A DNA stretch of 64,000 nt from Paenibacillus aurantius (lineage in GTDB: Bacteria > Bacillota > Bacilli > Paenibacillales > NBRC-103111). Positions within the stretch are counted from its first letter, which is position 1; each line of letters starts with the position of its first letter. Below the pieces are notes generated by a model that worked only from the letters and a program-made list of their open reading frames with translations, did not search any database and was not told the DNA's origin. The position numbers were made by a program, and so were the translations under genes. The DNA lies in assembly GCF_032268605.1 (NCBI RefSeq), contig NZ_CP130318.1:2576001-2640000 (forward strand). The letters are read 5' to 3'. Positions 1 through 64,000 of the stretch are shown here, in pieces.

Positions 1-1
1 T

Positions 2-283
2 CCCCCGGTCAAACCGAACCTGACAGGCTTTATAGGAACCCTTGGATCCGATCCCGGCCGGCGTCAGTACCAATTCAATGAAATGTGTGAGTTGGCGGAT
101 CTTATGAAGAAAGTGACCGAAAAAGAAAACCATCACCTTCCGGTGGAGAGGATTCTGGAAGACCGGATCAACGAGCTTCTGGATCTGCTTCTGCTCGCCC
201 AGTCTTTGTCCGATCAAGCATGGGCCGAAGATATCCGCGGAAGACTTTCGCAAATTTCGAGCCATCATCCGGCCAAAGGATGA
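2..283 (+). CDS. 3' end of an unrecognised gene
   Basis: The reading frame is open from the left edge of the window to a TGA at 281-283, so this is the C-terminal part (about 93 residues) of a gene that begins outside. A methionine at 83 is internal and has no ribosome site. The visible part has a Gly/Pro-rich start and then a charged, leucine-rich, probably helical tail (ILEDRINELLDLLLLAQ). The tail loosely recalls the short IDEAL helix of Bacilli, but I cannot assign a family. A terminator follows directly. Confidence 0.5.
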   Translation, partial: PPVKPNLTGFIGTLGSDPGRRQYQFNEMCELADLMKKVTEKENHHLPVERILEDRINELLDLLLLAQSLSDQAWAEDIRGRLSQISSHHPAKG

Positions 284-306
284 ACAGAATCGCTCTTTTT
301 CTACCC

Positions 307-345
307 AAGCCGCCTTCAAAAGTGGCTTTTTTTCTTTTTTTTTGT
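307..345 (+). terminator. Rho-independent terminator
   Basis: A 7-bp stem (AAGCCGC/GTGGCTT, one G-T pair) with an 8-base loop is followed by a long T tract. It ends the transcript of the gene entering from the left edge and isolates ccpA. Confidence 0.75.
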
Positions 346-441
346 TAGTATTAGTCCAAACCTACCCAACCCCCGTCAAGCGGAAATATCCGGCATAATG
401 GGCCAGGGTACTGATGTAAGCTTACCGGACAGGGCTTGTCA

Positions 442-470
442 TTGCGTAAAGCTGTCTTTTGTCGTATCAT
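442..470 (+). promoter_or_regulatory. Candidate sigma-A promoter of ccpA
   Basis: TTGCGT (442-447), 17-bp spacer, TATCAT (465-470), about 55 bases ahead of the GTG start. The -35 is only a fair match. A perfect 10-bp palindrome GTAAGCTTAC lies just upstream at 416-425. Confidence 0.45.
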
Positions 471-526
471 GTTTCTAATGCAGAGAAGAACGACAATCAA
501 ATTAAGACAAATTGGAGAGAGTTAAC

Positions 527-1534
527 GTGACCGTAACCATTTATGATGTAGCTCGCGAAGCCGGGGTGTCGATGGCCACCGTCTCCCGTGTAGTCAACAA
601 CAATCCGAACGTGAAACCGCAAACCCGCAAGAAGGTGTTCGAAGCGATCGAACGGCTTGGGTACCGCCCGAATGCGGTAGCCCGCGGCTTGGCAAGCAAG
701 AAGACGACCACCGTTGGAGTGGTCATTCCGGATATTTCGAACAACAACTATGCCGAGGTGGCGCGGGGGATTGAAGATATCGCGACCATGTACCACTACA
801 ATATTATTCTGTGTAATGCCGACAAGAAGAAAGAGAAGGAGATCCGCGTCATCAACACCCTGCTGGAGAAGCAGGTGGACGGGCTGTTGTTCATGGGCGG
901 AACGGTGACGGAGGAGCATATGGAAGCCTTCCGCACGTCCTCGGTGCCGGTGGTGCTTTGTGCCACATCCGATGAGAACAACGCCATGCCGGGAGTGGAT
1001 ATCGACCACGAGAAGGCGGCTTTTGACGCGGTCAGTGTCCTTATTGCGAACGGCCACCAGAAGATCGGCATGATCAGCGGGACGCTGGAGGATCCGGCTA
1101 ACGGCTTTGCCCGTTACAACGGCTACAAGAAGGCGCTGGAGAAGGCCGGCATTCCTTTCCGCGAGGATTATGTAAGGGTCGGCAACTATCGTTATGAATC
1201 GGGAATGGAAGCGATGAACTACTTCCTTTCCCTGGAAGACCGCCCTACGGCCATCTTCGCCGCAACGGATGAAATGGCCATTGGAGCCATACATAAGATC
1301 CAGGACCAAGGATTGAGGGTGCCCGAGGATATCTCCGTGATGGGTGTGGACAACAGCCGCATGGCCTCGATGGTTCGCCCTAAGCTGTCAACCGCGGCTC
1401 AGCCCATGTATGACATCGGGGCGGTTTCGATGCGGCTTCTGACTAAGCTCATGAATAAGGAAAATGTCGAGCAGGTCAAATATGTTCTCTCTCACGAGAT
1501 CATAAACCGTCAATCGGTGGCTCACCAAGCGTGA
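527..1534 (+). CDS. ccpA: Catabolite control protein A
   Basis: LacI-family master regulator of carbon catabolite control; with HPr or Crh phosphorylated on Ser46 it binds cre sites. The N-terminus ([20 protein letters not shown], then a hinge [12 protein letters not shown] near residues 48-60) is almost identical to Bacillus CcpA, and the periplasmic-binding-like core follows to residue 335, the usual length. I chose GTG 527 because GGAGAG at 514-519 is well spaced; a TTG at 512 would lie on top of that site. The stop codon sits inside the terminator hairpin. Likely CcpA targets in this same window are acsA and the HPr-like gene at 15121. Confidence 0.95.
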
Positions 1535-1544
1535 GCCTTTTTTT
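1519..1544 (+). terminator. ccpA terminator overlapping its stop codon
   Basis: Perfect 7-bp stem GGCTCAC/GTGAGCC with loop CAAGC and seven T. The ccpA TGA (1532-1534) is part of the 3' arm. Confidence 0.85.
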
Positions 1545-1586
1545 ACGTTTAGGCCCTTTGGCCGGCAGGAGAGGAGACTAACCGCG

Positions 1587-2288
1587 ATGACTTATACAAA
1601 AGTAGGTCTGATTGGAGCCATGGTTGAGGAGATTGAGTTGTTCCATGAGCATATGAAGGAAGTGACCGAGCACGAGAAAGCCGGGATCACCTATTGGGAA
1701 GGCACGTTTCAAGGCAAGCCGGTGGTGCTGTGCCGGTCGGGAGTAGGCAAGGTCAATGCCGCCGTCTGCACGCAAATTTTGATTGACCGTTTCGGGGTGG
1801 AGGCGGTTGTTTTTACCGGGGTAGCAGGGGCTTTGGATCCGTCGCTTGAGATCGGAGATATTGTGATTTCCACCGAATGCTTGCAGCATGACATGGATGT
1901 GCGGGCCTTGGGCTTTGAGAGAGGGGTTATTCCGTTCGCAGAGGCTTCGGTCTTCCCGGCCGACCCTGGACTTTCCGACAAGGCCTATGAGGTGAGCGAG
2001 TCCCTCTTCGAAGGAAGAACCAAGCGCGGACGTGTGCTTTCCGGCGACCAGTTTATCGCAAGCCGTGAGACGGTAGCCGAGCTTCATCGGGAGCTTAACG
2101 GAGCCTGCACGGAGATGGAAGGGGCATCCGTCGCCCAAGTGTGCCACATGAATGGAGTTCCTTTCGTGATTCTCCGTTCCATGTCGGACAAAGCGGACGG
2201 CTCCGCGCACATCAACTTCCCCGAATTTACCAAGCAGGCTTCCCTTCATTCCTACCGCATTGTGGAAGGGCTTGTGGGGAAGATATAA
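1587..2288 (+). CDS. mtnN: 5'-methylthioadenosine/S-adenosylhomocysteine nucleosidase
   Basis: Cytosolic enzyme that removes adenine from methylthioadenosine and S-adenosylhomocysteine, feeding methionine salvage and the activated-methyl cycle. The 233 residues match the family length and show its signature parts: GAMVEE near the start (catalytic/base-contact Glu), TGVAGAL around residue 78, the EMEGAS motif with the substrate-ribose Glu, and the SDKAD motif with the catalytic Asp. GGAGAGGAG lies 12 bases before the ATG. It is a single-gene unit between the ccpA and mtnN terminators. Confidence 0.93.
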   Translation: MTYTKVGLIGAMVEEIELFHEHMKEVTEHEKAGITYWEGTFQGKPVVLCRSGVGKVNAAVCTQILIDRFGVEAVVFTGVAGALDPSLEIGDIVISTECLQHDMDVRALGFERGVIPFAEASVFPADPGLSDKAYEVSESLFEGRTKRGRVLSGDQFIASRETVAELHRELNGACTEMEGASVAQVCHMNGVPFVILRSMSDKADGSAHINFPEFTKQASLHSYRIVEGLVGKI

Positions 2289-2320
2289 GCAGAAGTCGAA
2301 GAAAAACAAGCCGTAAAAAT

Positions 2321-2363
2321 AAGCCGTCTGGCAGAGAGTCGATCTCTTGCCCGGCGGCTTTTT
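2321..2363. terminator. Terminator between convergent mtnN and acuC
   Basis: Imperfect stem (AAGCCG...CGGCTT with an inner GAGAG/CTCT stem) followed by TTTTT on the + strand; on the minus strand the arm is followed by TTATTTTTA, so it can serve both genes. Confidence 0.65.
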
Positions 2364-2393
2364 GTGATGAACCCAGAGGGTAATGGGAAGGTC

Positions 2394-3575
2394 TTATTTG
2401 TTCAGGTAGAGCATCGCAAGCTCTTTGGTCACTTTATTCTTCGCTGTGATATCGATCCGCCGGGGCATCGGCGTCCAGCAATCCACCGGGTCCAGCCAGG
2501 TGGGAGGAAGCTCGACAGGACTTTCCGGCTGCCAGCGGTCCAGCCACTCCAGGGGCAGGGGAAGCTTCGGGTTCTCCTCCAGCTGCTTCAGCAGAGGGTG
2601 ATCGGTCATCGTAAGCCAGACGAGGCTCCACGCCCGGGGGACTACTCTCCACAGGTCATAGCCTCCGCCGCCGAGAGCAATCCATCGGCCGCCGCACCAG
2701 GTGTGGGCCAGCTTATGAATGAGGGCGGGCATTTCCTTGTAAATTCTCATGCTGCAGTGCACATGGGCAAGCGGATCGTACGCATGGGCGTCGCAGCCAT
2801 GCTGCGAAACGATGACATCGGGCCGGAAGGTGGCCGCCGTCCGTTCCAGCACCTCCTCGAAGCATTCCATCCAGGAATCATCCTCGGTATACGGCTCGAC
2901 CGGAAGGTTGACGCTGAAGCCGAAGCCTTCTCCCTCACCGCGTTCCGGAACGCCTCCCGTTCCCGGGAACAAGTATTTTCCCGTCTCGTGAATGGAGAAG
3001 GTGCAGACATCCGGGTCCGAATAGAAGGACCACTGGACCCCGTCTCCGTGATGGACGTCGGTGTCGATATAGAGCACCCTGGCCTGGTATTCCTTCTTCA
3101 GGTGAGCGATGGCAATGGAGGCATCGTTGTACACACAGAAGCCGGCGCCCTGATTCCGCAGCGCGTGATGAAGGCCTCCGCCCAGGTGTAGGGCATGCTT
3201 GGTTTCGCCTTTCATAACCAGTTCGGCAGCCAGCAGCGAGCCTCCCACGACATGGGAGGTAATCTCGTGCATGCGCGGAAAGAAGGGGGTATCCTCCGTC
3301 CGCAGGCCGTACCGCTCGGCCGCACTTAGCCACGGCTCCCGGGGAGAAGGGCAGCTAAGCTCGCGAACGGCTTGGATGTATTCTTCCGAATGGACCAGCA
3401 GGAGCTTCTCGGCTTCTGCGGTTATAGGCTTACGCAGGGCTTCTTCCGGCAGGGCGCCCATGCGGTTCAGAAGATCGACCGTCAGGTCGAGTCTTTTTTG
3501 ATTAAAGGGATGTTCGTCGTTAAATCGGTAATCGCTTTCCTCGGGATCGTATATGAAAACGGATGCATCTTTCAC
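2394..3575 (-). CDS. acuC: Acetoin utilisation protein AcuC, class I histone-deacetylase family
   Basis: NAD-independent protein lysine deacetylase of the arginase/HDAC fold; in Bacillus it removes the acetyl group that AcuA places on acetyl-CoA synthetase. Zinc and catalytic motifs are all visible: GGGLHHA, the DVHHGDGVQ block (Asp/His ligands), HGCDAH (third metal Asp) and GGGGYD (catalytic Tyr region). Length 393 fits AcuC (about 390). GTG start behind TAGGAGG. It follows acuA on the minus strand with an 80-base gap; acuB (CBS-ACT), which lies between them in Bacillus, is missing here. Confidence 0.93.
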   Translation of the reverse strand: MKDASVFIYDPEESDYRFNDEHPFNQKRLDLTVDLLNRMGALPEEALRKPITAEAEKLLLVHSEEYIQAVRELSCPSPREPWLSAAERYGLRTEDTPFFPRMHEITSHVVGGSLLAAELVMKGETKHALHLGGGLHHALRNQGAGFCVYNDASIAIAHLKKEYQARVLYIDTDVHHGDGVQWSFYSDPDVCTFSIHETGKYLFPGTGGVPERGEGEGFGFSVNLPVEPYTEDDSWMECFEEVLERTAATFRPDVIVSQHGCDAHAYDPLAHVHCSMRIYKEMPALIHKLAHTWCGGRWIALGGGGYDLWRVVPRAWSLVWLTMTDHPLLKQLEENPKLPLPLEWLDRWQPESPVELPPTWLDPVDCWTPMPRRIDITAKNKVTKELAMLYLNK

Positions 3576-3630
3576 CGGAAATTCCTCCTAAAGGATAACA
3601 ACGCTCCTGTCTACCATAACACAAAAACCG

Positions 3631-3650
3631 CAAAAGGGGGCAGGCCCCCT
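3631..3650 (-). terminator. Possible weak terminator or attenuator between acuA and acuC
   Basis: On the minus strand a 6-bp G:C stem (AGGGGG/CCCCCT, 4-base loop) is followed by TTTTG. The short U tract suggests only partial termination. Confidence 0.4.
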
Positions 3651-3655
3651 GACGT

Positions 3656-4288
3656 TTAATACATAAACCGCTGCTGAAAACGCACCTTGTCGAACTGTTC
3701 TACGGAAGAAATCGGAACCTCCTTGCCGATTCGCACCATAAGACAATTGGCGGGATGCGAGCAGATTTCGGGATCGTCGGTGGCGAACCAGACCATGTCC
3801 ACATTCTTCATGAGATCCTCCATCATTTTTCGGTAGTCCCATATGGACAAGCCGCTGGATTGAAGATCCCAGTGCCAGTAATATTCGGTTGTAAAAACAA
3901 TGACATTCTCCAACTGTTCGTCCCGGAAGGCGAGCTTGATCAGCTCTTTGGCTATCCCAAGTCCTCTGTATTCGTTGGCCACCTCTACGGCGCCCAATTC
4001 AATAAGATCCACCATGTTCCCCTGTGACCAGCGCTCCATCTCATCCGGATAATGGAAGGTAACGTAGCCGACAATGGTTTCCCCGTCCCGGGCAAGGATG
4101 ATCCGGCCTTCCGGAAGACCGGCGATTTCAACCAACGCCTCCTGCTGATCCTTTGGACGGCGGAAGGCATCCAGGTCCCGGTGCATAACGAGGCGGGAGA
4201 CCTTCTCCGCCGGCACCGGCCCTTCGAGAACGACCTCTTTATTTTTACCATGCAGGGTCATCGTTTGATACCGTTTAACATGCTCCAT
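3656..4288 (-). CDS. acuA: Acetoin utilisation protein AcuA, protein N-acetyltransferase
   Basis: GNAT-fold acetyltransferase that, in Bacillus, inactivates AcsA by acetylating its catalytic lysine. The 210 residues equal the family length; the acetyl-CoA loop is seen in VEVANEYRGLGIAKELI (R-x-x-G-I/L-A), after the strand VDLIELGAVEV. It is divergent from acsA, exactly as in Bacillus, so enzyme and modifier share a control region of about 160 bases. The ribosome site AAGGGG is about 10 bases from the ATG. Confidence 0.92.
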   Translation of the reverse strand: MEHVKRYQTMTLHGKNKEVVLEGPVPAEKVSRLVMHRDLDAFRRPKDQQEALVEIAGLPEGRIILARDGETIVGYVTFHYPDEMERWSQGNMVDLIELGAVEVANEYRGLGIAKELIKLAFRDEQLENVIVFTTEYYWHWDLQSSGLSIWDYRKMMEDLMKNVDMVWFATDDPEICSHPANCLMVRIGKEVPISSVEQFDKVRFQQRFMY

Positions 4289-4321
4289 AGGTGATTGGCC
4301 CCTTTATTTGGCTTATACCTA

Positions 4322-4350
4322 CTTATAACAAACTTTTGCGACGATTAAAA
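4322..4350 (-). promoter_or_regulatory. Candidate acuA promoter
   Basis: Minus strand: TTTTAA (-35, 4345-4350), 17-bp spacer, TATAAG (-10, 4322-4327). The -35 is weak. Confidence 0.4.
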
Positions 4351-4357
4351 GAAATAG

Positions 4358-4370
4358 GCTTACCGTAAGC
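4358..4370. promoter_or_regulatory. Inverted repeat in the acuA/acsA control region
   Basis: GCTTAC-C-GTAAGC, a perfect 6-bp inverted repeat just upstream of the acuA -35 and inside the acsA core promoter. Its right half continues as GTAAGCGCTAT, resembling a cre half site. Confidence 0.4.
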
Positions 4371-4374
4371 GCTA

Positions 4375-4383
4375 TGCTATAAT
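4375..4383 (+). promoter_or_regulatory. Extended -10 promoter of acsA
   Basis: TGCTATAAT: a perfect -10 hexamer (4378-4383) with the TGn extension, which explains the poor -35 region (TAGGCT, 17 bp upstream). Transcription would begin near 4390. Confidence 0.65.
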
Positions 4384-4410
4384 AGAAGTGCGAAAAACGT
4401 CACAATTCTG

Positions 4411-4425
4411 ATGTAAGCGTTTAAT
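4411..4425 (+). promoter_or_regulatory. cre-like CcpA operator for acsA
   Basis: ATGTAAGCGTTTAAT matches the cre consensus WTGNAANCGNWNNCW at all fixed positions but one. It lies about 20-35 bases downstream of the predicted start site, a road-block position; Bacillus acsA also has a cre downstream of its start. Confidence 0.65.
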
Positions 4426-4449
4426 ATCGAAAGAAAGCAGGGATAGAGG

Positions 4450-6174
4450 ATGGAGCAAACGAATTCGGAAATCGTACCGGTAACCGCGGACCGGAGCAAC
4501 CTGGGAAACTATAACGAGGCCAGGCAGAATTTCAGCTGGGAAGAGGTTGAAAAAGACTTTTCCTGGTCGACAACGGGGAAAGTAAATGCGGCTTACGAGG
4601 CCATTGACCGTCACGCGGAATCGGGACGGAAAGATAAAGTAGCGCTGTATTATTCGGACAATACGCGTGACGAGCAGTATACATATGAGCAAATGAAGCG
4701 CCAGTCGAACAAATTTGGAAACGTTCTCCGCAAAATGGGCATCCAAAAGGGAGACCGCGTCTTTATCTTCATGCCGAGAACGCCTGAGCTGTACTTCTCG
4801 CTTCTCGGAGCCATCAAGATCGGAGCGGTGGTGGGTCCGCTTTTTGAAGCTTTCATGGAGACGGCGGTCAAGGACCGGCTGGAGGACAGCGGAGCGGCAG
4901 CCATCATCACTACGCCCTCCCAGCTCTCCCGCGTGCCGGTTGCGGATCTTCCGGAGCTGAAGCATGTGATCCTCGTGGGGGATTCGCCTGAGCTTGCGGA
5001 AGGCCAGTACGACTTCCACAAAGAAATGGAGCAGGCTTCGGATGAGCTGGACATCGAATGGGTGGACCGCGAGGACGGTCTTCTGATTCATTATACCTCC
5101 GGGTCGACCGGCAAGCCGAAGGGCGTGTTCCATGTCCATAACGCTATGGTCCAGCATTATTACACCGGCAAGATCGTTCTGGATCTCCGGGAAGACGATG
5201 TGTACTGGTGTACGGCTGACCCTGGCTGGGTAACGGGAACATCCTATGGAATCTTCGCTCCTTGGCTGAACGGAGCCACCAACGTGATCCGCGGCGGCCG
5301 CTTCAGCCCGCAGGATTGGTACCAGACAATTGCACGTTACAACATCTCGGTTTGGTACAGCGCTCCGACGGCTTTCCGTATGCTGATGGGAGCCGGAGAC
5401 GATGTGGTTGAACAGTTTGACCTTTCCTCACTCCGTCATGTCCTTAGCGTAGGCGAGCCACTTAACCCGGAAGTCGTACGCTGGGGGCTTAAGGTATACA
5501 ACCAGCGTATTCACGATACGTGGTGGATGACGGAAACGGGCGGCCAGCTCATCTGCAACTACCCTTCGATGGAGATCAAGCCGGGCTCCATGGGGAAGCC
5601 GATTCCGGGCGTTGAGGCGGCCATCGTGGACGATGCGGGCAACGTGCTTCCGCCGTTCCGGATGGGCAATCTGGCCATCAAGACCCCTTGGCCGTCGATG
5701 ATGCGCAAAATCTGGAACAATCCGGCCAAGTACGAGGAGTATTTCCGCTTGCAGGGCTGGTACATCTCCGGCGACTCCGCCTATCAGGATGAGGACGGGT
5801 ATTTCTGGTTCCAGGGACGAATTGACGACGTGATCAACACGTCCGGTGAGCGCGTCGGCCCGTTCGAGGTCGAAAGCAAGCTGGTCGAGCATCCTGCCGT
5901 CGCCGAAGCCGGTGTCATCGGCAAGCCGGATCCTCTCCGCGGAGAGGTCATCAAGGCGTTCATCTCCCTGCGGGAAGGATTCGAGCCGTCCGATGAACTG
6001 AAAGCCGATATTGCCAAGTTCGTCAAAGTAGGCCTTTCCGCTCATGCCGCACCAAGAGAGATTGAGTTCAAGGATAAGCTTCCCAAAACGCGCAGCGGTA
6101 AGATCATGCGCCGGGTTCTGAAGGCTTGGGAGCTGAACCTTCCGACCGGAGACCTCTCGACCATCGAGGACTAA
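4450..6174 (+). CDS. acsA: Acetyl-CoA synthetase (AMP-forming)
   Basis: Activates acetate to acetyl-CoA through acetyl-AMP, the route for growth on acetate and for recovering overflow acetate. ANL-family motifs: the phosphate loop YTSGSTGKPKG (about residue 215), WWMTETGG, the YISGDSAYQDEDGYFWFQGR hinge region, and PKTRSGKIMRR with catalytic Lys551, the expected AcuA acetylation and AcuC deacetylation site. Length 574 matches the short Bacillus AcsA. Control is predicted to be by CcpA (cre-like site in the leader) and by reversible acetylation through the divergent acuA-acuC genes. Confidence 0.95.
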   Translation: MEQTNSEIVPVTADRSNLGNYNEARQNFSWEEVEKDFSWSTTGKVNAAYEAIDRHAESGRKDKVALYYSDNTRDEQYTYEQMKRQSNKFGNVLRKMGIQKGDRVFIFMPRTPELYFSLLGAIKIGAVVGPLFEAFMETAVKDRLEDSGAAAIITTPSQLSRVPVADLPELKHVILVGDSPELAEGQYDFHKEMEQASDELDIEWVDREDGLLIHYTSGSTGKPKGVFHVHNAMVQHYYTGKIVLDLREDDVYWCTADPGWVTGTSYGIFAPWLNGATNVIRGGRFSPQDWYQTIARYNISVWYSAPTAFRMLMGAGDDVVEQFDLSSLRHVLSVGEPLNPEVVRWGLKVYNQRIHDTWWMTETGGQLICNYPSMEIKPGSMGKPIPGVEAAIVDDAGNVLPPFRMGNLAIKTPWPSMMRKIWNNPAKYEEYFRLQGWYISGDSAYQDEDGYFWFQGRIDDVINTSGERVGPFEVESKLVEHPAVAEAGVIGKPDPLRGEVIKAFISLREGFEPSDELKADIAKFVKVGLSAHAAPREIEFKDKLPKTRSGKIMRRVLKAWELNLPTGDLSTIED

Positions 6175-6204
6175 TCCTACATCCTAAACAAGACCTCACC
6201 TTAA

Positions 6205-6250
6205 ACAAGACCCCGCCGTTCCGGAAATGTCCGGAACGGCGGGGTCTTGT
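6205..6250. terminator. Long bidirectional terminator hairpin, acsA / PBP
   Basis: Perfect 21-bp stem (6205-6225 with 6230-6250), AATG loop, between convergent genes. The U tracts are short on both sides (TTGTTATT and TTGTTTAA), so stem strength must do most of the work. The 11-mer TAAACAAGACC occurs twice, at 6185 and 6202. Confidence 0.75.
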
Positions 6251-6262
6251 TATTGCATGCCT

Positions 6263-9200
6263 TTATTTCTTAACTTCGATAGAGGGGGAGGGAGGGGACT
6301 CCCCGGAGCGGTTCTCCGCGGTGACCCGGTAGAAGCCTTCGGTGACATTCGACATATGCAGGTAGCCGTTAATCGGAGAGGTGCCCAGCTTGCGGTAAGA
6401 ACCGTTCTCCTTGTTGCTGTAATAGACGGTATACTGGGTCACCTGCTCGGAAGAAGGACTGGCGTTCCAGGAAAGCTGAACCGACATCCCTTCCGATTTG
6501 GCCCTCAGGCCGGAAGGCGAGCCGGGCTTGCCTTCTTTCCCATCGCTGGGTCCTTCCGGCTTGCTGCTGCCGCCTTGCGGGTTCCCTCCGATAGGCAGAA
6601 TGGCCGAGTTGGGGTCGAACAGGCTTCCGTCGCCGGTAATGGCCTGGCTTGGAGGAGACTCCTTGCCGGCCACGTCCACGGCCGTTACGTAGAAGGTGGA
6701 GAAGCCCCCCGCGAGCGGAACGTTGCGGAACATGGTCTCATTCCCGGCTTCAATGATTTGGCCGGGAACCCGCTGGAACGGTCCGCGGTTAACGGAGCGG
6801 TAAAGCCGGTACCCGACGACATCCTTGCTGCCCGAGGCCGAGAAGGAAAGGCGTCCGCTTTCTCCATTGGCGGTAAAGACCAGCCCTCCCGGAGCGCTTG
6901 GAGCAGCACCGTCATCGGTACGGGGATCGGTATCCACCGGAGCGTCATTGTCCGCATCGAGCGGGACATAGAAGCTGAGCGGCCTGCGGCGGTCCTTCGC
7001 CACTTTGTCCATCACGCTGGAAATTTTGCCGAGGATCGAGCTGATGGGCTCCTTGCGTTTGATCACGACCTTCTCATGAAGGAACTCCTCCGGCGTCTCC
7101 GGATGGGGGACATAGTTGACCCCATTGTAGGAGATGTATTTCATCGGAATCATCACGTCGTCCACTTCGGTAGGGATAAACTTCTTGTTGAACAGATCGG
7201 TCACCAGATGACCGGAGCTCGCCACGAGATCGCTTGGAAGCTTGCCGGACAGATTGGAGACGGTCATCTCGACAATATTGGCCGGACGCTTGAATTCCTT
7301 GGTGGCGAACAGCTCCGGCTTCTTGTTAATGGCTTCGTCCATAACCAAGGCCCAGATCGCTTTGGCCCGGTTCTTGCCGGCGTTGCTCAGCTTGTTGACC
7401 GGCTTCTCGTAGCCGGCCCAGACGCCGACGGTAATATCCGGCGAGTACCCCATGAACCAGGCGTCGGCGTCATCCTGGGTCGATCCCGTTTTGCCGACCA
7501 CGGGAATCTGACCGTAATGCTTGAAGTCCTTCTTAAGCGAGACGGCGGTCCCGTCGGTGATAACCGTACGCAGCATATCCGTCATCAGGTAGGCGGTTTC
7601 CTCGGAGAAGACCGAGGCCGGCTTGCGTTCATGCTCATAGACCGTTTTGCCTTGGGAATCGACGATTTTGCTGATCATGTACCCGTCGTTAAACGTTCCC
7701 TGGTTCGCGATCGTGGCGTACGCGTTCGTGAGCTCGGATACCGAAACGCCTTTGCTCAGACCGCCGATTACCCCGGTTTGGGCCGCTTCATCGGATTTTG
7801 TAATGGTGTTGATCCCCATTTTTTTGGCGTAGGTCCAGGCTTCCTTGATGCCTACGTCGTTTAAGAACAGCTTGATGGCCGGGATATTGTAGGACTGGTT
7901 CAAGGCCTTGCGGGCTGTAACCAAGCCATGGAAGTCATCATCCCAGTTCTCGGGAATATGATAGCCCTTGGAGCCGTCCTTGAGAAGGATCGGCACGTCG
8001 TCAATGACCCCGGCCGGCTGGATGGCGCCTTTCTCGAGAGCCGGCACATAAGCGGCGATGGGCTTCATGGTGGAACCGGGCTGCCGGAAGGTACGTGTGG
8101 CATGGTTGACCTGGTTCTCAAAGTTTCGTCCTTCGATCATCCCGAGGATGGCGCCGGTCTTGTTCTCCATGAGGACGGCACCGACCTGCTCGGCACCTTT
8201 GACCTTATCGTCGGGCGAGAAGTTCTTCTCGTTCTGGGCAATGGCCTGCATGGCGTCATAAATCGTTTTGTCGATGGTCGTATAGATCTGGTAGCCGCCG
8301 CGGCGCAGGGTAATGCGCATTTCCTTCAGAGCGGCGGAGTAGGCCTCCGGATCCTTCTCTTGATCGAGTTTAGGGTTGTTCACCTTAAGAAGAATTTCAG
8401 CCGTTTTCTCTTCGGCTTCGATCATCAAGTAAGGATAAGTATTGTAAGCCTTCTCCTGCTTCTCGGAGAACGTGGAGGCAATATCAAAGTTCAGCGCTTC
8501 CTGCAGCTGCTCCTCGGTAATATAATTTTCCTTTCTCATGCTGCGCAGAACCTGCTGCTCCCTTACAATCGCTTTCTTGATGTTGTCCTCGTCGCGGATG
8601 CCTTTGCTGTTGTACGTGGAGAAATTGCTCGGCTGCTGGGGAATTCCCGCCAAGTAGGCGCACTGGGCAAGGTTGAGCTGGTTCAAGTCCTCCACGTTGA
8701 ATATCCCTTTGGCCGCCGCTTTAATCCCGTACAGGTTGTAGCCCGTTGCTCCATTCCCGTAAGGAACCTTATTCAGATAAGCCGTTAATATTTCATCCTT
8801 CGACATATACCGTTCGAGACGAAAGGAAAGCAGAAGCTCCTTGAACTTCCGGCTCATCTCTTTGTCAAGGCTGAGAAAGACACGGCGGGCGAGCTGCTGG
8901 GTCAGCGTGCTTCCTCCCGTTTGAATCGGTTCGTTCAGCAGCTTCTCCTTGGCGGCCCTTAGGAAGCCGCTTACGGAAACGCCGTGATGCTCATAGAAAT
9001 TGGCATCCTCAATGGCGATGACGGCATGGCGCAGCGTCTCGGGAATTTCGCTGTGGGTGGCAAGCCTCCGGTCTTCGTCCGTCCGAAGCTGGCCCAATTT
9101 CGTTCCATCGTTGAAGTACACGAATCCGGTCTGGGCATCGTCCTGCATTTCCTTCATTATGTACTCCCGGCTTCGGACCGGATCGTCTTTCACGAGGGCG

Positions 9201-9355
9201 GAGACATACCCGAAGGCGACCCCCGCACCGAGAAATCCGGTGATGATTCCGCCAATCACCAGCCATTTAATCGTTAGGAGCAAAAAGAGTCCCGATTTAC
9301 GGTAAAACGGCCGGCGAAAATGGGCCAACCCCCGCTTCAGTTTATCTTTGAACAT
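6263..9355 (-). CDS. Class A penicillin-binding protein (PBP1A type) with C-terminal fibronectin type III domains
   Basis: Bifunctional peptidoglycan glycosyltransferase/transpeptidase, membrane-anchored by one N-terminal segment (about residues 23-48). The GT51 domain shows EDANFYEHHG with the catalytic Glu and GGSTLTQQL; the transpeptidase shows the active-site serine in PGSTMKP, SYN, and VGKTGSTQDDADAWF. After an acidic/proline linker there are two fibronectin III-like repeats (about 835-920 and 945-1030), giving 1030 residues, longer than most PBP1A. An ideal AAGGAGG precedes the ATG. No other gene shares its transcript. Confidence 0.93.
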   Translation of the reverse strand: MFKDKLKRGLAHFRRPFYRKSGLFLLLTIKWLVIGGIITGFLGAGVAFGYVSALVKDDPVRSREYIMKEMQDDAQTGFVYFNDGTKLGQLRTDEDRRLATHSEIPETLRHAVIAIEDANFYEHHGVSVSGFLRAAKEKLLNEPIQTGGSTLTQQLARRVFLSLDKEMSRKFKELLLSFRLERYMSKDEILTAYLNKVPYGNGATGYNLYGIKAAAKGIFNVEDLNQLNLAQCAYLAGIPQQPSNFSTYNSKGIRDEDNIKKAIVREQQVLRSMRKENYITEEQLQEALNFDIASTFSEKQEKAYNTYPYLMIEAEEKTAEILLKVNNPKLDQEKDPEAYSAALKEMRITLRRGGYQIYTTIDKTIYDAMQAIAQNEKNFSPDDKVKGAEQVGAVLMENKTGAILGMIEGRNFENQVNHATRTFRQPGSTMKPIAAYVPALEKGAIQPAGVIDDVPILLKDGSKGYHIPENWDDDFHGLVTARKALNQSYNIPAIKLFLNDVGIKEAWTYAKKMGINTITKSDEAAQTGVIGGLSKGVSVSELTNAYATIANQGTFNDGYMISKIVDSQGKTVYEHERKPASVFSEETAYLMTDMLRTVITDGTAVSLKKDFKHYGQIPVVGKTGSTQDDADAWFMGYSPDITVGVWAGYEKPVNKLSNAGKNRAKAIWALVMDEAINKKPELFATKEFKRPANIVEMTVSNLSGKLPSDLVASSGHLVTDLFNKKFIPTEVDDVMIPMKYISYNGVNYVPHPETPEEFLHEKVVIKRKEPISSILGKISSVMDKVAKDRRRPLSFYVPLDADNDAPVDTDPRTDDGAAPSAPGGLVFTANGESGRLSFSASGSKDVVGYRLYRSVNRGPFQRVPGQIIEAGNETMFRNVPLAGGFSTFYVTAVDVAGKESPPSQAITGDGSLFDPNSAILPIGGNPQGGSSKPEGPSDGKEGKPGSPSGLRAKSEGMSVQLSWNASPSSEQVTQYTVYYSNKENGSYRKLGTSPINGYLHMSNVTEGFYRVTAENRSGESPPSPSIEVKK

Positions 9356-9469
9356 TCAGAAACCTCCTTAGAACAGCTACATTATAGCACAAAAGCGTTA
9401 AAATGGGGGTGGAGGGCTGCTGGATGCTTTAGGAAAGAGGGGCGGCCGGGTTCGGCATACAGGCTCCGG

Positions 9470-9498
9470 TTGACTTTGTTGGTAAGAAATGATATATA
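9470..9498 (+). promoter_or_regulatory. Promoter of the tyrS leader
   Basis: TTGACT (9470-9475), 17-bp spacer, TATATA (9493-9498); TATACT two bases on is an alternative -10. Transcription would start just ahead of the T-box stem I. Confidence 0.65.
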
Positions 9499-9518
9499 CT
9501 TAACATAAAATTTAATCT

Positions 9519-9840
9519 CAAAAAGCGTTGAAGGACAGGAGCGGATCCGTTATCCGCTCCGCAGTAGAATGCAAGCTGCAGCATTTCAGAGAGCCGGTGG
9601 GAGGTGCGAACCGGTACAGGCGGCATTCGAATTACCGTCCGGAGCCGGGGAAGGGAACAAGCGGGAGGGCTTCCGTAAAGCTCCTGTTTCATTATCTTCC
9701 TACCGGGGCAATCCCGTTATTCCTTGTGGAGTGAAAGTACACCGCCTGCCTGGTAAGGGCTGGTCAGGGTGTGCTTTAAGTAGGGTGGTACCGCGAGCTA
9801 AGCCTTCTCGTCCCTTGTGGAGACGAAAGGCTTTTTTCTA
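9519..9840 (+). ncRNA. T-box leader (tyrosine specific) controlling tyrS
   Basis: Stem I has the usual landmarks: GTTGAAGGA at the base, the AGAGAGCCGGTGG...GAACCGGT distal part, and a specifier loop GAATTACCG with the tyrosine codon TAC at 9633-9635. The T-box sequence AGGGTGGTACCGCG is at 9782-9795 and is followed by the terminator at 9800-9837 (AAGCCTT...AAGGCTT, TTTTTT). Uncharged tRNA-Tyr pairing with the specifier and the T-box bulge would stabilise the antiterminator and let tyrS be read. Confidence 0.93.
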
Positions 9841-9865
9841 TTTCTGTCGAGAGGGGTTTGCAAGC

Positions 9866-11122
9866 ATGGTTAAATGGAATGAATTAAGCGAAGAGCAGCA
9901 GAAGGAGGTCAACCGCCAGTGGGAGCTGTTCAGCCGGGGTGCGGCCGAAATTGTACCTGAGGAAGAGCTGAAGGACAAGATCATTCAGTCCGTCGCCACC
10001 GGGACTCCTTTGAAAGTAAAGCTGGGGCTCGATCCTTCCGCACCCGATATCCACGTGGGTCATACGGTGGTCCTGCATAAGCTTCGTCAATTCCAGGAGG
10101 CGGGGCATCAGGTTCAGCTGATCATCGGGGATTTCACGGGAAGAATCGGAGACCCCACCGGAAAATCAGAAACCCGCAAGCAGCTGACCGAAGAGGATGT
10201 GACCCGCAACGCGGAAACCTACCGGAAGCAAATTTTCAAAATTCTTGATGCGGACAAGACCCAGGTCTACTTCAACAGCGAATGGCTCGCTCCGATGACC
10301 TTTGCGGATGTGGTTGGGCTGTCGGCTAAGCTGACCGTTGCCCGCATGCTCGAAAGGGATGACTTCAGCAAGCGTTATGCCGGCGGCCTGCCGATTCATA
10401 TCCATGAATTCTTTTACCCGCTCATGCAGGGATACGATTCCGTTGCCTTGAAGAGTGACGTGGAGCTGGGGGGAACGGATCAGAAGTTCAATCTCCTCAT
10501 GGGGCGTACGCTTCAGAAGGAATACGGGGTGCCTGCGCAGGCGGCGCTCATGCTGCCGCTGCTTGAAGGGCTCGACGGCGTGAACAAGATGAGCAAAAGC
10601 TTGGGTAACTACATCGGGATTGATGAGGCTCCTAACGAGATCTACGGCAAGTCGATGTCTATCCCGGATGAACTCATGATCAAATACTACGAGCTGGCTA
10701 CCGACATCTCTAATGAGGAGCTGGCTGCGCTGCGCCAGGGGCTGACGGACGGAACCGTTCACCCGCGGGATGCCAAAATGAAGCTGGCCGCCTCCTTCGT
10801 AAGGATGTATCACGGGGAAGAGGCCGCGAAGGAAGCGGAGCAGCATTTCGTGACGGTCTTCCAGCAGCGTTCGCTTCCGGATGAGATTGAGGAGGTTACG
10901 GTTCCGTCCTCCGAGCTCGATAACGGCAAGATCCGGCTCGTGAAGCTGCTCGTGACCGCCGGCCTTCAAGCCTCCAACGGGGAAGCCAAGCGGAGCATTC
11001 AGCAGGGAGCCGTCAAGATCAACGAAGAGAAGAACGACGATCCCCAAGCGGAGATTGCCCTGGCCGATGGGGACATCATCCAGGTGGGCAAACGTAAGTT
11101 TGCCAAAATCCGACTGGCCTAA
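9866..11122 (+). CDS. tyrS: Tyrosyl-tRNA synthetase (TyrZ-like subtype)
   Basis: Class I synthetase charging tRNA-Tyr. Visible parts: HVGH (the HIGH signature, in DPSAPDIHVGH), the KMSKS loop (NKMSKSLGN), and an S4-like RNA-binding domain at the C-terminus. The sequence around FTGRIGDPTGKSETRKQ is that of the TyrZ branch rather than the common bacterial TyrS. I set the start at ATG 9866, after GAGAGGGG and directly downstream of the T-box terminator; reading the frame back to 9569 would translate the leader RNA. 418 residues, normal length. Confidence 0.93.
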   Translation: MVKWNELSEEQQKEVNRQWELFSRGAAEIVPEEELKDKIIQSVATGTPLKVKLGLDPSAPDIHVGHTVVLHKLRQFQEAGHQVQLIIGDFTGRIGDPTGKSETRKQLTEEDVTRNAETYRKQIFKILDADKTQVYFNSEWLAPMTFADVVGLSAKLTVARMLERDDFSKRYAGGLPIHIHEFFYPLMQGYDSVALKSDVELGGTDQKFNLLMGRTLQKEYGVPAQAALMLPLLEGLDGVNKMSKSLGNYIGIDEAPNEIYGKSMSIPDELMIKYYELATDISNEELAALRQGLTDGTVHPRDAKMKLAASFVRMYHGEEAAKEAEQHFVTVFQQRSLPDEIEEVTVPSSELDNGKIRLVKLLVTAGLQASNGEAKRSIQQGAVKINEEKNDDPQAEIALADGDIIQVGKRKFAKIRLA

Positions 11123-11204
11123 CGCTGCCTATTGGCCCTTTGGCCATAGGTACTTTCGGCCGAGGACACCGGCCGTGCCGGATAACGGTGCAGGCTCATC
11201 TAAC

Positions 11205-11250
11205 AGCAAAAAAGCGTGCCTTCGAAGGGAAGAAGGCACGCTTTTTTGCT
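11205..11250. terminator. tyrS terminator
   Basis: Perfect 19-bp stem (11205-11223 with 11232-11250), whose arms contain A6 and T6 runs and so work in both directions. The stretch 11123-11204 holds nothing else I can name. Confidence 0.8.
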
Positions 11251-11304
11251 ATGGACGGTGGCAGAAGGCGGTCATGGATCAACCACTGGTTCCCGCCTGC
11301 CCCC

Positions 11305-11336
11305 AAAAGAAAACCCCCGGAGAAAGACTCCGGGGG
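11305..11336 (-). terminator. rpsD terminator
   Basis: Minus strand: 9-bp stem CCCCCGGAG/CTCCGGGGG followed by TTTTCTTTT. Confidence 0.8.
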
Positions 11337-11346
11337 AAGGATCCGA

Positions 11347-11949
11347 TTAGCGGCTGTAGAACTCGACGATTTGCTTCTCGTCGATTTCTTGAGACAGCTC
11401 GGAACGCTCAGGAAGACGAACATAACGGCCTTCCATAGCGGTATCGTTGAAATCAAGGTAAGCGGCAATGTGGTGGCGGTTGCCTACGGCTTCTTTGATG
11501 GAAGCGAGGCCGCGGCTTCTTTCACGAAGACCGATTACGTCGCCAACGGAAACGGTGTAGGAAGCGATGTCCACTTTCTTGCCGTTAACTTGTACGTGTC
11601 CGTGGGAAACCAGCTGACGCGCGCCGGCGCGTGAGTTAGCGAACCCAAGACGGTAAACGAGGTTATCCAGACGGCTTTCCAGCAGAACCATGAAGTTCTC
11701 ACCGGAAATGCCTTTCATTTTGGAAGCTTTCGTGTACAGGTTGCGGAATTGCTTCTCGTTCAAGCCGTACATATGGCGAAGCTTCTGCTTCTCTTGCAGC
11801 TGCATGCCGTAGCCGCTAATTTTTCTTTTTTGCCCTGGGCCGTGCTGGCCTGGAGGGAAAGGACGTTTTGCCAATTCTTTGCCGGTGCCGCTCAGGGAGA
11901 TGCCCAGGCGACGGCTGAGTTTAAATTTAGGACCTGTGTAACGAGACAT
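11347..11949 (-). CDS. rpsD: 30S ribosomal protein S4
   Basis: Primary 16S rRNA-binding protein that starts assembly of the 30S body; also a translational repressor of its own mRNA in Bacilli. The start [16 protein letters not shown], the S4 RNA-binding region ([27 protein letters not shown]) and the 200-residue length identify it. As in Bacillus, it stands alone near tyrS and away from the ribosomal-protein operons. It is transcribed from a strong promoter about 210 bases upstream. Confidence 0.96.
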
Positions 11950-12147
11950 GTATCAATGGCTCCTTCAGCTTTTTAGTTTTGGGTTTGTGTGTAGTTGGGT
12001 AAAACGTGATGGGGTTGATCCCGGTCGTGCCTGACTTTGTTTAAAGAGACGTTGAGCCTCCTGGCAAGCATGTTCAGCCGCAGTCCTGCCAGCAACAAAA
12101 TCAGCGAGGGTTGACACGACGTATCAACAAATAGGTTGGTTCACACA
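11950..12147 (-). ncRNA. Probable autoregulatory rpsD leader
   Basis: About 200 untranslated bases separate the rpsD promoter from its ATG. They contain inverted repeats on the minus strand such as CTGGCA...TGCCAG and GTTGA...TCAAC. S4 binds a structured leader of rpsD in Bacillus; this region has the right place and length, but I could not check the known pseudoknot base by base. Confidence 0.45.
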
Positions 12148-12154
12148 ACATCTA

Positions 12155-12184
12155 ATTCTATAAGATATCGATGCTGCATGTCAA
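12155..12184 (-). promoter_or_regulatory. rpsD promoter
   Basis: Minus strand: perfect TTGACA (12179-12184) with TATAGA at 16 bp or TAGAAT at 18 bp (12155-12160). Confidence 0.7.
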
Positions 12185-12321
12185 GGGCATTTAGGCTCGT
12201 TAAGGAAGGATATCAGGTAGGAAAGCGGGATTTCTAGTGCAATATTCATATATTCATAGTATGATGACAGTAAGAAACGACAGCATTCGATCTTACCTTA
12301 TGCCGAACAAAGGAGCTCCTA

Positions 12322-14274
12322 ATGAAGGACTGTCCTCAAGAGTCTTCCTCCCCTGAAAGCTGTTATCTTCCCCCCGCCGGCCCTGTCCGGATGGCGGAAG
12401 CTTCCCTAATGGTTAACCTGCCCTGCCGGGAGATTCCGGATGAGCCGGCTCTACTCCTGTACCGGTCGGTGGTAAGCGGATTTGCCCTTTGGAAGGAGCA
12501 GCTGCCTCCGGAGAGGGAAGGTCTGCTATATATGTATACGACGAATGGAATGGAAGACAAGCTGGGCTTGGACCGGGAAGAGGGCACGGTATGGTACTGC
12601 GTCCATGAGCTTCCGGAGGATGCTCGGGACCTGTGGAAGCAAGCAGGCTTCTGCCTGCAGTCGGGCATCCGATCGGCGTGGGAAGGAGCTTTTGGAGTTC
12701 CGCTTGCTGACCAAGATGGCAGGGCAATTGCTGTTGTCGGCCTTTTCGGCCTCGCGGAGAAATCGGAAGCTTATATGGAGAAGTGGGGGAACAGGACGGC
12801 TGCCGCTCTGGTTCCTTATGTGCTGCTTTCCTGGGAGAGGGAATTGTCCCGTCTCAGGGAAGATAGAATTCGAGCTCGCGAACAGCTGATATCCTGTAAA
12901 GAGGAAGTCTTCAAGCTGTCTGAGCGGCTCTTCTCTCTAAATGACGGGCCCTCCATCTTAACGGAGCTGCTCGATTCGCTTCACCGGTTTTTCCCGAATT
13001 TTCGGGTAGACCTGCTTCTTTCCCAGGACAGCCAGGAGGGAAGCCTCCCGGCGAAGCCCTTGAGCATTTTTAACGGAACCAGCCAGATCTCTATCCGGGC
13101 GTTCATGGAGGGACGTCTCCTTACCGAAGGAGGACCGGAGGGGATTCGGGAGCTGGCGGCTCCCCTGGCAGGCAAGCAGGGCGTGTACGGCGTCGTTCAT
13201 TTCCTGCATGAGAGAGGGGCCGAGCTCCGTTTGGATACGAGCGTGCTGGAATCGGCGATCCGGGCGGCCGGCGCGGCGTTCGAGAACGCTCTGCTGTACG
13301 AGCAGTCCAATCTGCTCGTCGCAGAGCTGCGGCTTATTAATGAAATTACAAGAAGGCTGAACGAAAGCTTGAAGCTGAAAGAGATCTACAGCTTCGCTTC
13401 CTCGGAGCTGATCTCTATTTTCGATGCGGATTTCTGCTGCATTCTCCAGCACGACCGGAGCAGCAAACAGATGATCGTCCAGGCAAGCAATCTGCCGGCC
13501 CTTGAGCAAGCGAAGTTTACGCTTCAGGAAGGTTATGCCGGATTGATTTACGAAACCCGGGAGCCGGTAATCGTCTCCGATTACAGAGAGAACCGGACGT
13601 TCGCTTCCCGGCTCATGGAAATGACGGACTCGCGCTCTTTAATCGGGTGCCCCTTGTATGTGAATGGGGAGGTGATCGGAGTCATCCTGGTGACTCACCG
13701 GTATCCCCATTATTTTACGTATGACAATTACAAGCTTCTCCAGGTGCTTTCCGGGCATATCGGCTTGGCGATGGCGAATGCTTCCCTGCATGCGGAAGTA
13801 AGAAGGATGGTCATCACCGACAACCTGACGGGCTTGTACACGAGGCATTATTTGAACGAGCAGGTTTCCCACATGCAGCATAAGGACCAATGCGGTTCGC
13901 TGATTGTAGTGGATATCGACGATTTTAAAGGCATCAACGATACGTACGGTCATCTGGTAGGAGACCGCATTCTCATCCAGGTCAGTACGATCGTCCGTTC
14001 ATCCATCCGGGAAACGGATATCCCCGCCCGGTGGGGTGGGGAAGAGCTGGCCATTTATCTCCCCCAGATCGGAAGCGATGCCGCTGTCCGCATAGCGGAA
14101 AGAATTCGCTGCCGGGTGTTGAGTGAGACGGATCCGACGGTCACCGTCTCCTGCGGCATTTCGGACTGGAGATACGGGGACGGCAAGATCAGCGTGGAAT
14201 CGCTTTTCTACAAATCGGATATGGCCTTGTACAAAGCCAAGCACGGCGGAAAGAATCAACACCGGATAGGGTAA
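12322..14274 (+). CDS. dgcP: GAF-GGDEF diguanylate cyclase
   Basis: Makes the second messenger c-di-GMP from two GTP. The first 300 residues are divergent sensory sequence; a GAF domain follows (about 340-490, starting LRLINEITRRLNESLKLKEIY) and then a GGDEF domain with DNLTGLYTRHYL, the metal Asp in VVDIDDFKGIND, and an active GGEEL at 572-576. RETD five residues before it is a canonical inhibitory I-site (RxxD), so product inhibition is likely. Bacillus DgcP (YtrP) occupies the same place next to rpsD and has the same architecture. AAAGGAG precedes the ATG; TATGAT at 12260 could be its -10. Confidence 0.88.
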   Translation: MKDCPQESSSPESCYLPPAGPVRMAEASLMVNLPCREIPDEPALLLYRSVVSGFALWKEQLPPEREGLLYMYTTNGMEDKLGLDREEGTVWYCVHELPEDARDLWKQAGFCLQSGIRSAWEGAFGVPLADQDGRAIAVVGLFGLAEKSEAYMEKWGNRTAAALVPYVLLSWERELSRLREDRIRAREQLISCKEEVFKLSERLFSLNDGPSILTELLDSLHRFFPNFRVDLLLSQDSQEGSLPAKPLSIFNGTSQISIRAFMEGRLLTEGGPEGIRELAAPLAGKQGVYGVVHFLHERGAELRLDTSVLESAIRAAGAAFENALLYEQSNLLVAELRLINEITRRLNESLKLKEIYSFASSELISIFDADFCCILQHDRSSKQMIVQASNLPALEQAKFTLQEGYAGLIYETREPVIVSDYRENRTFASRLMEMTDSRSLIGCPLYVNGEVIGVILVTHRYPHYFTYDNYKLLQVLSGHIGLAMANASLHAEVRRMVITDNLTGLYTRHYLNEQVSHMQHKDQCGSLIVVDIDDFKGINDTYGHLVGDRILIQVSTIVRSSIRETDIPARWGGEELAIYLPQIGSDAAVRIAERIRCRVLSETDPTVTVSCGISDWRYGDGKISVESLFYKSDMALYKAKHGGKNQHRIG

Positions 14275-14341
14275 GGATAACAGGGAACTTGGCCGTTCCT
14301 TGGTTACAGGGAGCGGGAATGCCAAGGAGGTAGATTGTTTT

Positions 14342-15037
14342 TTGAGAATGCCATCCATCAAGAAATGCATAATGTACGCAGGTATCCTGGCCGCGGCCGC
14401 CTGGCTCATTTATTTTCTTTTCTTCACCCGGACCGGTCTCCGGTTAACGCACGTCAACATGCGGGATTTGTCGGAGGACCTTCAGGCTCTCGGGCCTTAT
14501 GCGCTTCTTCTCGGTATGCTCGCGGTTTTTATCCAGACCCTTATCCCGATCGTTCCTTTTATGCTGGTGGCCGGGGCGAATGTTCTTGTCTTCGGGCTTG
14601 TCCAAGGAGTTACCATCAACTACATGATGGCCTGTATCGGGGCCGCTGCCGCCTTTTTCTTCGCCCGTTATTACGGGCACTCCTGGGTGGAGAAGAAACT
14701 GGACCGGTATCCGGCGGTGCTGGAGTTCAACAAGCGGCTGGAAACCCATGGCTTCTTCTATGTTCTAGTCGGGCGGCTTATTCCCATTCTCCCTTCGACA
14801 GCCATCAATCTAGGGGCGGGCGTAAGCAAGATTCGAGTCTCTCACTTTATTCTGGCAACCCTAATCGGGAAGCTCCCGATCGTCTACCTGGAGTCCACCA
14901 TCGCCCATGACATGCTTCATATTCACAGGTACAAGGGCCGGCTCGTTCTCTACGTGGTCATCTTCCTCGTGCTGCTGTATATTGGGAGTTTGTTTAAAAG
15001 CAAAATCACCGGGAAATCCAATTCCCCCAAAAAGTAA
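14342..15037 (+). CDS. TVP38/TMEM64 (DedA-like, VTT domain) membrane protein
   Basis: Integral membrane protein with about six hydrophobic segments. The SNARE-associated/VTT core shows the VGRLIPILPSTAINLGAGVSKI stretch typical of TVP38 proteins, and FARYYG before it. DedA-superfamily members are thought to move or scramble lipids; the substrate here cannot be told. TTG 14342 is placed 11 bases after AAGGAGG; ATG 14348 is the alternative. It follows dgcP by 67 bases and may share its transcript. Confidence 0.8.
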   Translation: MRMPSIKKCIMYAGILAAAAWLIYFLFFTRTGLRLTHVNMRDLSEDLQALGPYALLLGMLAVFIQTLIPIVPFMLVAGANVLVFGLVQGVTINYMMACIGAAAAFFFARYYGHSWVEKKLDRYPAVLEFNKRLETHGFFYVLVGRLIPILPSTAINLGAGVSKIRVSHFILATLIGKLPIVYLESTIAHDMLHIHRYKGRLVLYVVIFLVLLYIGSLFKSKITGKSNSPKK

Positions 15038-15048
15038 GACACTTCGTA

Positions 15049-15077
15049 TTGCATGCAAGCGCTTGAAAAGGTATCAT
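15049..15077 (+). promoter_or_regulatory. Promoter of the HPr-like gene
   Basis: TTGCAT (15049-15054), 17-bp spacer, TATCAT (15072-15077). The spacer is filled by a cre-like site. Confidence 0.6.
15053..15067 (+). promoter_or_regulatory. cre-like CcpA site inside the promoter spacer
   Basis: ATGCAAGCGCTTGAA matches WTGNAANCGNWNNCW at every fixed position but one and contains the 10-bp palindrome CAAGCGCTTG. Lying between -35 and -10, it would let CcpA block RNA polymerase. Confidence 0.65.
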
Positions 15078-15120
15078 AAAGAAGATTTAACCGATTTCAT
15101 AATCAAATGGAGGGAATACG

Positions 15121-15369
15121 ATGTCCAATTCCAGCAATGCAGCGATTGTGGAAATTTCCCAGACGGCGAACAAGTTTCGCTCTTCGATCGTTCTGCAGTA
15201 CGAAAACAAGTATATCGACGTAAAAAGCATCCTTGGTCTATTCACCACTTTGCTGACCAGCGGACAGTATAATCTCCATGTCCACGGTCCCGATGCGGAA
15301 GAAGCCAAGACGGCCATGAGCGAAGTCTTTGCCAAGCACAACATGGCGGTAAACGTAATCACCGATTAA
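15121..15369 (+). CDS. HPr-like protein without the phosphorylatable histidine segment
   Basis: 82 residues aligning without gaps to HPr from its residue 25 onward: TANKFRSSIVLQYENKYI corresponds to HPr TASKYDADVNLEY..., and KSILGL to KSIMGL with the regulatory serine (Ser46 of HPr, Ser36 here). The part of HPr carrying the active His15 (HARPA) is replaced by a short unrelated start, and an in-frame stop at 15100 rules out a longer N-terminus. It therefore cannot act as a PTS phosphocarrier in the usual way, but might be phosphorylated on the serine like Crh. GGAGGG precedes the ATG. A cre-like site lies in its promoter. Confidence 0.75.
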   Translation: MSNSSNAAIVEISQTANKFRSSIVLQYENKYIDVKSILGLFTTLLTSGQYNLHVHGPDAEEAKTAMSEVFAKHNMAVNVITD

Positions 15370-15385
15370 TTAAGAAAGAACAATC

Positions 15386-15416
15386 AAGCATTTCGCCCGG
15401 GCGGAATGCTTTTTTG
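15386..15416 (+). terminator. Terminator of the HPr-like gene
   Basis: AAGCATT/AATGCTT stem continued by CGCCCGGGCG, then TTTTTT. Confidence 0.8.
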
Positions 15417-15439
15417 GCCTATGGGCGTCTCAACCCCCA

Positions 15440-15471
15440 TTCCGGCGATTCTCTTGTATCTTCCGGCGATT
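15440..15471 (+). repeat. Direct repeat TTCCGGCGATT in the ylaN promoter
   Basis: Two exact 11-base copies (15440-15450 and 15461-15471), 21 bp apart (two helical turns), on either side of the -35 hexamer. Looks like a paired operator; the binding protein is unknown. Confidence 0.55.
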
Positions 15472-15482
15472 TCGTCTAATAT
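15454..15482 (+). promoter_or_regulatory. Candidate ylaN promoter
   Basis: TTGTAT (15454-15459), 17-bp spacer, TAATAT (15477-15482). Confidence 0.5.
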
Positions 15483-15524
15483 AAGGCATAAAGGAATTGT
15501 TCTTTACGGACGGGGGGAAGGATC

Positions 15525-15812
15525 ATGACTTCATCTGATCTATTGTTGAATTTAAATCAGAAAGCACTCACTCTTCTTCAGGAAGATGCCGATAAAATCG
15601 AGAAGTTGATTGAAGTTCAGATGGAGAATTTGACAACCCGGAAATGTCCCCTCTACGAGGAAGTGCTGGATACCCAGATGTACGGGTTCTCCCGGGAAAT
15701 TGATTTTGCCACCAGAGCGGGGCTAATCAGCGAATCAACCGGCAAGCAGCTTCTGAGCAAGCTGGAGCGCAACCTGGCGCAGCTGTATGAAGCCTTAAAT
15801 ATAAAAGAGTAA
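15525..15812 (+). CDS. ylaN: YlaN family protein (DUF1507)
   Basis: Small cytosolic protein of 95 residues. The strongly conserved core (KIEKLIEVQMENLTTRKCPLYEEVLDTQMYGFSREIDFA) matches Bacillus YlaN, which is needed at low iron and has been linked to iron-dependent control of Fur. ylaN neighbours ftsW in Bacillus as well; here a Ca2+/H+ antiporter and an Asp23 gene lie between them. ATG follows GGGGGAAGGA. Its last codons are inside a perfect palindrome that acts as terminator. Confidence 0.9.
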   Translation: MTSSDLLLNLNQKALTLLQEDADKIEKLIEVQMENLTTRKCPLYEEVLDTQMYGFSREIDFATRAGLISESTGKQLLSKLERNLAQLYEALNIKE

Positions 15813-15840
15813 CTCCCGCGGGAGTTACTCTTTTATATTT
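15797..15840. terminator. Perfect 44-base palindromic terminator
   Basis: 22 bases (15797-15818) are followed immediately by their exact reverse complement (15819-15840), centred on CCCG|CGGG, with A- and T-rich ends. It terminates ylaN on the + strand and the antiporter gene on the minus strand. The ylaN codons NIKE and stop lie in the left arm. Confidence 0.85.
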
Positions 15841-15867
15841 ATCAGGCGTATAACCGGGCGGCGAACC

Positions 15868-16935
15868 TCAAACGAGGAAGAAGGCGATGCCGAGAATGAG
15901 GTAGACGGCGATCAGCAGCACGCCTTCGTACCAGTTGGTCGAGCCGTCCCGCGATATGGATTTCGCGATGAAGACGCTGACTCCGATCGCCACGAGCTCC
16001 GCAACGGTAAAGACAATGTTCATGGTCTCGCCCATGAAGAAGCTGATGAAGACCAGCACGGGGGCCACGAACAAGGCGATCTGCAGGGAGCTGCCGATGG
16101 CGATCTCGACGGCGGCTCCGATTTTGTTCTTCATGGCCAGCATAACCGCGGCGGAATGCTCGGCGGCGTTCCCGATTATGGCGATCAGGAAGGCCCCGAC
16201 GAAAAGCTCGGACAAGCCGAATAGATGGGCGAATTCCTCCACGGTTCCCACCAGCCATTCGCTGACCAGGGCGACCATAACGGTAGCCACGACCAGATAG
16301 AGGATGGAGCGTCCTTTGCTCCACGGAACCTCCTGGTGTTCGTCCACTACCTGGGAATCCGCGAGCTCGTCCTTATGGGTCACCATGGAGAAGTACAGCC
16401 ACAGGAAGTAGCAGACGATCAGAATACCGGCTACCACGAGACTGAGGGTATTCGTTTCCCCTGGGGTCAGCTTGGTAAAGAACATGGCCGGGATGAAGAG
16501 GGCGATGACCGCAAGGAGCATCAGAGAAGCATTATGCCCGGCCAGCATGACGTTGTAACGCTGGGTTTTGAATTTGATGCCGCCCAGGAGAACGCTCAGG
16601 CCAAGGACCAGCAGCAGATTGCCGATGATCGAACCGGTAATGCTCGCCTTTACCATTTCGAACAGCTGCGGCTTGCCGTTTACGGCATCCTTGATCAGGA
16701 TGATGGCGATGATCAGCTCGGCGGCGTTCCCGAAGGTGGCGTTCAGGAAGCCTCCTACCCGTTCTCCCGCGTAATGAGCGACACTCTCCGTAGCTTTGCC
16801 GAGAAACCCGGCTACGAAAATGACCGCGACACAGGAGAGAATGAATTGCAGGATAGGACCTTGATGCGTGTAGTGGGCCACTCCGGCCGCCACGAAAAAG
16901 ATTCCCAACCCGATAAAAAACAACTTCTGCTTCAC
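15868..16935 (-). CDS. Calcium/proton antiporter, CaCA (CAX) family
   Basis: Membrane exchanger exporting Ca2+ with proton uptake. Ten to eleven hydrophobic segments and the two inverted alpha-repeats are clear: GNAAELIIAIILI in the first half and GNAAEHSAAVM in the second, separated by a charged loop (HKDELADSQVVDEHQEV). 355 residues, close to Bacillus YfkE (ChaA). GTG start behind GGGAGTGG. Together with the SERCA-type pump at 35356 it gives the window two calcium-export routes. Confidence 0.92.
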   Translation of the reverse strand: MKQKLFFIGLGIFFVAAGVAHYTHQGPILQFILSCVAVIFVAGFLGKATESVAHYAGERVGGFLNATFGNAAELIIAIILIKDAVNGKPQLFEMVKASITGSIIGNLLLVLGLSVLLGGIKFKTQRYNVMLAGHNASLMLLAVIALFIPAMFFTKLTPGETNTLSLVVAGILIVCYFLWLYFSMVTHKDELADSQVVDEHQEVPWSKGRSILYLVVATVMVALVSEWLVGTVEEFAHLFGLSELFVGAFLIAIIGNAAEHSAAVMLAMKNKIGAAVEIAIGSSLQIALFVAPVLVFISFFMGETMNIVFTVAELVAIGVSVFIAKSISRDGSTNWYEGVLLIAVYLILGIAFFLV

Positions 16936-17035
16936 AGGTTTCCACTCCCATACAGGTTCGTTTCCAAGATTGCCTAACTCATTTTATTACAAAAGTTGGC
17001 CGGGGGCAAACTCCCAATCGCCGAAAGGCCGAGCG

Positions 17036-17065
17036 TTGACTCGTTGACAGCGCCTTTATTATAAT
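17036..17065 (+). promoter_or_regulatory. Promoter of the first Asp23 gene
   Basis: TTGACT (17036-17041), 18-bp spacer, perfect TATAAT (17060-17065). A second TTGACA lies in the spacer. Confidence 0.65.
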
Positions 17066-17086
17066 AGATGAAAAGGGAGTGAGCCG

Positions 17087-17470
17087 ATGGCAGAAGAAAA
17101 CCAAGCAGGATTTATTCGCATATCCGATGACGTAGTATCCACCATCGCAGGGCTTGCCGCTATGGATACCCCAGGAATTTCGGGGATGTCCGGAGGAATC
17201 TCGGAGGGCCTGGCCAAGCGGCTGAGCGGCAAAAACGTCCAAAGGGGCGTAACCGTTGAAGTCGGCCAGCTGGAAGCGGCCATTGACCTTCGGGTTATCG
17301 TGCATTACGGCACGAACATTCAAGAGGTTTGCCATGAACTGCAGCTGAACGTGCGGGAAGCCGTGGAGAACATGACAGGCCTTCGAGTAGTGGAAGTAAA
17401 CGTTAAGGTGGAGGGCGTAGCCTTCCGAGAGCGGGAGGAAGAGCCCGAGGATCCGAACCGCGTCAAATAA
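17087..17470 (+). CDS. Asp23/Gls24 family protein
   Basis: 127 residues of the alkaline-shock Asp23 family: IRISDDVVSTIAGLAAMDTPGISGM at the start and the conserved VTVEVGQLEAAIDLRVIVHYG middle. Members form membrane-associated scaffolds or act in envelope stress; YqhY of Bacillus is linked to fatty-acid synthesis control. The acidic C-terminal tail is unremarkable. A second member (YloU) is at 56736. Sits convergent to ftsW with a shared terminator. Confidence 0.85.
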   Translation: MAEENQAGFIRISDDVVSTIAGLAAMDTPGISGMSGGISEGLAKRLSGKNVQRGVTVEVGQLEAAIDLRVIVHYGTNIQEVCHELQLNVREAVENMTGLRVVEVNVKVEGVAFREREEEPEDPNRVK

Positions 17471-17483
17471 TCCAGGCATAAAG

Positions 17484-17519
17484 AAAGAGAACTTGTCCAC
17501 TTGGTCAAGTTCTCTTTTT
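17484..17519. terminator. Bidirectional terminator, Asp23 / ftsW
   Basis: 12-bp stem AAAGAGAACTTG/CAAGTTCTCTTT, 10-base loop, TTTTT on the + strand and TTTCTTTA on the minus strand; the ftsW stop codon is in the stem. Confidence 0.8.
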
Positions 17520-18656
17520 GTTGGGGGACGGTTTGGTCTGATCCCGTGAGATGCTGAGCACCATGCCCATGGAGATCATGGTAGCAAGTACCGATGACCC
17601 GCCGTAGCTGATCAGGGGAAGGGTGATCCCCGTCATCGGGATGGAATTCGTTACTCCGCCGATGTTGATCAGGGTCTGGATGGCAATCATGCTCATGATG
17701 CCTACCCCGATGAGGGACGCGTATGGATCGGGGTTGCGCAGGGAAACGACGATTCCCCGCCATACAAACAAGCAGTACACAAGGAGGAACAGGCTCGTCC
17801 CCAGGAAGCCCAGTTCTTCCCCGATAATGGCAAAGATGAAATCGCTGTGCGATTGGGACAGAAAGTTGATTTTCTGAATGCTTCGGCTCAGCCCGGTTCC
17901 CGTAAACCCTCCATGCCCGAAAGCGAGCAGGGAATTGACCATCTGGTAGGTGGAATCCGAGCTGTCGGACCAGGGGTCGAACAAAGTCGTGATCCGCTTT
18001 AGCCGGTAATTGCTCGAGTTAGGGTTGCTCAGGTAGGAAAGGCCGAAATAGGCGATACCAAGAGCAAGAGCTGATCCTCCAAGCACGAAGATATGCTTCA
18101 GGTTGGCTCCCCCGATGGTGATGATGACCATGGCGCCTAAGACCAGCACCAAGCACGAACCCAAGTCAGGCTGCAGCATAATCAGGAAAGCCAGGATACC
18201 TGTGATTACCAGGCAGGGGATCAGCCCTTTTTTAAGGTCGTACATCTTGTCCCCTTTTTTGCGGATCAGGTTGGCCAAATACAGAATGACGGCCAGCTTG
18301 GCGAACTCGGCAGGCTGCAGATTGAAAGGCCCCAAGTCGATCCAGCTTCGGGCCCCGTATTGGGTGTCCCCGTTTCCGATGAAGAGAACCAGCACCAGCA
18401 AGAGTAGGACAATCGCGAACAAAGGCAGGGTCCATTTCTTCAGCTTGCTGTAAGGAACATTCATAAAAAACAGCATGCCGACGGCGCCCAATCCGACCGC
18501 AACGGCCTGCTTCTTGGCGAAGATGAAGGAGTTGTCATATTTAAAGGTAGACACCATCGAGCTGGAGCTGTATACCATCATCAACCCGAAGGCGACGAGA
18601 GCAAGGGTCAAGAACAAAAGCAGAAAGTCCGGTGTTCCTCGCCTTGGGGAAGTCAT
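17505..18656 (-). CDS. ftsW: Lipid II polymerase FtsW (SEDS family)
   Basis: Polytopic peptidoglycan glycosyltransferase of the division septum, working with a class B PBP. Ten hydrophobic segments; SEDS motifs YGARSWIDLGPFNLQPAEFAKLA, the catalytic-region Asp in QPDLGS, FIFAIIGEELGFLG and TGITLPLISYGGSS are all present. 383 residues. It follows the YugN-like gene by nine bases and is probably co-transcribed with it. FtsW rather than RodA is supported by the closeness of ylaN, as in Bacillus (ylaN-ftsW), though here they are not adjacent. Confidence 0.9.
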   Translation of the reverse strand: MTSPRRGTPDFLLLFLTLALVAFGLMMVYSSSSMVSTFKYDNSFIFAKKQAVAVGLGAVGMLFFMNVPYSKLKKWTLPLFAIVLLLLVLVLFIGNGDTQYGARSWIDLGPFNLQPAEFAKLAVILYLANLIRKKGDKMYDLKKGLIPCLVITGILAFLIMLQPDLGSCLVLVLGAMVIITIGGANLKHIFVLGGSALALGIAYFGLSYLSNPNSSNYRLKRITTLFDPWSDSSDSTYQMVNSLLAFGHGGFTGTGLSRSIQKINFLSQSHSDFIFAIIGEELGFLGTSLFLLVYCLFVWRGIVVSLRNPDPYASLIGVGIMSMIAIQTLINIGGVTNSIPMTGITLPLISYGGSSVLATMISMGMVLSISRDQTKPSPNKKRT

Positions 18657-18665
18657 AAGACTACC

Positions 18666-19013
18666 TTATTCCGCCAGGAGCTGCTTCAACTTGGCGATCT
18701 TGTCCTGTGCTTCCTTCAAGATGCTTGGCGGGATCGGTGCATCGTAGTCCAGTCCGTGCGGGAAGGAGGTTTTGCCTATGTAGGTTTCCGTAAGGACCAG
18801 AATGGAGTACGGGTTCTCCAGCTTACCGGATTCCACACGGGAGTTGATCCGCAGGTAATATTCGTCTGTTCCGTTTTTATCCGTCATCTTGTAGTCGTAG
18901 GTTGCCCGGTAGGACTCCCATTGGCCGCGGAAAAAGCCGAGCTTCTCGGTCACCTCATCGAGATGCGCAAGGTCGCTCTTCAATCCCTTAAGTCCGGCAT
19001 TTTCAATAATCAT
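18666..19013 (-). CDS. YugN-like family protein
   Basis: 115-residue soluble protein resembling YugN of Bacillus: MIIENAGLKG start, then a WESYRATYDYKM segment and YYLRINSRVESGKLENP. No biochemical function is known to me. Clear AGGAGG site on the minus strand; first gene of a likely two-gene unit with ftsW. Confidence 0.75.
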   Translation of the reverse strand: MIIENAGLKGLKSDLAHLDEVTEKLGFFRGQWESYRATYDYKMTDKNGTDEYYLRINSRVESGKLENPYSILVLTETYIGKTSFPHGLDYDAPIPPSILKEAQDKIAKLKQLLAE

Positions 19014-19103
19014 ATGTGGTACGCCTCCTGAGTCTGTTTGTTACTCATGATAGTATGTTTCCCTTACTTGTGCAAGCCTTAACCCGCCGGGCGTTCCGAG
19101 CAA

Positions 19104-19132
19104 TTGTGGCTAATTTGTGGATTTGGTAGAAT
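19104..19132 (+). promoter_or_regulatory. Candidate promoter of the amidohydrolase gene
   Basis: TTGTGG (19104-19109), 17-bp spacer, TAGAAT (19127-19132). Confidence 0.45.
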
Positions 19133-19173
19133 GCATATAGAGACCCGGATTGACGAAGCGAAAGGGGGACAAG

Positions 19174-20367
19174 ATGAGCGAGACCTTAGAACAACAGCTG
19201 GACGAATGGTTTCCGCGAATGATCGAATGGCGCCGGCACCTTCATCGGAATCCCGAGCTTTCGTACCGAGAAACCGAGACCTCCCGCATGGTGGCGGAAG
19301 TCTTAAGAAAGCTGGGATTGGAAACCGAGACGGGAATCGGCGGCCACGGAGTAACCGGTCTGATCGACAGCGGAAAACCGGGGCCGACCATCGCCCTAAG
19401 GGCGGATATGGACGCCTTGCCGATCCGTGATGGGAAATCGTGCGATTATGCATCACAGGTGGACGGCGTCATGCATGCCTGCGGACATGATGCCCATACG
19501 TCCGTCCTGCTCGCCGCGGCGGGAATCTTGAAAGAACGCAAGGAGCACTGGAGCGGAAAGATCAAGCTGATCTTTCAGCCAGCGGAGGAAATGAGTCCGG
19601 GAGGAGCGCAGCCGATGATCCGTGACGGGGTTCTCACCGGGGTCGACGCCATCTATGGCATTCATCTCTGGACACCTTATCCGGCCGGAAGCATTTCAAC
19701 CCGGCCCGGCCCTTTTATGGCGGCAGCCGACGAATTTACCATTACCATCAAAGGCAAGGGAGGACATGGCGGCCTTCCTCACGAAACGGTGGACAGTCTC
19801 GTGGTAGGGGCTCATCTGGCCGTTAACCTGCAGGCGATTGTGAGCCGGAACCTGGATCCGACTGAACCTGGTGTGGTGTCCATCGGCTCCATCCAGGCGG
19901 GAACGAGCTTTAATGTCATTGCCGATCTGTGTACACTGAATGGAACGGTGAGAACCTTTAACGTGGAAGTCCGGGACTATATTCGGCAGCGTCTCAAAGA
20001 AATAACGCGGCACACCTGCGCCATGTTCGGGGCGGAAGGCGAGGTGGAGTACAAGCTAGGCTACCCTCCGGTCATCAACCATGAGCGGGAAACGCAACGG
20101 GTGTGGAAAGCGGCGGAGGCTCATGCGGACGGCGAGGTCTTCACGTCTCCCCTGATTATGGCGGCGGAGGATTTTGCCTACTATTTGCAGAAGGTTCCGG
20201 GCTGTTTCCTCTTCGTGGGAGCCGGGAATCCGGAGAAGGGCATCGTGCATCCGCATCATCACCCCAAGTTTGACATCGACGAAAGCTGCATGAGAACGGC
20301 GGCGCGTCTGTTCGTCCGTCTGGCGGAGGGGTATACGGACCTGCCGGTGCGGCAGCCCGGTGAATGA
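19174..20367 (+). CDS. M20 family metal-dependent amidohydrolase
   Basis: Dinuclear-zinc amidohydrolase of the hippurate / IAA-amino-acid / N-acetyl-amino-acid hydrolase group. Motifs: WRRHLHRNPELSYRE, the LRADMDALPI strand with a metal Asp, HACGHDAHTS with Cys/His ligands, FQPAEEMSPGG with the catalytic Glu pair, and EDFAYY near the end. 397 residues from ATG 19174, which has AAAGGGGGA in front; a TTG 24 bases upstream has no ribosome site. The substrate cannot be told from sequence: N-acyl amino acids or N-acetyl-diaminopimelate are both possible. Confidence 0.85.
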   Translation: MSETLEQQLDEWFPRMIEWRRHLHRNPELSYRETETSRMVAEVLRKLGLETETGIGGHGVTGLIDSGKPGPTIALRADMDALPIRDGKSCDYASQVDGVMHACGHDAHTSVLLAAAGILKERKEHWSGKIKLIFQPAEEMSPGGAQPMIRDGVLTGVDAIYGIHLWTPYPAGSISTRPGPFMAAADEFTITIKGKGGHGGLPHETVDSLVVGAHLAVNLQAIVSRNLDPTEPGVVSIGSIQAGTSFNVIADLCTLNGTVRTFNVEVRDYIRQRLKEITRHTCAMFGAEGEVEYKLGYPPVINHERETQRVWKAAEAHADGEVFTSPLIMAAEDFAYYLQKVPGCFLFVGAGNPEKGIVHPHHHPKFDIDESCMRTAARLFVRLAEGYTDLPVRQPGE

Positions 20368-20455
20368 ATCCCGGTCGTTTGGACAGCCTATGGAAAACCC
20401 TTGCTCTGCCATTAAGCGGGCGGGGATCCAACTTAACAACAGGAGGCTTCCATCC

Positions 20456-20896
20456 TTGACGACCCTTAAAGAAATCATGACCCGGGACTGCGTAACTGTC
20501 ACGCTAGAGGACAATGTATACGAAATCGCCGTCAAAATGAAACAGCATGACATCGGGTTCATTCCCGTTGTCGACGGCAAGCAGCTAATTGGTGTGGTAA
20601 CGGACCGGGATTTGGTCGTCCGCGGCTATGCGGAGAAGCGTTCCGGCTCGACGGCTGTGAAAGAGGTCATCAGCGAGAAGACGGTCACGGCTTCTCCCGA
20701 CATGACCGTCCGCGAAGCGGCGGAATTAATGGCACGTGAACAAATCCGCCGTCTTCCCATCGTCGAGAACGGGGAATTGGCCGGCGTTGTGGCGATCGGG
20801 GATTTGGCGGTTCGCCAAAAGCTCGAAGACGAAGCCGGACAAGCACTTAGCCGCATCTCCGAACCGGACTTGAACGAAACCCAAGCCTATCACTAA
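20456..20896 (+). CDS. Tandem CBS-domain protein
   Basis: 146-residue stand-alone CBS pair (LKEIMTRDCVTVTLEDNVYEIA... and VKEVISEKTVTASPDMTVREAA...), each ending in the usual GVVT/GVVA strand. Such proteins sense adenine nucleotides and act on unknown partners; it resembles YhcV-type proteins. It lacks the ACT domain of AcuB, so it is not the missing acuB. TTG 20456 is chosen because AGGAGG stands nine bases before it. Confidence 0.8.
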   Translation: MTTLKEIMTRDCVTVTLEDNVYEIAVKMKQHDIGFIPVVDGKQLIGVVTDRDLVVRGYAEKRSGSTAVKEVISEKTVTASPDMTVREAAELMAREQIRRLPIVENGELAGVVAIGDLAVRQKLEDEAGQALSRISEPDLNETQAYH

Positions 20897-20939
20897 TGGA
20901 AACCCGGCTTCCAATCGGCTTATCTTGAAGAACATTAAG

Positions 20940-20973
20940 AAACGGCAATCCACCTGCGGAGTGCCGTTTTTTT
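20940..20973 (+). terminator. Terminator of the CBS gene
   Basis: Stem AAACGGCA/TGCCGTTT with a 14-base loop, then TTTTTTT. Confidence 0.75.
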
Positions 20974-21030
20974 GCTGTTGAGAGAGACCTGAACCGAGGA
21001 CCAACCGGGGAATTTCAAGGAATTTCTTCC

Positions 21031-21056
21031 TAATTCGCAAAAATCTTGTCGAATTA
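21031..21056. promoter_or_regulatory. Inverted repeat ahead of the CAP gene
   Basis: TAATTCG, 12 bases, CGAATTA: a perfect 7-bp dyad. GGAATTTC occurs twice just upstream (21009 and 21019, 10 bp apart). Possible operator; no good sigma-A promoter is seen next to it. Confidence 0.4.
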
Positions 21057-21140
21057 GACCACCTTCCTATGGACGTCTCTCTTTTCTCTATTTTATAGTA
21101 GAAAAGGATTTTGGAGAAAACGCAGTAGGAGGAATGGTTC

Positions 21141-22805
21141 TTGCATCCGACGTCCCGCTCCACGAAGTGGATTTCCGCTCTTATCAGTGCCCTATTGTTT
21201 ACGGTTATCGGTCTCACGCCGGCCGTTCCGGTAACGCCGGCTTCAGCCCAGAGCGCTACCTTCTATACCTGGCCCGCCTCTCCTTCGGGAAGTGTGGGAG
21301 TGGCCAAACCCGTCGTTCAAATGAAAGTGAAATACACCGGATTGGAAGTCACTTCCTACAGCATGATGCTGAACGGAGCTCCGGTGCCGGTTCAATATGA
21401 TGAAATGTCCGGAAGGTTTCAATACAGCCCGAAAGAGAACCTTGCCCCTGGGGGTTATGCGGTAGGCTTTCAGCTTCAATTTAAAGGGTACCAGCCCAAG
21501 AAGTATGCCTGGACCTTCACCGTCGTTCCGGGAGCGGTTCAAGCGTTCCCGGCGTGGGAGGAGAGCCAGCTCGAGGCCCTGAGGGCCGTCAACGATATTC
21601 GCCGCCAGCTTGGATTATCCGAAGTCGTCCTCAACAACAATTTGAACCTGTCGGCTGCGGCCCATGCCCGTTACCAGGACAAGCAGGGGATAATTACGCA
21701 TGAGGAAACAGCCGGCAAGGAAGGCTTTACCGGACAAACGTTAAGCCAGCGGATTGCCTATTTCGGCTATTCCAATGATTCGGCAGCCGAGGACATCAGC
21801 CAGCAGACGAGCACCAGCCCAACCGAAGCGGTGGACAGCTTGTTCGATGCTCCCTACCACCGGATTCCGTTCCTGGATCCCGGCCTTAAGGAGATCGGAT
21901 ACGGGCAGCAGGGAAGCTTCCATGTCCTGCTGTTCGGGATAGAGGGAGCCCGAAAGAGCGGGGTGGAGACCGTCGTCTCCCCGGCGGGGAACCAGAGGGG
22001 AGTAGCAGCCGGCTGGAACGGCCACGAAATTCCCGATCCTCTCCGTCTTCACGGACAAGCCGCCTATCCGGTAGGCTATCCGATCATGGCGGGCTTTTAC
22101 AGCCCGGACTTTAAGGAGGTCCGGCTGGCTGGCGCCTCTCTTGCCGATTCCTCGGGACGGGATATCGAACTCCTCCTTAATTCGCCGGCCGGGGATACTC
22201 ATCTCACGAACCAGCTCCTTCTTCTTCCGGCCAAGCCGCTCCAGGCAGGCGAAACCTACCGGGTCAAGCTCCGGGCGGTGATCGGCAAACAGGATGGATC
22301 CGAGGAAGCCGTTGACCGGGAGTGGACATTCACCACCGAAAGCTTGAGCGGCGACGGGCGGAAGGTCCTTCATCCGCCGATTCCCTCCGATCTGGCTTCC
22401 TCGACAACCGGCCATACCGGACATACGGTAACCTTCGGCTTGGATGATTCCACCTATGTGGTCGACCAGACCCGCCTGCCGATGACGGTAAAGCCGCTCC
22501 TTCTATACGGCTTCTCTTATCTCGCGATCCGGGATCTGGAGAAGGCCCTGGGGGCCCGGGTGGAGTGGGACGATACGCGGAAGGCGGCCGTCTATACCAA
22601 AAACAACCGCACCGTCGTGTTCTACGTGAACCGCAGCAGCTATGAAATCAACGGCACCGCTTACCCGACCGATACCCCGGCCCGGTTAACGGATGTCGGA
22701 ACGGATAATCCCCGGACCATGGTCCCCGTGCGGCTGCTCTCCGATCTGCTGGGCTGTCAGGTGGATTATATCGATGCGACCCGGACCGTGAAAATTACCT
22801 ACTGA
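21141..22805 (+). CDS. Secreted CAP (SCP/PR1) domain protein with copper-amine-oxidase-like domain
   Basis: Exported protein: basic start, hydrophobic core and a likely cleavage after PASA near residue 36. Order of parts: an Ig-like region (about 40-130), a CAP domain (LEALRAVNDIRRQLGLSEVVLNNNLNLSAAAHARYQ... to about 275), a second beta-rich Ig-like region (about 290-400), and a C-terminal stalk domain of the copper amine oxidase N type (VRLLSDLLGCQVDYIDATRTVKI), which binds cell-wall polymers in many Paenibacilli. 554 residues. TTG start behind TAGGAGGA. Role unknown; probably wall-associated. Confidence 0.8.
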   Translation: MHPTSRSTKWISALISALLFTVIGLTPAVPVTPASAQSATFYTWPASPSGSVGVAKPVVQMKVKYTGLEVTSYSMMLNGAPVPVQYDEMSGRFQYSPKENLAPGGYAVGFQLQFKGYQPKKYAWTFTVVPGAVQAFPAWEESQLEALRAVNDIRRQLGLSEVVLNNNLNLSAAAHARYQDKQGIITHEETAGKEGFTGQTLSQRIAYFGYSNDSAAEDISQQTSTSPTEAVDSLFDAPYHRIPFLDPGLKEIGYGQQGSFHVLLFGIEGARKSGVETVVSPAGNQRGVAAGWNGHEIPDPLRLHGQAAYPVGYPIMAGFYSPDFKEVRLAGASLADSSGRDIELLLNSPAGDTHLTNQLLLLPAKPLQAGETYRVKLRAVIGKQDGSEEAVDREWTFTTESLSGDGRKVLHPPIPSDLASSTTGHTGHTVTFGLDDSTYVVDQTRLPMTVKPLLLYGFSYLAIRDLEKALGARVEWDDTRKAAVYTKNNRTVVFYVNRSSYEINGTAYPTDTPARLTDVGTDNPRTMVPVRLLSDLLGCQVDYIDATRTVKITY

Positions 22806-22842
22806 GCCGCTAATGCCATTCTATGCCCCTATGACGGGCTGT

Positions 22843-22906
22843 AAAAAGAAGACAACCTTCCTCGAAGCCGGGAATCCGGTACAGAGAAGAAGGTTGTCTT
22901 CTTTTT
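22843..22906. terminator. Bidirectional terminator, CAP gene / nuclease
   Basis: 18-bp perfect arms AAAAAGAAGACAACCTTC / GAAGGTTGTCTTCTTTTT with a 28-base loop, between convergent genes. Confidence 0.8.
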
Positions 22907-22911
22907 GGCCT

Positions 22912-23631
22912 CTAGCCTCCCGCCTTCCGGAAGCCGGCCTTGCGCGCTTCGCTTTCGGTGCAGAACAGGGCTTCCGGGACGGTTTTGTCATAATAGGCGG
23001 TTCCCGGAAGATGATAGATTTTCTCGTTCTTCGAGTTGATGTTGCCTTTGATTTGGGGATCTTCGCAGGAGGAGCCGGAGGACACCGCAGAAGAGGGCTT
23101 GCTTCCATCAGAGGCATGCTTTCCCCATAAGCCTTTCTTCTGGCTGCGGGCGTCCTTCTCGGCTTGGACAAAACGATCGGCGTAGAGCACGTTAGGGGGA
23201 ACGGTCATCGGGTTGGCGTACCCTTCCCGAACCAGCTTTTCGTTATACATCAAGGCTTCCCCTTCGAGAAACACATACCGCAGCAGCCTTCCGTACTTGT
23301 CGGTGTTCCCCGCGTCGCTGAACAAATATACAGTCTTGCCCGCCAGCTGTTTCTTCGTGTAGGCGCTCGCTTCCTTGCCGAAAGGCTGGACGGTACCCAG
23401 GCTCTCGGGTGTGTTCACTCCAATCAGCCGGACCTTCTCTCCGGTTCCGGTGACGAACGTATCCCCGTCGACCACCCGCTGAACCTTCTCGACCGAATAC
23501 CTTCTATCCTTAAGAGCGGGGTAGTCTTTATAGAGGGAGCTCACAAAGTCATGATCCGGCTTACCCGGGGCCGGGGAGCAGCCCGCCGACAGGATAAGCA
23601 GCGAAAGCAGCATCAGCAAAAATTTCATCAT
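22912..23631 (-). CDS. Staphylococcal-nuclease-like lipoprotein with sunset domain
   Basis: Exported nuclease. The N-terminus is a lipoprotein signal (LLILSAGC, lipid-modified Cys at 18). The thermonuclease domain (about 45-170) shows VVDGDTFV, VRLIGVNTPE (catalytic Arg/Glu area) and DKYGRLLRYV. The C-terminal 60 residues (CEDPQIKGNINSKNEKIYHLPGTAYYDKT...FCTESEARKAGFRKA) are the small Cys-containing domain often fused to such nucleases. 239 residues. Likely degrades extracellular DNA or RNA at the cell surface. Confidence 0.85.
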   Translation of the reverse strand: MMKFLLMLLSLLILSAGCSPAPGKPDHDFVSSLYKDYPALKDRRYSVEKVQRVVDGDTFVTGTGEKVRLIGVNTPESLGTVQPFGKEASAYTKKQLAGKTVYLFSDAGNTDKYGRLLRYVFLEGEALMYNEKLVREGYANPMTVPPNVLYADRFVQAEKDARSQKKGLWGKHASDGSKPSSAVSSGSSCEDPQIKGNINSKNEKIYHLPGTAYYDKTVPEALFCTESEARKAGFRKAGG

Positions 23632-23810
23632 CGATCCGGACTCCTGTTCTCGTCATGTTCGCAAGGAAAGTAGAAACTCATTTTTCCATAGTCGGCGTGC
23701 TTTGGCAAGAGGAAAAAGGTTTAATTTCCACGGGTTGCCTTCATACTATAGCTAATGCCTTATTCTGGGCGTATAAAAAGAAGCTGGCAAGCAATCGGAG
23801 GTTCTCTGGC

Positions 23811-25475
23811 ATGAAGGCAGCCCCTAAACCATTAATGCTGTTAAACAATAGAACGGTCCTCCTTGAGACGGACCATCCCGAATACGAGACGATCCGAAGC
23901 CGACTGGCCCTGTTTGCCGACCTGGTCAAAAGCCCGGAGAATCTTCATACCTACCGGATCACGCCTTTTTCCTTATGGAGTGCGGCGGCGGCGGGGGTAC
24001 GGGAGGAAGACATACTCGGTCTTCTGGAGCAGTATGGTAAGTTTCGGGTACCCGACTCCGTCCGCAAGGAAATCACGGCCTACTACAGCCGTTACGGAAT
24101 GCTTCATCTGGAGAGGCAGGAAAGCCGGCTGCTGCTCGTTTCCAACAGCGCTGATTTCCTCGACCGGCTGGAAGCCAACCCCTCCCTGGGCGGAATGCTC
24201 ATCGGCCGCTGCTCCGCGGAAACCATCGAAATCAAGGAATCCGCGAGAGGGCTGCTTAAGAAGGAATTGACGCGGCTCGGCTATCCGGTCATCGATTACG
24301 CGGGCTTCCACGAAGGAGAAGCCTTGGATATTCGTCTTCAGACGGCCAACGCGAAAGGGGTTCCTTTCTCTCTTAGATCCTACCAAGCGGAAGCGGTCGA
24401 GGTGTTCTGCCGGACGGGAAGCCGTCATGGGGGAAGCGGAGTCGTGGTTCTTCCATGCGGAGCCGGCAAAACGGTCGTCGGGATCGGGGTGATGGCCCGG
24501 CTGAACTGCGCCACCTTAATTCTGACCACCAATGTGGCGTCGGTGCGCCAGTGGAGGAAGGAGATTCTGGAGAAGACGGGGGCCGGGGAGGACCAGATTG
24601 GGGAATATACAGGAGTCCGGAAGGAAGTCCGCCCCATTACCATTGCCACGTACCAGATTCTCACCCACCGCAAGTCGAAGGAAGGGGAATTTCCCCATAT
24701 GCATCTGTTTAACGAGCGGGATTGGGGGTTGATCATCTACGACGAGGTGCACCTGCTGCCCGCTCCGATCTTCCGCGTCACGGCAGACATCCAAGCAACC
24801 CGGCGGCTCGGTCTGACGGCCACACTGGTCAGGGAGGATGGCTGCGAAGAGGATGTCTACGCCCTGGTCGGTCCCAAGCAGTACGAGCTCCCCTGGAGGG
24901 AGCTGGAGGCAAAGGGCTGGATAGCCGAAGTGACCACGACGGAAGTCAGACTTCCGCTCAGCGAGAAGGCGAGAGCCGGGTATGAGAAGGCCGGTCCCCG
25001 GAGCCGTTACCGGCTCGCAGCCGAGAATCCCGACAAGCTCCAGGTGGTCCGGCAGCTGCTGAACCGGCATAAGGGCCTGCCTACCCTTATCATCGGCCAA
25101 TACCTGGACCAGCTCCGTCTGATCGCGGAGGCGACCGGGGCTCCTCTCATTACCGGAGCAACGGACCACGAGGAACGGGAGCGGCTGTACCGGTGTTTTC
25201 GAAGCGGGGAAGTGTCCCTTCTGGTGGTCTCCAAGGTAGCCAATTTTGCCGTGGATCTCCCGGAAGCCGCGGTAGCCATCCAAGTGTCCGGCAGCTACGG
25301 ATCTCGTCAGGAGGAGGCTCAGCGGCTCGGCCGTGTCCTCCGTCCGAAAGCCGGAGTGAACCGGGCATACTTCTATACGCTGGTCAGCCGGGAGACGAAC
25401 GAGCAGGAATTTGCCCTTAGGCGCCAGATGTTTCTGGTCGAACAGGGCTATCATTACCGGATTGTGGAATCGTAA
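23811..25475 (+). CDS. XPB/Ssl2-type DNA helicase (superfamily 2)
   Basis: 554-residue helicase related to eukaryotic/archaeal XPB. After a 190-residue N-terminal part come Walker A LPCGAGKTV, motif II YDEVHLL, SAT-like GLTATLVRED, then the second RecA fold with a VVSKVANFAVDLPEA segment and motif VI QEEAQRLGRVLRP. XPB enzymes unwind 3'-5' in repair or transcription. I start at ATG 23811 behind CGGAGG; upstream codons in frame lack a ribosome site. Only 18 bases separate it from its partner gene, so the two are surely one transcript. Confidence 0.85.
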   Translation: MKAAPKPLMLLNNRTVLLETDHPEYETIRSRLALFADLVKSPENLHTYRITPFSLWSAAAAGVREEDILGLLEQYGKFRVPDSVRKEITAYYSRYGMLHLERQESRLLLVSNSADFLDRLEANPSLGGMLIGRCSAETIEIKESARGLLKKELTRLGYPVIDYAGFHEGEALDIRLQTANAKGVPFSLRSYQAEAVEVFCRTGSRHGGSGVVVLPCGAGKTVVGIGVMARLNCATLILTTNVASVRQWRKEILEKTGAGEDQIGEYTGVRKEVRPITIATYQILTHRKSKEGEFPHMHLFNERDWGLIIYDEVHLLPAPIFRVTADIQATRRLGLTATLVREDGCEEDVYALVGPKQYELPWRELEAKGWIAEVTTTEVRLPLSEKARAGYEKAGPRSRYRLAAENPDKLQVVRQLLNRHKGLPTLIIGQYLDQLRLIAEATGAPLITGATDHEERERLYRCFRSGEVSLLVVSKVANFAVDLPEAAVAIQVSGSYGSRQEEAQRLGRVLRPKAGVNRAYFYTLVSRETNEQEFALRRQMFLVEQGYHYRIVES

Positions 25476-25493
25476 AACGGAGGCGGCTGGAAT

Positions 25494-27185
25494 ATGAACA
25501 ATAGCGATCAACAGGGGAACGGCCGTCCGGCCGTTCTTTATTCAGGGCTTCCCGCTCTGGCGAAGGACGTCGTGAGGATAATTGTGAGCTATTCGGCCTG
25601 CTGCCCGTTCGGAATAAGCCATCTGGAGGACTGGGCGGAGCGGGAGGGGCTGTCGGGGGCGGAGGCCGCGGCCGGCCTTGCGGTTCTTCGAAGAAGAGGC
25701 GCCGTCGGCTTCTTCCATGAACCCGGAACCGCTCCCTATCATATGCTTCCTAAGGAGCGCCTTGCCGAATGGCATCAAGTGCTTTTTCCGCGCCTTGACG
25801 AGGAGCCCATCTCCCCGCTGGACAGGGAAGAGCCCATCCTCTACCGGCCGCTGGCGGCGGTTCATGCCATGCTGCAGTTTCTATCCTATGTCTCGTGGGA
25901 GGACATCCGGCTTACGCAGGCGGGGCGATTCCCCCTCCGGGCCGGGAAGAGCCTGGAGAAACGGCTCGAGGGTTTCAGCCCTTACGGAAAAGACGGACGA
26001 ACAGATGCCGGGCCCGGAACGGGAGAACGGCTGATGGAGTGGGCCCAGGAGCTAGGGCTTCTAAAGGTGGTAGGGGGGCAGCTTCGTCTCGTCCCCCCCG
26101 CCTTGAAAGAATGGCTCGGTAAGAGGCCCTGTGTCAGGGATGAAGAGCTTCGCGGCATCTGGCTGGGGAAACAGCCGATCCGCAGCCCGCTGGAAGCCCA
26201 TCTGGCTGCCGCTGCCGAGAACGGTTCCGCCGGCTGTTCTTTCTCCGTCGATGATCTGGTCAAGAAGCTTAAAGCTTGGGGGATTCCGATTGACCAGGAG
26301 GACCCAACCCTATCCAGCTTCGAAAGCCAATGGCTTAAGCCGATGGCGGGCATGGGCTGGATGGAGCAGGCGGAGCGTCCGGATGGCACTATCTGCTTTC
26401 GCCGTTTGGCAGCAGAAGCGGCTGAAATAAATAGGCTGGAAGAACTAGAAGAGGAAGAGAAGGAAGCGGTCCGTTGGTATGTGCAGCCCGATCTGGAGGT
26501 TATTGTGCCTCCTGGTATCCCTCATGAGCTTCTATGGGAGCTCGAGCTGATGGCCCTCCGGGTCGGGAGCGATGATTGTCTGCTCTACCGGCTCACCCGG
26601 GAGACCTGGCTTCGCGCTTTAGCCGGCGGTCGTTCGGCGGAGAGGCTCATTCGTTTCCTGGACGGGCATGCCGTCTATGGACTCCCGGGTAATGTGGAGC
26701 TCATTCTGCGGGAGTGGGGGGAAGAGCAAGGCATTTCCAGCGGCACAGGCGGCGCCAGCCCACTTTATCTGGAGCTGGGCCGTGAAGGAGCGAGCAATCC
26801 CTGTTCTCTGCCGGAGCCAGCGGTTTCCCGGGGAGAAAAAGGACGCCGCACCCGGCCGTCCATCCGGAAGGCATCGGTCCAAGCTGTAGCGCCCTGGGCT
26901 CCGGAGTGGGAGGAGGAGAGGCATACCGTTCCCGCCATGTGGCTGAAAGAGTGCCGGCCCTATCATTTTAGTACGATGAAGGAGATGATCCGGCAGGCGG
27001 CCGAATGGAAGACGTTTCTTTACTTGAAAGACGCCGGAACCGCGCGAAAGGTCCTTCCCAAGAAGCTTCACGAAGAAAAAGGAAGATGGAGACTGGAAGC
27101 GCTGGAAGGCAATAGGATGGTCGTGATCCCGCAGAAAGAGACGCTCCAATTACAGATTCTGTTACCGGAAACAGGCGATTCGTGA
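25494..27185 (+). CDS. Partner protein of XPB helicase (helicase C-terminal-domain-3-like)
   Basis: 563 residues. The N-terminal half is a string of winged-helix-like segments; the stretch VQPDLEVIVPPGIPHELLWELELMA followed by YRLTRETWLRALAGG and LPGNVELILREWGEE is the signature of the Helicase_C_3/XPB-associated family. No Walker motif, so it is not itself a helicase. In mycobacteria and other bacteria a gene of this family stands beside XPB, which suggests a complex. A Pro/Arg-rich linker and an extra 90-residue tail end the protein. Confidence 0.7.
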   Translation: MNNSDQQGNGRPAVLYSGLPALAKDVVRIIVSYSACCPFGISHLEDWAEREGLSGAEAAAGLAVLRRRGAVGFFHEPGTAPYHMLPKERLAEWHQVLFPRLDEEPISPLDREEPILYRPLAAVHAMLQFLSYVSWEDIRLTQAGRFPLRAGKSLEKRLEGFSPYGKDGRTDAGPGTGERLMEWAQELGLLKVVGGQLRLVPPALKEWLGKRPCVRDEELRGIWLGKQPIRSPLEAHLAAAAENGSAGCSFSVDDLVKKLKAWGIPIDQEDPTLSSFESQWLKPMAGMGWMEQAERPDGTICFRRLAAEAAEINRLEELEEEEKEAVRWYVQPDLEVIVPPGIPHELLWELELMALRVGSDDCLLYRLTRETWLRALAGGRSAERLIRFLDGHAVYGLPGNVELILREWGEEQGISSGTGGASPLYLELGREGASNPCSLPEPAVSRGEKGRRTRPSIRKASVQAVAPWAPEWEEERHTVPAMWLKECRPYHFSTMKEMIRQAAEWKTFLYLKDAGTARKVLPKKLHEEKGRWRLEALEGNRMVVIPQKETLQLQILLPETGDS

Positions 27186-27191
27186 TATGAT
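27162..27191 (+). promoter_or_regulatory. Candidate ricF promoter
   Basis: TTACCG (27162-27167), 18-bp spacer, TATGAT (27186-27191) with TGA extension; it overlaps the end of the preceding gene. Confidence 0.5.
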
Positions 27192-27223
27192 AGAAGCAGT
27201 TTATAGGAAGGGAGAGTTGCTTC

Positions 27224-27679
27224 TTGAGCATCAAAGAAGCCGCCGCGCTCGACATGTCTTCCGTGCTGCTGCAGGCTTACGAGCTGGGAGATTTAATCAA
27301 TTCCTCCGCCGAGATGGCGGATTACTTATATTGGAAAGAACGGGTACAGAAGGATGAGGAGGCCCAGAAATTGATTGCCGGGTTCGCCCGCCTCAAAGAA
27401 AAGTTCGAGGAATGCGAACGGTTCGGTCACTTTCATCCGGATTATCATAAGGCTCTGGAGGAAGTTCAGCGCTGGCAGGAGAAGATGGAGGAGTGTGAGG
27501 CGCTGAGAAGGTATCAGCAGGCCGAGGGCGCCGTGGACAATCTTCTCTTCACCATCTCCAAAACCATCGCCCATGCCGTGTCCGATACCATCAAGGTACC
27601 GAGCAACAACCCGGGCGTGGAAAGCGGAGGCTGCAGCTCGGGAGGCTGCAGCGGAAACTGCAGCGGAAGCTGCGGATAA
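27224..27679 (+). CDS. ricF: RicF (YlbF), Y-complex subunit
   Basis: Subunit of the RicA-RicF-RicT complex, which in Bacillus carries iron-sulfur clusters and promotes RNase Y-dependent mRNA maturation, competence, sporulation and biofilm formation. The helical YlbF/YmcA body (ELGDLINSSAEMADYLYWKERVQKD...) is followed by a tail with four cysteines in the last 20 residues (GGCSSGGCSGNCSGSCG), the cluster-binding part. TTG start after AAGGGAGAG. The next gene, on the other strand, ends only five bases away with no terminator between. Confidence 0.88.
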   Translation: MSIKEAAALDMSSVLLQAYELGDLINSSAEMADYLYWKERVQKDEEAQKLIAGFARLKEKFEECERFGHFHPDYHKALEEVQRWQEKMEECEALRRYQQAEGAVDNLLFTISKTIAHAVSDTIKVPSNNPGVESGGCSSGGCSGNCSGSCG

Positions 27680-27684
27680 AGGAC

Positions 27685-28707
27685 TTAAGTCACGGGTGGA
27701 GGGGACGAAAGGCGAAAATCGGGAATGATTTCCCCGACCTTCGTCCCGCTCCAGTTGTGAAGGATGGGCCGGTGGAAGGAGCGGAGCTCTTTGCTTTCCT
27801 CTCCATCCAGCAGGCCGAGCTGGAGCAGCACCTCCATCACCGCCGGGTAAAGGGCGCGCAGGTTGCCGTCCTCGACCTTAACGGCGATGCCCAGTCCTTC
27901 CGCGGGAACCGTAAGGGCAAAGACGGCTTCGGCGCCCATTTTGCCGATGATGCGGCCCCCGGTCACTTCGGCTAGACGAGTGTCGAACCGTCCGGTTCCG
28001 GCGATCCCGAAAGGGAAAGCGCGTATGGCCCCGACAATTTGGCGGCAGGCCTCCGCCCTGGCGGCGCCGAGCGAATCCGGCCGGCCGAGCCGGGCATAAG
28101 CGGCTGCGAGATTAGACAGAGGCATGCCGAAGACGGGGACCCCGCAGCCGTCGGTTCCGAGGCGGATATCCGCCTCGGGCAGGCCGGCCATAACGCTAAC
28201 CGCTTTCAGCATAAGCTGCTGGACAGGATGCTGCGGGTCCATGTAATGCCCGGAGGAGACGTTCAGCAGCTGCGAAAGCGCCAGCATGCCGGTGTGCTTG
28301 CCGGAGCAGTTGTTGTGCAAGGCGGTCGGGGCCTTTCCCTCCTCGCGAAGGGCGTCCGCGGCCGGCTTGTAAAACGGCTCATGCGCCCCGCACTGAAGCA
28401 GGTCCCGGCTCATTCCCATTTTCTGCAGCAGGTTTTCCACAATGCGGACGTGAGCCGGTTCTCCGTTATGGGAAGCGCACAGGAGGGAAATTTCCTCCGG
28501 CGAGAAGGCTGTTCCCTCCGCGGCGGCTTTTTCCAGCACGGGAATGGCCAGAAGGGGCTTCGCGGACGATCGGGCAAAAGTAAAATGGGAAGGATCCCCG
28601 ACTTGATGCAGCACGGTTCCTTCCGTGTTCACCACGGCTGCCGCTCCCCGGTGAAGGCTTTCGGTATAGCCGCCCCGGGTGATTCTAACAATAGGCTCGG
28701 TTGGCAT
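27685..28707 (-). CDS. L-asparaginase II family protein
   Basis: 340 residues of the asparaginase II family, which is unrelated in sequence to the classic AnsA/AnsB enzymes. Characteristic stretches are SSAKPLLAIPVLE, CASHNGEPAHV, HNNCSGKHTGML and GTDGCGVPVFGMPL. Predicted to release ammonia from asparagine in the cytosol; no signal peptide. ATG 28707 has AGGAGG ten bases before it; codons further upstream overlap ylbG. It is inserted between ricF and ylbG, which are adjacent in Bacillus. Confidence 0.85.
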   Translation of the reverse strand: MPTEPIVRITRGGYTESLHRGAAAVVNTEGTVLHQVGDPSHFTFARSSAKPLLAIPVLEKAAAEGTAFSPEEISLLCASHNGEPAHVRIVENLLQKMGMSRDLLQCGAHEPFYKPAADALREEGKAPTALHNNCSGKHTGMLALSQLLNVSSGHYMDPQHPVQQLMLKAVSVMAGLPEADIRLGTDGCGVPVFGMPLSNLAAAYARLGRPDSLGAARAEACRQIVGAIRAFPFGIAGTGRFDTRLAEVTGGRIIGKMGAEAVFALTVPAEGLGIAVKVEDGNLRALYPAVMEVLLQLGLLDGEESKELRSFHRPILHNWSGTKVGEIIPDFRLSSPPPVT

Positions 28708-28740
28708 GACGGCCACCTCCTGAATTATTTTATTGTGGAA

Positions 28741-29019
28741 ATGAGGGATTGTTCTTTGTTTACCGAACGAAGCGGACTCATCGTGTGGGTCACGGATACG
28801 AAACCCGCCCGCAACCTGGAGCGTTACGGGACCGTTCATTATATCTCCAAGAAGATGCAGTACGTCGCCATGTACGTGCATGCCGATAAGCTGGAGGATA
28901 CGATGCGCAACCTTCAGAGACTTCCTTACGTCAAGAAGGTAGAGCGCTCATACCGAAATGAGATCAAGACGGAGTATACCAGTAACATGGCGGACAAGAC
29001 AAGATTTTACTCGCTATAA
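28741..29019 (+). CDS. ylbG: YlbG family protein (DUF2129)
   Basis: 92-residue cytosolic protein matching Bacillus YlbG: RSGLIVWVTDTKPARNLERYGTVHYISKKMQYVAMYV and LPYVKKVERSYR. Function unknown. ATG 28741 is the likely start (GTG 28735 is possible); the ribosome site is poor (GTGGAA), so translation may be weak. An apparent long N-terminal extension in this frame is only the antisense of the asparaginase gene. Confidence 0.8.
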   Translation: MRDCSLFTERSGLIVWVTDTKPARNLERYGTVHYISKKMQYVAMYVHADKLEDTMRNLQRLPYVKKVERSYRNEIKTEYTSNMADKTRFYSL

Positions 29020-29108
29020 AGGCTATTGGAAATATTTTAATTTTGAAGTAGAATATAGGTATCGCGAAGCATAGTCTTAAGTCCTGGTTTGTGAGGAGGG
29101 GTCGTGGC

Positions 29109-29546
29109 ATGAGAGACAAGATTATGGACAGATGGAGCACCTACGAACCGTTTTATGTGAATCTTGCCGACAAGAAGATTGCGGACATCGTCATCACAAA
29201 CCATGCTCGAATGCGGTGGAGCGACCGGATCGAGGGGACCAAGACAGGCTTCGAGGACATTTGCGCGTTTCTGTGGGAGAAGCTGAAGGACGGCAAGGTC
29301 GATCCTTATTACCGTAACGAACAGGACGTCTATCTGATCGATGAGGATCTCGTCATGGTGGCGGAATTCGCCGTCATCGAGAACGAGACCGATATAGCGG
29401 GCAATCCGCTGCACAAGATGATCGTAGTCACCTTCCTCGGCCGCATGTCCGAAACGATAGAGCTCCGGGACCTTAAGTCCTATTATTCCTGGCTGCGGCA
29501 TTCGCGCCGGATGACCCTGATCAAGAACAGCCGCAAGCGCCGCTGA
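29109..29546 (+). CDS. Unrecognised 146-residue protein
   Basis: I do not recognise the family. The protein is soluble, with a mixed alpha/beta pattern: IADIVITNHARMRWSDRIEG, then YRNEQDVYLIDEDLVMVAEFAVIEN, then MIVVTFLGRMSETIELRDLKSYYSWLRHSRR and a strongly basic C-terminus (RRMTLIKNSRKRR) that could touch nucleic acid. ATG 29109 has GGAGGGG nine bases before it. Own terminator behind it. The HARxRWxxR segment faintly recalls small RNase-toxin-like folds, but there is no antitoxin-like neighbour. Confidence 0.7.
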   Translation: MRDKIMDRWSTYEPFYVNLADKKIADIVITNHARMRWSDRIEGTKTGFEDICAFLWEKLKDGKVDPYYRNEQDVYLIDEDLVMVAEFAVIENETDIAGNPLHKMIVVTFLGRMSETIELRDLKSYYSWLRHSRRMTLIKNSRKRR

Positions 29547-29559
29547 CCCATAAACGAAC

Positions 29560-29595
29560 AAAGCATGCATTTTCCTCGAAATGTATGCTTTTTTA
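29560..29595 (+). terminator. Terminator
   Basis: Stem AAAGCATGCATTT/AAATGTATGCTTT (one G-T pair), 6-base loop, TTTTTT. Confidence 0.8.
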
Positions 29596-29686
29596 TTTGC
29601 CCTAGGTTAAGGAAGACACGTAAAACCCTTGAGAAGGAATTCCTATGGCCCGGGGGAACCGGGGTTCAAGGAACCAGGCCGGTTTG

Positions 29687-29695
29687 TGATATAAT
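29687..29695 (+). promoter_or_regulatory. Extended -10 promoter of the LysR gene
   Basis: TGATATAAT, a perfect hexamer with TGn; the -35 area is poor. A 10-bp palindrome AGGAATTCCT lies at 29635-29644. Confidence 0.55.
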
Positions 29696-29723
29696 GGGGG
29701 AGCGAAAGGAAGGCGTTCACGCG

Positions 29724-30635
29724 ATGGCGTTAAATTTTCATCAGCTGCATATTTTTTTCACCGTGGCGGAGAAGGGAAGCTTCTCAAGCGCGGCGCAAGC
29801 CTTACATATGACCCAGCCGGCCGTAACCATGCAGATCCAATCCCTGGAGGATCACTTCGGGACCAAGATGTTTCTCCGTTCGACCAAAAAAATCGAATTG
29901 ACGGAAGCGGGCCGGACGCTTCTTCCTTACGCCAAGCGGAGCATGGACCTCATGATCGAGACGGAACGGGAAATGTCCCGCTATACGCACATGCTGGAGG
30001 GGCGTCTGCAGCTGGGGGCCAGCCTGACGGTGGGAGAATACATCCTGCCTCGTCTGCTCGGGCCTTTCAATAAGGAATTCCCGCATATCTCCGTTTCCAT
30101 GAAGGTAATTAACACGACGCAGATCGTAGAGGAAATTCTGTCCCATCAGCTGAATTTCGGTCTTGTGGAGGCCCCGGTCAGCCATCCGGATTTCCATGTG
30201 GAAGCGGTGCTTAACGATGAGCTGAAATTGATTCTTCCGGCCGGCCATGAGCTCCTCAAGAAAGAAGCCATCACCATTGACGACGCCCTTCAATATCCCT
30301 TCATCCTGAGGGAGCAGGGGTCCGGGACCCGTTCGGTCATGCAGGAGGAGTTCCAGCGTCAAGGCTACGATGCCTCCACAATGAAGATTGTGATGGAGCT
30401 GGGGAGCACCGGGGCGATCAAATCCGCGGTGGAAGCCCATTTGGGGCTGTCCATCCTCTCCCAATCCTCGATCAAGCACGAAGCGGCCCTGAGCCTTCTT
30501 CATGCCCGAAGCATCGAAGGAATCCGCTTTACCCGAAGCTTCTATTCGATTTACTTAAAATCCACCCTTCTGCCCATTTCGGCGGTTACCTTCCTGACCT
30601 TCATGAGGGAACGCGAACTCGCCCAATGGCTGTAA
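29724..30635 (+). CDS. LysR-family transcriptional regulator
   Basis: 303 residues: winged HTH at 1-60 (FHQLHIFFTVAEKGSFSSAA, ALHMTQPAVTMQIQSLE) and a periplasmic-binding-like effector domain. The effector part (GEYILPRLLGPFNKEFPHISV, REQGSGTRSVMQEEF, GAIKSAVEAHLGLSILS) is close to the CysL/YwfK-type regulators of sulfur assimilation, but the ligand cannot be told. No obvious target gene is adjacent; the PHP gene follows by 25 bases in the same direction and may be co-transcribed. Confidence 0.85.
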   Translation: MALNFHQLHIFFTVAEKGSFSSAAQALHMTQPAVTMQIQSLEDHFGTKMFLRSTKKIELTEAGRTLLPYAKRSMDLMIETEREMSRYTHMLEGRLQLGASLTVGEYILPRLLGPFNKEFPHISVSMKVINTTQIVEEILSHQLNFGLVEAPVSHPDFHVEAVLNDELKLILPAGHELLKKEAITIDDALQYPFILREQGSGTRSVMQEEFQRQGYDASTMKIVMELGSTGAIKSAVEAHLGLSILSQSSIKHEAALSLLHARSIEGIRFTRSFYSIYLKSTLLPISAVTFLTFMRERELAQWL

Positions 30636-30660
30636 CCTTAATTGGATAAGGAGCGTCCGG

Positions 30661-31521
30661 ATGACGAACCCAAGAGCTGATTTACATACCCATACGAAGG
30701 CTTCCGACGGCCTTCATTCTCCTGCGGAGAACGTAAGAATGGCCAAAGAGAACGGACTGGCCGGTGTGGCGATCACCGATCACGATACGGTAGCCGGTAT
30801 TCCCGAGGCCATGGAAGAAGGAAATCGCCTGGGCATTACGGTGATCCCCGGCGTCGAGATCAGCACCGCTGCGGGCGGGCAGGATATCCACGTCCTGGGC
30901 TACTTTATGAATACGGAAGATCCCGTCTTTCTCGAACGGCTGAAGAGCCTGCGGGACGTCCGGGAGAACCGCAACCGGCTCTTAATCGAGCGGCTTCGCG
31001 AGCTGGGCGTGGACATTACCATGGAAGCGGTAATCGCGAACATGTCCAAGGAGCTTAAGCCGGATGAAACCGTGGGACGGCCGCATTTTGCCGAATTTCT
31101 CACGGCCCGCGGGTATGCGTCCGACATGAAGGATGCGTTTGACCGGTACCTGGGCAAAGACGGGGCCGCCTACATAAGTCCTATGCGCATTCCTCCGTCC
31201 GAGGCGGTACGCTGGATCCATGAAGCGGGCGGCTGTGCCGTCCTGGCCCATCCGGGCTTGTACGGTCAGGATGACCTCATTCCCGAGCTCGCCCAGGCGG
31301 GATTGGACGGACTGGAAGTGTTCCATTCCGACCACTCGGCCGAAGACGAAGAAAGATATGCCGGGTTGGCGAATCGTCATCATTTGTTCGTTACCGGCGG
31401 GTCCGATTTTCACGGCTCCCGGGGCGGCAGCGTATTTCATGGACCAATCGGTTCCCGCAGCATACCTATAAAGGGTATCGAAACTATGAAAAAGAGGAGC
31501 CACTTCTATGAAAATTCGTAA
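30661..31521 (+). CDS. PHP-domain phosphoesterase
   Basis: 286-residue polymerase-and-histidinol-phosphatase fold, similar to YciV/TrpH-type enzymes that hydrolyse 3',5'-nucleoside bisphosphates or RNA 5' ends. Metal motifs: DLHTHTKASDG, ITDHDTV, PGVEIS, HPG (AVLAHPGLYG), HSDH and GSDFHG. AAGGAG precedes the ATG. The last 14 bases overlap galU, so translation of the two is probably coupled. Confidence 0.87.
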   Translation: MTNPRADLHTHTKASDGLHSPAENVRMAKENGLAGVAITDHDTVAGIPEAMEEGNRLGITVIPGVEISTAAGGQDIHVLGYFMNTEDPVFLERLKSLRDVRENRNRLLIERLRELGVDITMEAVIANMSKELKPDETVGRPHFAEFLTARGYASDMKDAFDRYLGKDGAAYISPMRIPPSEAVRWIHEAGGCAVLAHPGLYGQDDLIPELAQAGLDGLEVFHSDHSAEDEERYAGLANRHHLFVTGGSDFHGSRGGSVFHGPIGSRSIPIKGIETMKKRSHFYENS

Positions 31522-32368
31522 AGCCATCATTCCGGCAGCCGGCCTCGGCACCCGTTTCCTGCCTGCCACCAAGGCACAGCCGAAAGAAATGCTTCCGATC
31601 GTGGACAAACCGGCGATCCAATATATTGTCGAGGAAGCGATAGAGTCCGGGGTGGAGGACATCATTATTGTTACCGGCCGCAACAAGCGGGCGATTGAGG
31701 ATCATTTTGACAAGAATGTTGAGCTGGAGACCATGCTCGAAGAAAAGGGCAGCCGGGAGCTGCTTCAGATCGTTCAGACGGTGTCCAATCTGGTGGACGT
31801 CCATTACATCCGGCAGAAGCAGCCGCTCGGGCTCGGACATGCCGTTTACTGCGCCCGCAAGTTCATCGGGGAGGAGCCATTCGCCCTGCTGCTCGGGGAT
31901 GATATCATCGACTCCAAGCCTCCGTGTCTGAAGCAGATGATCGATCTTTATGAGCAGGCGTCGACCTCGGTCATCGCCGTTCAGGAGGTTCCCTGGGAAG
32001 ATGTGAACAAATACGGCATCATCTCGTTGTCGCAGGACAACCGGATCGGGGATTTGATCGAGAAGCCGGAGCGCGAATCGGCTCCGTCCAACCTTGCGGT
32101 GATCGGACGCTATGTGATCGAGCCTGAGATTTTCTCCATTCTGGAGAAGCAGGAGCCCGGCCGCGGCGGGGAAATCCAGCTGACGGACGCCCTCCGCGTG
32201 ATGAACCGGAACAAGCCGATGGCCGCTTATTTGCAGCAGGGTCGGCGGTTTGACGTGGGGGATAAGCAGGGCTACATCGAGGCGACGATTGAGTTTGCCC
32301 TGGCCCGTCCCGAGCTCCAAGGGCATTTGAAGGAGTATTTGCGCCAATTGGTTCAGTCCTGGGAGTAA
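31508..32368 (+). CDS. galU: UTP-glucose-1-phosphate uridylyltransferase
   Basis: Makes UDP-glucose for glycolipids, teichoic-acid glucosylation and exopolysaccharide. Motifs: PAAGLGTRFLPATKAQPKEMLP (nucleotide and metal loop), LGDDIID, and the EIQLTDALR sequence. 286 residues, the same type as Bacillus GtaB. Its product is the donor for the glycosyltransferase at the right edge of the window. Ribosome site AGAGGAG inside the PHP gene. Confidence 0.93.
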   Translation: MKIRKAIIPAAGLGTRFLPATKAQPKEMLPIVDKPAIQYIVEEAIESGVEDIIIVTGRNKRAIEDHFDKNVELETMLEEKGSRELLQIVQTVSNLVDVHYIRQKQPLGLGHAVYCARKFIGEEPFALLLGDDIIDSKPPCLKQMIDLYEQASTSVIAVQEVPWEDVNKYGIISLSQDNRIGDLIEKPERESAPSNLAVIGRYVIEPEIFSILEKQEPGRGGEIQLTDALRVMNRNKPMAAYLQQGRRFDVGDKQGYIEATIEFALARPELQGHLKEYLRQLVQSWE

Positions 32369-32376
32369 CGATTCAG

Positions 32377-32392
32377 TTGTATAATCTTTGTA
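32377..32392. promoter_or_regulatory. -10 element overlapped by two 11-bp-spaced TnTACA repeats
   Basis: On the + strand TATAAT (32380-32385) is a perfect -10. On the minus strand the same bases read TTTACA and TATACA with first T to first T exactly 11 bp, matching the TnTACA repeat and 11-bp spacing of the Thermus CarH operator as I recall it. A third, degenerate copy (ACTATA) lies 11 bp further at 32399-32405. Confidence 0.5.
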
Positions 32393-32461
32393 AATGGTTT
32401 ATAGTTCTGGTAGGGCCATTCTGCGATGGTTCCATAGTCACGTTTATGGGGGTGTCCTACC

Positions 32462-33385
32462 GTGAGAAGATTATATACCATCAAAGAAGCAGCACTTAGA
32501 ACGGGACTCTCCACCCAATTGATCCGCAAATGGGAGGAGCGGTACGAAGCCGTTATTCCTTCGCGCTTTCCGAACGGCTACCGGGGCTACACTCAGGAGA
32601 ATATAGATACGCTGCTTTGGCTGAAGAAGAAAGCGGATGAAGGCATTCCGATCGGGATGGCGGTCCAGGAGCACCGGCTGATGGCGGAGAGACCTGACCC
32701 GTCCGAGATCAAATCCTCCGGTGAAGCACCGGGAGAGGATTATGTCGGGAGCCTGCTCCAAAGCTTTCTTAACTTGGATGCCTATGCCGCCCAGCATCTT
32801 TTTGACCGGATGCTTTCCCGCCATCATATGGATTACGTTCTGCTGGAGGTTCTCCAGCCCGTCCTGGTGGAGCTCGGGAAGCGCTGGGAGAGCGGGGAGA
32901 TTTCCGAGTTTCAGGAGCATTTCGGGAGCCATTTTGTAAGGGACCGTCTCCTTGCCCTGAAGAACATGTATCGCTCTCCGGTAGACGGGCCCTTGCTCGT
33001 CACCTCGTGCTCCCCGAATGAGCGGCATGAGCTGGGCGTGCTGATTCTTGTCTATTTCGCCGCCCAAAGCGGCTTTCGGATCGTTCATCTCGGCACCTCG
33101 CCATCGGAGAAAGGAATTGTGGACTGTCTGCACCGATTCAAGCCGGCCGCCTTTGCTTTCTCCTCTTCCTCGAGAATGCTGCTTGCGGAAGCCGAGTCGT
33201 TCTACCGCGAGCTCGACAGGCTCATCGAAGAGAACGGGTATCCCACGAAGGTGGTCGTAGGCGGCTCCGTTGTTCGGGAAGACGGCACCATGCCGGGGAC
33301 CAAGCACGTTCATATGCTGACCGGAGACGCCAGAGTCGCGATAGAGAAGATGAGAAACCTCATCCGGAATCCGGCACTCCATTGA
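32462..33385 (+). CDS. CarH-like MerR-family regulator with cobalamin-binding domain
   Basis: 307 residues: MerR winged helix (YTIKEAALRTGLSTQLIRKWEERY, 1-70), a four-helix B12-cap domain (about 95-165) and a B12-binding Rossmann domain (175-300). E187-R-H189-E-L-G192 is the ExHxxG lower-ligand motif; S234 and GG (267-268) continue the B12 signature. W142 with E152-H153 reproduces the W-x9-EH motif of light-sensing CarH proteins. The residue after Trp, which is the light-state His ligand in Thermus CarH, is Glu143 here. Predicted to bind adenosylcobalamin, tetramerise in the dark and repress, and release DNA in light. Ends at its own terminator. Confidence 0.8.
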   Translation: MRRLYTIKEAALRTGLSTQLIRKWEERYEAVIPSRFPNGYRGYTQENIDTLLWLKKKADEGIPIGMAVQEHRLMAERPDPSEIKSSGEAPGEDYVGSLLQSFLNLDAYAAQHLFDRMLSRHHMDYVLLEVLQPVLVELGKRWESGEISEFQEHFGSHFVRDRLLALKNMYRSPVDGPLLVTSCSPNERHELGVLILVYFAAQSGFRIVHLGTSPSEKGIVDCLHRFKPAAFAFSSSSRMLLAEAESFYRELDRLIEENGYPTKVVVGGSVVREDGTMPGTKHVHMLTGDARVAIEKMRNLIRNPALH

Positions 33386-33400
33386 ATAGAACGAAACAAA

Positions 33401-33432
33401 AAAACTCACCGGGCCTCAGGCCGGTGAGTTTT
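33401..33432. terminator. Bidirectional terminator, CarH-like gene / rqcH
   Basis: 12-bp stem AAAACTCACCGG/CCGGTGAGTTTT with loop GCCTCAGG, between convergent genes; it includes the rqcH stop. Confidence 0.8.
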
Positions 33433-35170
33433 GCATTTGTTTGATGAGCTTTTCGTCGGGCGTTACATATAAAGTTTTTTGATGGTCGTAGATCACAAAC
33501 CCGGGCTTGGCTCCGCTAGGCTTGCGTACGTGCCGGATAAGCGTATAATCGACCGGAACCTGGCTCGACTCCTTGGCCTGGCTGTAATAGGCGGCGAGCG
33601 AGGCGGCCTCGAGCAGAGTGGCCTCTCCATAGGAGGCGCTTCGGATGACGACGTGGGAGCCGGGAATATCCTTCGTATGAAGCCACGTATCGCTGGCATG
33701 AGACAGCCGGTTGGTCAAATACTCGTTCTGGATGTTGTTCTTGCCCACATAGATATCGATTCCTTCACTGGACACGTAGCGGGTGAGGGCGGGCTTGTCC
33801 TTTTTCTTCTTCTTGGCCTGCTTGCGTCCCCGGTCCCGGACATACCCCTGCTCGACCAGTTCCTCACGAATCTCCTCGATATCCGCCAGGCTCGCGCTGT
33901 TCAGCTGTTGAAGCAGCGAGTCGAGGTAGCGGATCTCCTCATGGGTTTGAACGAGCTGCTCCTCCACGGCCAGAAGGCTGTTCTTGGTTTTGGTGTACTT
34001 CTTGAAGTAACGCTGGCTGTTCTCCGAAGGGGTCAGCAGCGGATCCAGAGCTATCGTGACCGGCTTCTGCTCTTCGTCGTAATAGTTGACGACCTCCACT
34101 TCCTTGTCGCCTTTCTTGAGCAGATGGAGGGAGGCGGTCAGCAGCTCCCCGAGAATGCGGTACTTGTCCGCGTCCTTCGCTTCCTCCAAGGTTTCTTCCA
34201 ATTTCTCCAGCTTCTTGCCGTTCTTGTTCCGTTCATTGATTAGAAAACGCTGCAGATCTCCCGTTCTCTGCTTGACAGCATCCTTTTCGGCCTTGTCCCC
34301 ATAAAAGGCTTCGAGGCATTCGCTTACCGAGGAGAACGTCTCCCGTTCCCCTTGAATATGCGTTAGCTCGATGACCGAAAAGGCCGACTTGCCCGTTGCC
34401 GCATCCTCCCGGATTTCAGGGAAATAGCGGTTATCCCGGATATTGGACAGAATGCCTTCAAAGGCGTTCCCTAAAGCGTCCAACGGGCCGATCCGATCAC
34501 GCTCGGCACGGGAACGGAAGACCGTCTCCGCCGCAGCGAGAGGGCTGATCCCGCTGAATGCCCCTACCAGACGTTTGGCCAATTGGCCCTCTGACTCGTC
34601 GGCCTCGGCAGCTTGCCCCAGGATTTCCCTAAAAGCATCGCGGTCTACGGTAAGGGGATCCGCTTTCCCCTGCTCCGGAGGCGGGGTATAGGAGCTGCCC
34701 GGCAGCACGATCCGGTGGGAGCTGATCGCCGGCGTCACATGCTGGATCCCGTCCAGAATCGTCCCGGTTCGGGGATCAATAAGAATGATATTGCTGTGGC
34801 GTCCCATAATTTCCACCACAATTCTCTTGAGGTAGACGTCTCCAAGTTCGTCCCGCTGCCGGATGTCCATATGGACGATCCGTTCCGTTCCGACCTGGCG
34901 TACCTCTTCGATCACGCCGCCTTCGCAGTGCTTCCGCAGAAGCATGCAAAACATAGGCGCTTCCTGGGGATTCTGAAACGACTGCCGGGTCAAATGGATC
35001 CTCGGGTAGGTTGGATTGGCCGAAAGCAGAAGCTTCAGGTTGCTCGCCTGCGCTCGTAATTGCATAACAATATCGGTTCCGGAAGGCTGGTGGATCTTGG
35101 CGATCCGGCCTCCGGTCAATTTCTGAAGCTCGTGCACCATGCCGCGCACCACTAGTCCGTCTAAAGCCAT
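33416..35170 (-). CDS. rqcH: RqcH (NFACT family), ribosome quality control factor
   Basis: Binds stalled 50S subunits carrying peptidyl-tRNA and directs alanine tailing for degradation; the family was once called fibronectin-binding protein. N-terminal NFACT-N domain (MALDGLVVRGMVHELQKLTGGRIAKIHQP), a long coiled coil in the middle (KNGKKLEKLEETLEEAKDADKYRILGELL) and the NFACT-R domain at the end (RYVSSEGIDIYVGKNNIQNEYLTNRLSHASDTWLHTKDIPGSHVVIR). ATG 35170 behind GGAGTG gives 584 residues and the usual start. Divergent from the calcium ATPase, as yloA-yloB are neighbours in Bacillus. Confidence 0.92.
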   Translation of the reverse strand: MALDGLVVRGMVHELQKLTGGRIAKIHQPSGTDIVMQLRAQASNLKLLLSANPTYPRIHLTRQSFQNPQEAPMFCMLLRKHCEGGVIEEVRQVGTERIVHMDIRQRDELGDVYLKRIVVEIMGRHSNIILIDPRTGTILDGIQHVTPAISSHRIVLPGSSYTPPPEQGKADPLTVDRDAFREILGQAAEADESEGQLAKRLVGAFSGISPLAAAETVFRSRAERDRIGPLDALGNAFEGILSNIRDNRYFPEIREDAATGKSAFSVIELTHIQGERETFSSVSECLEAFYGDKAEKDAVKQRTGDLQRFLINERNKNGKKLEKLEETLEEAKDADKYRILGELLTASLHLLKKGDKEVEVVNYYDEEQKPVTIALDPLLTPSENSQRYFKKYTKTKNSLLAVEEQLVQTHEEIRYLDSLLQQLNSASLADIEEIREELVEQGYVRDRGRKQAKKKKKDKPALTRYVSSEGIDIYVGKNNIQNEYLTNRLSHASDTWLHTKDIPGSHVVIRSASYGEATLLEAASLAAYYSQAKESSQVPVDYTLIRHVRKPSGAKPGFVIYDHQKTLYVTPDEKLIKQMQNSPA

Positions 35171-35355
35171 AAGGTTACACTCCATTTCCGGGGGATAGGC
35201 CCCGTTCAATTCCATCCTGTACTATCATGCCATATTTGAACGCAAATTTTAAGGGCGCGGTTGGCTGTAAACCATTCTTTCGTTTGGGATATTCCGACGC
35301 TTGTCTGAATAGATTTAAATTCAGGAGGCTGTCCGACGATCAGGGAGGGAATGGA

Positions 35356-38130
35356 ATGAGTCAGAAGAAGTGGTATCAAATGTCCGTGGAGGAGACGCTG
35401 CACACCCAGCAATCGGACCCGAATCACGGGCTGTCCTGGGAAGCCGTTCGGCAGAGGCAGGAGGAACGAGGACCGAATGTTCTGTCGGAGGGGAAATCGG
35501 TATCGCCCGTTACCTTGTTTCTGAATCAATTCAAAGATTTTATGGTACTGGTGCTGATGGGAGCTACTCTGGTGTCCGGTCTTCTCGGGGAATACCTGGA
35601 TGCCATTACCATCGTGGCCATCATCCTCATTAACGGCATTCTCGGATTTATCCAGGAATTCCGGGCGGAGCGTTCACTTAAGTCGCTCAAGGAGCTGTCT
35701 GCGCCGACGGCCAAGGTGGTGAGGGAAGGAGCCCAGCATCTGCTTTCCGCTAAAGAGCTGGTAGAGGGCGACCTCGTCATGCTCGAAGCGGGGGACCGTA
35801 TTCCCGCAGACATCCGATGGATGGAGACGAATGGCGTTTATGTCGAAGAATCCGCCTTGACGGGCGAATCCGTTCCGGTAAGCAAGCATACGGATGCTCT
35901 TCGGGATGCCGAAGTCCCGCTCGGGGATCAGCGAAATTTAGGCTTTATGGGTACGATGCTCACCCGGGGGACGGCGAAAGGCGTGGTGGTCCGGACCGGG
36001 ATGGACACGGAGATGGGCAAAATCGCCGGCCTGATTCAAGGGACGGAAGCGATGGAAACGCCCTTGCAGCACCGCCTGGAGCAGCTTGGCAAAATTCTCA
36101 TTCTCGTTTCCATCGGGCTGACCGTCATGGTCGTGCTCGCGGGTATTCTTCACGGACAGCCGCCTTATGCGATGTTCCTCGCCGGAGTCAGTCTCGCGGT
36201 GGCGGCCATTCCCGAAGGCCTGCCGGCCATCGTAACCATTGCTCTTGCCCTTGGCGTGCAGCGAATGATCAAACGTAAAGCGATTGTCAGGAAGCTTCCC
36301 TCGGTGGAAACCTTGGGCTGCGCCTCCGTCATTTGCTCGGACAAGACCGGCACCTTGACGCAGAACAAGATGACCGTGACCCATCTATGGCGGGGAGGAG
36401 ACCTGCTGGAAGTAACCGGGGACGGCTACACGCCTCACGGGGATATTCTGCACAACGGTAAGCCGGCCGACCTGCGCCAGGATCCCTCTCTTCGCCGTTT
36501 GATGCAAATTTCCGTGCTTTGCAACAATGCTACCCTGCATAAGGAAGAGACGGAGAGCAAGGGCAAGAAAAGCCGGGAGGAAGCCGCCGAAAGCTGGCAG
36601 ATCAAAGGGGACCCGACGGAAGGCGCCTTGGTCGTCCTGGGAGCGAAAGCCGGCTTGACGCAGGAGTCGCTCGCAGACACGTTTAACCGGGTAGGCGAAT
36701 ACCCGTTTGATTCGGAGCGCAAACGGATGTCCGTGCTGCTGGAGCACCAGGGCGGCCGGCTCGTTTTTACAAAGGGTGCTCCGGACATGCTGCTCCAGCA
36801 GTGCCAATACATTCTCTGGGACGACAAAATCATCCCTTTTACCAATACCTTGAAAACAAAAGTGATGGCGGCGAATGAAGGGATGGCCAAATCGGCTCTC
36901 CGCGTTCTCGGCTTGGCTTACCGGGAAATGAAAAGCAGCGAAAGAAACGACAGCCAGGACTCCGTGGAGGCGAACCTCGTGTTCGTCGGGTTGACCGGCA
37001 TGATCGATCCGCCGCGCAAGGAAGTACGGGATGCCATCTCCAAATGCAAAAAAGCCGGGATCAAGACGGTGATGATCACCGGGGATCACTTGACCACGGC
37101 CGAGGCGATTGCCAAGCAGCTGGGCATGCTTCCCGCTAACGGCATGACCCTGAACGGCCAGCAGATCGAGGCTATGTCGGATGAAGAGCTGGACGGGAAG
37201 GTGGAGAACACGTACGTGTACGCCCGCGTCTCGCCGGAGCACAAACTTAGAATTGTGAAATCCCTGCAGCGCGGGGGGCATGTGGTGGCCATGACGGGAG
37301 ACGGGGTGAACGATGCTCCGGCCATCAAAGCGGCGGATATCGGCATCTCGATGGGCATCAACGGCACGGATGTGTCCAAGGAAGCCTCCGCGCTTATTCT
37401 CAGCGACGATAATTTCGCCACGATTGTCGCCGCGATTGAAGAGGGCCGCGGAATTTACGAGAACATCCGGAAGTTCATCCGTTACCTGCTGGCCTCCAAT
37501 GTCGGCGAAATTTTGACGATGTTCCTGGCGATGATGATGGGCATGCCGCTTCCGCTCGTTCCCATTCAAATCCTGTGGGTCAACCTGGTAACCGATGGTC
37601 TGCCCGCCATGGCGCTAGGGGTGGACCAGGCCGAGAAGGATTTGATGCAGCACAGCCCGCGTTCCGCCAAGGAGAATATTTTTGCTAGAAGGCTGGGTTG
37701 GAAAATTATTTCCAGAGGGATTCTGATAGGTCTCTGTACGCTTGGGGCCTTCTGGATTACGCTTCATACCAACCCGAGCGGCGCCGGAACGCTTGTTAAA
37801 GCCCAGACGGTGGCTTTCGCCACTCTTGTCATGGCCCAGCTCATCCATGTATTTGACTGCCGCAGCTCGCGGTCCATCTTCCACCGCAATCCGCTGCAGA
37901 ACCGGTATCTTGTCGTCGCGGTGCTGTCCTCCGTCGCCCTTATGCTGTGCGTGATGTACGTGCCGGTCCTTCAGCCCATCTTCAAAACCGTTCCGATCGG
38001 GACGGCCGAATGGATCCTCGTGCTCGTAGCCGCCGCCATTCCATCCGTACTGATGGGGATCGGAAGCGTGTCCCAAAATCCGGGCAAAAAGAAAAAGCTC
38101 ACCTATTCCTCCAAGCCGGTGACCCGCTAA
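35356..38130 (+). CDS. P-type Ca2+-transporting ATPase (SERCA type)
   Basis: Plasma-membrane calcium export pump, similar to Bacillus YloB. 924 residues with the complete P-type set: TGES in the actuator domain, PEGLPAI in M4, the phosphorylated Asp in CSDKTGTLTQNKM, a KGAPD nucleotide site, MITGDH and MTGDGVNDAPA. M5/M6 calcium ligands are in NVGEILTM and NLVTDGLPA. ATG 35356 follows GGGAGGGA; longer readings of the frame run into the rqcH control region. Confidence 0.93.
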   Translation: MSQKKWYQMSVEETLHTQQSDPNHGLSWEAVRQRQEERGPNVLSEGKSVSPVTLFLNQFKDFMVLVLMGATLVSGLLGEYLDAITIVAIILINGILGFIQEFRAERSLKSLKELSAPTAKVVREGAQHLLSAKELVEGDLVMLEAGDRIPADIRWMETNGVYVEESALTGESVPVSKHTDALRDAEVPLGDQRNLGFMGTMLTRGTAKGVVVRTGMDTEMGKIAGLIQGTEAMETPLQHRLEQLGKILILVSIGLTVMVVLAGILHGQPPYAMFLAGVSLAVAAIPEGLPAIVTIALALGVQRMIKRKAIVRKLPSVETLGCASVICSDKTGTLTQNKMTVTHLWRGGDLLEVTGDGYTPHGDILHNGKPADLRQDPSLRRLMQISVLCNNATLHKEETESKGKKSREEAAESWQIKGDPTEGALVVLGAKAGLTQESLADTFNRVGEYPFDSERKRMSVLLEHQGGRLVFTKGAPDMLLQQCQYILWDDKIIPFTNTLKTKVMAANEGMAKSALRVLGLAYREMKSSERNDSQDSVEANLVFVGLTGMIDPPRKEVRDAISKCKKAGIKTVMITGDHLTTAEAIAKQLGMLPANGMTLNGQQIEAMSDEELDGKVENTYVYARVSPEHKLRIVKSLQRGGHVVAMTGDGVNDAPAIKAADIGISMGINGTDVSKEASALILSDDNFATIVAAIEEGRGIYENIRKFIRYLLASNVGEILTMFLAMMMGMPLPLVPIQILWVNLVTDGLPAMALGVDQAEKDLMQHSPRSAKENIFARRLGWKIISRGILIGLCTLGAFWITLHTNPSGAGTLVKAQTVAFATLVMAQLIHVFDCRSSRSIFHRNPLQNRYLVVAVLSSVALMLCVMYVPVLQPIFKTVPIGTAEWILVLVAAAIPSVLMGIGSVSQNPGKKKKLTYSSKPVTR

Positions 38131-38161
38131 ACCGGGTGTAGGTTGAGTGGACCATAGGGAA

Positions 38162-38193
38162 GGAGCCGATCCCAGGCGGTCGGCTTCTTTTTT
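38162..38193 (+). terminator. Terminator of the Ca-ATPase gene
   Basis: Stem AGCCGA/TCGGCT with a 10-base loop, then TCTTTTTT. Between here and 38377 I find only the dapF promoter. Confidence 0.7.
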
Positions 38194-38308
38194 ATGGGCT
38201 TACGTGCAGGAAGGGGAAGTGGAAACGCTCCCATTGCCGGATGCTTCGTTGGCTATTCTTCTAGTGCAGGAAGAAAAGGGGGAATCGGCCTGTTTTAGCA
38301 GGAATGGC

Positions 38309-38337
38309 TTCACTTTTCGAGCATTATTAGCTATGAT
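38309..38337 (+). promoter_or_regulatory. Candidate dapF promoter
   Basis: TTCACT (38309-38314), 17-bp spacer, TATGAT (38332-38337). Confidence 0.5.
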
Positions 38338-38377
38338 AGGTGCTATCTATTCTTAATGGAGCAGGGGTGCGGCGGCT

Positions 38378-39220
38378 GTGAAGTTTACGAAAATGCACGG
38401 ATTGGGCAATGATTTTATTGTAATAGGAGACCGGCAGGAGCTTCCGGCGGAAGCGGCCCGTCTTGCCGTGAAGCTCTGCGACCGGAACTTTGGAATCGGA
38501 GCGGACGGGATGGTCTATCTTCTTCCTTCGGACAAAGCGGACTATCAGATGCGTATCATCAACTCCGACGGCTCCGAAGCGGAGCAGTGCGGGAATGCGA
38601 TCCGCTGCGCGGCCAAATATCTGTATGACCGGGGAATGGTATCCTCGGAGGAGCTTATGATAGAGACGTTCGGAGCGGGCGCGCAGAAGGTAACGGTTAG
38701 GGTCGAGAACGGGAAGGCCGCTGCCGTGAAGGTGGACATGGGCAAGCCCATCCTCGAAGGGCGCAAGGTTCCGACTACCATAGACCGGACGCCGGTCGTG
38801 AACCAGCCGATCGAAGCGGGCGGGGAATCTTATCATTTCACGGCCGTCTCCATGGGCAACCCGCACTGCGTCATTTTCGTGGATGACGCGGTTGCCTTCG
38901 ATTTGGGGAAATGGGGTCCGCAGCTGGAGACTCATCCTTATTTTCCGAATAAGGTTAACGTGGAATTCGCAACCGTCCGGGACCGGAATCATATCGATAT
39001 GCGGGTATGGGAGCGCGGAGCCGGCCCGACGCTCGCCTGCGGCACGGGAGCCTGTGCGACGCTGGTCGCGTCTGTCTTGAACGGCAAGGCAGACCGGGAG
39101 GCGGTCGTTTCACTGAAAGGCGGAGACCTGCAGATCGAGTGGAACGAAGCGGACGGACACCTCTATATGACAGGCCCGGCCGAAGAGGTATTCGAAGGCC
39201 GGCTGGCTGCGGAGGAGTAA
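38378..39220 (+). CDS. dapF: Diaminopimelate epimerase
   Basis: Converts LL- to meso-diaminopimelate for lysine and peptidoglycan. The two catalytic cysteines are in SEAEQCGNAIRC and LACGTGACA; HGLGNDFIV near the start is the family signature. 280 residues. GTG start; the ribosome site is weak (GGAG 16 bases off, GGGG nearer), so initiation may be limited. It sits inside a block that is otherwise like Bacillus, where yloC follows the ATPase directly. Confidence 0.93.
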   Translation: MKFTKMHGLGNDFIVIGDRQELPAEAARLAVKLCDRNFGIGADGMVYLLPSDKADYQMRIINSDGSEAEQCGNAIRCAAKYLYDRGMVSSEELMIETFGAGAQKVTVRVENGKAAAVKVDMGKPILEGRKVPTTIDRTPVVNQPIEAGGESYHFTAVSMGNPHCVIFVDDAVAFDLGKWGPQLETHPYFPNKVNVEFATVRDRNHIDMRVWERGAGPTLACGTGACATLVASVLNGKADREAVVSLKGGDLQIEWNEADGHLYMTGPAEEVFEGRLAAEE

Positions 39221-39272
39221 AAGGATTCCGGCGCCAGCCGGATTTTAATAAGGAAGTTAGGTGGGATGACGG

Positions 39273-41156
39273 ATGAAACCCGATTTGCGCGAAGCCCTGA
39301 AGGAAAGGGTCTTGACCGGAGACGGTGCCATGGGGACCTATTTGTATGAACAGGGCTTTCCTGTGGGGATCTCCTATGAGGAATTGAATTTGACCCGGCC
39401 TGAGGTTATCCGGGATGTGCATAGAAGCTATTACGAAGCCGGAGCCCGGGTGATCGAAACGAACACGTTCTCGGCGAACCGGGAGAAGCTGTCCAAGTTC
39501 GGGCTGGAGCAGGAGGTCGAGGCTATTAACCGGGCCGGGGTGGAGCTCGCCCGTTCCTCGGTGGGCGCCGACGCCTACGTGGTCGGTGCGGTAGGCTCCC
39601 TGCGCACCGCCCGCCGCCGGATGATCCCGGCGGAACAAATCAAGCAGGACTTGAGCCAGCAGATCGTGGTGCTTCTTCAGGCGGGAGTCGACGGCATTCT
39701 TCTGGAGACGTTCTACGAATGGGAAGAAATGAATCTCGTGCTCGGCCTGATCCGAAAGTTGAGTACGGTTCCCGTCATCTGCCAGTTTGCCACCGACGGC
39801 AGCGGCTCCACCCAGGACGGGATTTCCTATCCGGAAGCCTTTCAGCGCTTGAAGGACGAAGGCGCGGATGTGGTCGGCTTCAACTGCCACAGCGGTCCGA
39901 ACGGCATCCTGAGGGCCCTTGAGAAAGTGAGCGGCGCAAGCGGACTCCCCTTCTCCGTGTTCCCCAATGCCGGTCTCCCCGGGTTGGTGGACGGAAGGCT
40001 GACGTTCCGGGCGACTCCGGAGTATTTTGGCGACACCGCGCGCCGGTTTGCGGACCTAGGGGCCAGGTTGATCGGCGGCTGCTGCGGGACCAATCCGGAG
40101 CATGTCGCCGCGATGGCGAAGGCTCTGGAAGGCTATGTGCCCGGTTCGGGAGCCGCCCGGCAGGAGCAGGCGGAGCGCCCGGTCGAACTCCGGACGGAGC
40201 CCGCCTCCGTTGTTGCATCAGCTGGCGGCCCGGCGGAGGAACCGACTGTTCTGGACCTGGTGAAGGAACGGCATACGGTCATCGTCGAGCTGGACTCTCC
40301 CCGCGGGCTGTCCATTGAGAAGTTCATGAAGGGAGCGGCCGCCCTGAAGGAGGCCGGGGCTGACGCCATTACGATGGCCGACAATTCGCTCGCCCAGACC
40401 CGGATGAGCAACCTGTCGATGGGGTACCTCGTGAAGGACAGACTGGGGATGCGCCCGCTTCTTCATATTGCCTGCCGGGACCGGAATCTGATAGGAACGC
40501 AGTCCCACCTGATGGGACTTCATGCGCTCGGCATCAATCATGTGCTCGCCATTACGGGGGACCCCGCAAGAGTGGGAGACCTGCCCGCGGCAAGCTCCGT
40601 TTACGATATGAATTCGATCGATCTTATCCGGATGACGAAGCAGCTGAACGACGGCCACGCCTTCTCCGGTAAGCCGCTCAAGGAAAAAGCCCGCTTCATC
40701 GTCGGAGCCGCCTTTGATCCCAATGTGAAATACTTGGAGAAGGCTGTCCAGCGCATGGAGAAAAAAATCGAGGCCGGAGCGGACTTTTTTATGACCCAGC
40801 CGGTATACGAGCACGAGAAAATAGAAATGCTGTATGAAGCTACCAAACATCTCCAGGTGCCTATATTCATAGGGATCATGCCGCTAATCAGCGGACGAAA
40901 CGCCGAATTCCTGCATAACGAAGTCCCCGGAATCCGCATCCCCGACGGCATCCGCAAGAGGATGGCGGGGCTGGAGGGAGAAGAGGGCCGGAGGGTCGGC
41001 ACGGAGATTGCAAGAGAGCTTACGGATACGGCGATTCGCTATTTTAAAGGCATCTATTATATGACGCCGATTCTTTTTTACGAGATGACGGCCGAGCTTA
41101 CAAGGCACGTTTGGAAAAAGACAAACGCCCTTGTACCCGGTAACAAAATGAATTAA
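39273..41156 (+). CDS. Bifunctional homocysteine S-methyltransferase / methylenetetrahydrofolate reductase
   Basis: Two-domain enzyme of methionine synthesis, like Bacillus YitJ. Residues 1-290 form the homocysteine methyltransferase barrel with zinc ligands in GFNCHSG and GGCCGT; residues about 325-620 form the MTHFR domain (VIVELDSPRGL, HIACRDRN, ITGDPAR, FFMTQPVYE). An Ala/Glu/Pro linker joins them. Only 52 bases separate it from dapF, so there is no room for a SAM riboswitch and it probably depends on the dapF transcript. Ribosome site AGGTGGGATGACGG is moderate. Confidence 0.92.
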   Translation: MKPDLREALKERVLTGDGAMGTYLYEQGFPVGISYEELNLTRPEVIRDVHRSYYEAGARVIETNTFSANREKLSKFGLEQEVEAINRAGVELARSSVGADAYVVGAVGSLRTARRRMIPAEQIKQDLSQQIVVLLQAGVDGILLETFYEWEEMNLVLGLIRKLSTVPVICQFATDGSGSTQDGISYPEAFQRLKDEGADVVGFNCHSGPNGILRALEKVSGASGLPFSVFPNAGLPGLVDGRLTFRATPEYFGDTARRFADLGARLIGGCCGTNPEHVAAMAKALEGYVPGSGAARQEQAERPVELRTEPASVVASAGGPAEEPTVLDLVKERHTVIVELDSPRGLSIEKFMKGAAALKEAGADAITMADNSLAQTRMSNLSMGYLVKDRLGMRPLLHIACRDRNLIGTQSHLMGLHALGINHVLAITGDPARVGDLPAASSVYDMNSIDLIRMTKQLNDGHAFSGKPLKEKARFIVGAAFDPNVKYLEKAVQRMEKKIEAGADFFMTQPVYEHEKIEMLYEATKHLQVPIFIGIMPLISGRNAEFLHNEVPGIRIPDGIRKRMAGLEGEEGRRVGTEIARELTDTAIRYFKGIYYMTPILFYEMTAELTRHVWKKTNALVPGNKMN

Positions 41157-41181
41157 AATAGGGTATCGGATGTGATGGCAC

Positions 41182-42069
41182 ATGATTCGCAGCATGACCG
41201 GGTTCGGACAAGCGAGCCGTACGACAGCCGGTTTTCGCATGCACGCCGAAGTGAAAACGGTGAACCACCGGTATTTGGAAGCGTCGCTTCGCCTTCCTCC
41301 CGGCTACTCCGCTCTCGAGGAGTCCTTGAAGCGGGAGATCCGGGAGAGAATGAAGCGGGGCCGGGTGGATGCGGTCGTGACCATCAGCCGGGAAGGCTCC
41401 GGGGAACGAAGCGGCGCCGCCGCGATCGACTGGGAGCTTGCCGGACGTTATGTGGAAGCGGCCCAAGCCCTGAAGGAGAGATTCGGCCTTCCCGGCGAGG
41501 TAACCGCTAAGGATCTATTGGCTCTGCCGGGGCTGTTCCTCACGGAAAGCCCTGCGGAAGAGGGGCATGAGCCGGTAGCGGCGCTCGTAAACGAATGTTT
41601 CCGGGATGCCTTGGAGCAGGCGGTAACCATGAGGAAGCGGGAAGGAGCCTTCCTTCAGAAGGATCTTTCCGAGAGGCTGTCTTCCCTGCGAAGTCTGCAT
41701 TCCCTGCTCTCGTCCCTGGCTCCCCTTACGGTGGAGGAATACCGCTCCCGGCTGAGGCAGAGGATCAGCGACCTGCTGGGCGAGGTGCCCGTCGATGAGC
41801 AGAGGCTCGCGAACGAAACGGCCTTTTTTGCTGAGCGGGCGGACATTCAGGAGGAGCTGACGCGGCTCGAGAGTCATTTCGGCCAGTTCGCCGGTCTGCT
41901 GGAAGCCGAGGAGCCCGCAGGGCGCAAGCTTGATTTTCTCATTCAGGAAATGAACCGCGAAGTGAACACGATAGGCTCCAAAGGCTCCCAAGCGCAGATT
42001 TCTGCAGCGGTCGTGGAATGGAAGGCGGAGCTGGAGAAAATCCGCGAGCAGGTACAGAATATCGAATAA
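41182..42069 (+). CDS. YicC/YloC family endoribonuclease
   Basis: 295 residues beginning [12 protein letters not shown], with [19 protein letters not shown] and [19 protein letters not shown] near the C-terminus, the YicC family signatures. YicC-type proteins are metal-dependent endoribonucleases acting on small RNAs and mRNA. First gene of the conserved yloC-remA-gmk-rpoZ string. The ribosome site is unusual (GGATGTGATGG only). Confidence 0.9.
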
Positions 42070-42119
42070 CATCTAATTCATTCTATAAATTGGTTCAAGA
42101 GAGGCTTGGGAGGAACAAG

Positions 42120-42380
42120 ATGGCTATCAAATTAATCAACATCGGATTCGGAAACATCGTTTCCGCGAACCGCATCATCTCGATAGTAAGCCCGGAGTCG
42201 GCACCGATTAAGCGTATCATTCAGGAAGCCCGGGACCGGCATATGCTGATTGACGCTACATACGGCAGACGGACGCGGGCGGTCATCATTACGGACAGCG
42301 ACCACGTGATCCTGTCTGCGGTGCAGCCCGAAACGGTAGCCCATCGACTTTCGAACAAGGACGACGATCATGACGAATAA
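42120..42380 (+). CDS. remA: Extracellular matrix regulator RemA (DUF370)
   Basis: 86-residue DNA-binding protein which in Bacillus forms rings and activates biofilm-matrix and osmoprotection operons. Sequence [33 protein letters not shown] and [29 protein letters not shown] is nearly invariant in the family. ATG 42120 behind GGGAGGAAC. Overlaps gmk by 11 bases. Confidence 0.95.
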
Positions 42381-43011
42381 CAACGGCTGGACGCAGAAAT
42401 CGGATAAAGGCATCCTGATCGTTCTCTCCGGGCCTTCCGGAGTGGGCAAAGGAACGGTATGCTCGGCTCTCCGCCAATGCACGAGTGATCTGGTCTATTC
42501 CGTTTCGGCCACGACCCGCAGCCCGCGGGCCGGGGAGCAGGAAGGCGTTAATTACTTCTTTAAGTCCAAAGAGCAGTTCCTGTCCATGATTGAACGGGAT
42601 GAGCTGCTGGAGTGGGCCGAGTACGTGGGCAATTATTACGGGACTCCGAGGGAGTTCGTCCGCAGCACGCTCGATGCCGGCAAAGATATCATTCTGGAGA
42701 TTGAGGTTCAAGGAGCTCTGAAGGTCAAACAGAAGTTCCCCGAAGGCGTGTTTATCTTCCTGCTGCCGCCATCGTTGGATGAACTCGAGCAAAGGATCGT
42801 GACCCGCGGAACGGATTCGATGGACGCCATTCGGAGCCGGATGAACGCGGCGCGGGAAGAGATCGCCCTGCTGGAGCATTACGATTACGCGATCGTGAAC
42901 GACCGGGTGGAGCTCGCCTGCCAGCGGATTCAAGCCATTCTTGAAGCCGAGCACTGCAAGAAGGAACGCTACTTACCCGTACTACAAAAATGGTTGGAAG
43001 AGGTGCATTGA
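42370..43011 (+). CDS. gmk: Guanylate kinase
   Basis: Phosphorylates GMP/dGMP to GDP/dGDP; a target of (p)ppGpp inhibition in Firmicutes. P-loop [11 protein letters not shown] near residue 20, [19 protein letters not shown] (GMP-binding) and ARGD-like NAAREEI region. 213 residues, slightly longer at the N-terminus than usual. Overlaps remA and touches rpoZ (TGAATG), indicating tight translational coupling. Confidence 0.95.
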
Positions 43012-43233
43012 ATGCTATACCCGTCGATCGACAAGCTTCTCGATAAAGTGGACAGCAAATATTCCTTGGTGGTGGCCGCGGCCAAAAGAGCCCGTCAGCT
43101 GCGCGAAGGAACCAAATCCGAAATCACCGAGCCCAAGTCTCATAAAATGGTGGGCGTTGCTTTGGAGGAGCTCTACCTGGACAACATCCACTACGAGAAA
43201 ATCCAAAGTCCGAACCAAGAAGGCTTGAAGTAA
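43012..43233 (+). CDS. rpoZ: RNA polymerase omega subunit
   Basis: 73 residues: [33 protein letters not shown] is the omega signature. Aids folding and assembly of the beta' subunit. Starts on the base after the gmk stop codon. Confidence 0.93.
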
Positions 43234-43240
43234 GCATGCG

Positions 43241-43269
43241 ATAACAACCCGGCGGGTTGTTATTTTTTT
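43241..43269 (+). terminator. Terminator after rpoZ
   Basis: 10-bp stem ATAACAACCC/GGGTTGTTAT, loop GGC, TTTTTTC. It splits the operon before coaBC. Confidence 0.8.
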
Positions 43270-43349
43270 CTAACCTGCCGGCTTTCGCCCCATTCAGGCA
43301 GCACGGAGCGGCCTCGGATGATATTTTACAAGAGGACGGTGATTACCCA

Positions 43350-44567
43350 ATGAAAGGCAAAACGATTGTGCTTGGCGTTTGCGGAGGAATTGCAGCCTAC
43401 AAGGCGGCCCAGCTGTGCAGCCGTCTGACACAGGCCGGAGCGGACGTCCGGGTCATCATGACCGAGTCGGCGGCCCAATTCATTACTCCTCTAACCCTTC
43501 AGACGCTGACACGAAATCCCGTCATGATCGATACATTTGATGAGAAGGACCCAACGGTAGTCTCCCACATCGACCTGGCGGATCGGGCCGATGTTTTCGT
43601 CGTTGCCCCGGCGACCGCCAATCTATTGGCCAAAATGGCCCACGGAATCGCCGACGATATGCTGAGCACGACTCTGCTGGCAACGACCGCTCCGATCCTC
43701 GTCGCTCCGGCTATGAACGTTCATATGTACGAGCATCCGGCCGTCCAGCAGAATCTTAAGATTCTGTCCGAGCGGGGGGTCCGCTTTGTCGAGCCGGGAG
43801 AAGGACAGCTTGCCTGCGGGTACGTGGGCAAGGGACGGCTCGCGGAACCGGAGGAGATTGCGGCATCCATCGACAGGCTGTGGACCGACCGGACCCGGCT
43901 CGCCGGACGCAAAGTGCTGGTCACGGCCGGGGGCACCGTCGAACGGCTGGATCCGGTCCGTTACTTCACGAATGACTCCTCCGGCAAAATGGGCTATGCC
44001 ATCGCGGAAGCCGCCCGGGATCTCGGAGCCGAGGTCACCCTGGTCAGCGCTAAATCATCCATTCCTCTTCCCAGCGGCATGACGGTCGTGCAGGTACAGT
44101 CGGCGGAAGACATGTACCATGCCGTCATGGACCGGCTCGATACGATGGATCTGGTGTTCAAGTCGGCTGCAGTGGCGGATTACCGCCCGGCGGAAACCGC
44201 CCCGCAGAAGATCAAGAAATCGGAAGAGACGCTAACGATTACTCTTGTGAAGAACCCCGATATTCTGGAAGCCATCGGCCGGAGAAAAACCGGTCAGTTC
44301 GTCGTAGGCTTTGCTGCCGAAACGGAGAATCTGGAAGAGCATGCTCTCCGCAAACTAAATCGTAAGAATTGCGATCTTATTGTGGCAAACGATGTGTCTG
44401 TGGAGGGGGCCGGGTTCGGAACCGATACGAATATCGTCCGTGTGTACGACAAGGACGGGCTGGTGGAAGCGATGCCCTTGATGAGCAAGAAGGAAGTGGC
44501 CGGCCGGCTTCTCCGGCTGGCCGCCGAACGAATGACCCGGCAGAGGGTGAGCCCGGATGTTCGCTAA
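43350..44567 (+). CDS. coaBC: Phosphopantothenoylcysteine decarboxylase / phosphopantothenate-cysteine ligase
   Basis: Bifunctional coenzyme A synthesis enzyme. CoaC half (1-185): FMN-binding GGIAAYKAAQL, PATANLLAKMAHGIADD and APAMNVHM with the PXMNXXMW-like motif; the active-site Cys is in QLACGYVGKGRL. CoaB half: VTAGGTVERLDPVRYFTNDSSGKMG and KSAAVADYRP. 405 residues. ATG 43350 after AGAGGACGG; in-frame codons before it fall in the terminator region. Confidence 0.93.
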   Translation: MKGKTIVLGVCGGIAAYKAAQLCSRLTQAGADVRVIMTESAAQFITPLTLQTLTRNPVMIDTFDEKDPTVVSHIDLADRADVFVVAPATANLLAKMAHGIADDMLSTTLLATTAPILVAPAMNVHMYEHPAVQQNLKILSERGVRFVEPGEGQLACGYVGKGRLAEPEEIAASIDRLWTDRTRLAGRKVLVTAGGTVERLDPVRYFTNDSSGKMGYAIAEAARDLGAEVTLVSAKSSIPLPSGMTVVQVQSAEDMYHAVMDRLDTMDLVFKSAAVADYRPAETAPQKIKKSEETLTITLVKNPDILEAIGRRKTGQFVVGFAAETENLEEHALRKLNRKNCDLIVANDVSVEGAGFGTDTNIVRVYDKDGLVEAMPLMSKKEVAGRLLRLAAERMTRQRVSPDVR

Positions 44568-47163
44568 AGTCATCGTCGACGTTCCGGCCAAGCAGACCAA
44601 CCGGCCGTTCGACTATACCGTACCCGATTCCCTGTCTCCCTGGATCGAGGTGGGGAGCCGGGTGGGGGTGCCGTTCGGACCGCGGATTCTTCAAGGCTTT
44701 GTCGTCGGGCTGTCGGACCGCACGGACCTCAGCCCTAAGAAGCTCAAGCCGGTGGATCATGTAATGGATCTGTATCCCCCCCTTACCCCCGAGCTCGTGG
44801 AGCTGGCACATTGGATGAGCCGCACCTATTTATGCCATGAGCTCTCCGCTCTGCAGGCGATGGTGCCGGCCGCCCTCAAAGCCAAATACGAGCGGTACAT
44901 AACGGTAAATGAAGAGGAAGACGCCAATCCGTGGCATGTGACGGTCTCGGGTCAGGATGAAATCGTCCGCTATATCAAAGAAAAGGGAAGCGTTCCGCTG
45001 GACTCCCTGTTGCAGCGGTTTCCCCAGGAAAGCATGTGGATCAAGGAGCAGATCCGCAGCGGGGTGCTGAATGAAAGCCAAACGATCAAGAACCGGGTTT
45101 CCAAGAAGAAGGCCTTGACGCTCTTCCCTCCCGAACCCGTAAGCCAGCTGGAGGTCTATCGCGAACTCGTTCCGCCGAATGCCAAGAGGCAGCGGGAGGT
45201 GCTTGATTTTCTGCTCCAGAACCCGGAGCCGATCCGATTAACCGAAGTGATGCTTAAGCTTAACGTTGGGGCGGGAACGGTTAAGGGACTGGCTGATAAA
45301 GGCTGGGTCGAGCTGAAGGAGGTGGAGGTTCTGCGGGACCCATACGCCCAGCGGAACTTCCCCCGCACTTCGCCGCTGCCGCTGACGGAGGAGCAGAAAC
45401 GCGTGTTCGAGCCTGTCCGTCAGGCGGTGATTGATTCGAAGCACGAGGTCTTTCTTCTTCATGGAGTAACGGGAAGCGGTAAGACAGAAGTCTACCTTCA
45501 GGCTATTCAGCAGTGCCTGGACCTCGGCAAAGAGGCGATCGTGCTGGTTCCCGAGATCGCCCTGACCCCCCAGATGGTCGAGCGGTTCAAAGGCCGCTTC
45601 GGTGACGAGGTTGCCGTTCTCCACAGCCGGTTGTCCACCGGGGAACGGTTCGATGAATGGCGAAAAATTTCCATGAAGCAGGTCAGGGTCGTCATCGGAG
45701 CGCGGTCGGCGATTTTTGCTCCTTTCACAAAGCTTGGGCTGATCATCATCGACGAGGAGCATGAATCGTCCTATAAGCAGGAGGAGAGTCCAAAATATCA
45801 CGCTCGTGAGGTGGCGATTGAAAGAGCTAAGGCTCACGGCGCTTCCGTGCTTCTGGGGTCTGCTACGCCCTCTCTGGAAAGCTTCTACCGGACTCTCGAA
45901 AAGGAGCCGGTGGCGGCTGGTGCCTCGGCTGCCTCGCGCTTCGCTTCCAGCTGGGCGTCGTCTCCGGTTCCCCGACAGGGCTCTTTCTTTGAGGAAGAAG
46001 AACCGCCTCCCGAGCCGGAGAAGCCGTTTACCCTCCTGACCATGCGCCAGCGGGTTCAGAATCGTCCGCTCCCTCCTGTCCGCATAGTGGACATGCGGGA
46101 TGAGCTGAAGGACGGGAACCGCTCCATGTTCAGCCGGCCCCTTCATGCGGCGATAGCCGAACGTCTCCGCCGCAAGGAGCAGTCGGTTCTTCTCCTTAAC
46201 CGCCGCGGATACTCCACTTTCGTCATGTGCCGGACGTGCGGTTATACCCTGCAGTGCCCTCATTGCGATATAGCCCTGACCTACCACCAGAGCACCCGTA
46301 TGGTCCGCTGTCACTACTGCGGGCATGCCGAGCGGCAGGTAACGTCTTGTCCGAGCTGCGACAGTGATCACATCCGTTATTTCGGCACCGGCACACAGAG
46401 GGTGGAGGAGGAGCTCGGCAAGCTTTTCCCCGGGATCCGGGTGATTCGCATGGATGTCGACACGACGAGCGAGAAGGGCTCCCACGAGAAGTGGTTAACG
46501 ATGTTTCGGGAACGCAAGGCGGATGTGCTGCTCGGGACCCAGATGGTTGCCAAAGGGCTGGATTTTCCCGATGTTACGCTGGTTGGGGTTATTGCGGCCG
46601 ATACCGTACTCAATCTTCCGGATTTCCGGGCGGGGGAGAGAACGTTTCAGCTCTTGACGCAGGTGGCGGGACGGGCGGGGAGGCATCAGCTGCCCGGGGA
46701 GGTCTACGTGCAGACCTATACCCCCGAACATTACAGCATCATCAATGCCGCCCAGCACGATTATGACGGGTTTATCCGCACCGAGCTGGAGACAAGGCTG
46801 GCCTGCGGGTATCCGCCCTACTGCCGGCTCATTCTGCTTACCCTGTCCCACGAGGAAATCCCCTTTCTGGTCCGCGCCTCCGAATCGCTCGCCAAGCGGC
46901 TCAAGGACTTGGCCGGACAGGCCGGCCTGCTGGTTTCGGCTCTTTCGGAGAGCGGAGGTGCCGAAGGGATGGAGGTTCTCGGCCCGGTTGCCTCCCCCAT
47001 CCCGCGGATTAAGGATCGCTACCGGTTCCGCTGCATGGTAAAATACAAGGGGGGGCGGGAGGTTTCCGAGCTTGTCGGGAAGGCCGTGGCCGCGTTTGAC
47101 GAGATGTGCCGCCAGGAAGGGCTGCAAATCAGCGTCGACGTCGATCCCCAGCTTTTGATGTAA
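44557..47163 (+). CDS. priA: Primosomal protein N' (replication restart helicase PriA)
   Basis: Recognises stalled forks and loads the replicative helicase. 3'BD domain at the start (VIVDVPAKQTNRPFDYTVP), Walker A GVTGSGKTEVY, DEEHE box, a zinc region with CRTCGYTLQCPHC and CHYCGH...CPSC, and motif VI around QVAGRAGR. 868 residues, about 60 longer than Bacillus PriA, partly from an Ala/Ser/Glu/Pro-rich insertion after GSATPSLESFYRTLEKEP, between the two helicase lobes. Overlaps coaBC by 11 bases. Confidence 0.94.
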   Translation: MFAKVIVDVPAKQTNRPFDYTVPDSLSPWIEVGSRVGVPFGPRILQGFVVGLSDRTDLSPKKLKPVDHVMDLYPPLTPELVELAHWMSRTYLCHELSALQAMVPAALKAKYERYITVNEEEDANPWHVTVSGQDEIVRYIKEKGSVPLDSLLQRFPQESMWIKEQIRSGVLNESQTIKNRVSKKKALTLFPPEPVSQLEVYRELVPPNAKRQREVLDFLLQNPEPIRLTEVMLKLNVGAGTVKGLADKGWVELKEVEVLRDPYAQRNFPRTSPLPLTEEQKRVFEPVRQAVIDSKHEVFLLHGVTGSGKTEVYLQAIQQCLDLGKEAIVLVPEIALTPQMVERFKGRFGDEVAVLHSRLSTGERFDEWRKISMKQVRVVIGARSAIFAPFTKLGLIIIDEEHESSYKQEESPKYHAREVAIERAKAHGASVLLGSATPSLESFYRTLEKEPVAAGASAASRFASSWASSPVPRQGSFFEEEEPPPEPEKPFTLLTMRQRVQNRPLPPVRIVDMRDELKDGNRSMFSRPLHAAIAERLRRKEQSVLLLNRRGYSTFVMCRTCGYTLQCPHCDIALTYHQSTRMVRCHYCGHAERQVTSCPSCDSDHIRYFGTGTQRVEEELGKLFPGIRVIRMDVDTTSEKGSHEKWLTMFRERKADVLLGTQMVAKGLDFPDVTLVGVIAADTVLNLPDFRAGERTFQLLTQVAGRAGRHQLPGEVYVQTYTPEHYSIINAAQHDYDGFIRTELETRLACGYPPYCRLILLTLSHEEIPFLVRASESLAKRLKDLAGQAGLLVSALSESGGAEGMEVLGPVASPIPRIKDRYRFRCMVKYKGGREVSELVGKAVAAFDEMCRQEGLQISVDVDPQLLM

Positions 47164-47169
47164 ACGTGT

Positions 47170-47197
47170 GTGAAAGTAACGCAGCAGCGAATATAAT
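47170..47197 (+). promoter_or_regulatory. Possible promoter for def-fmt-rsmB
   Basis: GTGAAA (47170-47175), 16-bp spacer, perfect TATAAT (47192-47197), followed by a small hairpin CCTGCTTTAGCAGG in the leader. Confidence 0.4.
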
Positions 47198-47253
47198 GCC
47201 GATAGGTCCTGCTTTAGCAGGCCGTCGAATCGAATAAAGGATGGTGCTGCCTC

Positions 47254-47736
47254 ATGGCGATTAGAATGATTGTGAAAGACCCGGATCCGGTGCTGAGGGA
47301 GAAAGCGAAGCCGGTACCGAAAATGACCCCCAATATTCAGAAGCTTCTCGATGATATGGCCGATACGATGTACGATGCGCCTGGAGTGGGGCTGGCCGCT
47401 CCACAGATCGGCATTCTGAAGAGAGTGATCGTGATGGACGTAGGGGATGAGCACGGGCTGATTCATCTCGTTAACCCGGAGATCATTTCGAAGGACGGCG
47501 AGCAATTCGGGCCGGAAGGCTGCTTGAGCATTCCGGGGCTGACCGGCGATGTCCGCCGCGCCCAAACGGTTACCGTAAAAGGATGGAACCGCGAAGGGGA
47601 GGAAATCGTCATTGAAGGAACGGACCTGCTCGCCCGCTGCATCCAGCATGAGGTGGATCACCTGAACGGAGTCCTGTTCACTGATGTGGCGGAGTCTGTC
47701 TACCGGGACGATCAAAGGGAAAGAGAAGAACGATGA
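47254..47736 (+). CDS. def: Peptide deformylase
   Basis: Removes the formyl group from nascent protein N-termini. The three metal-site motifs are [18 protein letters not shown] and QHEVDHLNG. 160 residues. Forms an operon with fmt (4-base overlap), so the enzymes that add and remove the formyl group are made together. Confidence 0.95.
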
Positions 47737-48683
47737 ACATCTTATTTATGGGAACGCCCGACTTCGCCGTTCCCTCTCTGCGCATGCTAATGGAGGAAGG
47801 GTACAACGTAATCGCAGTCGTTACCCAGCCCGACCGGCCCAAAGGGAGGAAAAGGGTGCTCACGCCTCCACCCGTGAAGGTGGAGGCGGAGCGTTACGGT
47901 CTTCCGGTGCTGCAGCCCGAGCGGCTCCGGCGCGAGCCGGAGGCGGTAGCGGAAATCGCGGCCCTTAAACCGGATTTGATTGTTACGGCCGCTTTCGGCC
48001 AGATTTTGCCGAAGGATGTCCTGGATCTGCCGAAGCACGGCTGTATCAATGTCCACGGGTCGCTGCTGCCGAAATACCGGGGCGGCGCCCCGATTCAGCA
48101 TGCCGTTCTGAACGGAGAGAAGGAAACCGGGGTAACGATCATGTACATGGCCGAAGGCCTGGACACCGGAGACATGCTGAGCCGGGTGGCCATCCCGATA
48201 ACCGAGGAGGATACGACCGGGACCTTGTTCGAGAAGCTGAGCCTATCCGGCGCGGACCTGCTGAAGGCTACCTTGCCCGATCTTCTGGCCGGTAGAATCA
48301 CTCCCGTTCCCCAGAAGGAAGAGGAGGCCACCTACGCGCCTAACATCAAGCGGGAGGACGAGCGGCTGGATTGGACACGGTCCGCGGAAGAGCTGTTCAA
48401 CCAGGTCCGGGGACTGAATCCGTGGCCGGTGGCTTTTACGTTGTGGAATGGTGAAGTATTTAAGGTATGGTCCTCCCGTAAGTCGGAAACAAAACCATCT
48501 CCTAAACAGGCCGAAGCCGAACCGGGAACCGTGCTGAAGGCCGAAGGCCGCGGAATCGAAGTGCTGACAGGAGACGGAATCCTGGTGCTGACGGAGATTC
48601 AGCCGGCCGGAAAGAAAGCGATGGATGCCGCTACCTTTAACCGGGGAAGCGGAATTGCGGCGGGAACGGTGCTTGGACGATAA
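47733..48683 (+). CDS. fmt: Methionyl-tRNA formyltransferase
   Basis: Formylates initiator Met-tRNA with 10-formyl-THF. Start [17 protein letters not shown], active-site region [31 protein letters not shown], and a C-terminal tRNA-binding domain ([15 protein letters not shown]). 316 residues. Confidence 0.95.
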
Positions 48684-48707
48684 ACCAACCAGAGGGAGGA
48701 ACGGTTC

Positions 48708-50102
48708 ATGAGAAAGAGCCCGGAGAAGCCCGGACGCCAGATAGGAGCCCGAGAGCTCGCCATGGACATCCTGACCCGCGTAGATCAGGACAAGTCCTAC
48801 AGCAACCTCCTGTTAAATCAGATGCTGCAGAAGCATAAGCTCGAGCGGGTGGAGGCCGGGCTCGTCACGGAGCTCGTCTACGGAACCATCCAGCGGAGGA
48901 ACACGATCGATTACGGGCTCGGCCGAGCGGTCAAGAGAGGGCTGGACAAGCTAGAGCCGTGGGTGAGGAATCTCCTTCGGCTCAGCTTTTACCAGCTTTA
49001 TTATTTAGAACGAATTCCGGCGCATGCGGCTGTCCATGAAGCGGTGGAAATCGCCAAGCGGAGAGGGCATTCCGGTATCTCGGGGATGGTAAACGGGGTC
49101 CTGCGGACTCTTCAGCGCCAGAACGACCTCTTGGCCCTTCCCGATGACCTTCCTCCGATCCAGCGGATTGCCTTGGAGCACTCTCACCCGGAATGGATGG
49201 TAGCCCGGTGGTTCTACCGGTACGGGGAAGAAGCCGCGCAAAGGATATGCGAAGCGAACAATGAACGTCCCCACCCAAGTGTGCGGGTCAACCGGCTTAA
49301 GCACGACCGGAGTGAAATGCTGATTCGCCTGTTCGAGGCGGGCTATTCGGCACAAGCTTCCCCGCTCGCCCCCGCCGGAATCCTCCTCGAGAACGGAGGG
49401 AACCTGGCCCAGACCGAATGGTACCGGAATGGGGACATTTCCATACAAGACGAAAGTTCCATGCTGGTAGCCGAGGCGGTCCGTCCGGAGCCGGGCATGC
49501 GGGTTCTGGACTGCTGTGCCGCTCCAGGAGGCAAAACGACCCACATGGCCGAGCTCATGGACGGCAAGGGGGAGGTTATCGCCTGCGACGTTCATGAGCA
49601 CAAGGAAAGGTTGATCGCGGAACAGGCGGGCCGGCTTGGGCTTGACATCATTCGGACAGTCGTAAGCGACGCGAGGGAGCTGGCGCAGCACTTCGAACCG
49701 GCTTCCTTCGACCGGATTCTGCTCGATGCCCCGTGTTCGGGCCTGGGGGTGATCCGCCGCAAGCCGGATCTGAAATGGGCGAAGGAAGAGAAGGAAATTG
49801 CCGAGATTACCCAAGTGCAGCATTCGCTGCTGGAGGCCGTCCACGGTCTTCTGAAGCCGGACGGCGTGCTGGTGTACAGCACCTGCACGACCGAGCGGGA
49901 GGAGAACGGCGGAATGATCGAACGCTTCCTTCGGGAGCATGAGGAATTCGAACGAATCCCTTTTCCGGAGGAACTTCTAAAGGGAACCCCCCTCGAAGAA
50001 GGGGCGCGGGAAGGAATGGTTCAAATTCTGCCGTATCACTTCGGGTCGGACGGCTTTTTTATCGCACGCCTGCGCAAACGAAAGTTCGATGTGTTAAACT
50101 AG
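48708..50102 (+). CDS. rsmB: 16S rRNA (cytosine-967-C5)-methyltransferase
   Basis: 464 residues: N-terminal NusB-like RNA-binding domain (1-140), then the RsmB methyltransferase with [16 protein letters not shown] for SAM, the catalytic cysteine in [16 protein letters not shown] and the second cysteine in [21 protein letters not shown] ribosome site. Confidence 0.94.
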
Positions 50103-50136
50103 ACAGGATAAGCTACAATATAAGAAAAAACAGGTT

Positions 50137-51198
50137 GTGATAAGAGTGAAACCGTTCATCTATGATCTAACATACGAAGACTGGCAGGAATGGGTCCGTG
50201 CCAATAAAGAGCCCGGGTTCCGAGCCGGACAAATATTCGACTGGCTGTATGTCAAACGAATCGGAAGCTTTGAGGAAATGACGAACCTTCCCAAGGGCTT
50301 GAGGGACAAGCTGGCGGAACAGTTCGTCTTCGTCACGCTTACGGAGGTCGCCCGTCACGAATCCAAGGACGGCACCGTCAAATTTCTGTTTGAGCTGCAG
50401 GACAAGAACGCGATCGAAACGGTCATTATGAAACATAATTACGGGAACAGCGTATGTGTTACGACACAGGTCGGCTGCCGTGTGGGCTGCACCTTCTGCG
50501 CCTCTACGTTGGGAGGGCTTAAGAGGGATCTGGCTCCGGGCGAAATCATCGCGCAGGTGGTGACGGCGCAGAAGCTGCTGGATGCCTCCGGAGAGCGGGT
50601 AAGCAGCATTGTCATCATGGGCATCGGGGAACCGTTCGAGAACTACGACGCCATGATGAAGTTCCTGAAGGTGATGATCCACGAGAAGGGGTTGAACATC
50701 GGGCAGCGGCACATCACCGTTTCGACAAGCGGGATTGTTCCGAACATTTACCGCTTTGCCGATGAGGATACCCAGATTAACCTGGCGATCTCGATTCACG
50801 CTCCGAATGACGCTCTGCGGTCCAAGCTGATGCCGGTGAACCGGAGGTTTCCTTTTGCCGATCTGATTGAGGCCTGCAAGTACTACGTGGAGAAGACCGG
50901 CCGCCGGCTTACCTTCGAATATGCTCTTATGGGCGGGGTAAATGACAAGCCGGAGCATGCGGAGGAGCTCGCCAAGGTGCTGAAGGAAAACATCCCGCTC
51001 TGCCACGTTAACTTGATCCCGGTCAATTTTGTTGTGGAACGGGATTACGTACGGACCGAACGGGACGACATTTTTACATTCCAAAGAATATTAGAGAGAA
51101 ACAAAATTAACGCAACCATACGCAGGGAGCACGGAAGTGATATAGCAGCGGCGTGCGGACAGCTTCGCGCGAAGCATATGGAGTCGGGTAAGAGGTGA
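50137..51198 (+). CDS. rlmN: Dual-specificity RNA methyltransferase RlmN
   Basis: Radical-SAM enzyme making m2A at 23S A2503 and tRNA A37. Cluster motif [29 protein letters not shown] and a C-terminal resolving cysteine in AAACGQLR; the paired Cys is expected near there. 353 residues from GTG 50137; GTG 50146 (MKPFIYDL) is an equally likely start. Confidence 0.93.
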
Positions 51199-51203
51199 GT
51201 TGG

Positions 51204-51959
51204 ATGATAACAGCCAGTAGAACCGATGTCGGCAGGGTACGTCCGGTCAATGAAGACCGGGCGTATGCCCAGTCCGACCTAAACGGCTTTGCTCTGGCTC
51301 TGGTGGCGGACGGCATGGGAGGACATCAGGCCGGAGACATCGCGAGCCAAATGACGATTGATCTTATGCGGGAAGGGATGGAAGGGCTTCATTCCGGGAT
51401 GACACCCGAAGAGAGGGCGGAATTAATCCGATATGCGGTCCTCGCCACGAACCGCAAAGTGTTCGAATTCGCGGACGGCCGGGACCAATTCCAGGGAATG
51501 GGAACCACTCTCCTTGTAGCGGTGGCGGATCCCGCCCGGGTCACTTTGGGGCATGTCGGCGATAGCCGGGCCTATCTATGCCGCAGCGGCCGGATGGTCC
51601 AACTGACCGAAGATCACACTCTCGTTAACGCCTTAATCAAGTCCGGCCAGATTACCCCGGAAGAAGCCGAGCATCATCCGCGGCGTAATATGATTATCCG
51701 GGCCCTCGGCACGGAAGCCACCTTAGAAGTCGATATTCTGCACCACGAGTGGGCGGAAGGAGATATTCTCCTTTTGTGCAGCGACGGGCTTAGCGGACTT
51801 GTGAACGATAGGCGGATTAGCGACATTCTTAACGGAGCGGGATCCTTGAAGGAGAAGGCCGACCAATTGATACATAGTGCACTGGAAGCAGGCGGGGATG
51901 ACAACATAACCGCGGTTCTTGTTTCCAACGAACCCGGCGACAGTGATAAAAAGAGGTGA
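51204..51959 (+). CDS. prpC: PP2C-type serine/threonine phosphatase
   Basis: Removes phosphate from PrkC and its substrates. Metal-binding motifs: TDVGRVRPVNEDRAY, VADGMGGHQAGDIAS, GHVGDSRAYL, CSDGLSGLV and GGDDNITAVLV. ATG 51204 (about 251 residues) is preferred over GTG 51195 because AGAGGTGA lies in front of it. Overlapping control with prkC shows they are one unit. Confidence 0.93.
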   Translation: MITASRTDVGRVRPVNEDRAYAQSDLNGFALALVADGMGGHQAGDIASQMTIDLMREGMEGLHSGMTPEERAELIRYAVLATNRKVFEFADGRDQFQGMGTTLLVAVADPARVTLGHVGDSRAYLCRSGRMVQLTEDHTLVNALIKSGQITPEEAEHHPRRNMIIRALGTEATLEVDILHHEWAEGDILLLCSDGLSGLVNDRRISDILNGAGSLKEKADQLIHSALEAGGDDNITAVLVSNEPGDSDKKR

Positions 51960-51965
51960 TGATTA

Positions 51966-54026
51966 GTGATCGGTCAGGTACTTGGCGGGAGGTATGAAAT
52001 CCTTGATCGAATCGGCGGGGGAGGCATGGCGCTTGTCTACAAGGCGCGTGACATCCTGTTGAACCGAAAAGTGGCCGTCAAGGTGCTTCGTTCCCAGTTC
52101 GTTCACGACGAAGAGTTTATCCACCGGTTTCGCCGGGAAGCCCAGTCGGCAGCCGCACTCTCACACCCTAATGTGGTAAGCATATACGATGTGGGCCAGA
52201 AGGACGAAACCCATTATATCGTTATGGAATACGTGGAAGGCCAGACCTTGAATGACTTGATTAAAGAAAAAGCCCCTCTTCAAGTAGAGGAAGCCATACA
52301 TATTGCCTCCCAGATTTGCGATGCTCTCGAGCATGCGCACAGCAATCAGATCGTTCACCGGGATATCAAGCCCCATAATATCCTGCTGGGCCGCAACGGC
52401 CGGGTAAAGGTGACGGACTTCGGCATTGCCCGGGCGGGGACCTCCTCAAGCATTACCCAGACGGGCTCGGTCCTGGGCTCCGTTCATTATTTCTCTCCCG
52501 AGCATGCCAAAGGAACGACCGCAGGGGCCAAGTCCGATCTCTATTCGCTTGGCATTGTGCTCTACCAGATGCTGACGGGAAAGCTTCCCTTCTCCGGAGA
52601 CAGCCCGGTCAGTGTAGCCTTGAAACACCTGCAGGAGGATGTGGAGGAGCCGAGGAAGGTTAATCCCCTCATTCCGCAAAGCGTCGAGAACATCATCCTT
52701 AAAGCGATGCGCAAAAATCCCGAAAACCGGTACCAGTCCGCTCATGAAATGCTGATGGACTTGGAAACGTGCTTGAAGCCGGAGCGGAGAAACGAGCCCA
52801 AGCTTGCTTTCGACGACGACGAAGACGATGAGGAGAGGACGAGGGTCGTCCCGGCCATTCGTCCCGATCGAGACAAAGGAGAGGCCGCCGCCTCCGTACC
52901 ACGGGCCGTCGAAAAGAAGAAAAGACGATGGGTCAAACCGACGGTTTGGACAGCCGTTCTGCTGGTTCTCATCATCGGCTTATGGGTCACGGCCAAAGCG
53001 ATGCAGGGTTCCATCTTCATTCAGGATGTGGCCATTCCGAACGTGGAGAAGAAGCCCCTGGCCGAAGCCCAGAACGAATTGGCCAAAGCCGAGCTGAAGT
53101 CGGAAGTCCATGAGGAATTTGATCCGGGCGTGGAGAAGGGCTATGTCATCCGCCAGATGCCGTCCGGCATGAAGGTAAAGCCGGGCTACACGGTTAAGCT
53201 GTTTGTAAGCAAGGGCGTGGAAATGCAGACGATGAGCGGGTATATCGGGAAGTCTTTCAACGAAGCCCATGATGCGCTCATCAACAGCGGATTAAAGGAA
53301 GAGCAGATTGCCCGGACGGATGAATTCTCAGATCAGCCGGAAGGAACAGTTATCAAGCAGTCTCCTAATCCTAACGACCCCTACGATCCGACCAAAGTAA
53401 GCATCGCCTTAACGGTAAGCAAAGGCAAGGAAAGTGCATCCATGCCCGATCTGATCGGCCAGACGCTGACCCAGGCTACGGCCCGCTTAACGGCGGCCAA
53501 GCTTAAGGTTGCCCAGGAGAACATTATTTATAAGCCGAGCTTCCAGCAGCCGAAGGGCAAAATTTACGATCAGTTCCCTTACAAGCCTGGTGATTCGGTT
53601 GACCAGGGAGCGAAGGACATCGTCCTTTATGTCTCAACAGGCATGCCGGAAAATGCCGGGGAGTATGTCTTCAGCGTTCCGGCCTCTCCTGCCGCGGAAG
53701 GAAAACCGTCCATTGTGCGGATTGTCGTCAGCGACGCAAAGGCGGATAACGCGGAATTTGCCACCAAGTCCATCTCCAAGCAGGAAATTTTTAATATTCC
53801 GATCATTGTGACGGCCGACAAACCGGCGACCATTCAAATTTTCCGGGACAATGCCTTGATCGACACGAAGACGTTCACCTATAAGGACTATACCGATGCC
53901 CAAACCCGTCCGTCCTCTACTCCGACTCCTTCTCCATCCGGAAGCCCGGCTCCATCCGGGTCTCCGGGAGTGAGTCCCGGGGCCTCGGGAAAAAGCCCAT
54001 CCCCTTCCCCGTCAGGAGGAAGGTAG
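51966..54026 (+). CDS. prkC: PASTA-domain serine/threonine protein kinase
   Basis: Membrane sensor kinase that responds to muropeptides (germination, wall homeostasis). Cytosolic kinase (1-265): GGGGMALVYKA, VAVKVL, HRDIKPHNIL, DFGIA; juxtamembrane acidic/basic segment; one transmembrane helix (PTVWTAVLLVLIIGLWVTA, about 320-340); then three extracellular PASTA repeats (about 355-560), a beta domain and a Ser/Pro/Gly tail rich in SPSGS repeats. 686 residues, longer than Bacillus PrkC (648) through this tail. GTG start after AGAGGTGAT. Confidence 0.93.
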   Translation: MIGQVLGGRYEILDRIGGGGMALVYKARDILLNRKVAVKVLRSQFVHDEEFIHRFRREAQSAAALSHPNVVSIYDVGQKDETHYIVMEYVEGQTLNDLIKEKAPLQVEEAIHIASQICDALEHAHSNQIVHRDIKPHNILLGRNGRVKVTDFGIARAGTSSSITQTGSVLGSVHYFSPEHAKGTTAGAKSDLYSLGIVLYQMLTGKLPFSGDSPVSVALKHLQEDVEEPRKVNPLIPQSVENIILKAMRKNPENRYQSAHEMLMDLETCLKPERRNEPKLAFDDDEDDEERTRVVPAIRPDRDKGEAAASVPRAVEKKKRRWVKPTVWTAVLLVLIIGLWVTAKAMQGSIFIQDVAIPNVEKKPLAEAQNELAKAELKSEVHEEFDPGVEKGYVIRQMPSGMKVKPGYTVKLFVSKGVEMQTMSGYIGKSFNEAHDALINSGLKEEQIARTDEFSDQPEGTVIKQSPNPNDPYDPTKVSIALTVSKGKESASMPDLIGQTLTQATARLTAAKLKVAQENIIYKPSFQQPKGKIYDQFPYKPGDSVDQGAKDIVLYVSTGMPENAGEYVFSVPASPAAEGKPSIVRIVVSDAKADNAEFATKSISKQEIFNIPIIVTADKPATIQIFRDNALIDTKTFTYKDYTDAQTRPSSTPTPSPSGSPAPSGSPGVSPGASGKSPSPSPSGGR

Positions 54027-54028
54027 GT

Positions 54029-54943
54029 ATGGCACAAGGAACCATTATTAAAGCTTTAAGCGGATTCTACTATGTGCTTCCGGAAGGCGGCACGACGCAC
54101 GGACCGGATCGGACGGAATCCATCCAGTGCCGGGCAAGAGGCATTTTCAAAAAGAACAAGGTGACGCCGCTTGTAGGAGATAAGGTAATCTATGAAGCGA
54201 CGGAGAACGGGGAAGGGACCGTGGATGAAATCCTGCCCCGCACCTCGGAGCTGATCCGGCCCCCGATCGCAAATGTCAGCCTGGCCGTTCTCGTGTTTTC
54301 CGTAGCGGAGCCGGACCTTAACCTGCAGCTCCTGGATAAGTTCCTGGTTCACATTGAAGCGGCCGGCATAGAAGCTCTTATCTGCCTAACGAAGAAGGAT
54401 CTGGACGGGGAAGACGGCGGTGACAACTGCGTTCCCGCCTCGATCCTGCCTTATCAGGAGATGGGGTATGAGGTCTACTCCACGAGCTCCCGGCAGGGCT
54501 GGGGGATCGACGCTATGCGCAAGCGACTCAGCGGAACGATCAGCGTATTCTCCGGACAGTCGGGGGTAGGCAAATCGTCCCTCTTGAACGCCATGATGCC
54601 GGACTTGCGGCTTGAAACCAATGAGATCAGCTCCCGTCTTGGACGGGGGAAGCACACGACCCGGCACGTGGAACTGATTCCGCTTGAGAGCGGCGGCTGG
54701 GTAGCCGATACGCCGGGCTTCAGCCAGCTGGACTTCAGCGGCTTGGAAGCCCAGGAGCTGGGCGGCTGCTTCCGCGATTTCACCCCGTTCGCCGAGGGGT
54801 GCCGATTCCGCGGCTGTCTCCATCACCAAGAGCCCGGCTGCCATGTCAGGCAGGCGGCGGAAAGCGGGGACATTCTTCCTTCGCGCTACGAACATTACCT
54901 GCTCTTCCTTGCGGAGATCAAAGACCGGAAACGGAGGTACTAA
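54029..54943 (+). CDS. rsgA: Ribosome small-subunit biogenesis GTPase RsgA
   Basis: Circularly permuted GTPase assisting late 30S maturation. OB fold (1-80), G4 LTKKDL comes before G1 [15 protein letters not shown] and G3 [10 protein letters not shown], and the zinc site is [19 protein letters not shown]. 304 residues. Two bases after the prkC stop. Confidence 0.94.
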
Positions 54944-54944
54944 C

Positions 54945-55622
54945 TTGAACAAACTGTTGATCGCCCCTTCGATCCTTTCCGCGGACTTCGCCAAGCTTGG
55001 TGAAGAGGTGCGGGAAGTCCAGGAGGGAGGGGCTGACTGGATTCACGTGGACGTCATGGACGGCCACTTTGTTCCTAATCTTACGTTAGGCCCGGTAGTA
55101 GTGGAGGCCATACGCCCTCATACCACCCTGCCGCTGGACGTTCATCTTATGATCGAACAGGCGGACGCCTACATCCCTGCTTTTGCCAAAGCGGGGGCGG
55201 ACAGCCTGACGGTTCACGCCGAGGCCAGCCCGCATCTTCACCGGACGCTTCACCTCATCAAAGAGCATGGGGTGAAGGCCGGGGTCGTGCTCAATCCCGC
55301 CACACCGCTTACGTCGCTCGAGTATGTGCTCGACGAGGTGGACCTCATCCTTCTGATGACGGTTAACCCCGGCTTCGGCGGGCAGTCCTTTATTCCCGGG
55401 GTTCTCCCTAAAATCCGTGAGCTGCGGCGCACGCTGAACGAAAAAGGACTTTCCCACGTCCGCATTGAAGTGGACGGAGGAATCAACGGGGAAACGGCTC
55501 CTCTCGTGGCGGAAGCCGGAGCCGACGTTCTCGTGGCGGGAAGCGCGGTATTCGGTGTCTCCGAGCGCCGGGAGGCCATTGCTCATCTTCGCGGACGGGG
55601 GGAGGAAGGACAGCGTGCCTAG
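54945..55622 (+). CDS. rpe: Ribulose-phosphate 3-epimerase
   Basis: Pentose phosphate pathway enzyme. Metal ligands and catalytic Asp in [43 protein letters not shown] and EVDGGIN. 225 residues from TTG 54945, one base after the rsgA stop and behind ACGGAGGT. Its last eight bases overlap the next gene. Confidence 0.94.
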
Positions 55623-55896
55623 GTGGTTGGCTTTACTCGGGTTCAGCCTGGCGGCGGCCCTTCTGATGAGCGGATTTATTCTGGTAACCGGCATGATCAA
55701 ATATGTTTTTTCGTTGGGGGCTCTGTTCCTCGGAATTCAATTTTTCAAAACGTACGACGGCAAAGGAATCCGGATCGGCTTCATTGCCATCACCTTCGTG
55801 CTCGCTTTGTTTCTTCCCGTTCTCTATGTCGCCTTGGCCGTGGCCAACGGCTGGCCGGTCGATCCCCGGATGACGGAAGGAATCTCCACTCCTTAG
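55615..55896 (+). CDS. Small membrane protein of unknown function
   Basis: 93 residues, [26 protein letters not shown], with three hydrophobic segments (about 4-25, 28-45, 52-75). GTG 55615 has GGGGGAGGAAGGA just before it inside rpe and overlaps the rpe stop, so translation is coupled. I do not recognise a family. In Bacillus the place after rpe is taken by thiN (thiamine pyrophosphokinase), which this is not. Confidence 0.75.
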
Positions 55897-55972
55897 AGCC
55901 TTACCCGCTCGCCAACCTACCGAATTAGCACTACAAAGGCATAGCCGGTTAGTCTCCGGCATAGAATGGGTT

Positions 55973-56005
55973 GCAGAAGCTTTACCGCTTTTGCGGCCTT
56001 TTTTC
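55973..56005 (+). terminator. Terminator after the rpe-membrane protein pair
   Basis: 8-bp stem GCAGAAGC/GCTTTTGC (one G-T pair), loop TTTACC, then GGCCTTTTTTC. Confidence 0.65.
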
Positions 56006-56033
56006 TTTCTCGGGAAGAAAAGCGATCGGGCGG

Positions 56034-56062
56034 GTACATTTTCGCGGATGCGGGAATATACT
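56034..56062 (+). promoter_or_regulatory. Sigma-E-like promoter of spoVM
   Basis: GTACATT (56034-56040), 14-bp spacer, AATATACT (56055-56062), against the mother-cell sigma-E pattern KMATATW-N14-CATACAMT: 11 of 15 positions agree. Confidence 0.5.
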
Positions 56063-56101
56063 GTCAGTATCGAGGGGAAATGCATGTAGGGAGGCGAAGC
56101 A

Positions 56102-56182
56102 ATGAAATTCTATACCATCAAACTTCCGAAGTTTTTGGGCGGCTTTGTCAAAGCGGTTCTCGGAACCTTCAGCAAAAACTAA
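56102..56182 (+). CDS. spoVM: Stage V sporulation protein M
   Basis: 26-residue amphipathic peptide MKFYTIKLPKFLGGFVKAVL... that recognises the convex outer forespore membrane and anchors SpoIVA for coat assembly. It is nearly identical to the Bacillus peptide, including Pro9, which is needed for curvature sensing. GGGAGG lies seven bases before the ATG. Position between rpe and rpmB is the conserved one. Confidence 0.95.
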   Translation: MKFYTIKLPKFLGGFVKAVLGTFSKN

Positions 56183-56214
56183 TGGGGCGCGGCAGGCCGA
56201 CGGCTGCCGAGAGG

Positions 56215-56242
56215 AAAGCACCTGGGGAGCAGGTGCTTTTTG
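56215..56242 (+). terminator. spoVM terminator
   Basis: 10-bp stem AAAGCACCTG/CAGGTGCTTT, loop GGGAG, TTTTT overlap. Confidence 0.8.
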
Positions 56243-56281
56243 CTAATAAGGGAAAGGGAGAACAAGGGAAGGGAAGCATAC

Positions 56282-56320
56282 GAAAAAACGCGTCCGTCCC
56301 CTAAAGGGAAGAACGCGTTC
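56282..56320 (-). terminator. rpmB terminator
   Basis: Minus strand: AACGCGT stem around a 19-base loop followed by TTTTTTCG. Confidence 0.65.
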
Positions 56321-56330
56321 GGCGCTTCTA

Positions 56331-56519
56331 TTATACGCGGGTGATTTTCCCGGATTTCAAAGCACGTGTGCTTACATAAACGCGCTTAGGCTTTCCGTCC
56401 ACAAGAATGCGTACCTTCTGCACGTTAACGCCCCAAGTGCGCTTGTTTTTGTTGTTGGCATGGGAAACGTGGTTACCTGCTTTCGGCGCTCGGCCGGTGA
56501 TGAAGCATTTGCGAGACAT
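56331..56519 (-). CDS. rpmB: 50S ribosomal protein L28
   Basis: 62 residues starting [29 protein letters not shown], the L28 signature; no zinc-binding cysteine set, so it is the C-minus form. ATG 56519 behind AGAGGAGGT. On the opposite strand to its neighbours, as in Bacillus. Confidence 0.95.
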
Positions 56520-56656
56520 GAATGACACCTCCTCTGATGAGCTTTCGGAGTACAACTTACGATACATTCGTAGAAAACATACTAGAACATAATAGCATAG
56601 CCGGAATTGCCTAGTCAACCGGCAAACCGCTGCCCCTCTCCTTGAATATGGGGAAT

Positions 56657-56685
56657 TTGCATTTCTTTATCGGCTTCGGTATAGT
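56657..56685 (+). promoter_or_regulatory. Promoter of the yloU-fakA unit
   Basis: TTGCAT (56657-56662), 17-bp spacer, TATAGT (56680-56685); TTGCAT with 17 bp is the same -35 type as at the HPr-like gene. Confidence 0.55.
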
Positions 56686-56735
56686 ACAATCAGGATTAAT
56701 CCCAATCATTTAGAGAATAAAGGTGATGGTTCAAC

Positions 56736-57095
56736 ATGCCTATACAAGTTGCGAATGAAAAAGGAAAAATTAACATTACGGATGAAGTCATTGCCGTTCT
56801 GGCCGGCTCGGCCGCCCTGGACTGCTATGGTCTTGTAGGCATGGCCTCCCGTAAGCAGCTGAAAGACGGCATCGCCGAAATTCTCGGCCGGGACAACCTT
56901 GGTCGCGGTGTGGAAGTCAGGCACGCTCCGGAAGGAATCCACATTGATCTTCATATCATAGTCAGCTACGGCACCAAAATTTCCGAGGTGGCGCTTAACG
57001 TGCAGAACCGCGTAAAGTATGTGCTTAATGAGGTAGTAGGACTTAAGGTGGATTTCGTCAATATATTCGTTCAGGGCGTCCGAGGAGCTCGTTAG
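56736..57095 (+). CDS. Asp23/Gls24 family protein (YloU type)
   Basis: 119 residues, paralogue of the gene at 17087: KINITDEVIAVLAGSAALDCYGLVGM and GIHIDLHIIVSYGTKISEVALNVQNRVKYVLNE. It always precedes the fatty-acid kinase gene in Bacilli, suggesting a link with fatty-acid or envelope homeostasis. Confidence 0.9.
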   Translation: MPIQVANEKGKINITDEVIAVLAGSAALDCYGLVGMASRKQLKDGIAEILGRDNLGRGVEVRHAPEGIHIDLHIIVSYGTKISEVALNVQNRVKYVLNEVVGLKVDFVNIFVQGVRGAR

Positions 57096-57115
57096 GTAGG
57101 AAGGAGAAGTTATTG

Positions 57116-58882
57116 TTGAGTAAGCGCTTCAATACAATCAATGGTTCCGATTTCGTCCGGATGATGCTATCGGGGGCGGATCATCTTAGAAGGAATGTAA
57201 ATAACGTTAATGCCCTTAATGTGTTTCCTGTACCCGACGGGGATACCGGAACGAACATGAACCTGACGATGACGTCGGGCGTGGAGGAATTGAGAAAGAA
57301 GCAGAACGACCATATCGGCCGCTCGGCAGAGGCTCTATCCAAAGGACTGCTTATGGGCGCGCGCGGCAACTCCGGCGTGATTCTTTCCCAGCTGTTCCGA
57401 GGCTTCGCCAAATCCGTTCAACCTCATGCGGAAATCACCCCCCAGCAGCTGGCAGCCGCTCTGCAGCAAGGGGTGGACACGGCTTACCAAGCCGTCGTAA
57501 AGCCGGTCGAGGGAACGATTCTGACCGTGGCGAAGGAAGCAGCCAAGCATGCTTTGTATTATTCCAGACGCTCCGGCGATGTATTGGAGCTTATGAAGGA
57601 AGTGCTGGCCCACGGCCAACAGGCCCTGGCGAGAACGCCGGAGCAGCTTCCGGTGCTGAAGCAGGTCGGAGTCGTCGATGCAGGCGGACAGGGACTCATC
57701 TGCGTCTATGAAGGCATGGTTGCCGCTCTCAGCGGAAACGAGGAGCCTTTGGCCATCCCCGCGACGCCGGTGGCGGAAGTCAACCTGGCCCGTGAAGCTC
57801 ATGCGGGTCATGAGCACCGGAACGCCCAGTCCATGCTCGCTACAGAAGACATCGAGCAGGGCTACTGCACGGAATTCCTCGTGAAGCTTGTTCCGGGGAA
57901 AGTGAAGGGCTACGAGTTCCGCGAGACGGAGTTCCGCGGGGAATTGTCCAAGCTAGGGGATTCTCTACTGGTCGTGGCCGACGACGATTTGGTCAAAATT
58001 CACATTCATGCCGAGCATCCCGGGGAAGTAATGACTTATGCCCAGAATTACGGGGAATTGACCCGGATCAAAATAGAAAATATGCGGGAGCAGCATACGC
58101 ACATCGTGCAGACGAACGAATACGATCCGCGTCATGCGGCGCCAGGACTTGCCGAGAATAAAGAGGCGGCTTCGGAAACCGCTCACGCTGCAGCTGAGAA
58201 AGCCCAGCCGGAACAAGAGCTTGCGCCTTACGGGTTCGTAGGTGTTTCCATGGGAAGCGGAATCGAGGAGATTTTTGCAAGCCTCGGAGTCGATGTCGTC
58301 ATCTCGGGTGGACAGACGATGAACCCGAGTACCGAGGACATCGTCAATGCGGTCCGGGAAGTTCCCGCCCGCACGATCTTCGTGCTTCCGAACAACTCGA
58401 ATATCATTATGGCCGCCAAGCAGGCGAAGGATCTGGTGGAGGACAAGCAGGTGGTCGTTATCCCGACCAAAACCATTCCTCAAGGAATGGCTGCGCTCGT
58501 GTCCTTTCAGGAGCAGGCGGATCCCGAGACGAATGAGCAGACGATGCTTCGCGCCGTCAGCCAGATCCGCTCGGGACAAGTGACGTATGCCGTCCGGGAT
58601 ACGTCCATCGACGGGCTCGACATCAAGGAAGGCGATTATATCGGCCTCTCCGAGGGCAAAATCGTCACCTCCGAGACGGTTCTGGAGGAATCCTGCACCC
58701 GTCTGTTGGAAGCCATGCTGGCGGGCGGCGGGGAAATCGTCACGATTCTGACCGGTGAAAACGCGTCGGAGGATCAGACGGCTTCTTTGTTGACCTGGCT
58801 GAAAGAGCACCATCCCGAGGTGGATGTGGAGGTTCACCCGGGCGGTCAGCCTTTGTATGTTTATATTTTTTCTGTGGAATAG
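57116..58882 (+). CDS. fakA: Fatty acid kinase catalytic subunit FakA
   Basis: Phosphorylates FakB-bound fatty acids so that exogenous or recycled chains can enter phospholipid synthesis. N-terminal Dha kinase-like DhaL domain (VFPVPDGDTGTNMNLTM with Mg-binding Asp residues, MGARGNSGVILSQLFRG), a middle domain with CTEFLVK, and a C-terminal DegV-like domain. 588 residues; TTG 57116 or the adjacent TTG 57113 behind AAGGAGAAG. Bacillus YloV equivalent. Confidence 0.92.
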   Translation: MSKRFNTINGSDFVRMMLSGADHLRRNVNNVNALNVFPVPDGDTGTNMNLTMTSGVEELRKKQNDHIGRSAEALSKGLLMGARGNSGVILSQLFRGFAKSVQPHAEITPQQLAAALQQGVDTAYQAVVKPVEGTILTVAKEAAKHALYYSRRSGDVLELMKEVLAHGQQALARTPEQLPVLKQVGVVDAGGQGLICVYEGMVAALSGNEEPLAIPATPVAEVNLAREAHAGHEHRNAQSMLATEDIEQGYCTEFLVKLVPGKVKGYEFRETEFRGELSKLGDSLLVVADDDLVKIHIHAEHPGEVMTYAQNYGELTRIKIENMREQHTHIVQTNEYDPRHAAPGLAENKEAASETAHAAAEKAQPEQELAPYGFVGVSMGSGIEEIFASLGVDVVISGGQTMNPSTEDIVNAVREVPARTIFVLPNNSNIIMAAKQAKDLVEDKQVVVIPTKTIPQGMAALVSFQEQADPETNEQTMLRAVSQIRSGQVTYAVRDTSIDGLDIKEGDYIGLSEGKIVTSETVLEESCTRLLEAMLAGGGEIVTILTGENASEDQTASLLTWLKEHHPEVDVEVHPGGQPLYVYIFSVE

Positions 58883-58894
58883 GGAGGAGCGTCT

Positions 58895-59752
58895 ATGAGC
58901 AGGATCCGGTTAGTAACCGACAGTACGGCGGATATTCCCGCTGAAATCCGGGAGGCGCTCGGAATCGAAATGGTCCCGCTTAAGGTGCACTTCGGTACGG
59001 AGACCTACCAGGATGCGGTCACCTTGCAGTCAGGCCCCTTCTATGAGAAGCTGGCCCAATCGTCAACGCTGCCGACCACTTCCCAGCCCTCTCCGGTCGA
59101 TTTTCTCGAAACCTACAAACGACTGGCGCAGGAGCCGGGGGTTCAGATCATCTCCATCCACCTGGCCTCCGCGTTGAGCGGTACGTACCAGTCGGCCGTT
59201 CTGGCCAAGTCTCTCCTGGAAGAGAAAGCCGATATCACCATTGTGGATTCCCGGTCGGCCTCGTACGGTTTCGGCTGCCTGGTGGTTAAGGCGGCGGAAG
59301 CGGCACGGGATGGAAAGAGCCTGGAGGAGTGCCTGGCTCTCATTCACCGGCTTCGGGATGATTACGGGCTGTTCTTCCTCGTCGATACGCTTGAATACTT
59401 GCAGAAGGGCGGCCGGATCGGCAAGGCAGCGGCCTTGTTCGGTTCTCTCCTGAACATCAAGCCGATTCTCTCGTTGGATGAAGAAGGACAGGTTTACTCG
59501 GTGGATAAGGTGCGGGGCCACAAGAAGGCCATGGGTCGGATTGTCGAACTTCTGAAAGAACGTCCTAAGCTGAACGGGGAAGTGGAAGTGATCATCGCTC
59601 ATGCGAATGCTCCCGCTTATGCCGAAGAGCTCAGTGCGCTGGTCGGTCAGCATTTTAACGTGAAATCGGTGGCTTATACCCCTCTCGGTCCGGTTATCGG
59701 AACCCATACGGGCCCGGGAACGGTTGCGGTCTTCATGCTTCCCGTATTATGA
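58895..59752 (+). CDS. DegV family fatty-acid-binding protein (FakB type)
   Basis: 285 residues, LVTDSTADIPAE start, LPTTSQPSP fatty-acid carboxylate site, GTYQSA, and THTGPGTVAV at the end, typical of FakB subunits that carry acyl chains to FakA. Twelve bases after fakA, so the two form a kinase pair. In Bacillus the sdaAB-sdaAA serine dehydratase genes stand here instead. Overlaps recG by four bases. Confidence 0.9.
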   Translation: MSRIRLVTDSTADIPAEIREALGIEMVPLKVHFGTETYQDAVTLQSGPFYEKLAQSSTLPTTSQPSPVDFLETYKRLAQEPGVQIISIHLASALSGTYQSAVLAKSLLEEKADITIVDSRSASYGFGCLVVKAAEAARDGKSLEECLALIHRLRDDYGLFFLVDTLEYLQKGGRIGKAAALFGSLLNIKPILSLDEEGQVYSVDKVRGHKKAMGRIVELLKERPKLNGEVEVIIAHANAPAYAEELSALVGQHFNVKSVAYTPLGPVIGTHTGPGTVAVFMLPVL

Positions 59753-61797
59753 CGGATCTTCATCTCATTCCCGTAACCAACATCAAGGGAATAGGGAAGA
59801 AGGCGGATGACCTGGGCGCACTGGGGATTCATTCCGCCGGAGGGCTGCTGGATTATTTTCCTTTTCGTTATGAGGATTATCATCTTAAAGATTTGACCCA
59901 AGTGAAGGACGGGGACAAAATCACCGTGCAAGGACGGATCTTCAGCGAGCCGTCCCTGCAGATGTACGGACGGACCAAATCCCGCCTGTCGTGCAAAGTC
60001 ATGATAGACCGGTTTCTGGTGACGGCCGTCTGGTTCAATCGGCATTTCCTGAAAGCCCAGCTGAAGGCTGGGGAGGACATCGTTCTAACCGGCAAGTGGG
60101 ATGCCCGCAGGCTGCAGATCTCGGTATCGGAATCGGAGTTTCCCGGCAAAGGAGCTTCCCGGACGGGCACGCTGCAGCCTGTTTATTCCGTTTCGGGGGC
60201 CATTACGCAGAACTGGATGCGTAAAACCATTCGCCAGGCTCTCGTCCAGTACGGCCAGATGATCGAAGAAGTGCTGCCCCGCGAGCTGGTGGCCAAGTAC
60301 TCGCTGATGCCAAGAAAGCAGGCTGTGGCGGTCATTCACAACCCGGAAAGCTTAAGCGAAGGGGAGAAGGCGCGCAAGCGGATGGTCTACGAGGAACTGT
60401 TCCTGTTTCAGCTAAAGCTGCAGGCCTTTCGTTCCTTGAACCGCAGCAAAGCGGACGGGGTCGCTCACGACATTGATCTGCCGGCGGTTCGAGAGTTCGT
60501 CCGGGCGCTGCCCTTTCAGCTGACCGATTCCCAGAAGAAGGTCATCGCGGAGATACTCGACGACCTTAAGCAGCCGGCCTGCATGAACCGGCTGCTCCAG
60601 GGCGATGTCGGCGCAGGCAAGACGATAGTGGCGGCCGTGGCCCTGTATGCCGTGGTCAAAGCCGGGCACCAAGGGGCGCTCATGGTGCCAACGGAAATTT
60701 TGGCCGAACAGCACAAGCGCTCCCTGGAGAAGCTGTTCGAGCCCTACGGCATCCAAGTGGGGCTCCTGACGGGCAGCCTGACAGAACGAAAGCGCCGGGA
60801 TGTTCTGGCGGCCCTGCAGATCGGGTTGATCGACATTGTGGTCGGCACCCATGCCCTGATTCAAGAGGATGTGTTCTTCCGTCAGCTGGGACTGGTCGTG
60901 ACGGATGAGCAGCACCGGTTCGGGGTAAACCAGCGAAGCATCCTGCGGCGCAAGGGCATGACTCCGGATGTGTTGACGATGACCGCGACTCCGATCCCCC
61001 GGACCCTTGCCATTACGGCGTTTGGCGACCTCGATGTCTCTACGCTTCGGGAGCTGCCCAAAGGCCGTAAGCCGATCGAAACCTACTTCGTGCAGCATCA
61101 CCTGCTCGATCGGATTCTGAAGTTTATCCGCAAAGAAGTGCGGACGGGGCGCCAAGCCTACATCATCTGCCCCTTGATCGAGGAATCGGACAAGCTGGAC
61201 GTTCAAAATGCCATCGATCTTCACGCCCAGCTGCAGAATCAATACCCCGATATGAAGGTAGGTCTCCTGCATGGACGTCTGCCGGCCGCCGAGAAAGACG
61301 GGATCATGCGCAGGTTCAGCGAGAACGAGGTTCAGGTGCTCGTGTCGACTACGGTCATCGAGGTGGGGGTCGACGTTCCGAACGCGACCATCATGGTCAT
61401 CTACGATGCAGACCGCTTCGGCCTCTCTCAGCTGCACCAGCTGCGGGGACGTGTGGGCCGGGGGGAACACCAGTCGTACTGCATCCTGATCGCCGATCCG
61501 AAGAGTGAGGTCGGCAAGGAACGGATGCGCGCCATGACCGAGACGAACGACGGCTTCGAGATCGCCCGCCGGGATCTGGAGCTGCGGGGCCCGGGGGAAT
61601 TTTTCGGCACGAAGCAGAGCGGGCTTCCCGAATTCCGCGTGGCGGACATGGCGGCCGACTTCGAAATTCTCGAAGAGGCCCGGGACGACGCCGTCGAACT
61701 GGTGGCCCGGACCGATTTCTGGACAGCTGCGGAATACCTTCCCCTGCGGGAATACTTGCAGCGGGAGCAGGTTCTCAGCAGCGACCTGCTGGATTAA
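59749..61797 (+). CDS. recG: ATP-dependent DNA helicase RecG
   Basis: Reverses stalled forks and processes Holliday junctions. N-terminal wedge/OB domain (1-240), Walker A LLQGDVGAGKTIVA, DEQHRFG box, TATPIPRTLAI, and QLHQLRGRVGRG (motif VI), with the TRG motif area EFFGTKQSGLPEF at the end. 682 residues. ATG overlaps the degV stop. Confidence 0.95.
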   Translation: MTDLHLIPVTNIKGIGKKADDLGALGIHSAGGLLDYFPFRYEDYHLKDLTQVKDGDKITVQGRIFSEPSLQMYGRTKSRLSCKVMIDRFLVTAVWFNRHFLKAQLKAGEDIVLTGKWDARRLQISVSESEFPGKGASRTGTLQPVYSVSGAITQNWMRKTIRQALVQYGQMIEEVLPRELVAKYSLMPRKQAVAVIHNPESLSEGEKARKRMVYEELFLFQLKLQAFRSLNRSKADGVAHDIDLPAVREFVRALPFQLTDSQKKVIAEILDDLKQPACMNRLLQGDVGAGKTIVAAVALYAVVKAGHQGALMVPTEILAEQHKRSLEKLFEPYGIQVGLLTGSLTERKRRDVLAALQIGLIDIVVGTHALIQEDVFFRQLGLVVTDEQHRFGVNQRSILRRKGMTPDVLTMTATPIPRTLAITAFGDLDVSTLRELPKGRKPIETYFVQHHLLDRILKFIRKEVRTGRQAYIICPLIEESDKLDVQNAIDLHAQLQNQYPDMKVGLLHGRLPAAEKDGIMRRFSENEVQVLVSTTVIEVGVDVPNATIMVIYDADRFGLSQLHQLRGRVGRGEHQSYCILIADPKSEVGKERMRAMTETNDGFEIARRDLELRGPGEFFGTKQSGLPEFRVADMAADFEILEEARDDAVELVARTDFWTAAEYLPLREYLQREQVLSSDLLD

Positions 61798-61819
61798 CCT
61801 ATCGTTTTCTTAGCTATAG

Positions 61820-61857
61820 CGCCTGCCGGGCTTGCCCGGAGGCGTTTTTTTTTTTTG
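61820..61857 (+). terminator. recG terminator
   Basis: Stem CGCCT-g-CCGGGC / GCCCGG-AGGCG and twelve T. From here to 62002 nothing else is seen. Confidence 0.85.
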
Positions 61858-62002
61858 ATGTTGTAGCCCAGTTCCAGCTTCCAGTTACTTAACACAAGGC
61901 GGGCGGCTTGGGATTAAACCAGGGGAATTCCTCGCGGCCTTTTCCCGATTGCAAGCGGTATGCTTGATGACCTCTTTCCCGTCCCCGGCAGGAGTTTCGG
62001 GT

Positions 62003-62031
62003 CACATTTGGGCGGATCCCTTCATAGACTA
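62003..62031 (+). promoter_or_regulatory. Sigma-K-like promoter of spoVIF
   Basis: CACA (62003-62006), 16-bp spacer, CATAGACTA (62023-62031): full agreement with the mother-cell sigma-K pattern mACm-N16-CATAnnnTA. Confidence 0.6.
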
Positions 62032-62058
62032 GAGAATGACTGTTTGGGGAGGTGCCTA

Positions 62059-62346
62059 ATGAGCTACTTGAATTATGGAATCGACCGCGACCTCGTGGAA
62101 CGAATCAAGCTTAAGCTTAAAAATCCCGTCTACAAGGAGCGGGTTAAGAATCTGATGAACGGAGTGACGAAGGCCGACCTGCAAAATCCGAATAAGGTCA
62201 GCCGTCTGCTCTCCCAAACCGCGGCTGCTTTGGGGGAAAAGCTGACGGCCCAGCAGGCGGACGGAATCATCCGGTTCGTGATCGCCCAGAAGATTGATCC
62301 TTCCAACACTTTTCACCTCATTAAGCTGTGGGGAATGTTCCGCTAA
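62059..62346 (+). CDS. spoVIF: Stage VI sporulation protein F-like protein
   Basis: 95 residues: MSYLNYGIDRDLVERIKLKLKNPVYKERVKNLMNGVTKADLQNP..., a fully helical protein resembling SpoVIF family members of Paenibacilli, which act in late coat assembly in the mother cell. ATG 62059 has GGGGAGGTG in front, and a sigma-K-type promoter lies 28 bases upstream, which agrees with this role. Confidence 0.75.
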   Translation: MSYLNYGIDRDLVERIKLKLKNPVYKERVKNLMNGVTKADLQNPNKVSRLLSQTAAALGEKLTAQQADGIIRFVIAQKIDPSNTFHLIKLWGMFR

Positions 62347-62392
62347 GACCGCCTAAATCGGACTTCGCCTTCCGTCGGGCGAGGGATTCTTT

Positions 62393-62426
62393 AACCTGTT
62401 GAGGTTGTAAGCTCAGCGGGTTTTTT
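62393..62426 (+). terminator. spoVIF terminator
   Basis: 11-bp stem AACCTGTTGAG/CTCAGCGGGTT with two G-T pairs, then TTTTTT. Confidence 0.75.
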
Positions 62427-62460
62427 CCTGTTACCTGGAACGGGAGCAAACACTTTCCTC

Positions 62461-62491
62461 TTGAAAGGGGAATGCATGTTCGTAGTATAAT
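62461..62491 (+). promoter_or_regulatory. Promoter of the YolD-like gene
   Basis: TTGAAA (62461-62466), 19-bp spacer, perfect TATAAT (62486-62491). TTCGTA (62479-62484) and TACGAA (62497-62502) form an inverted repeat around the -10. Confidence 0.5.
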
Positions 62492-62504
62492 AAGCGTACG
62501 AATA

Positions 62505-62518
62505 GGAACACTTGTTTG
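62505..62518 (+). promoter_or_regulatory. LexA (SOS)-box-like site
   Basis: GGAACACTTGTTTG agrees with the Bacillus box CGAACRNRYGTTYG at all but two positions; it lies about 10-20 bases after the predicted transcription start. Confidence 0.45.
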
Positions 62519-62564
62519 TAGGGACAGGATAAAGGGGAACAGTAAATGAAAGGAGAGAGGTTCC

Positions 62565-62900
62565 ATGGGAAGAAAGCTGGAGGGAAATGGAATATGGGAG
62601 GCATCGCGCATGATGCTCCCCGAGCATAGGGAGCAGATCATCCGCCACCGCGGGGATCTGCCGAAGAAAGCGAAGCCCGCTCTGGACGAGCAGCGGATTC
62701 AGGAGCTCTCGGACCTGCTGGCGGAAGCGGTAAACCGGGGGAAGGCGGTGCAGCTCACGCTTTATGATCCTATCAGCCCCTCCATCCTGCATGGGCGAAT
62801 CGAGAGGGTGGATCCCCTGCTGGGAAGGGTAAGGGTGACAGCCGGGGAGGAGGAGTGGCGAGTCCCGCTCCGTGATATTCTCGATATTGTCCTGGAGTAA
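62565..62900 (+). CDS. YolD-like family protein
   Basis: 111 residues: KLEGNGIWEASRMMLPEHREQIIRH at the start and ITLYDP-like QLTLYDPISPSILHGRIERVDPLLGRVRV, the YolD pattern. YolD-type genes usually stand beside an error-prone Y-family polymerase (UvrX/YqjW) and belong to the SOS response; here it is alone. GGAGAGAGG ribosome site. Function unknown. Confidence 0.8.
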   Translation: MGRKLEGNGIWEASRMMLPEHREQIIRHRGDLPKKAKPALDEQRIQELSDLLAEAVNRGKAVQLTLYDPISPSILHGRIERVDPLLGRVRVTAGEEEWRVPLRDILDIVLE

Positions 62901-62948
62901 GCTTTCCTTTGGGACGCAGTATCCAATCCATACATAAGCCGCCGCCCG

Positions 62949-64000
62949 TTAAGAATGGGTATGAAATAGCGGCATGCTCTCGACGGCCTGGTCCGAGGCC
63001 GCCGAAAGGGTCTCTTGAACCGGAGCCTGGATATGCTGCAGCATGTCCGAGACGATATCTTCGGCCGAACGGGGATTCCGCAGCTTGGCGGCGGCCCGGC
63101 GCATCCGATCGAGCGCGGACGGGTTGTGAAGCAGGAAACGGAGCTGACGCACCAGTTGATCGGCATAGTCCGCCACGAGAGCCGCTCCTTTGGCCATCAT
63201 GAACTCGGCGTTATCCCGTTCCTGACCCGGTACCGGCCGGTACAGCAGGGTAGGCAGGTGACAGCACAGGGCTTCGGTGAGAGTGATGCCGCCCGGCTTG
63301 GTTACGAGACAGGAGGAGATGGCCATGAGCTCATGAACCTCCTCGACAAACCCGAGCACTTTCACATGGGGATGGTCCCGGAAGACCCTCTCCATGCTTT
63401 CCTGGAGCTTCTGGTTGTTTCCGCATACCATGACGGTCTGAATGGCGAAATCGTCCGAAATTTCGCTGCACAGCTCCTTCAGATCGCGCATGACCCCGTA
63501 GGACCCGGCCATGACGAGAAGGATACGCCGGCGGGGGTCCAGGCCGTATTTGCGGCACAGCCTGGCGACCGAGGCCGGCTGGCGGAACGCTTTTTTGACC
63601 GGAATGCCGGTGACCCGGACCTGCTCCGTCTCCAGTCCGCGGCCGACCAATTCGTGCCGCAGCTCTTCCGAAGCGACGTAGAACCGGTCGATATCCCGAT
63701 GAATCCACCGGTTGTGAAGGGTGAAGTCGGTTATCACCGTATAGGTAGGAATCACGATCCCCCGTGTGCGGAGAACGGGCATGGCGAGCATGGGGAAGGT
63801 GTTGATAACAAAGTCAGGACGGCTATTCTGTAGAATCTTCTGAAGCCGGGAAATCCCGAAGGAATGCAGAGCGCGGGAGAACGGTGTCTCGTGATTCATT
63901 TCCTTGGAACTCGAGTATAGCCAGCCGTACAGGCTGGGAAACCAGGCGTAGCTCTTGATGTAGAACCATTTGGCCGCCGCGTTGAGAAAAGGATGGGCTT
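62949..64000 (-). CDS. Diacylglycerol glycosyltransferase (UgtP/MGDG-synthase type), 5' end outside window
   Basis: The frame is open to the right edge, so the start is missing; 350 residues are visible. The N-terminal acceptor domain ends with PDFVINTFPMLAMPVLR and the C-terminal GT28 domain shows LLVMAGSYGVMRDL, VKVLGFVEEVHELM and TKPGGITLTEALCC. Such enzymes transfer glucose (or galactose) from UDP-sugar to diacylglycerol, making the membrane anchor of lipoteichoic acid; galU in this window would supply UDP-glucose. Convergent with the YolD-like gene. Confidence 0.88.
   Translation of the reverse strand, partial: AHPFLNAAAKWFYIKSYAWFPSLYGWLYSSSKEMNHETPFSRALHSFGISRLQKILQNSRPDFVINTFPMLAMPVLRTRGIVIPTYTVITDFTLHNRWIHRDIDRFYVASEELRHELVGRGLETEQVRVTGIPVKKAFRQPASVARLCRKYGLDPRRRILLVMAGSYGVMRDLKELCSEISDDFAIQTVMVCGNNQKLQESMERVFRDHPHVKVLGFVEEVHELMAISSCLVTKPGGITLTEALCCHLPTLLYRPVPGQERDNAEFMMAKGAALVADYADQLVRQLRFLLHNPSALDRMRRAAAKLRNPRSAEDIVSDMLQHIQAPVQETLSAASDQAVESMPLFHTHS

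Follow-up and report, generated by a model that had tools for sequence, protein, structure and literature searches.

Does a CarH-type regulator that lies away from carotenoid genes sense light, and which genes does it control? To our knowledge, CarH proteins have been described almost exclusively as repressors that act locally on carotenoid clusters. The question is raised by carH2, a gene in a stretch of 64,000 nt from Paenibacillus aurantius (GCF_032268605.1, NZ_CP130318.1 positions 2,576,001-2,640,000), referred to here as the window. We compared this genome (G000) with those of 200 relatives, giving a set of 201. We consider it probable that CarH2 is a class I CarH/LitR-type AdoCbl photoreceptor, both repressor and autorepressor, which belongs to a distinct Paenibacillaceae clade and controls remote crt and chemoreceptor/DICT genes.

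Table 1. Position of carH2, its protein domains and its predicted control elements (nucleotide positions are those of the window; domains are given in residues of CarH2).
Feature	Position	Strand	Remarks	Evidence
galU-like gene	31508..32368	+	Directly upstream of carH2; conserved neighbourhood, not part of the regulator	
Candidate operator repeat 1, TTGTATAATCT	32377..32387	+	-35 element is its first six bases, TTGTAT (32377-32382)	1.61 bits/column
Candidate operator repeat 2, TTGTAAATGGT	32388..32398	+	Within the 17-bp promoter spacer	1.56 bits
Degenerate third repeat	32399-32409		Holds the -10 element	
-10 element, TATAGT	32400..32405	+	Conserved position 17 bp after TTGTAT	TATAAT in most orthologues
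carH2 gene	32462..33385	+	GTG start, 307 aa	Pfam, PDB sequence match, AlphaFold model, alignments
MerR DNA-binding domain	residues 5-66			
Four-helix cap	residues 98-166		W142-x9-E152-H153	
B12-binding Rossmann domain	residues about 178-302		E187-x-H189-xx-G192	
Bidirectional terminator-like hairpin	33401..33432	.	Between carH2 and the convergent rqcH-like gene	Terminator scan

An earlier note on this DNA had read the gene as encoding a MerR domain, a helical cap and a B12 domain, and Pfam, PDB and fold comparisons all confirm this order, which is that of CarH and class I LitR. The B12-binding_2 (3.5e-11) and MerR_1 (3.5e-9) matches lie above their cut-offs; B12-binding (6.6e-7) falls slightly under its gathering score, and the match to the Rossmann fold is clear. 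Among solved structures, Thermus CarH is the nearest both by sequence (E about 3e-28) and by fold. The AlphaFold model of CarH2 (pLDDT 86) matches 5c8d, 5c8e, 5c8f and 8c3x, with E about 1e-17 to the dark, DNA-bound and light-exposed forms of Thermus thermophilus CarH (TtCarH), and its isolated cobalamin-binding domain superimposes on that of TtCarH with a TM of 0.8-0.85. CarH2 thus shares domain order, fold, Wx9EH and ExHxxG with Thermus CarH/LitR (5c8d, 5c8e, 5c8f, 3whp), from which it differs in sequence (about 31% identity) and in three replacements, His132 to Glu, Asp201 to Ser and Gly160 to Arg. A B12 cap followed by a Rossmann photosensory domain is also found in the Chloracidobacterium MerR-family B12 protein (8jbs) and the stand-alone cobalamin-binding structures 8j2w and 8j2x, although 8jbs is only about 22% identical to CarH2 over the B12 domains.

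The residues expected to hold the cofactor are in place. Trp142, Glu152, His153, Glu187, His189 and Gly192 align with W131, E141, H142, E175, H177 and G180 of TtCarH, so that Wx9EH is intact, and nearly all of about 30 CarH2 orthologues retain this motif and ExHxxG, both named correctly in the earlier note. Of the longer B12 motif ExHxxG...SxT/V...GG, CarH2 has the first part and the final G267-G268; S-S-S stands in place of SxT/V, and the distance to GG exceeds the canonical 22-27, both minor departures. The TtCarH-like fold and the conservation of the pocket motifs support the CarH-type identity that had been proposed.

Orthologues of CarH2 were found in 18 of the 201 genomes, and all 18 carriers encode a PduO-type cob(I)alamin adenosyltransferase. 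We had arranged the homologues as one family along a ladder of identity; this arrangement was abandoned, as the tree and the linkage to crt genes split them into two clades. The carotenoid-linked Paenibacillus CarH form a separate clade (support 100/99), about 30% identical to CarH2, and lie inside crt clusters, whereas carH2 sits in a housekeeping neighbourhood that is mostly conserved in fourteen named loci (LysR, PHP phosphoesterase, galU, carH2, rqcH, cation ATPase, dapF, metH/metF). The two clades share the pocket motifs, a Glu after the Trp and the repeat motif at crtN. P. aurantius itself has a second CarH (G000:C1:4551936-4552820) inside a carotenoid cluster about 1.9 Mb away, and a carotenoid-type CarH accompanies CarH2 in 3/18 carriers (G000, G014 and G007). 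A third CarH-like gene in G014 (L082 1501, G014:C4:110037) has an exact copy of the motif described below at its own start.

Other B12-binding proteins were noticed along the way. In G057 (L278 2255-7361) and G006 (L279 2411-7507) a stand-alone B12-binding protein with Wx9EH adjoins CarH2, and a CheB-CheR-PAS-histidine kinase fusion also lies directly beside it. Elsewhere in the P. aurantius genome, two stand-alone B12-binding proteins carrying Wx9EH and ExHxxG are each directly followed by a histidine kinase (L003 1090-2166, then 2188 onward, at G000:C1 about 4636629; L004 925-2121, then 2157 onward, at G000:C1 about 1512216), and these pairs are candidate B12/light two-component systems.

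Upstream of carH2 the cores TGTATA (32378-32383) and TGTAAA (32389-32394) lie exactly 11 bp apart and read TATACA and TTTACA on the other strand. The earlier note's two TnTACA motifs at 11-bp spacing are borne out, and the pair is unique: TGTANA-N5-TGTANA occurs once in the 64-kb window, against 0.01 expected. The same note had placed the repeats over the only good -10. This needs correction, as the repeats overlie the -35 and the spacer and the conserved -10 follows them. The TATAAT within repeat 1 (32379-32384) was rejected as a -10; the orthologues have TATAAG or TACAAC there, and it is a local accident. Seventeen orthologous promoters align as TTGTAYAAGCT, then TTGTAAATGGT, then TTATAAT, such that repeat 1 starts with the -35, repeat 2 takes up the 17-bp spacer and the -10 comes in third place. 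Over these promoters the -10 carries 1.37 bits/column, next to the values for the repeats in Table 1, and the flanks carry 0.19 (5') and 0.40.

Conservation of the repeats in relatives had been set beforehand as a test that could refute the reading. They are kept in 17 of the 18 CarH2 genomes of the set, apart from one sub-branch, and are as conserved as the promoter hexamers. Spacer conservation is not expected of a plain promoter; the spacer is conserved here, and we therefore take repeats 1 and 2 (32377-32398) as an operator and a candidate CarH2 site, an assignment that the alignments support. Their conservation before orthologous carH2 genes likewise supports the autoregulation suggested earlier. 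As at Thermus CarH operators, the repeats are direct, 11 bp long, have a TGTnnA core and overlap the promoter; the outer T of nAnnTnnACAn is displaced by one base. The locus differs from that of Thermus in having two clear repeats with a degenerate third and in lying away from crt and photolyase genes. This promoter escaped both a general repeat search and a sigma-70 scan on account of its short repeats and weak -35. The operator is absent upstream of carH2 in one sub-branch (L039-L046) and in G131. In the sub-branch carH2 lies directly behind the PHP gene and has lost its own promoter region, and a genome-wide search in this branch gave matches near background except for a few strong sites (IDI-2-like, HemAT, PAS-MCP), with little enrichment of the motif in most of its members.

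The genome was scanned for further repeats, as the earlier note had proposed. The motif TTGTANANNNTTTGTANA with at most 1 mismatch has 12 matches in the P. aurantius genome, where the reversed control has 1, and two copies lie in front of crtN in the cluster of the second CarH. The statement that no carotenoid gene is near carH2 holds locally and fails genome-wide, given that distant crt cluster with its own CarH. Six crtN-positive genomes have CarH2 as their only CarH (G006, G025, G042, G057, G089, G104), and in all six the crt promoter region has one or two copies of the motif, with one or two mismatches in G025 and G042. The motif is also present at the crt promoter region of P. aurantius and of 5/6 genomes with a canonical CarH only. 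In crtN-positive genomes without any CarH it was found at crt in 0/12, one two-mismatch match being within chance (CarH2-only versus no CarH, Fisher P = 5e-5). The strongest evidence that CarH2 recognises the motif is this pattern, 6/6 against 0/12, and CarH2 seems to regulate crt where it is the sole CarH. The targets had been taken as unknown in the earlier note; the comparison now predicts crt genes and chemoreceptor genes.

Several further matches were recorded. The motif points to two further isoprenoid-type candidates, namely a second CrtI-like oxidase in G057 and G006 and, in G205, an FMN-dependent IDI-2-like enzyme. A similar 11-bp motif between TetR and MMPL genes in three genomes (L062 6048 in G000, L070 1501 in G019, L182 1540 in G014) may be a TetR operator and was left uncounted.

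A three-gene operon encoding an MCP signalling protein, a DICT-domain protein and an EamA-like transporter is present in 3/201 genomes (G000, G006, G014), all of them CarH2 carriers, and an exact copy of the motif lies at its promoter in each of the three. The motif also lies before a Cache-MCP in G089, as four tandem repeats, a membrane MCP in G104, a PAS-MCP in G201 and a protoglobin-MCP of the HemAT type in G205. With 7-33 MCP genes per genome in the genomes counted, about 0.07 MCP coincidences would be expected among the exact sites and 3 independent ones were seen (P about 5e-5, a rough value because the choice of sites and the gene frequency were tallied by hand with the sites already in view). 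The operon of P. aurantius lies at L061 5592-8341 (G000:C1 about 6078591); the longest ORF there begins inside the motif, which makes a downstream TTG after AAAGGAGG the probable true start. We know of no chemoreceptor targets of Bacillus megaterium CarH, and within the collection of papers searched we found no relevant one that links CarH to chemotaxis or deals with Paenibacillus CarH. To our minds the odds are about even that the crt-unlinked clade acts in trans and regulates photoprotection as well as taxis in response to light. Such a regulator would repress chemoreceptor genes in the dark (the MCP/DICT/EamA operon and the PAS-MCP, Cache-MCP, membrane MCP and HemAT genes), so that light and B12 status would reset the chemosensory repertoire.

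In P. aurantius, either of the two CarH proteins could read the MCP/DICT and crt sites. CarH2 might then be a relic in this genome that targets only itself, with both sets of sites belonging to the carotenoid-linked protein: the two CarH types would read one motif, and the crt cluster has a CarH of its own. We think this unlikely, as CarH2 is intact and its operator conserved, and as G006, in which CarH2 is the only CarH, has the same MCP/DICT and crt sites.

A second question is whether CarH2 responds to light at all. In many CarH proteins, though not in all, the residue after the Trp is a His that becomes the upper ligand after photolysis. CarH2 has Glu143 at this position, aligned with H132 of TtCarH. 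The earlier note had identified the residue correctly. It is not peculiar to this protein: nearly all members of both clades have Glu. The Glu is a Paenibacillaceae lineage trait, not one that defines CarH membership. Two residues of the TtCarH interface, Gly160 and Asp201, are also replaced in CarH2 (Arg171 and Ser213), and the oligomer state may therefore differ. In one study the H132A variant of TtCarH mostly stayed tetrameric in the light (PMC10442372), so light release from CarH2 could be weak. With His132 replaced, CarH2 could be a sensor of AdoCbl rather than of light, reporting the coenzyme B12 of the cell and repressing its targets when B12 is plentiful, with photolysis incidental. 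We regard this as distinctly improbable. The Wx9EH cap is strongly conserved, which speaks for a continuing role of the adenosyl group; the motif stands at carotenoid genes, which serve photoprotection; and the carotenoid-linked CarH share the Glu.

The repeats might also be the box of another regulator, such as PhoP (TTHACA with an 11-bp period), or merely a conserved promoter. Pho boxes share the 11-bp periodicity, overlap the search pattern and contaminate lax motif scans; the scan also returned pstS, ppk and phoP-like promoters, and repeat 2 varies among orthologues (TTTACA, TTAACA, TTCACA). We left these matches out of the CarH targets, as they are most likely Pho boxes of TTGTAAA-type 11-bp repeats (L087, L174, L207, L187, L199, L214 and L090). 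For the carH2 repeats themselves this origin is very unlikely: repeat 1 (TATACA/TGTACA) is not a Pho box, its form recurs at crt genes solely where the genome has a CarH, and the conserved spacer is not expected of a plain promoter.

That CarH2 is B12-independent like myxobacterial CarA, its domain an oligomerisation scaffold only, might be read from its weak full-length match to NCBIfam NF052513 TransRegCarH (124 bits against a cut-off of 400), but is extremely improbable, as CarA keeps the B12 motif and lacks the Trp of Wx9EH and its neighbours (PMC9304148), whereas CarH2 keeps Trp142 with the rest of the motif, His189 and Gly192. The cut-off was dropped as an argument against CarH membership; the model is narrow, since the crt-linked CarH of the same genome also falls short (158 bits). 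Possible B12-independent derivatives were seen elsewhere, with Leu for the Trp (L045 7992-8960) or without the whole Wx9EH (L021, in G131).

Returning to CarH2 as an AdoCbl photoreceptor, a mechanism can be drawn by analogy with TtCarH and B. megaterium CarH (PMC8156234), from which we infer AdoCbl binding, light release and repression rather than activation. The B. (Priestia) megaterium CarH/LitR is, by its description, a Bacillales counterpart, an AdoCbl light repressor of carotenoid genes with tandem 11-bp repeats (PMC8156234), reportedly four in number, and with crt targets. In the dark, AdoCbl would sit between the helical cap and the Rossmann domain of CarH2, with His189 as lower ligand of the cobalt and Trp142, Glu152 and His153 capping the adenosyl group. 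The AdoCbl-bound oligomer would bind the tandem repeats, occlude the -35 and the spacer, and so repress carH2. Blue or green light would cleave the Co-C bond, the oligomer would leave the DNA and transcription would start. Remote control would extend to carotenoid genes where CarH2 is the sole CarH and to chemoreceptor/DICT signalling genes.

The CarH2 clade is chromosomally fixed and crt-unlinked, appears autoregulatory and, it seems, governs crt clusters at a distance where these have no CarH of their own. Its members are natural Glu-for-His132 variants for probing the role of the post-photolysis ligand, and the compact operator/promoter of carH2 could serve optogenetics in Bacillales. The chemoreceptor and DICT-domain targets, if true, would tie B12 photochemistry to bacterial behaviour, and light and B12 may then govern the movement of CarH2 bacteria besides their self-protection.
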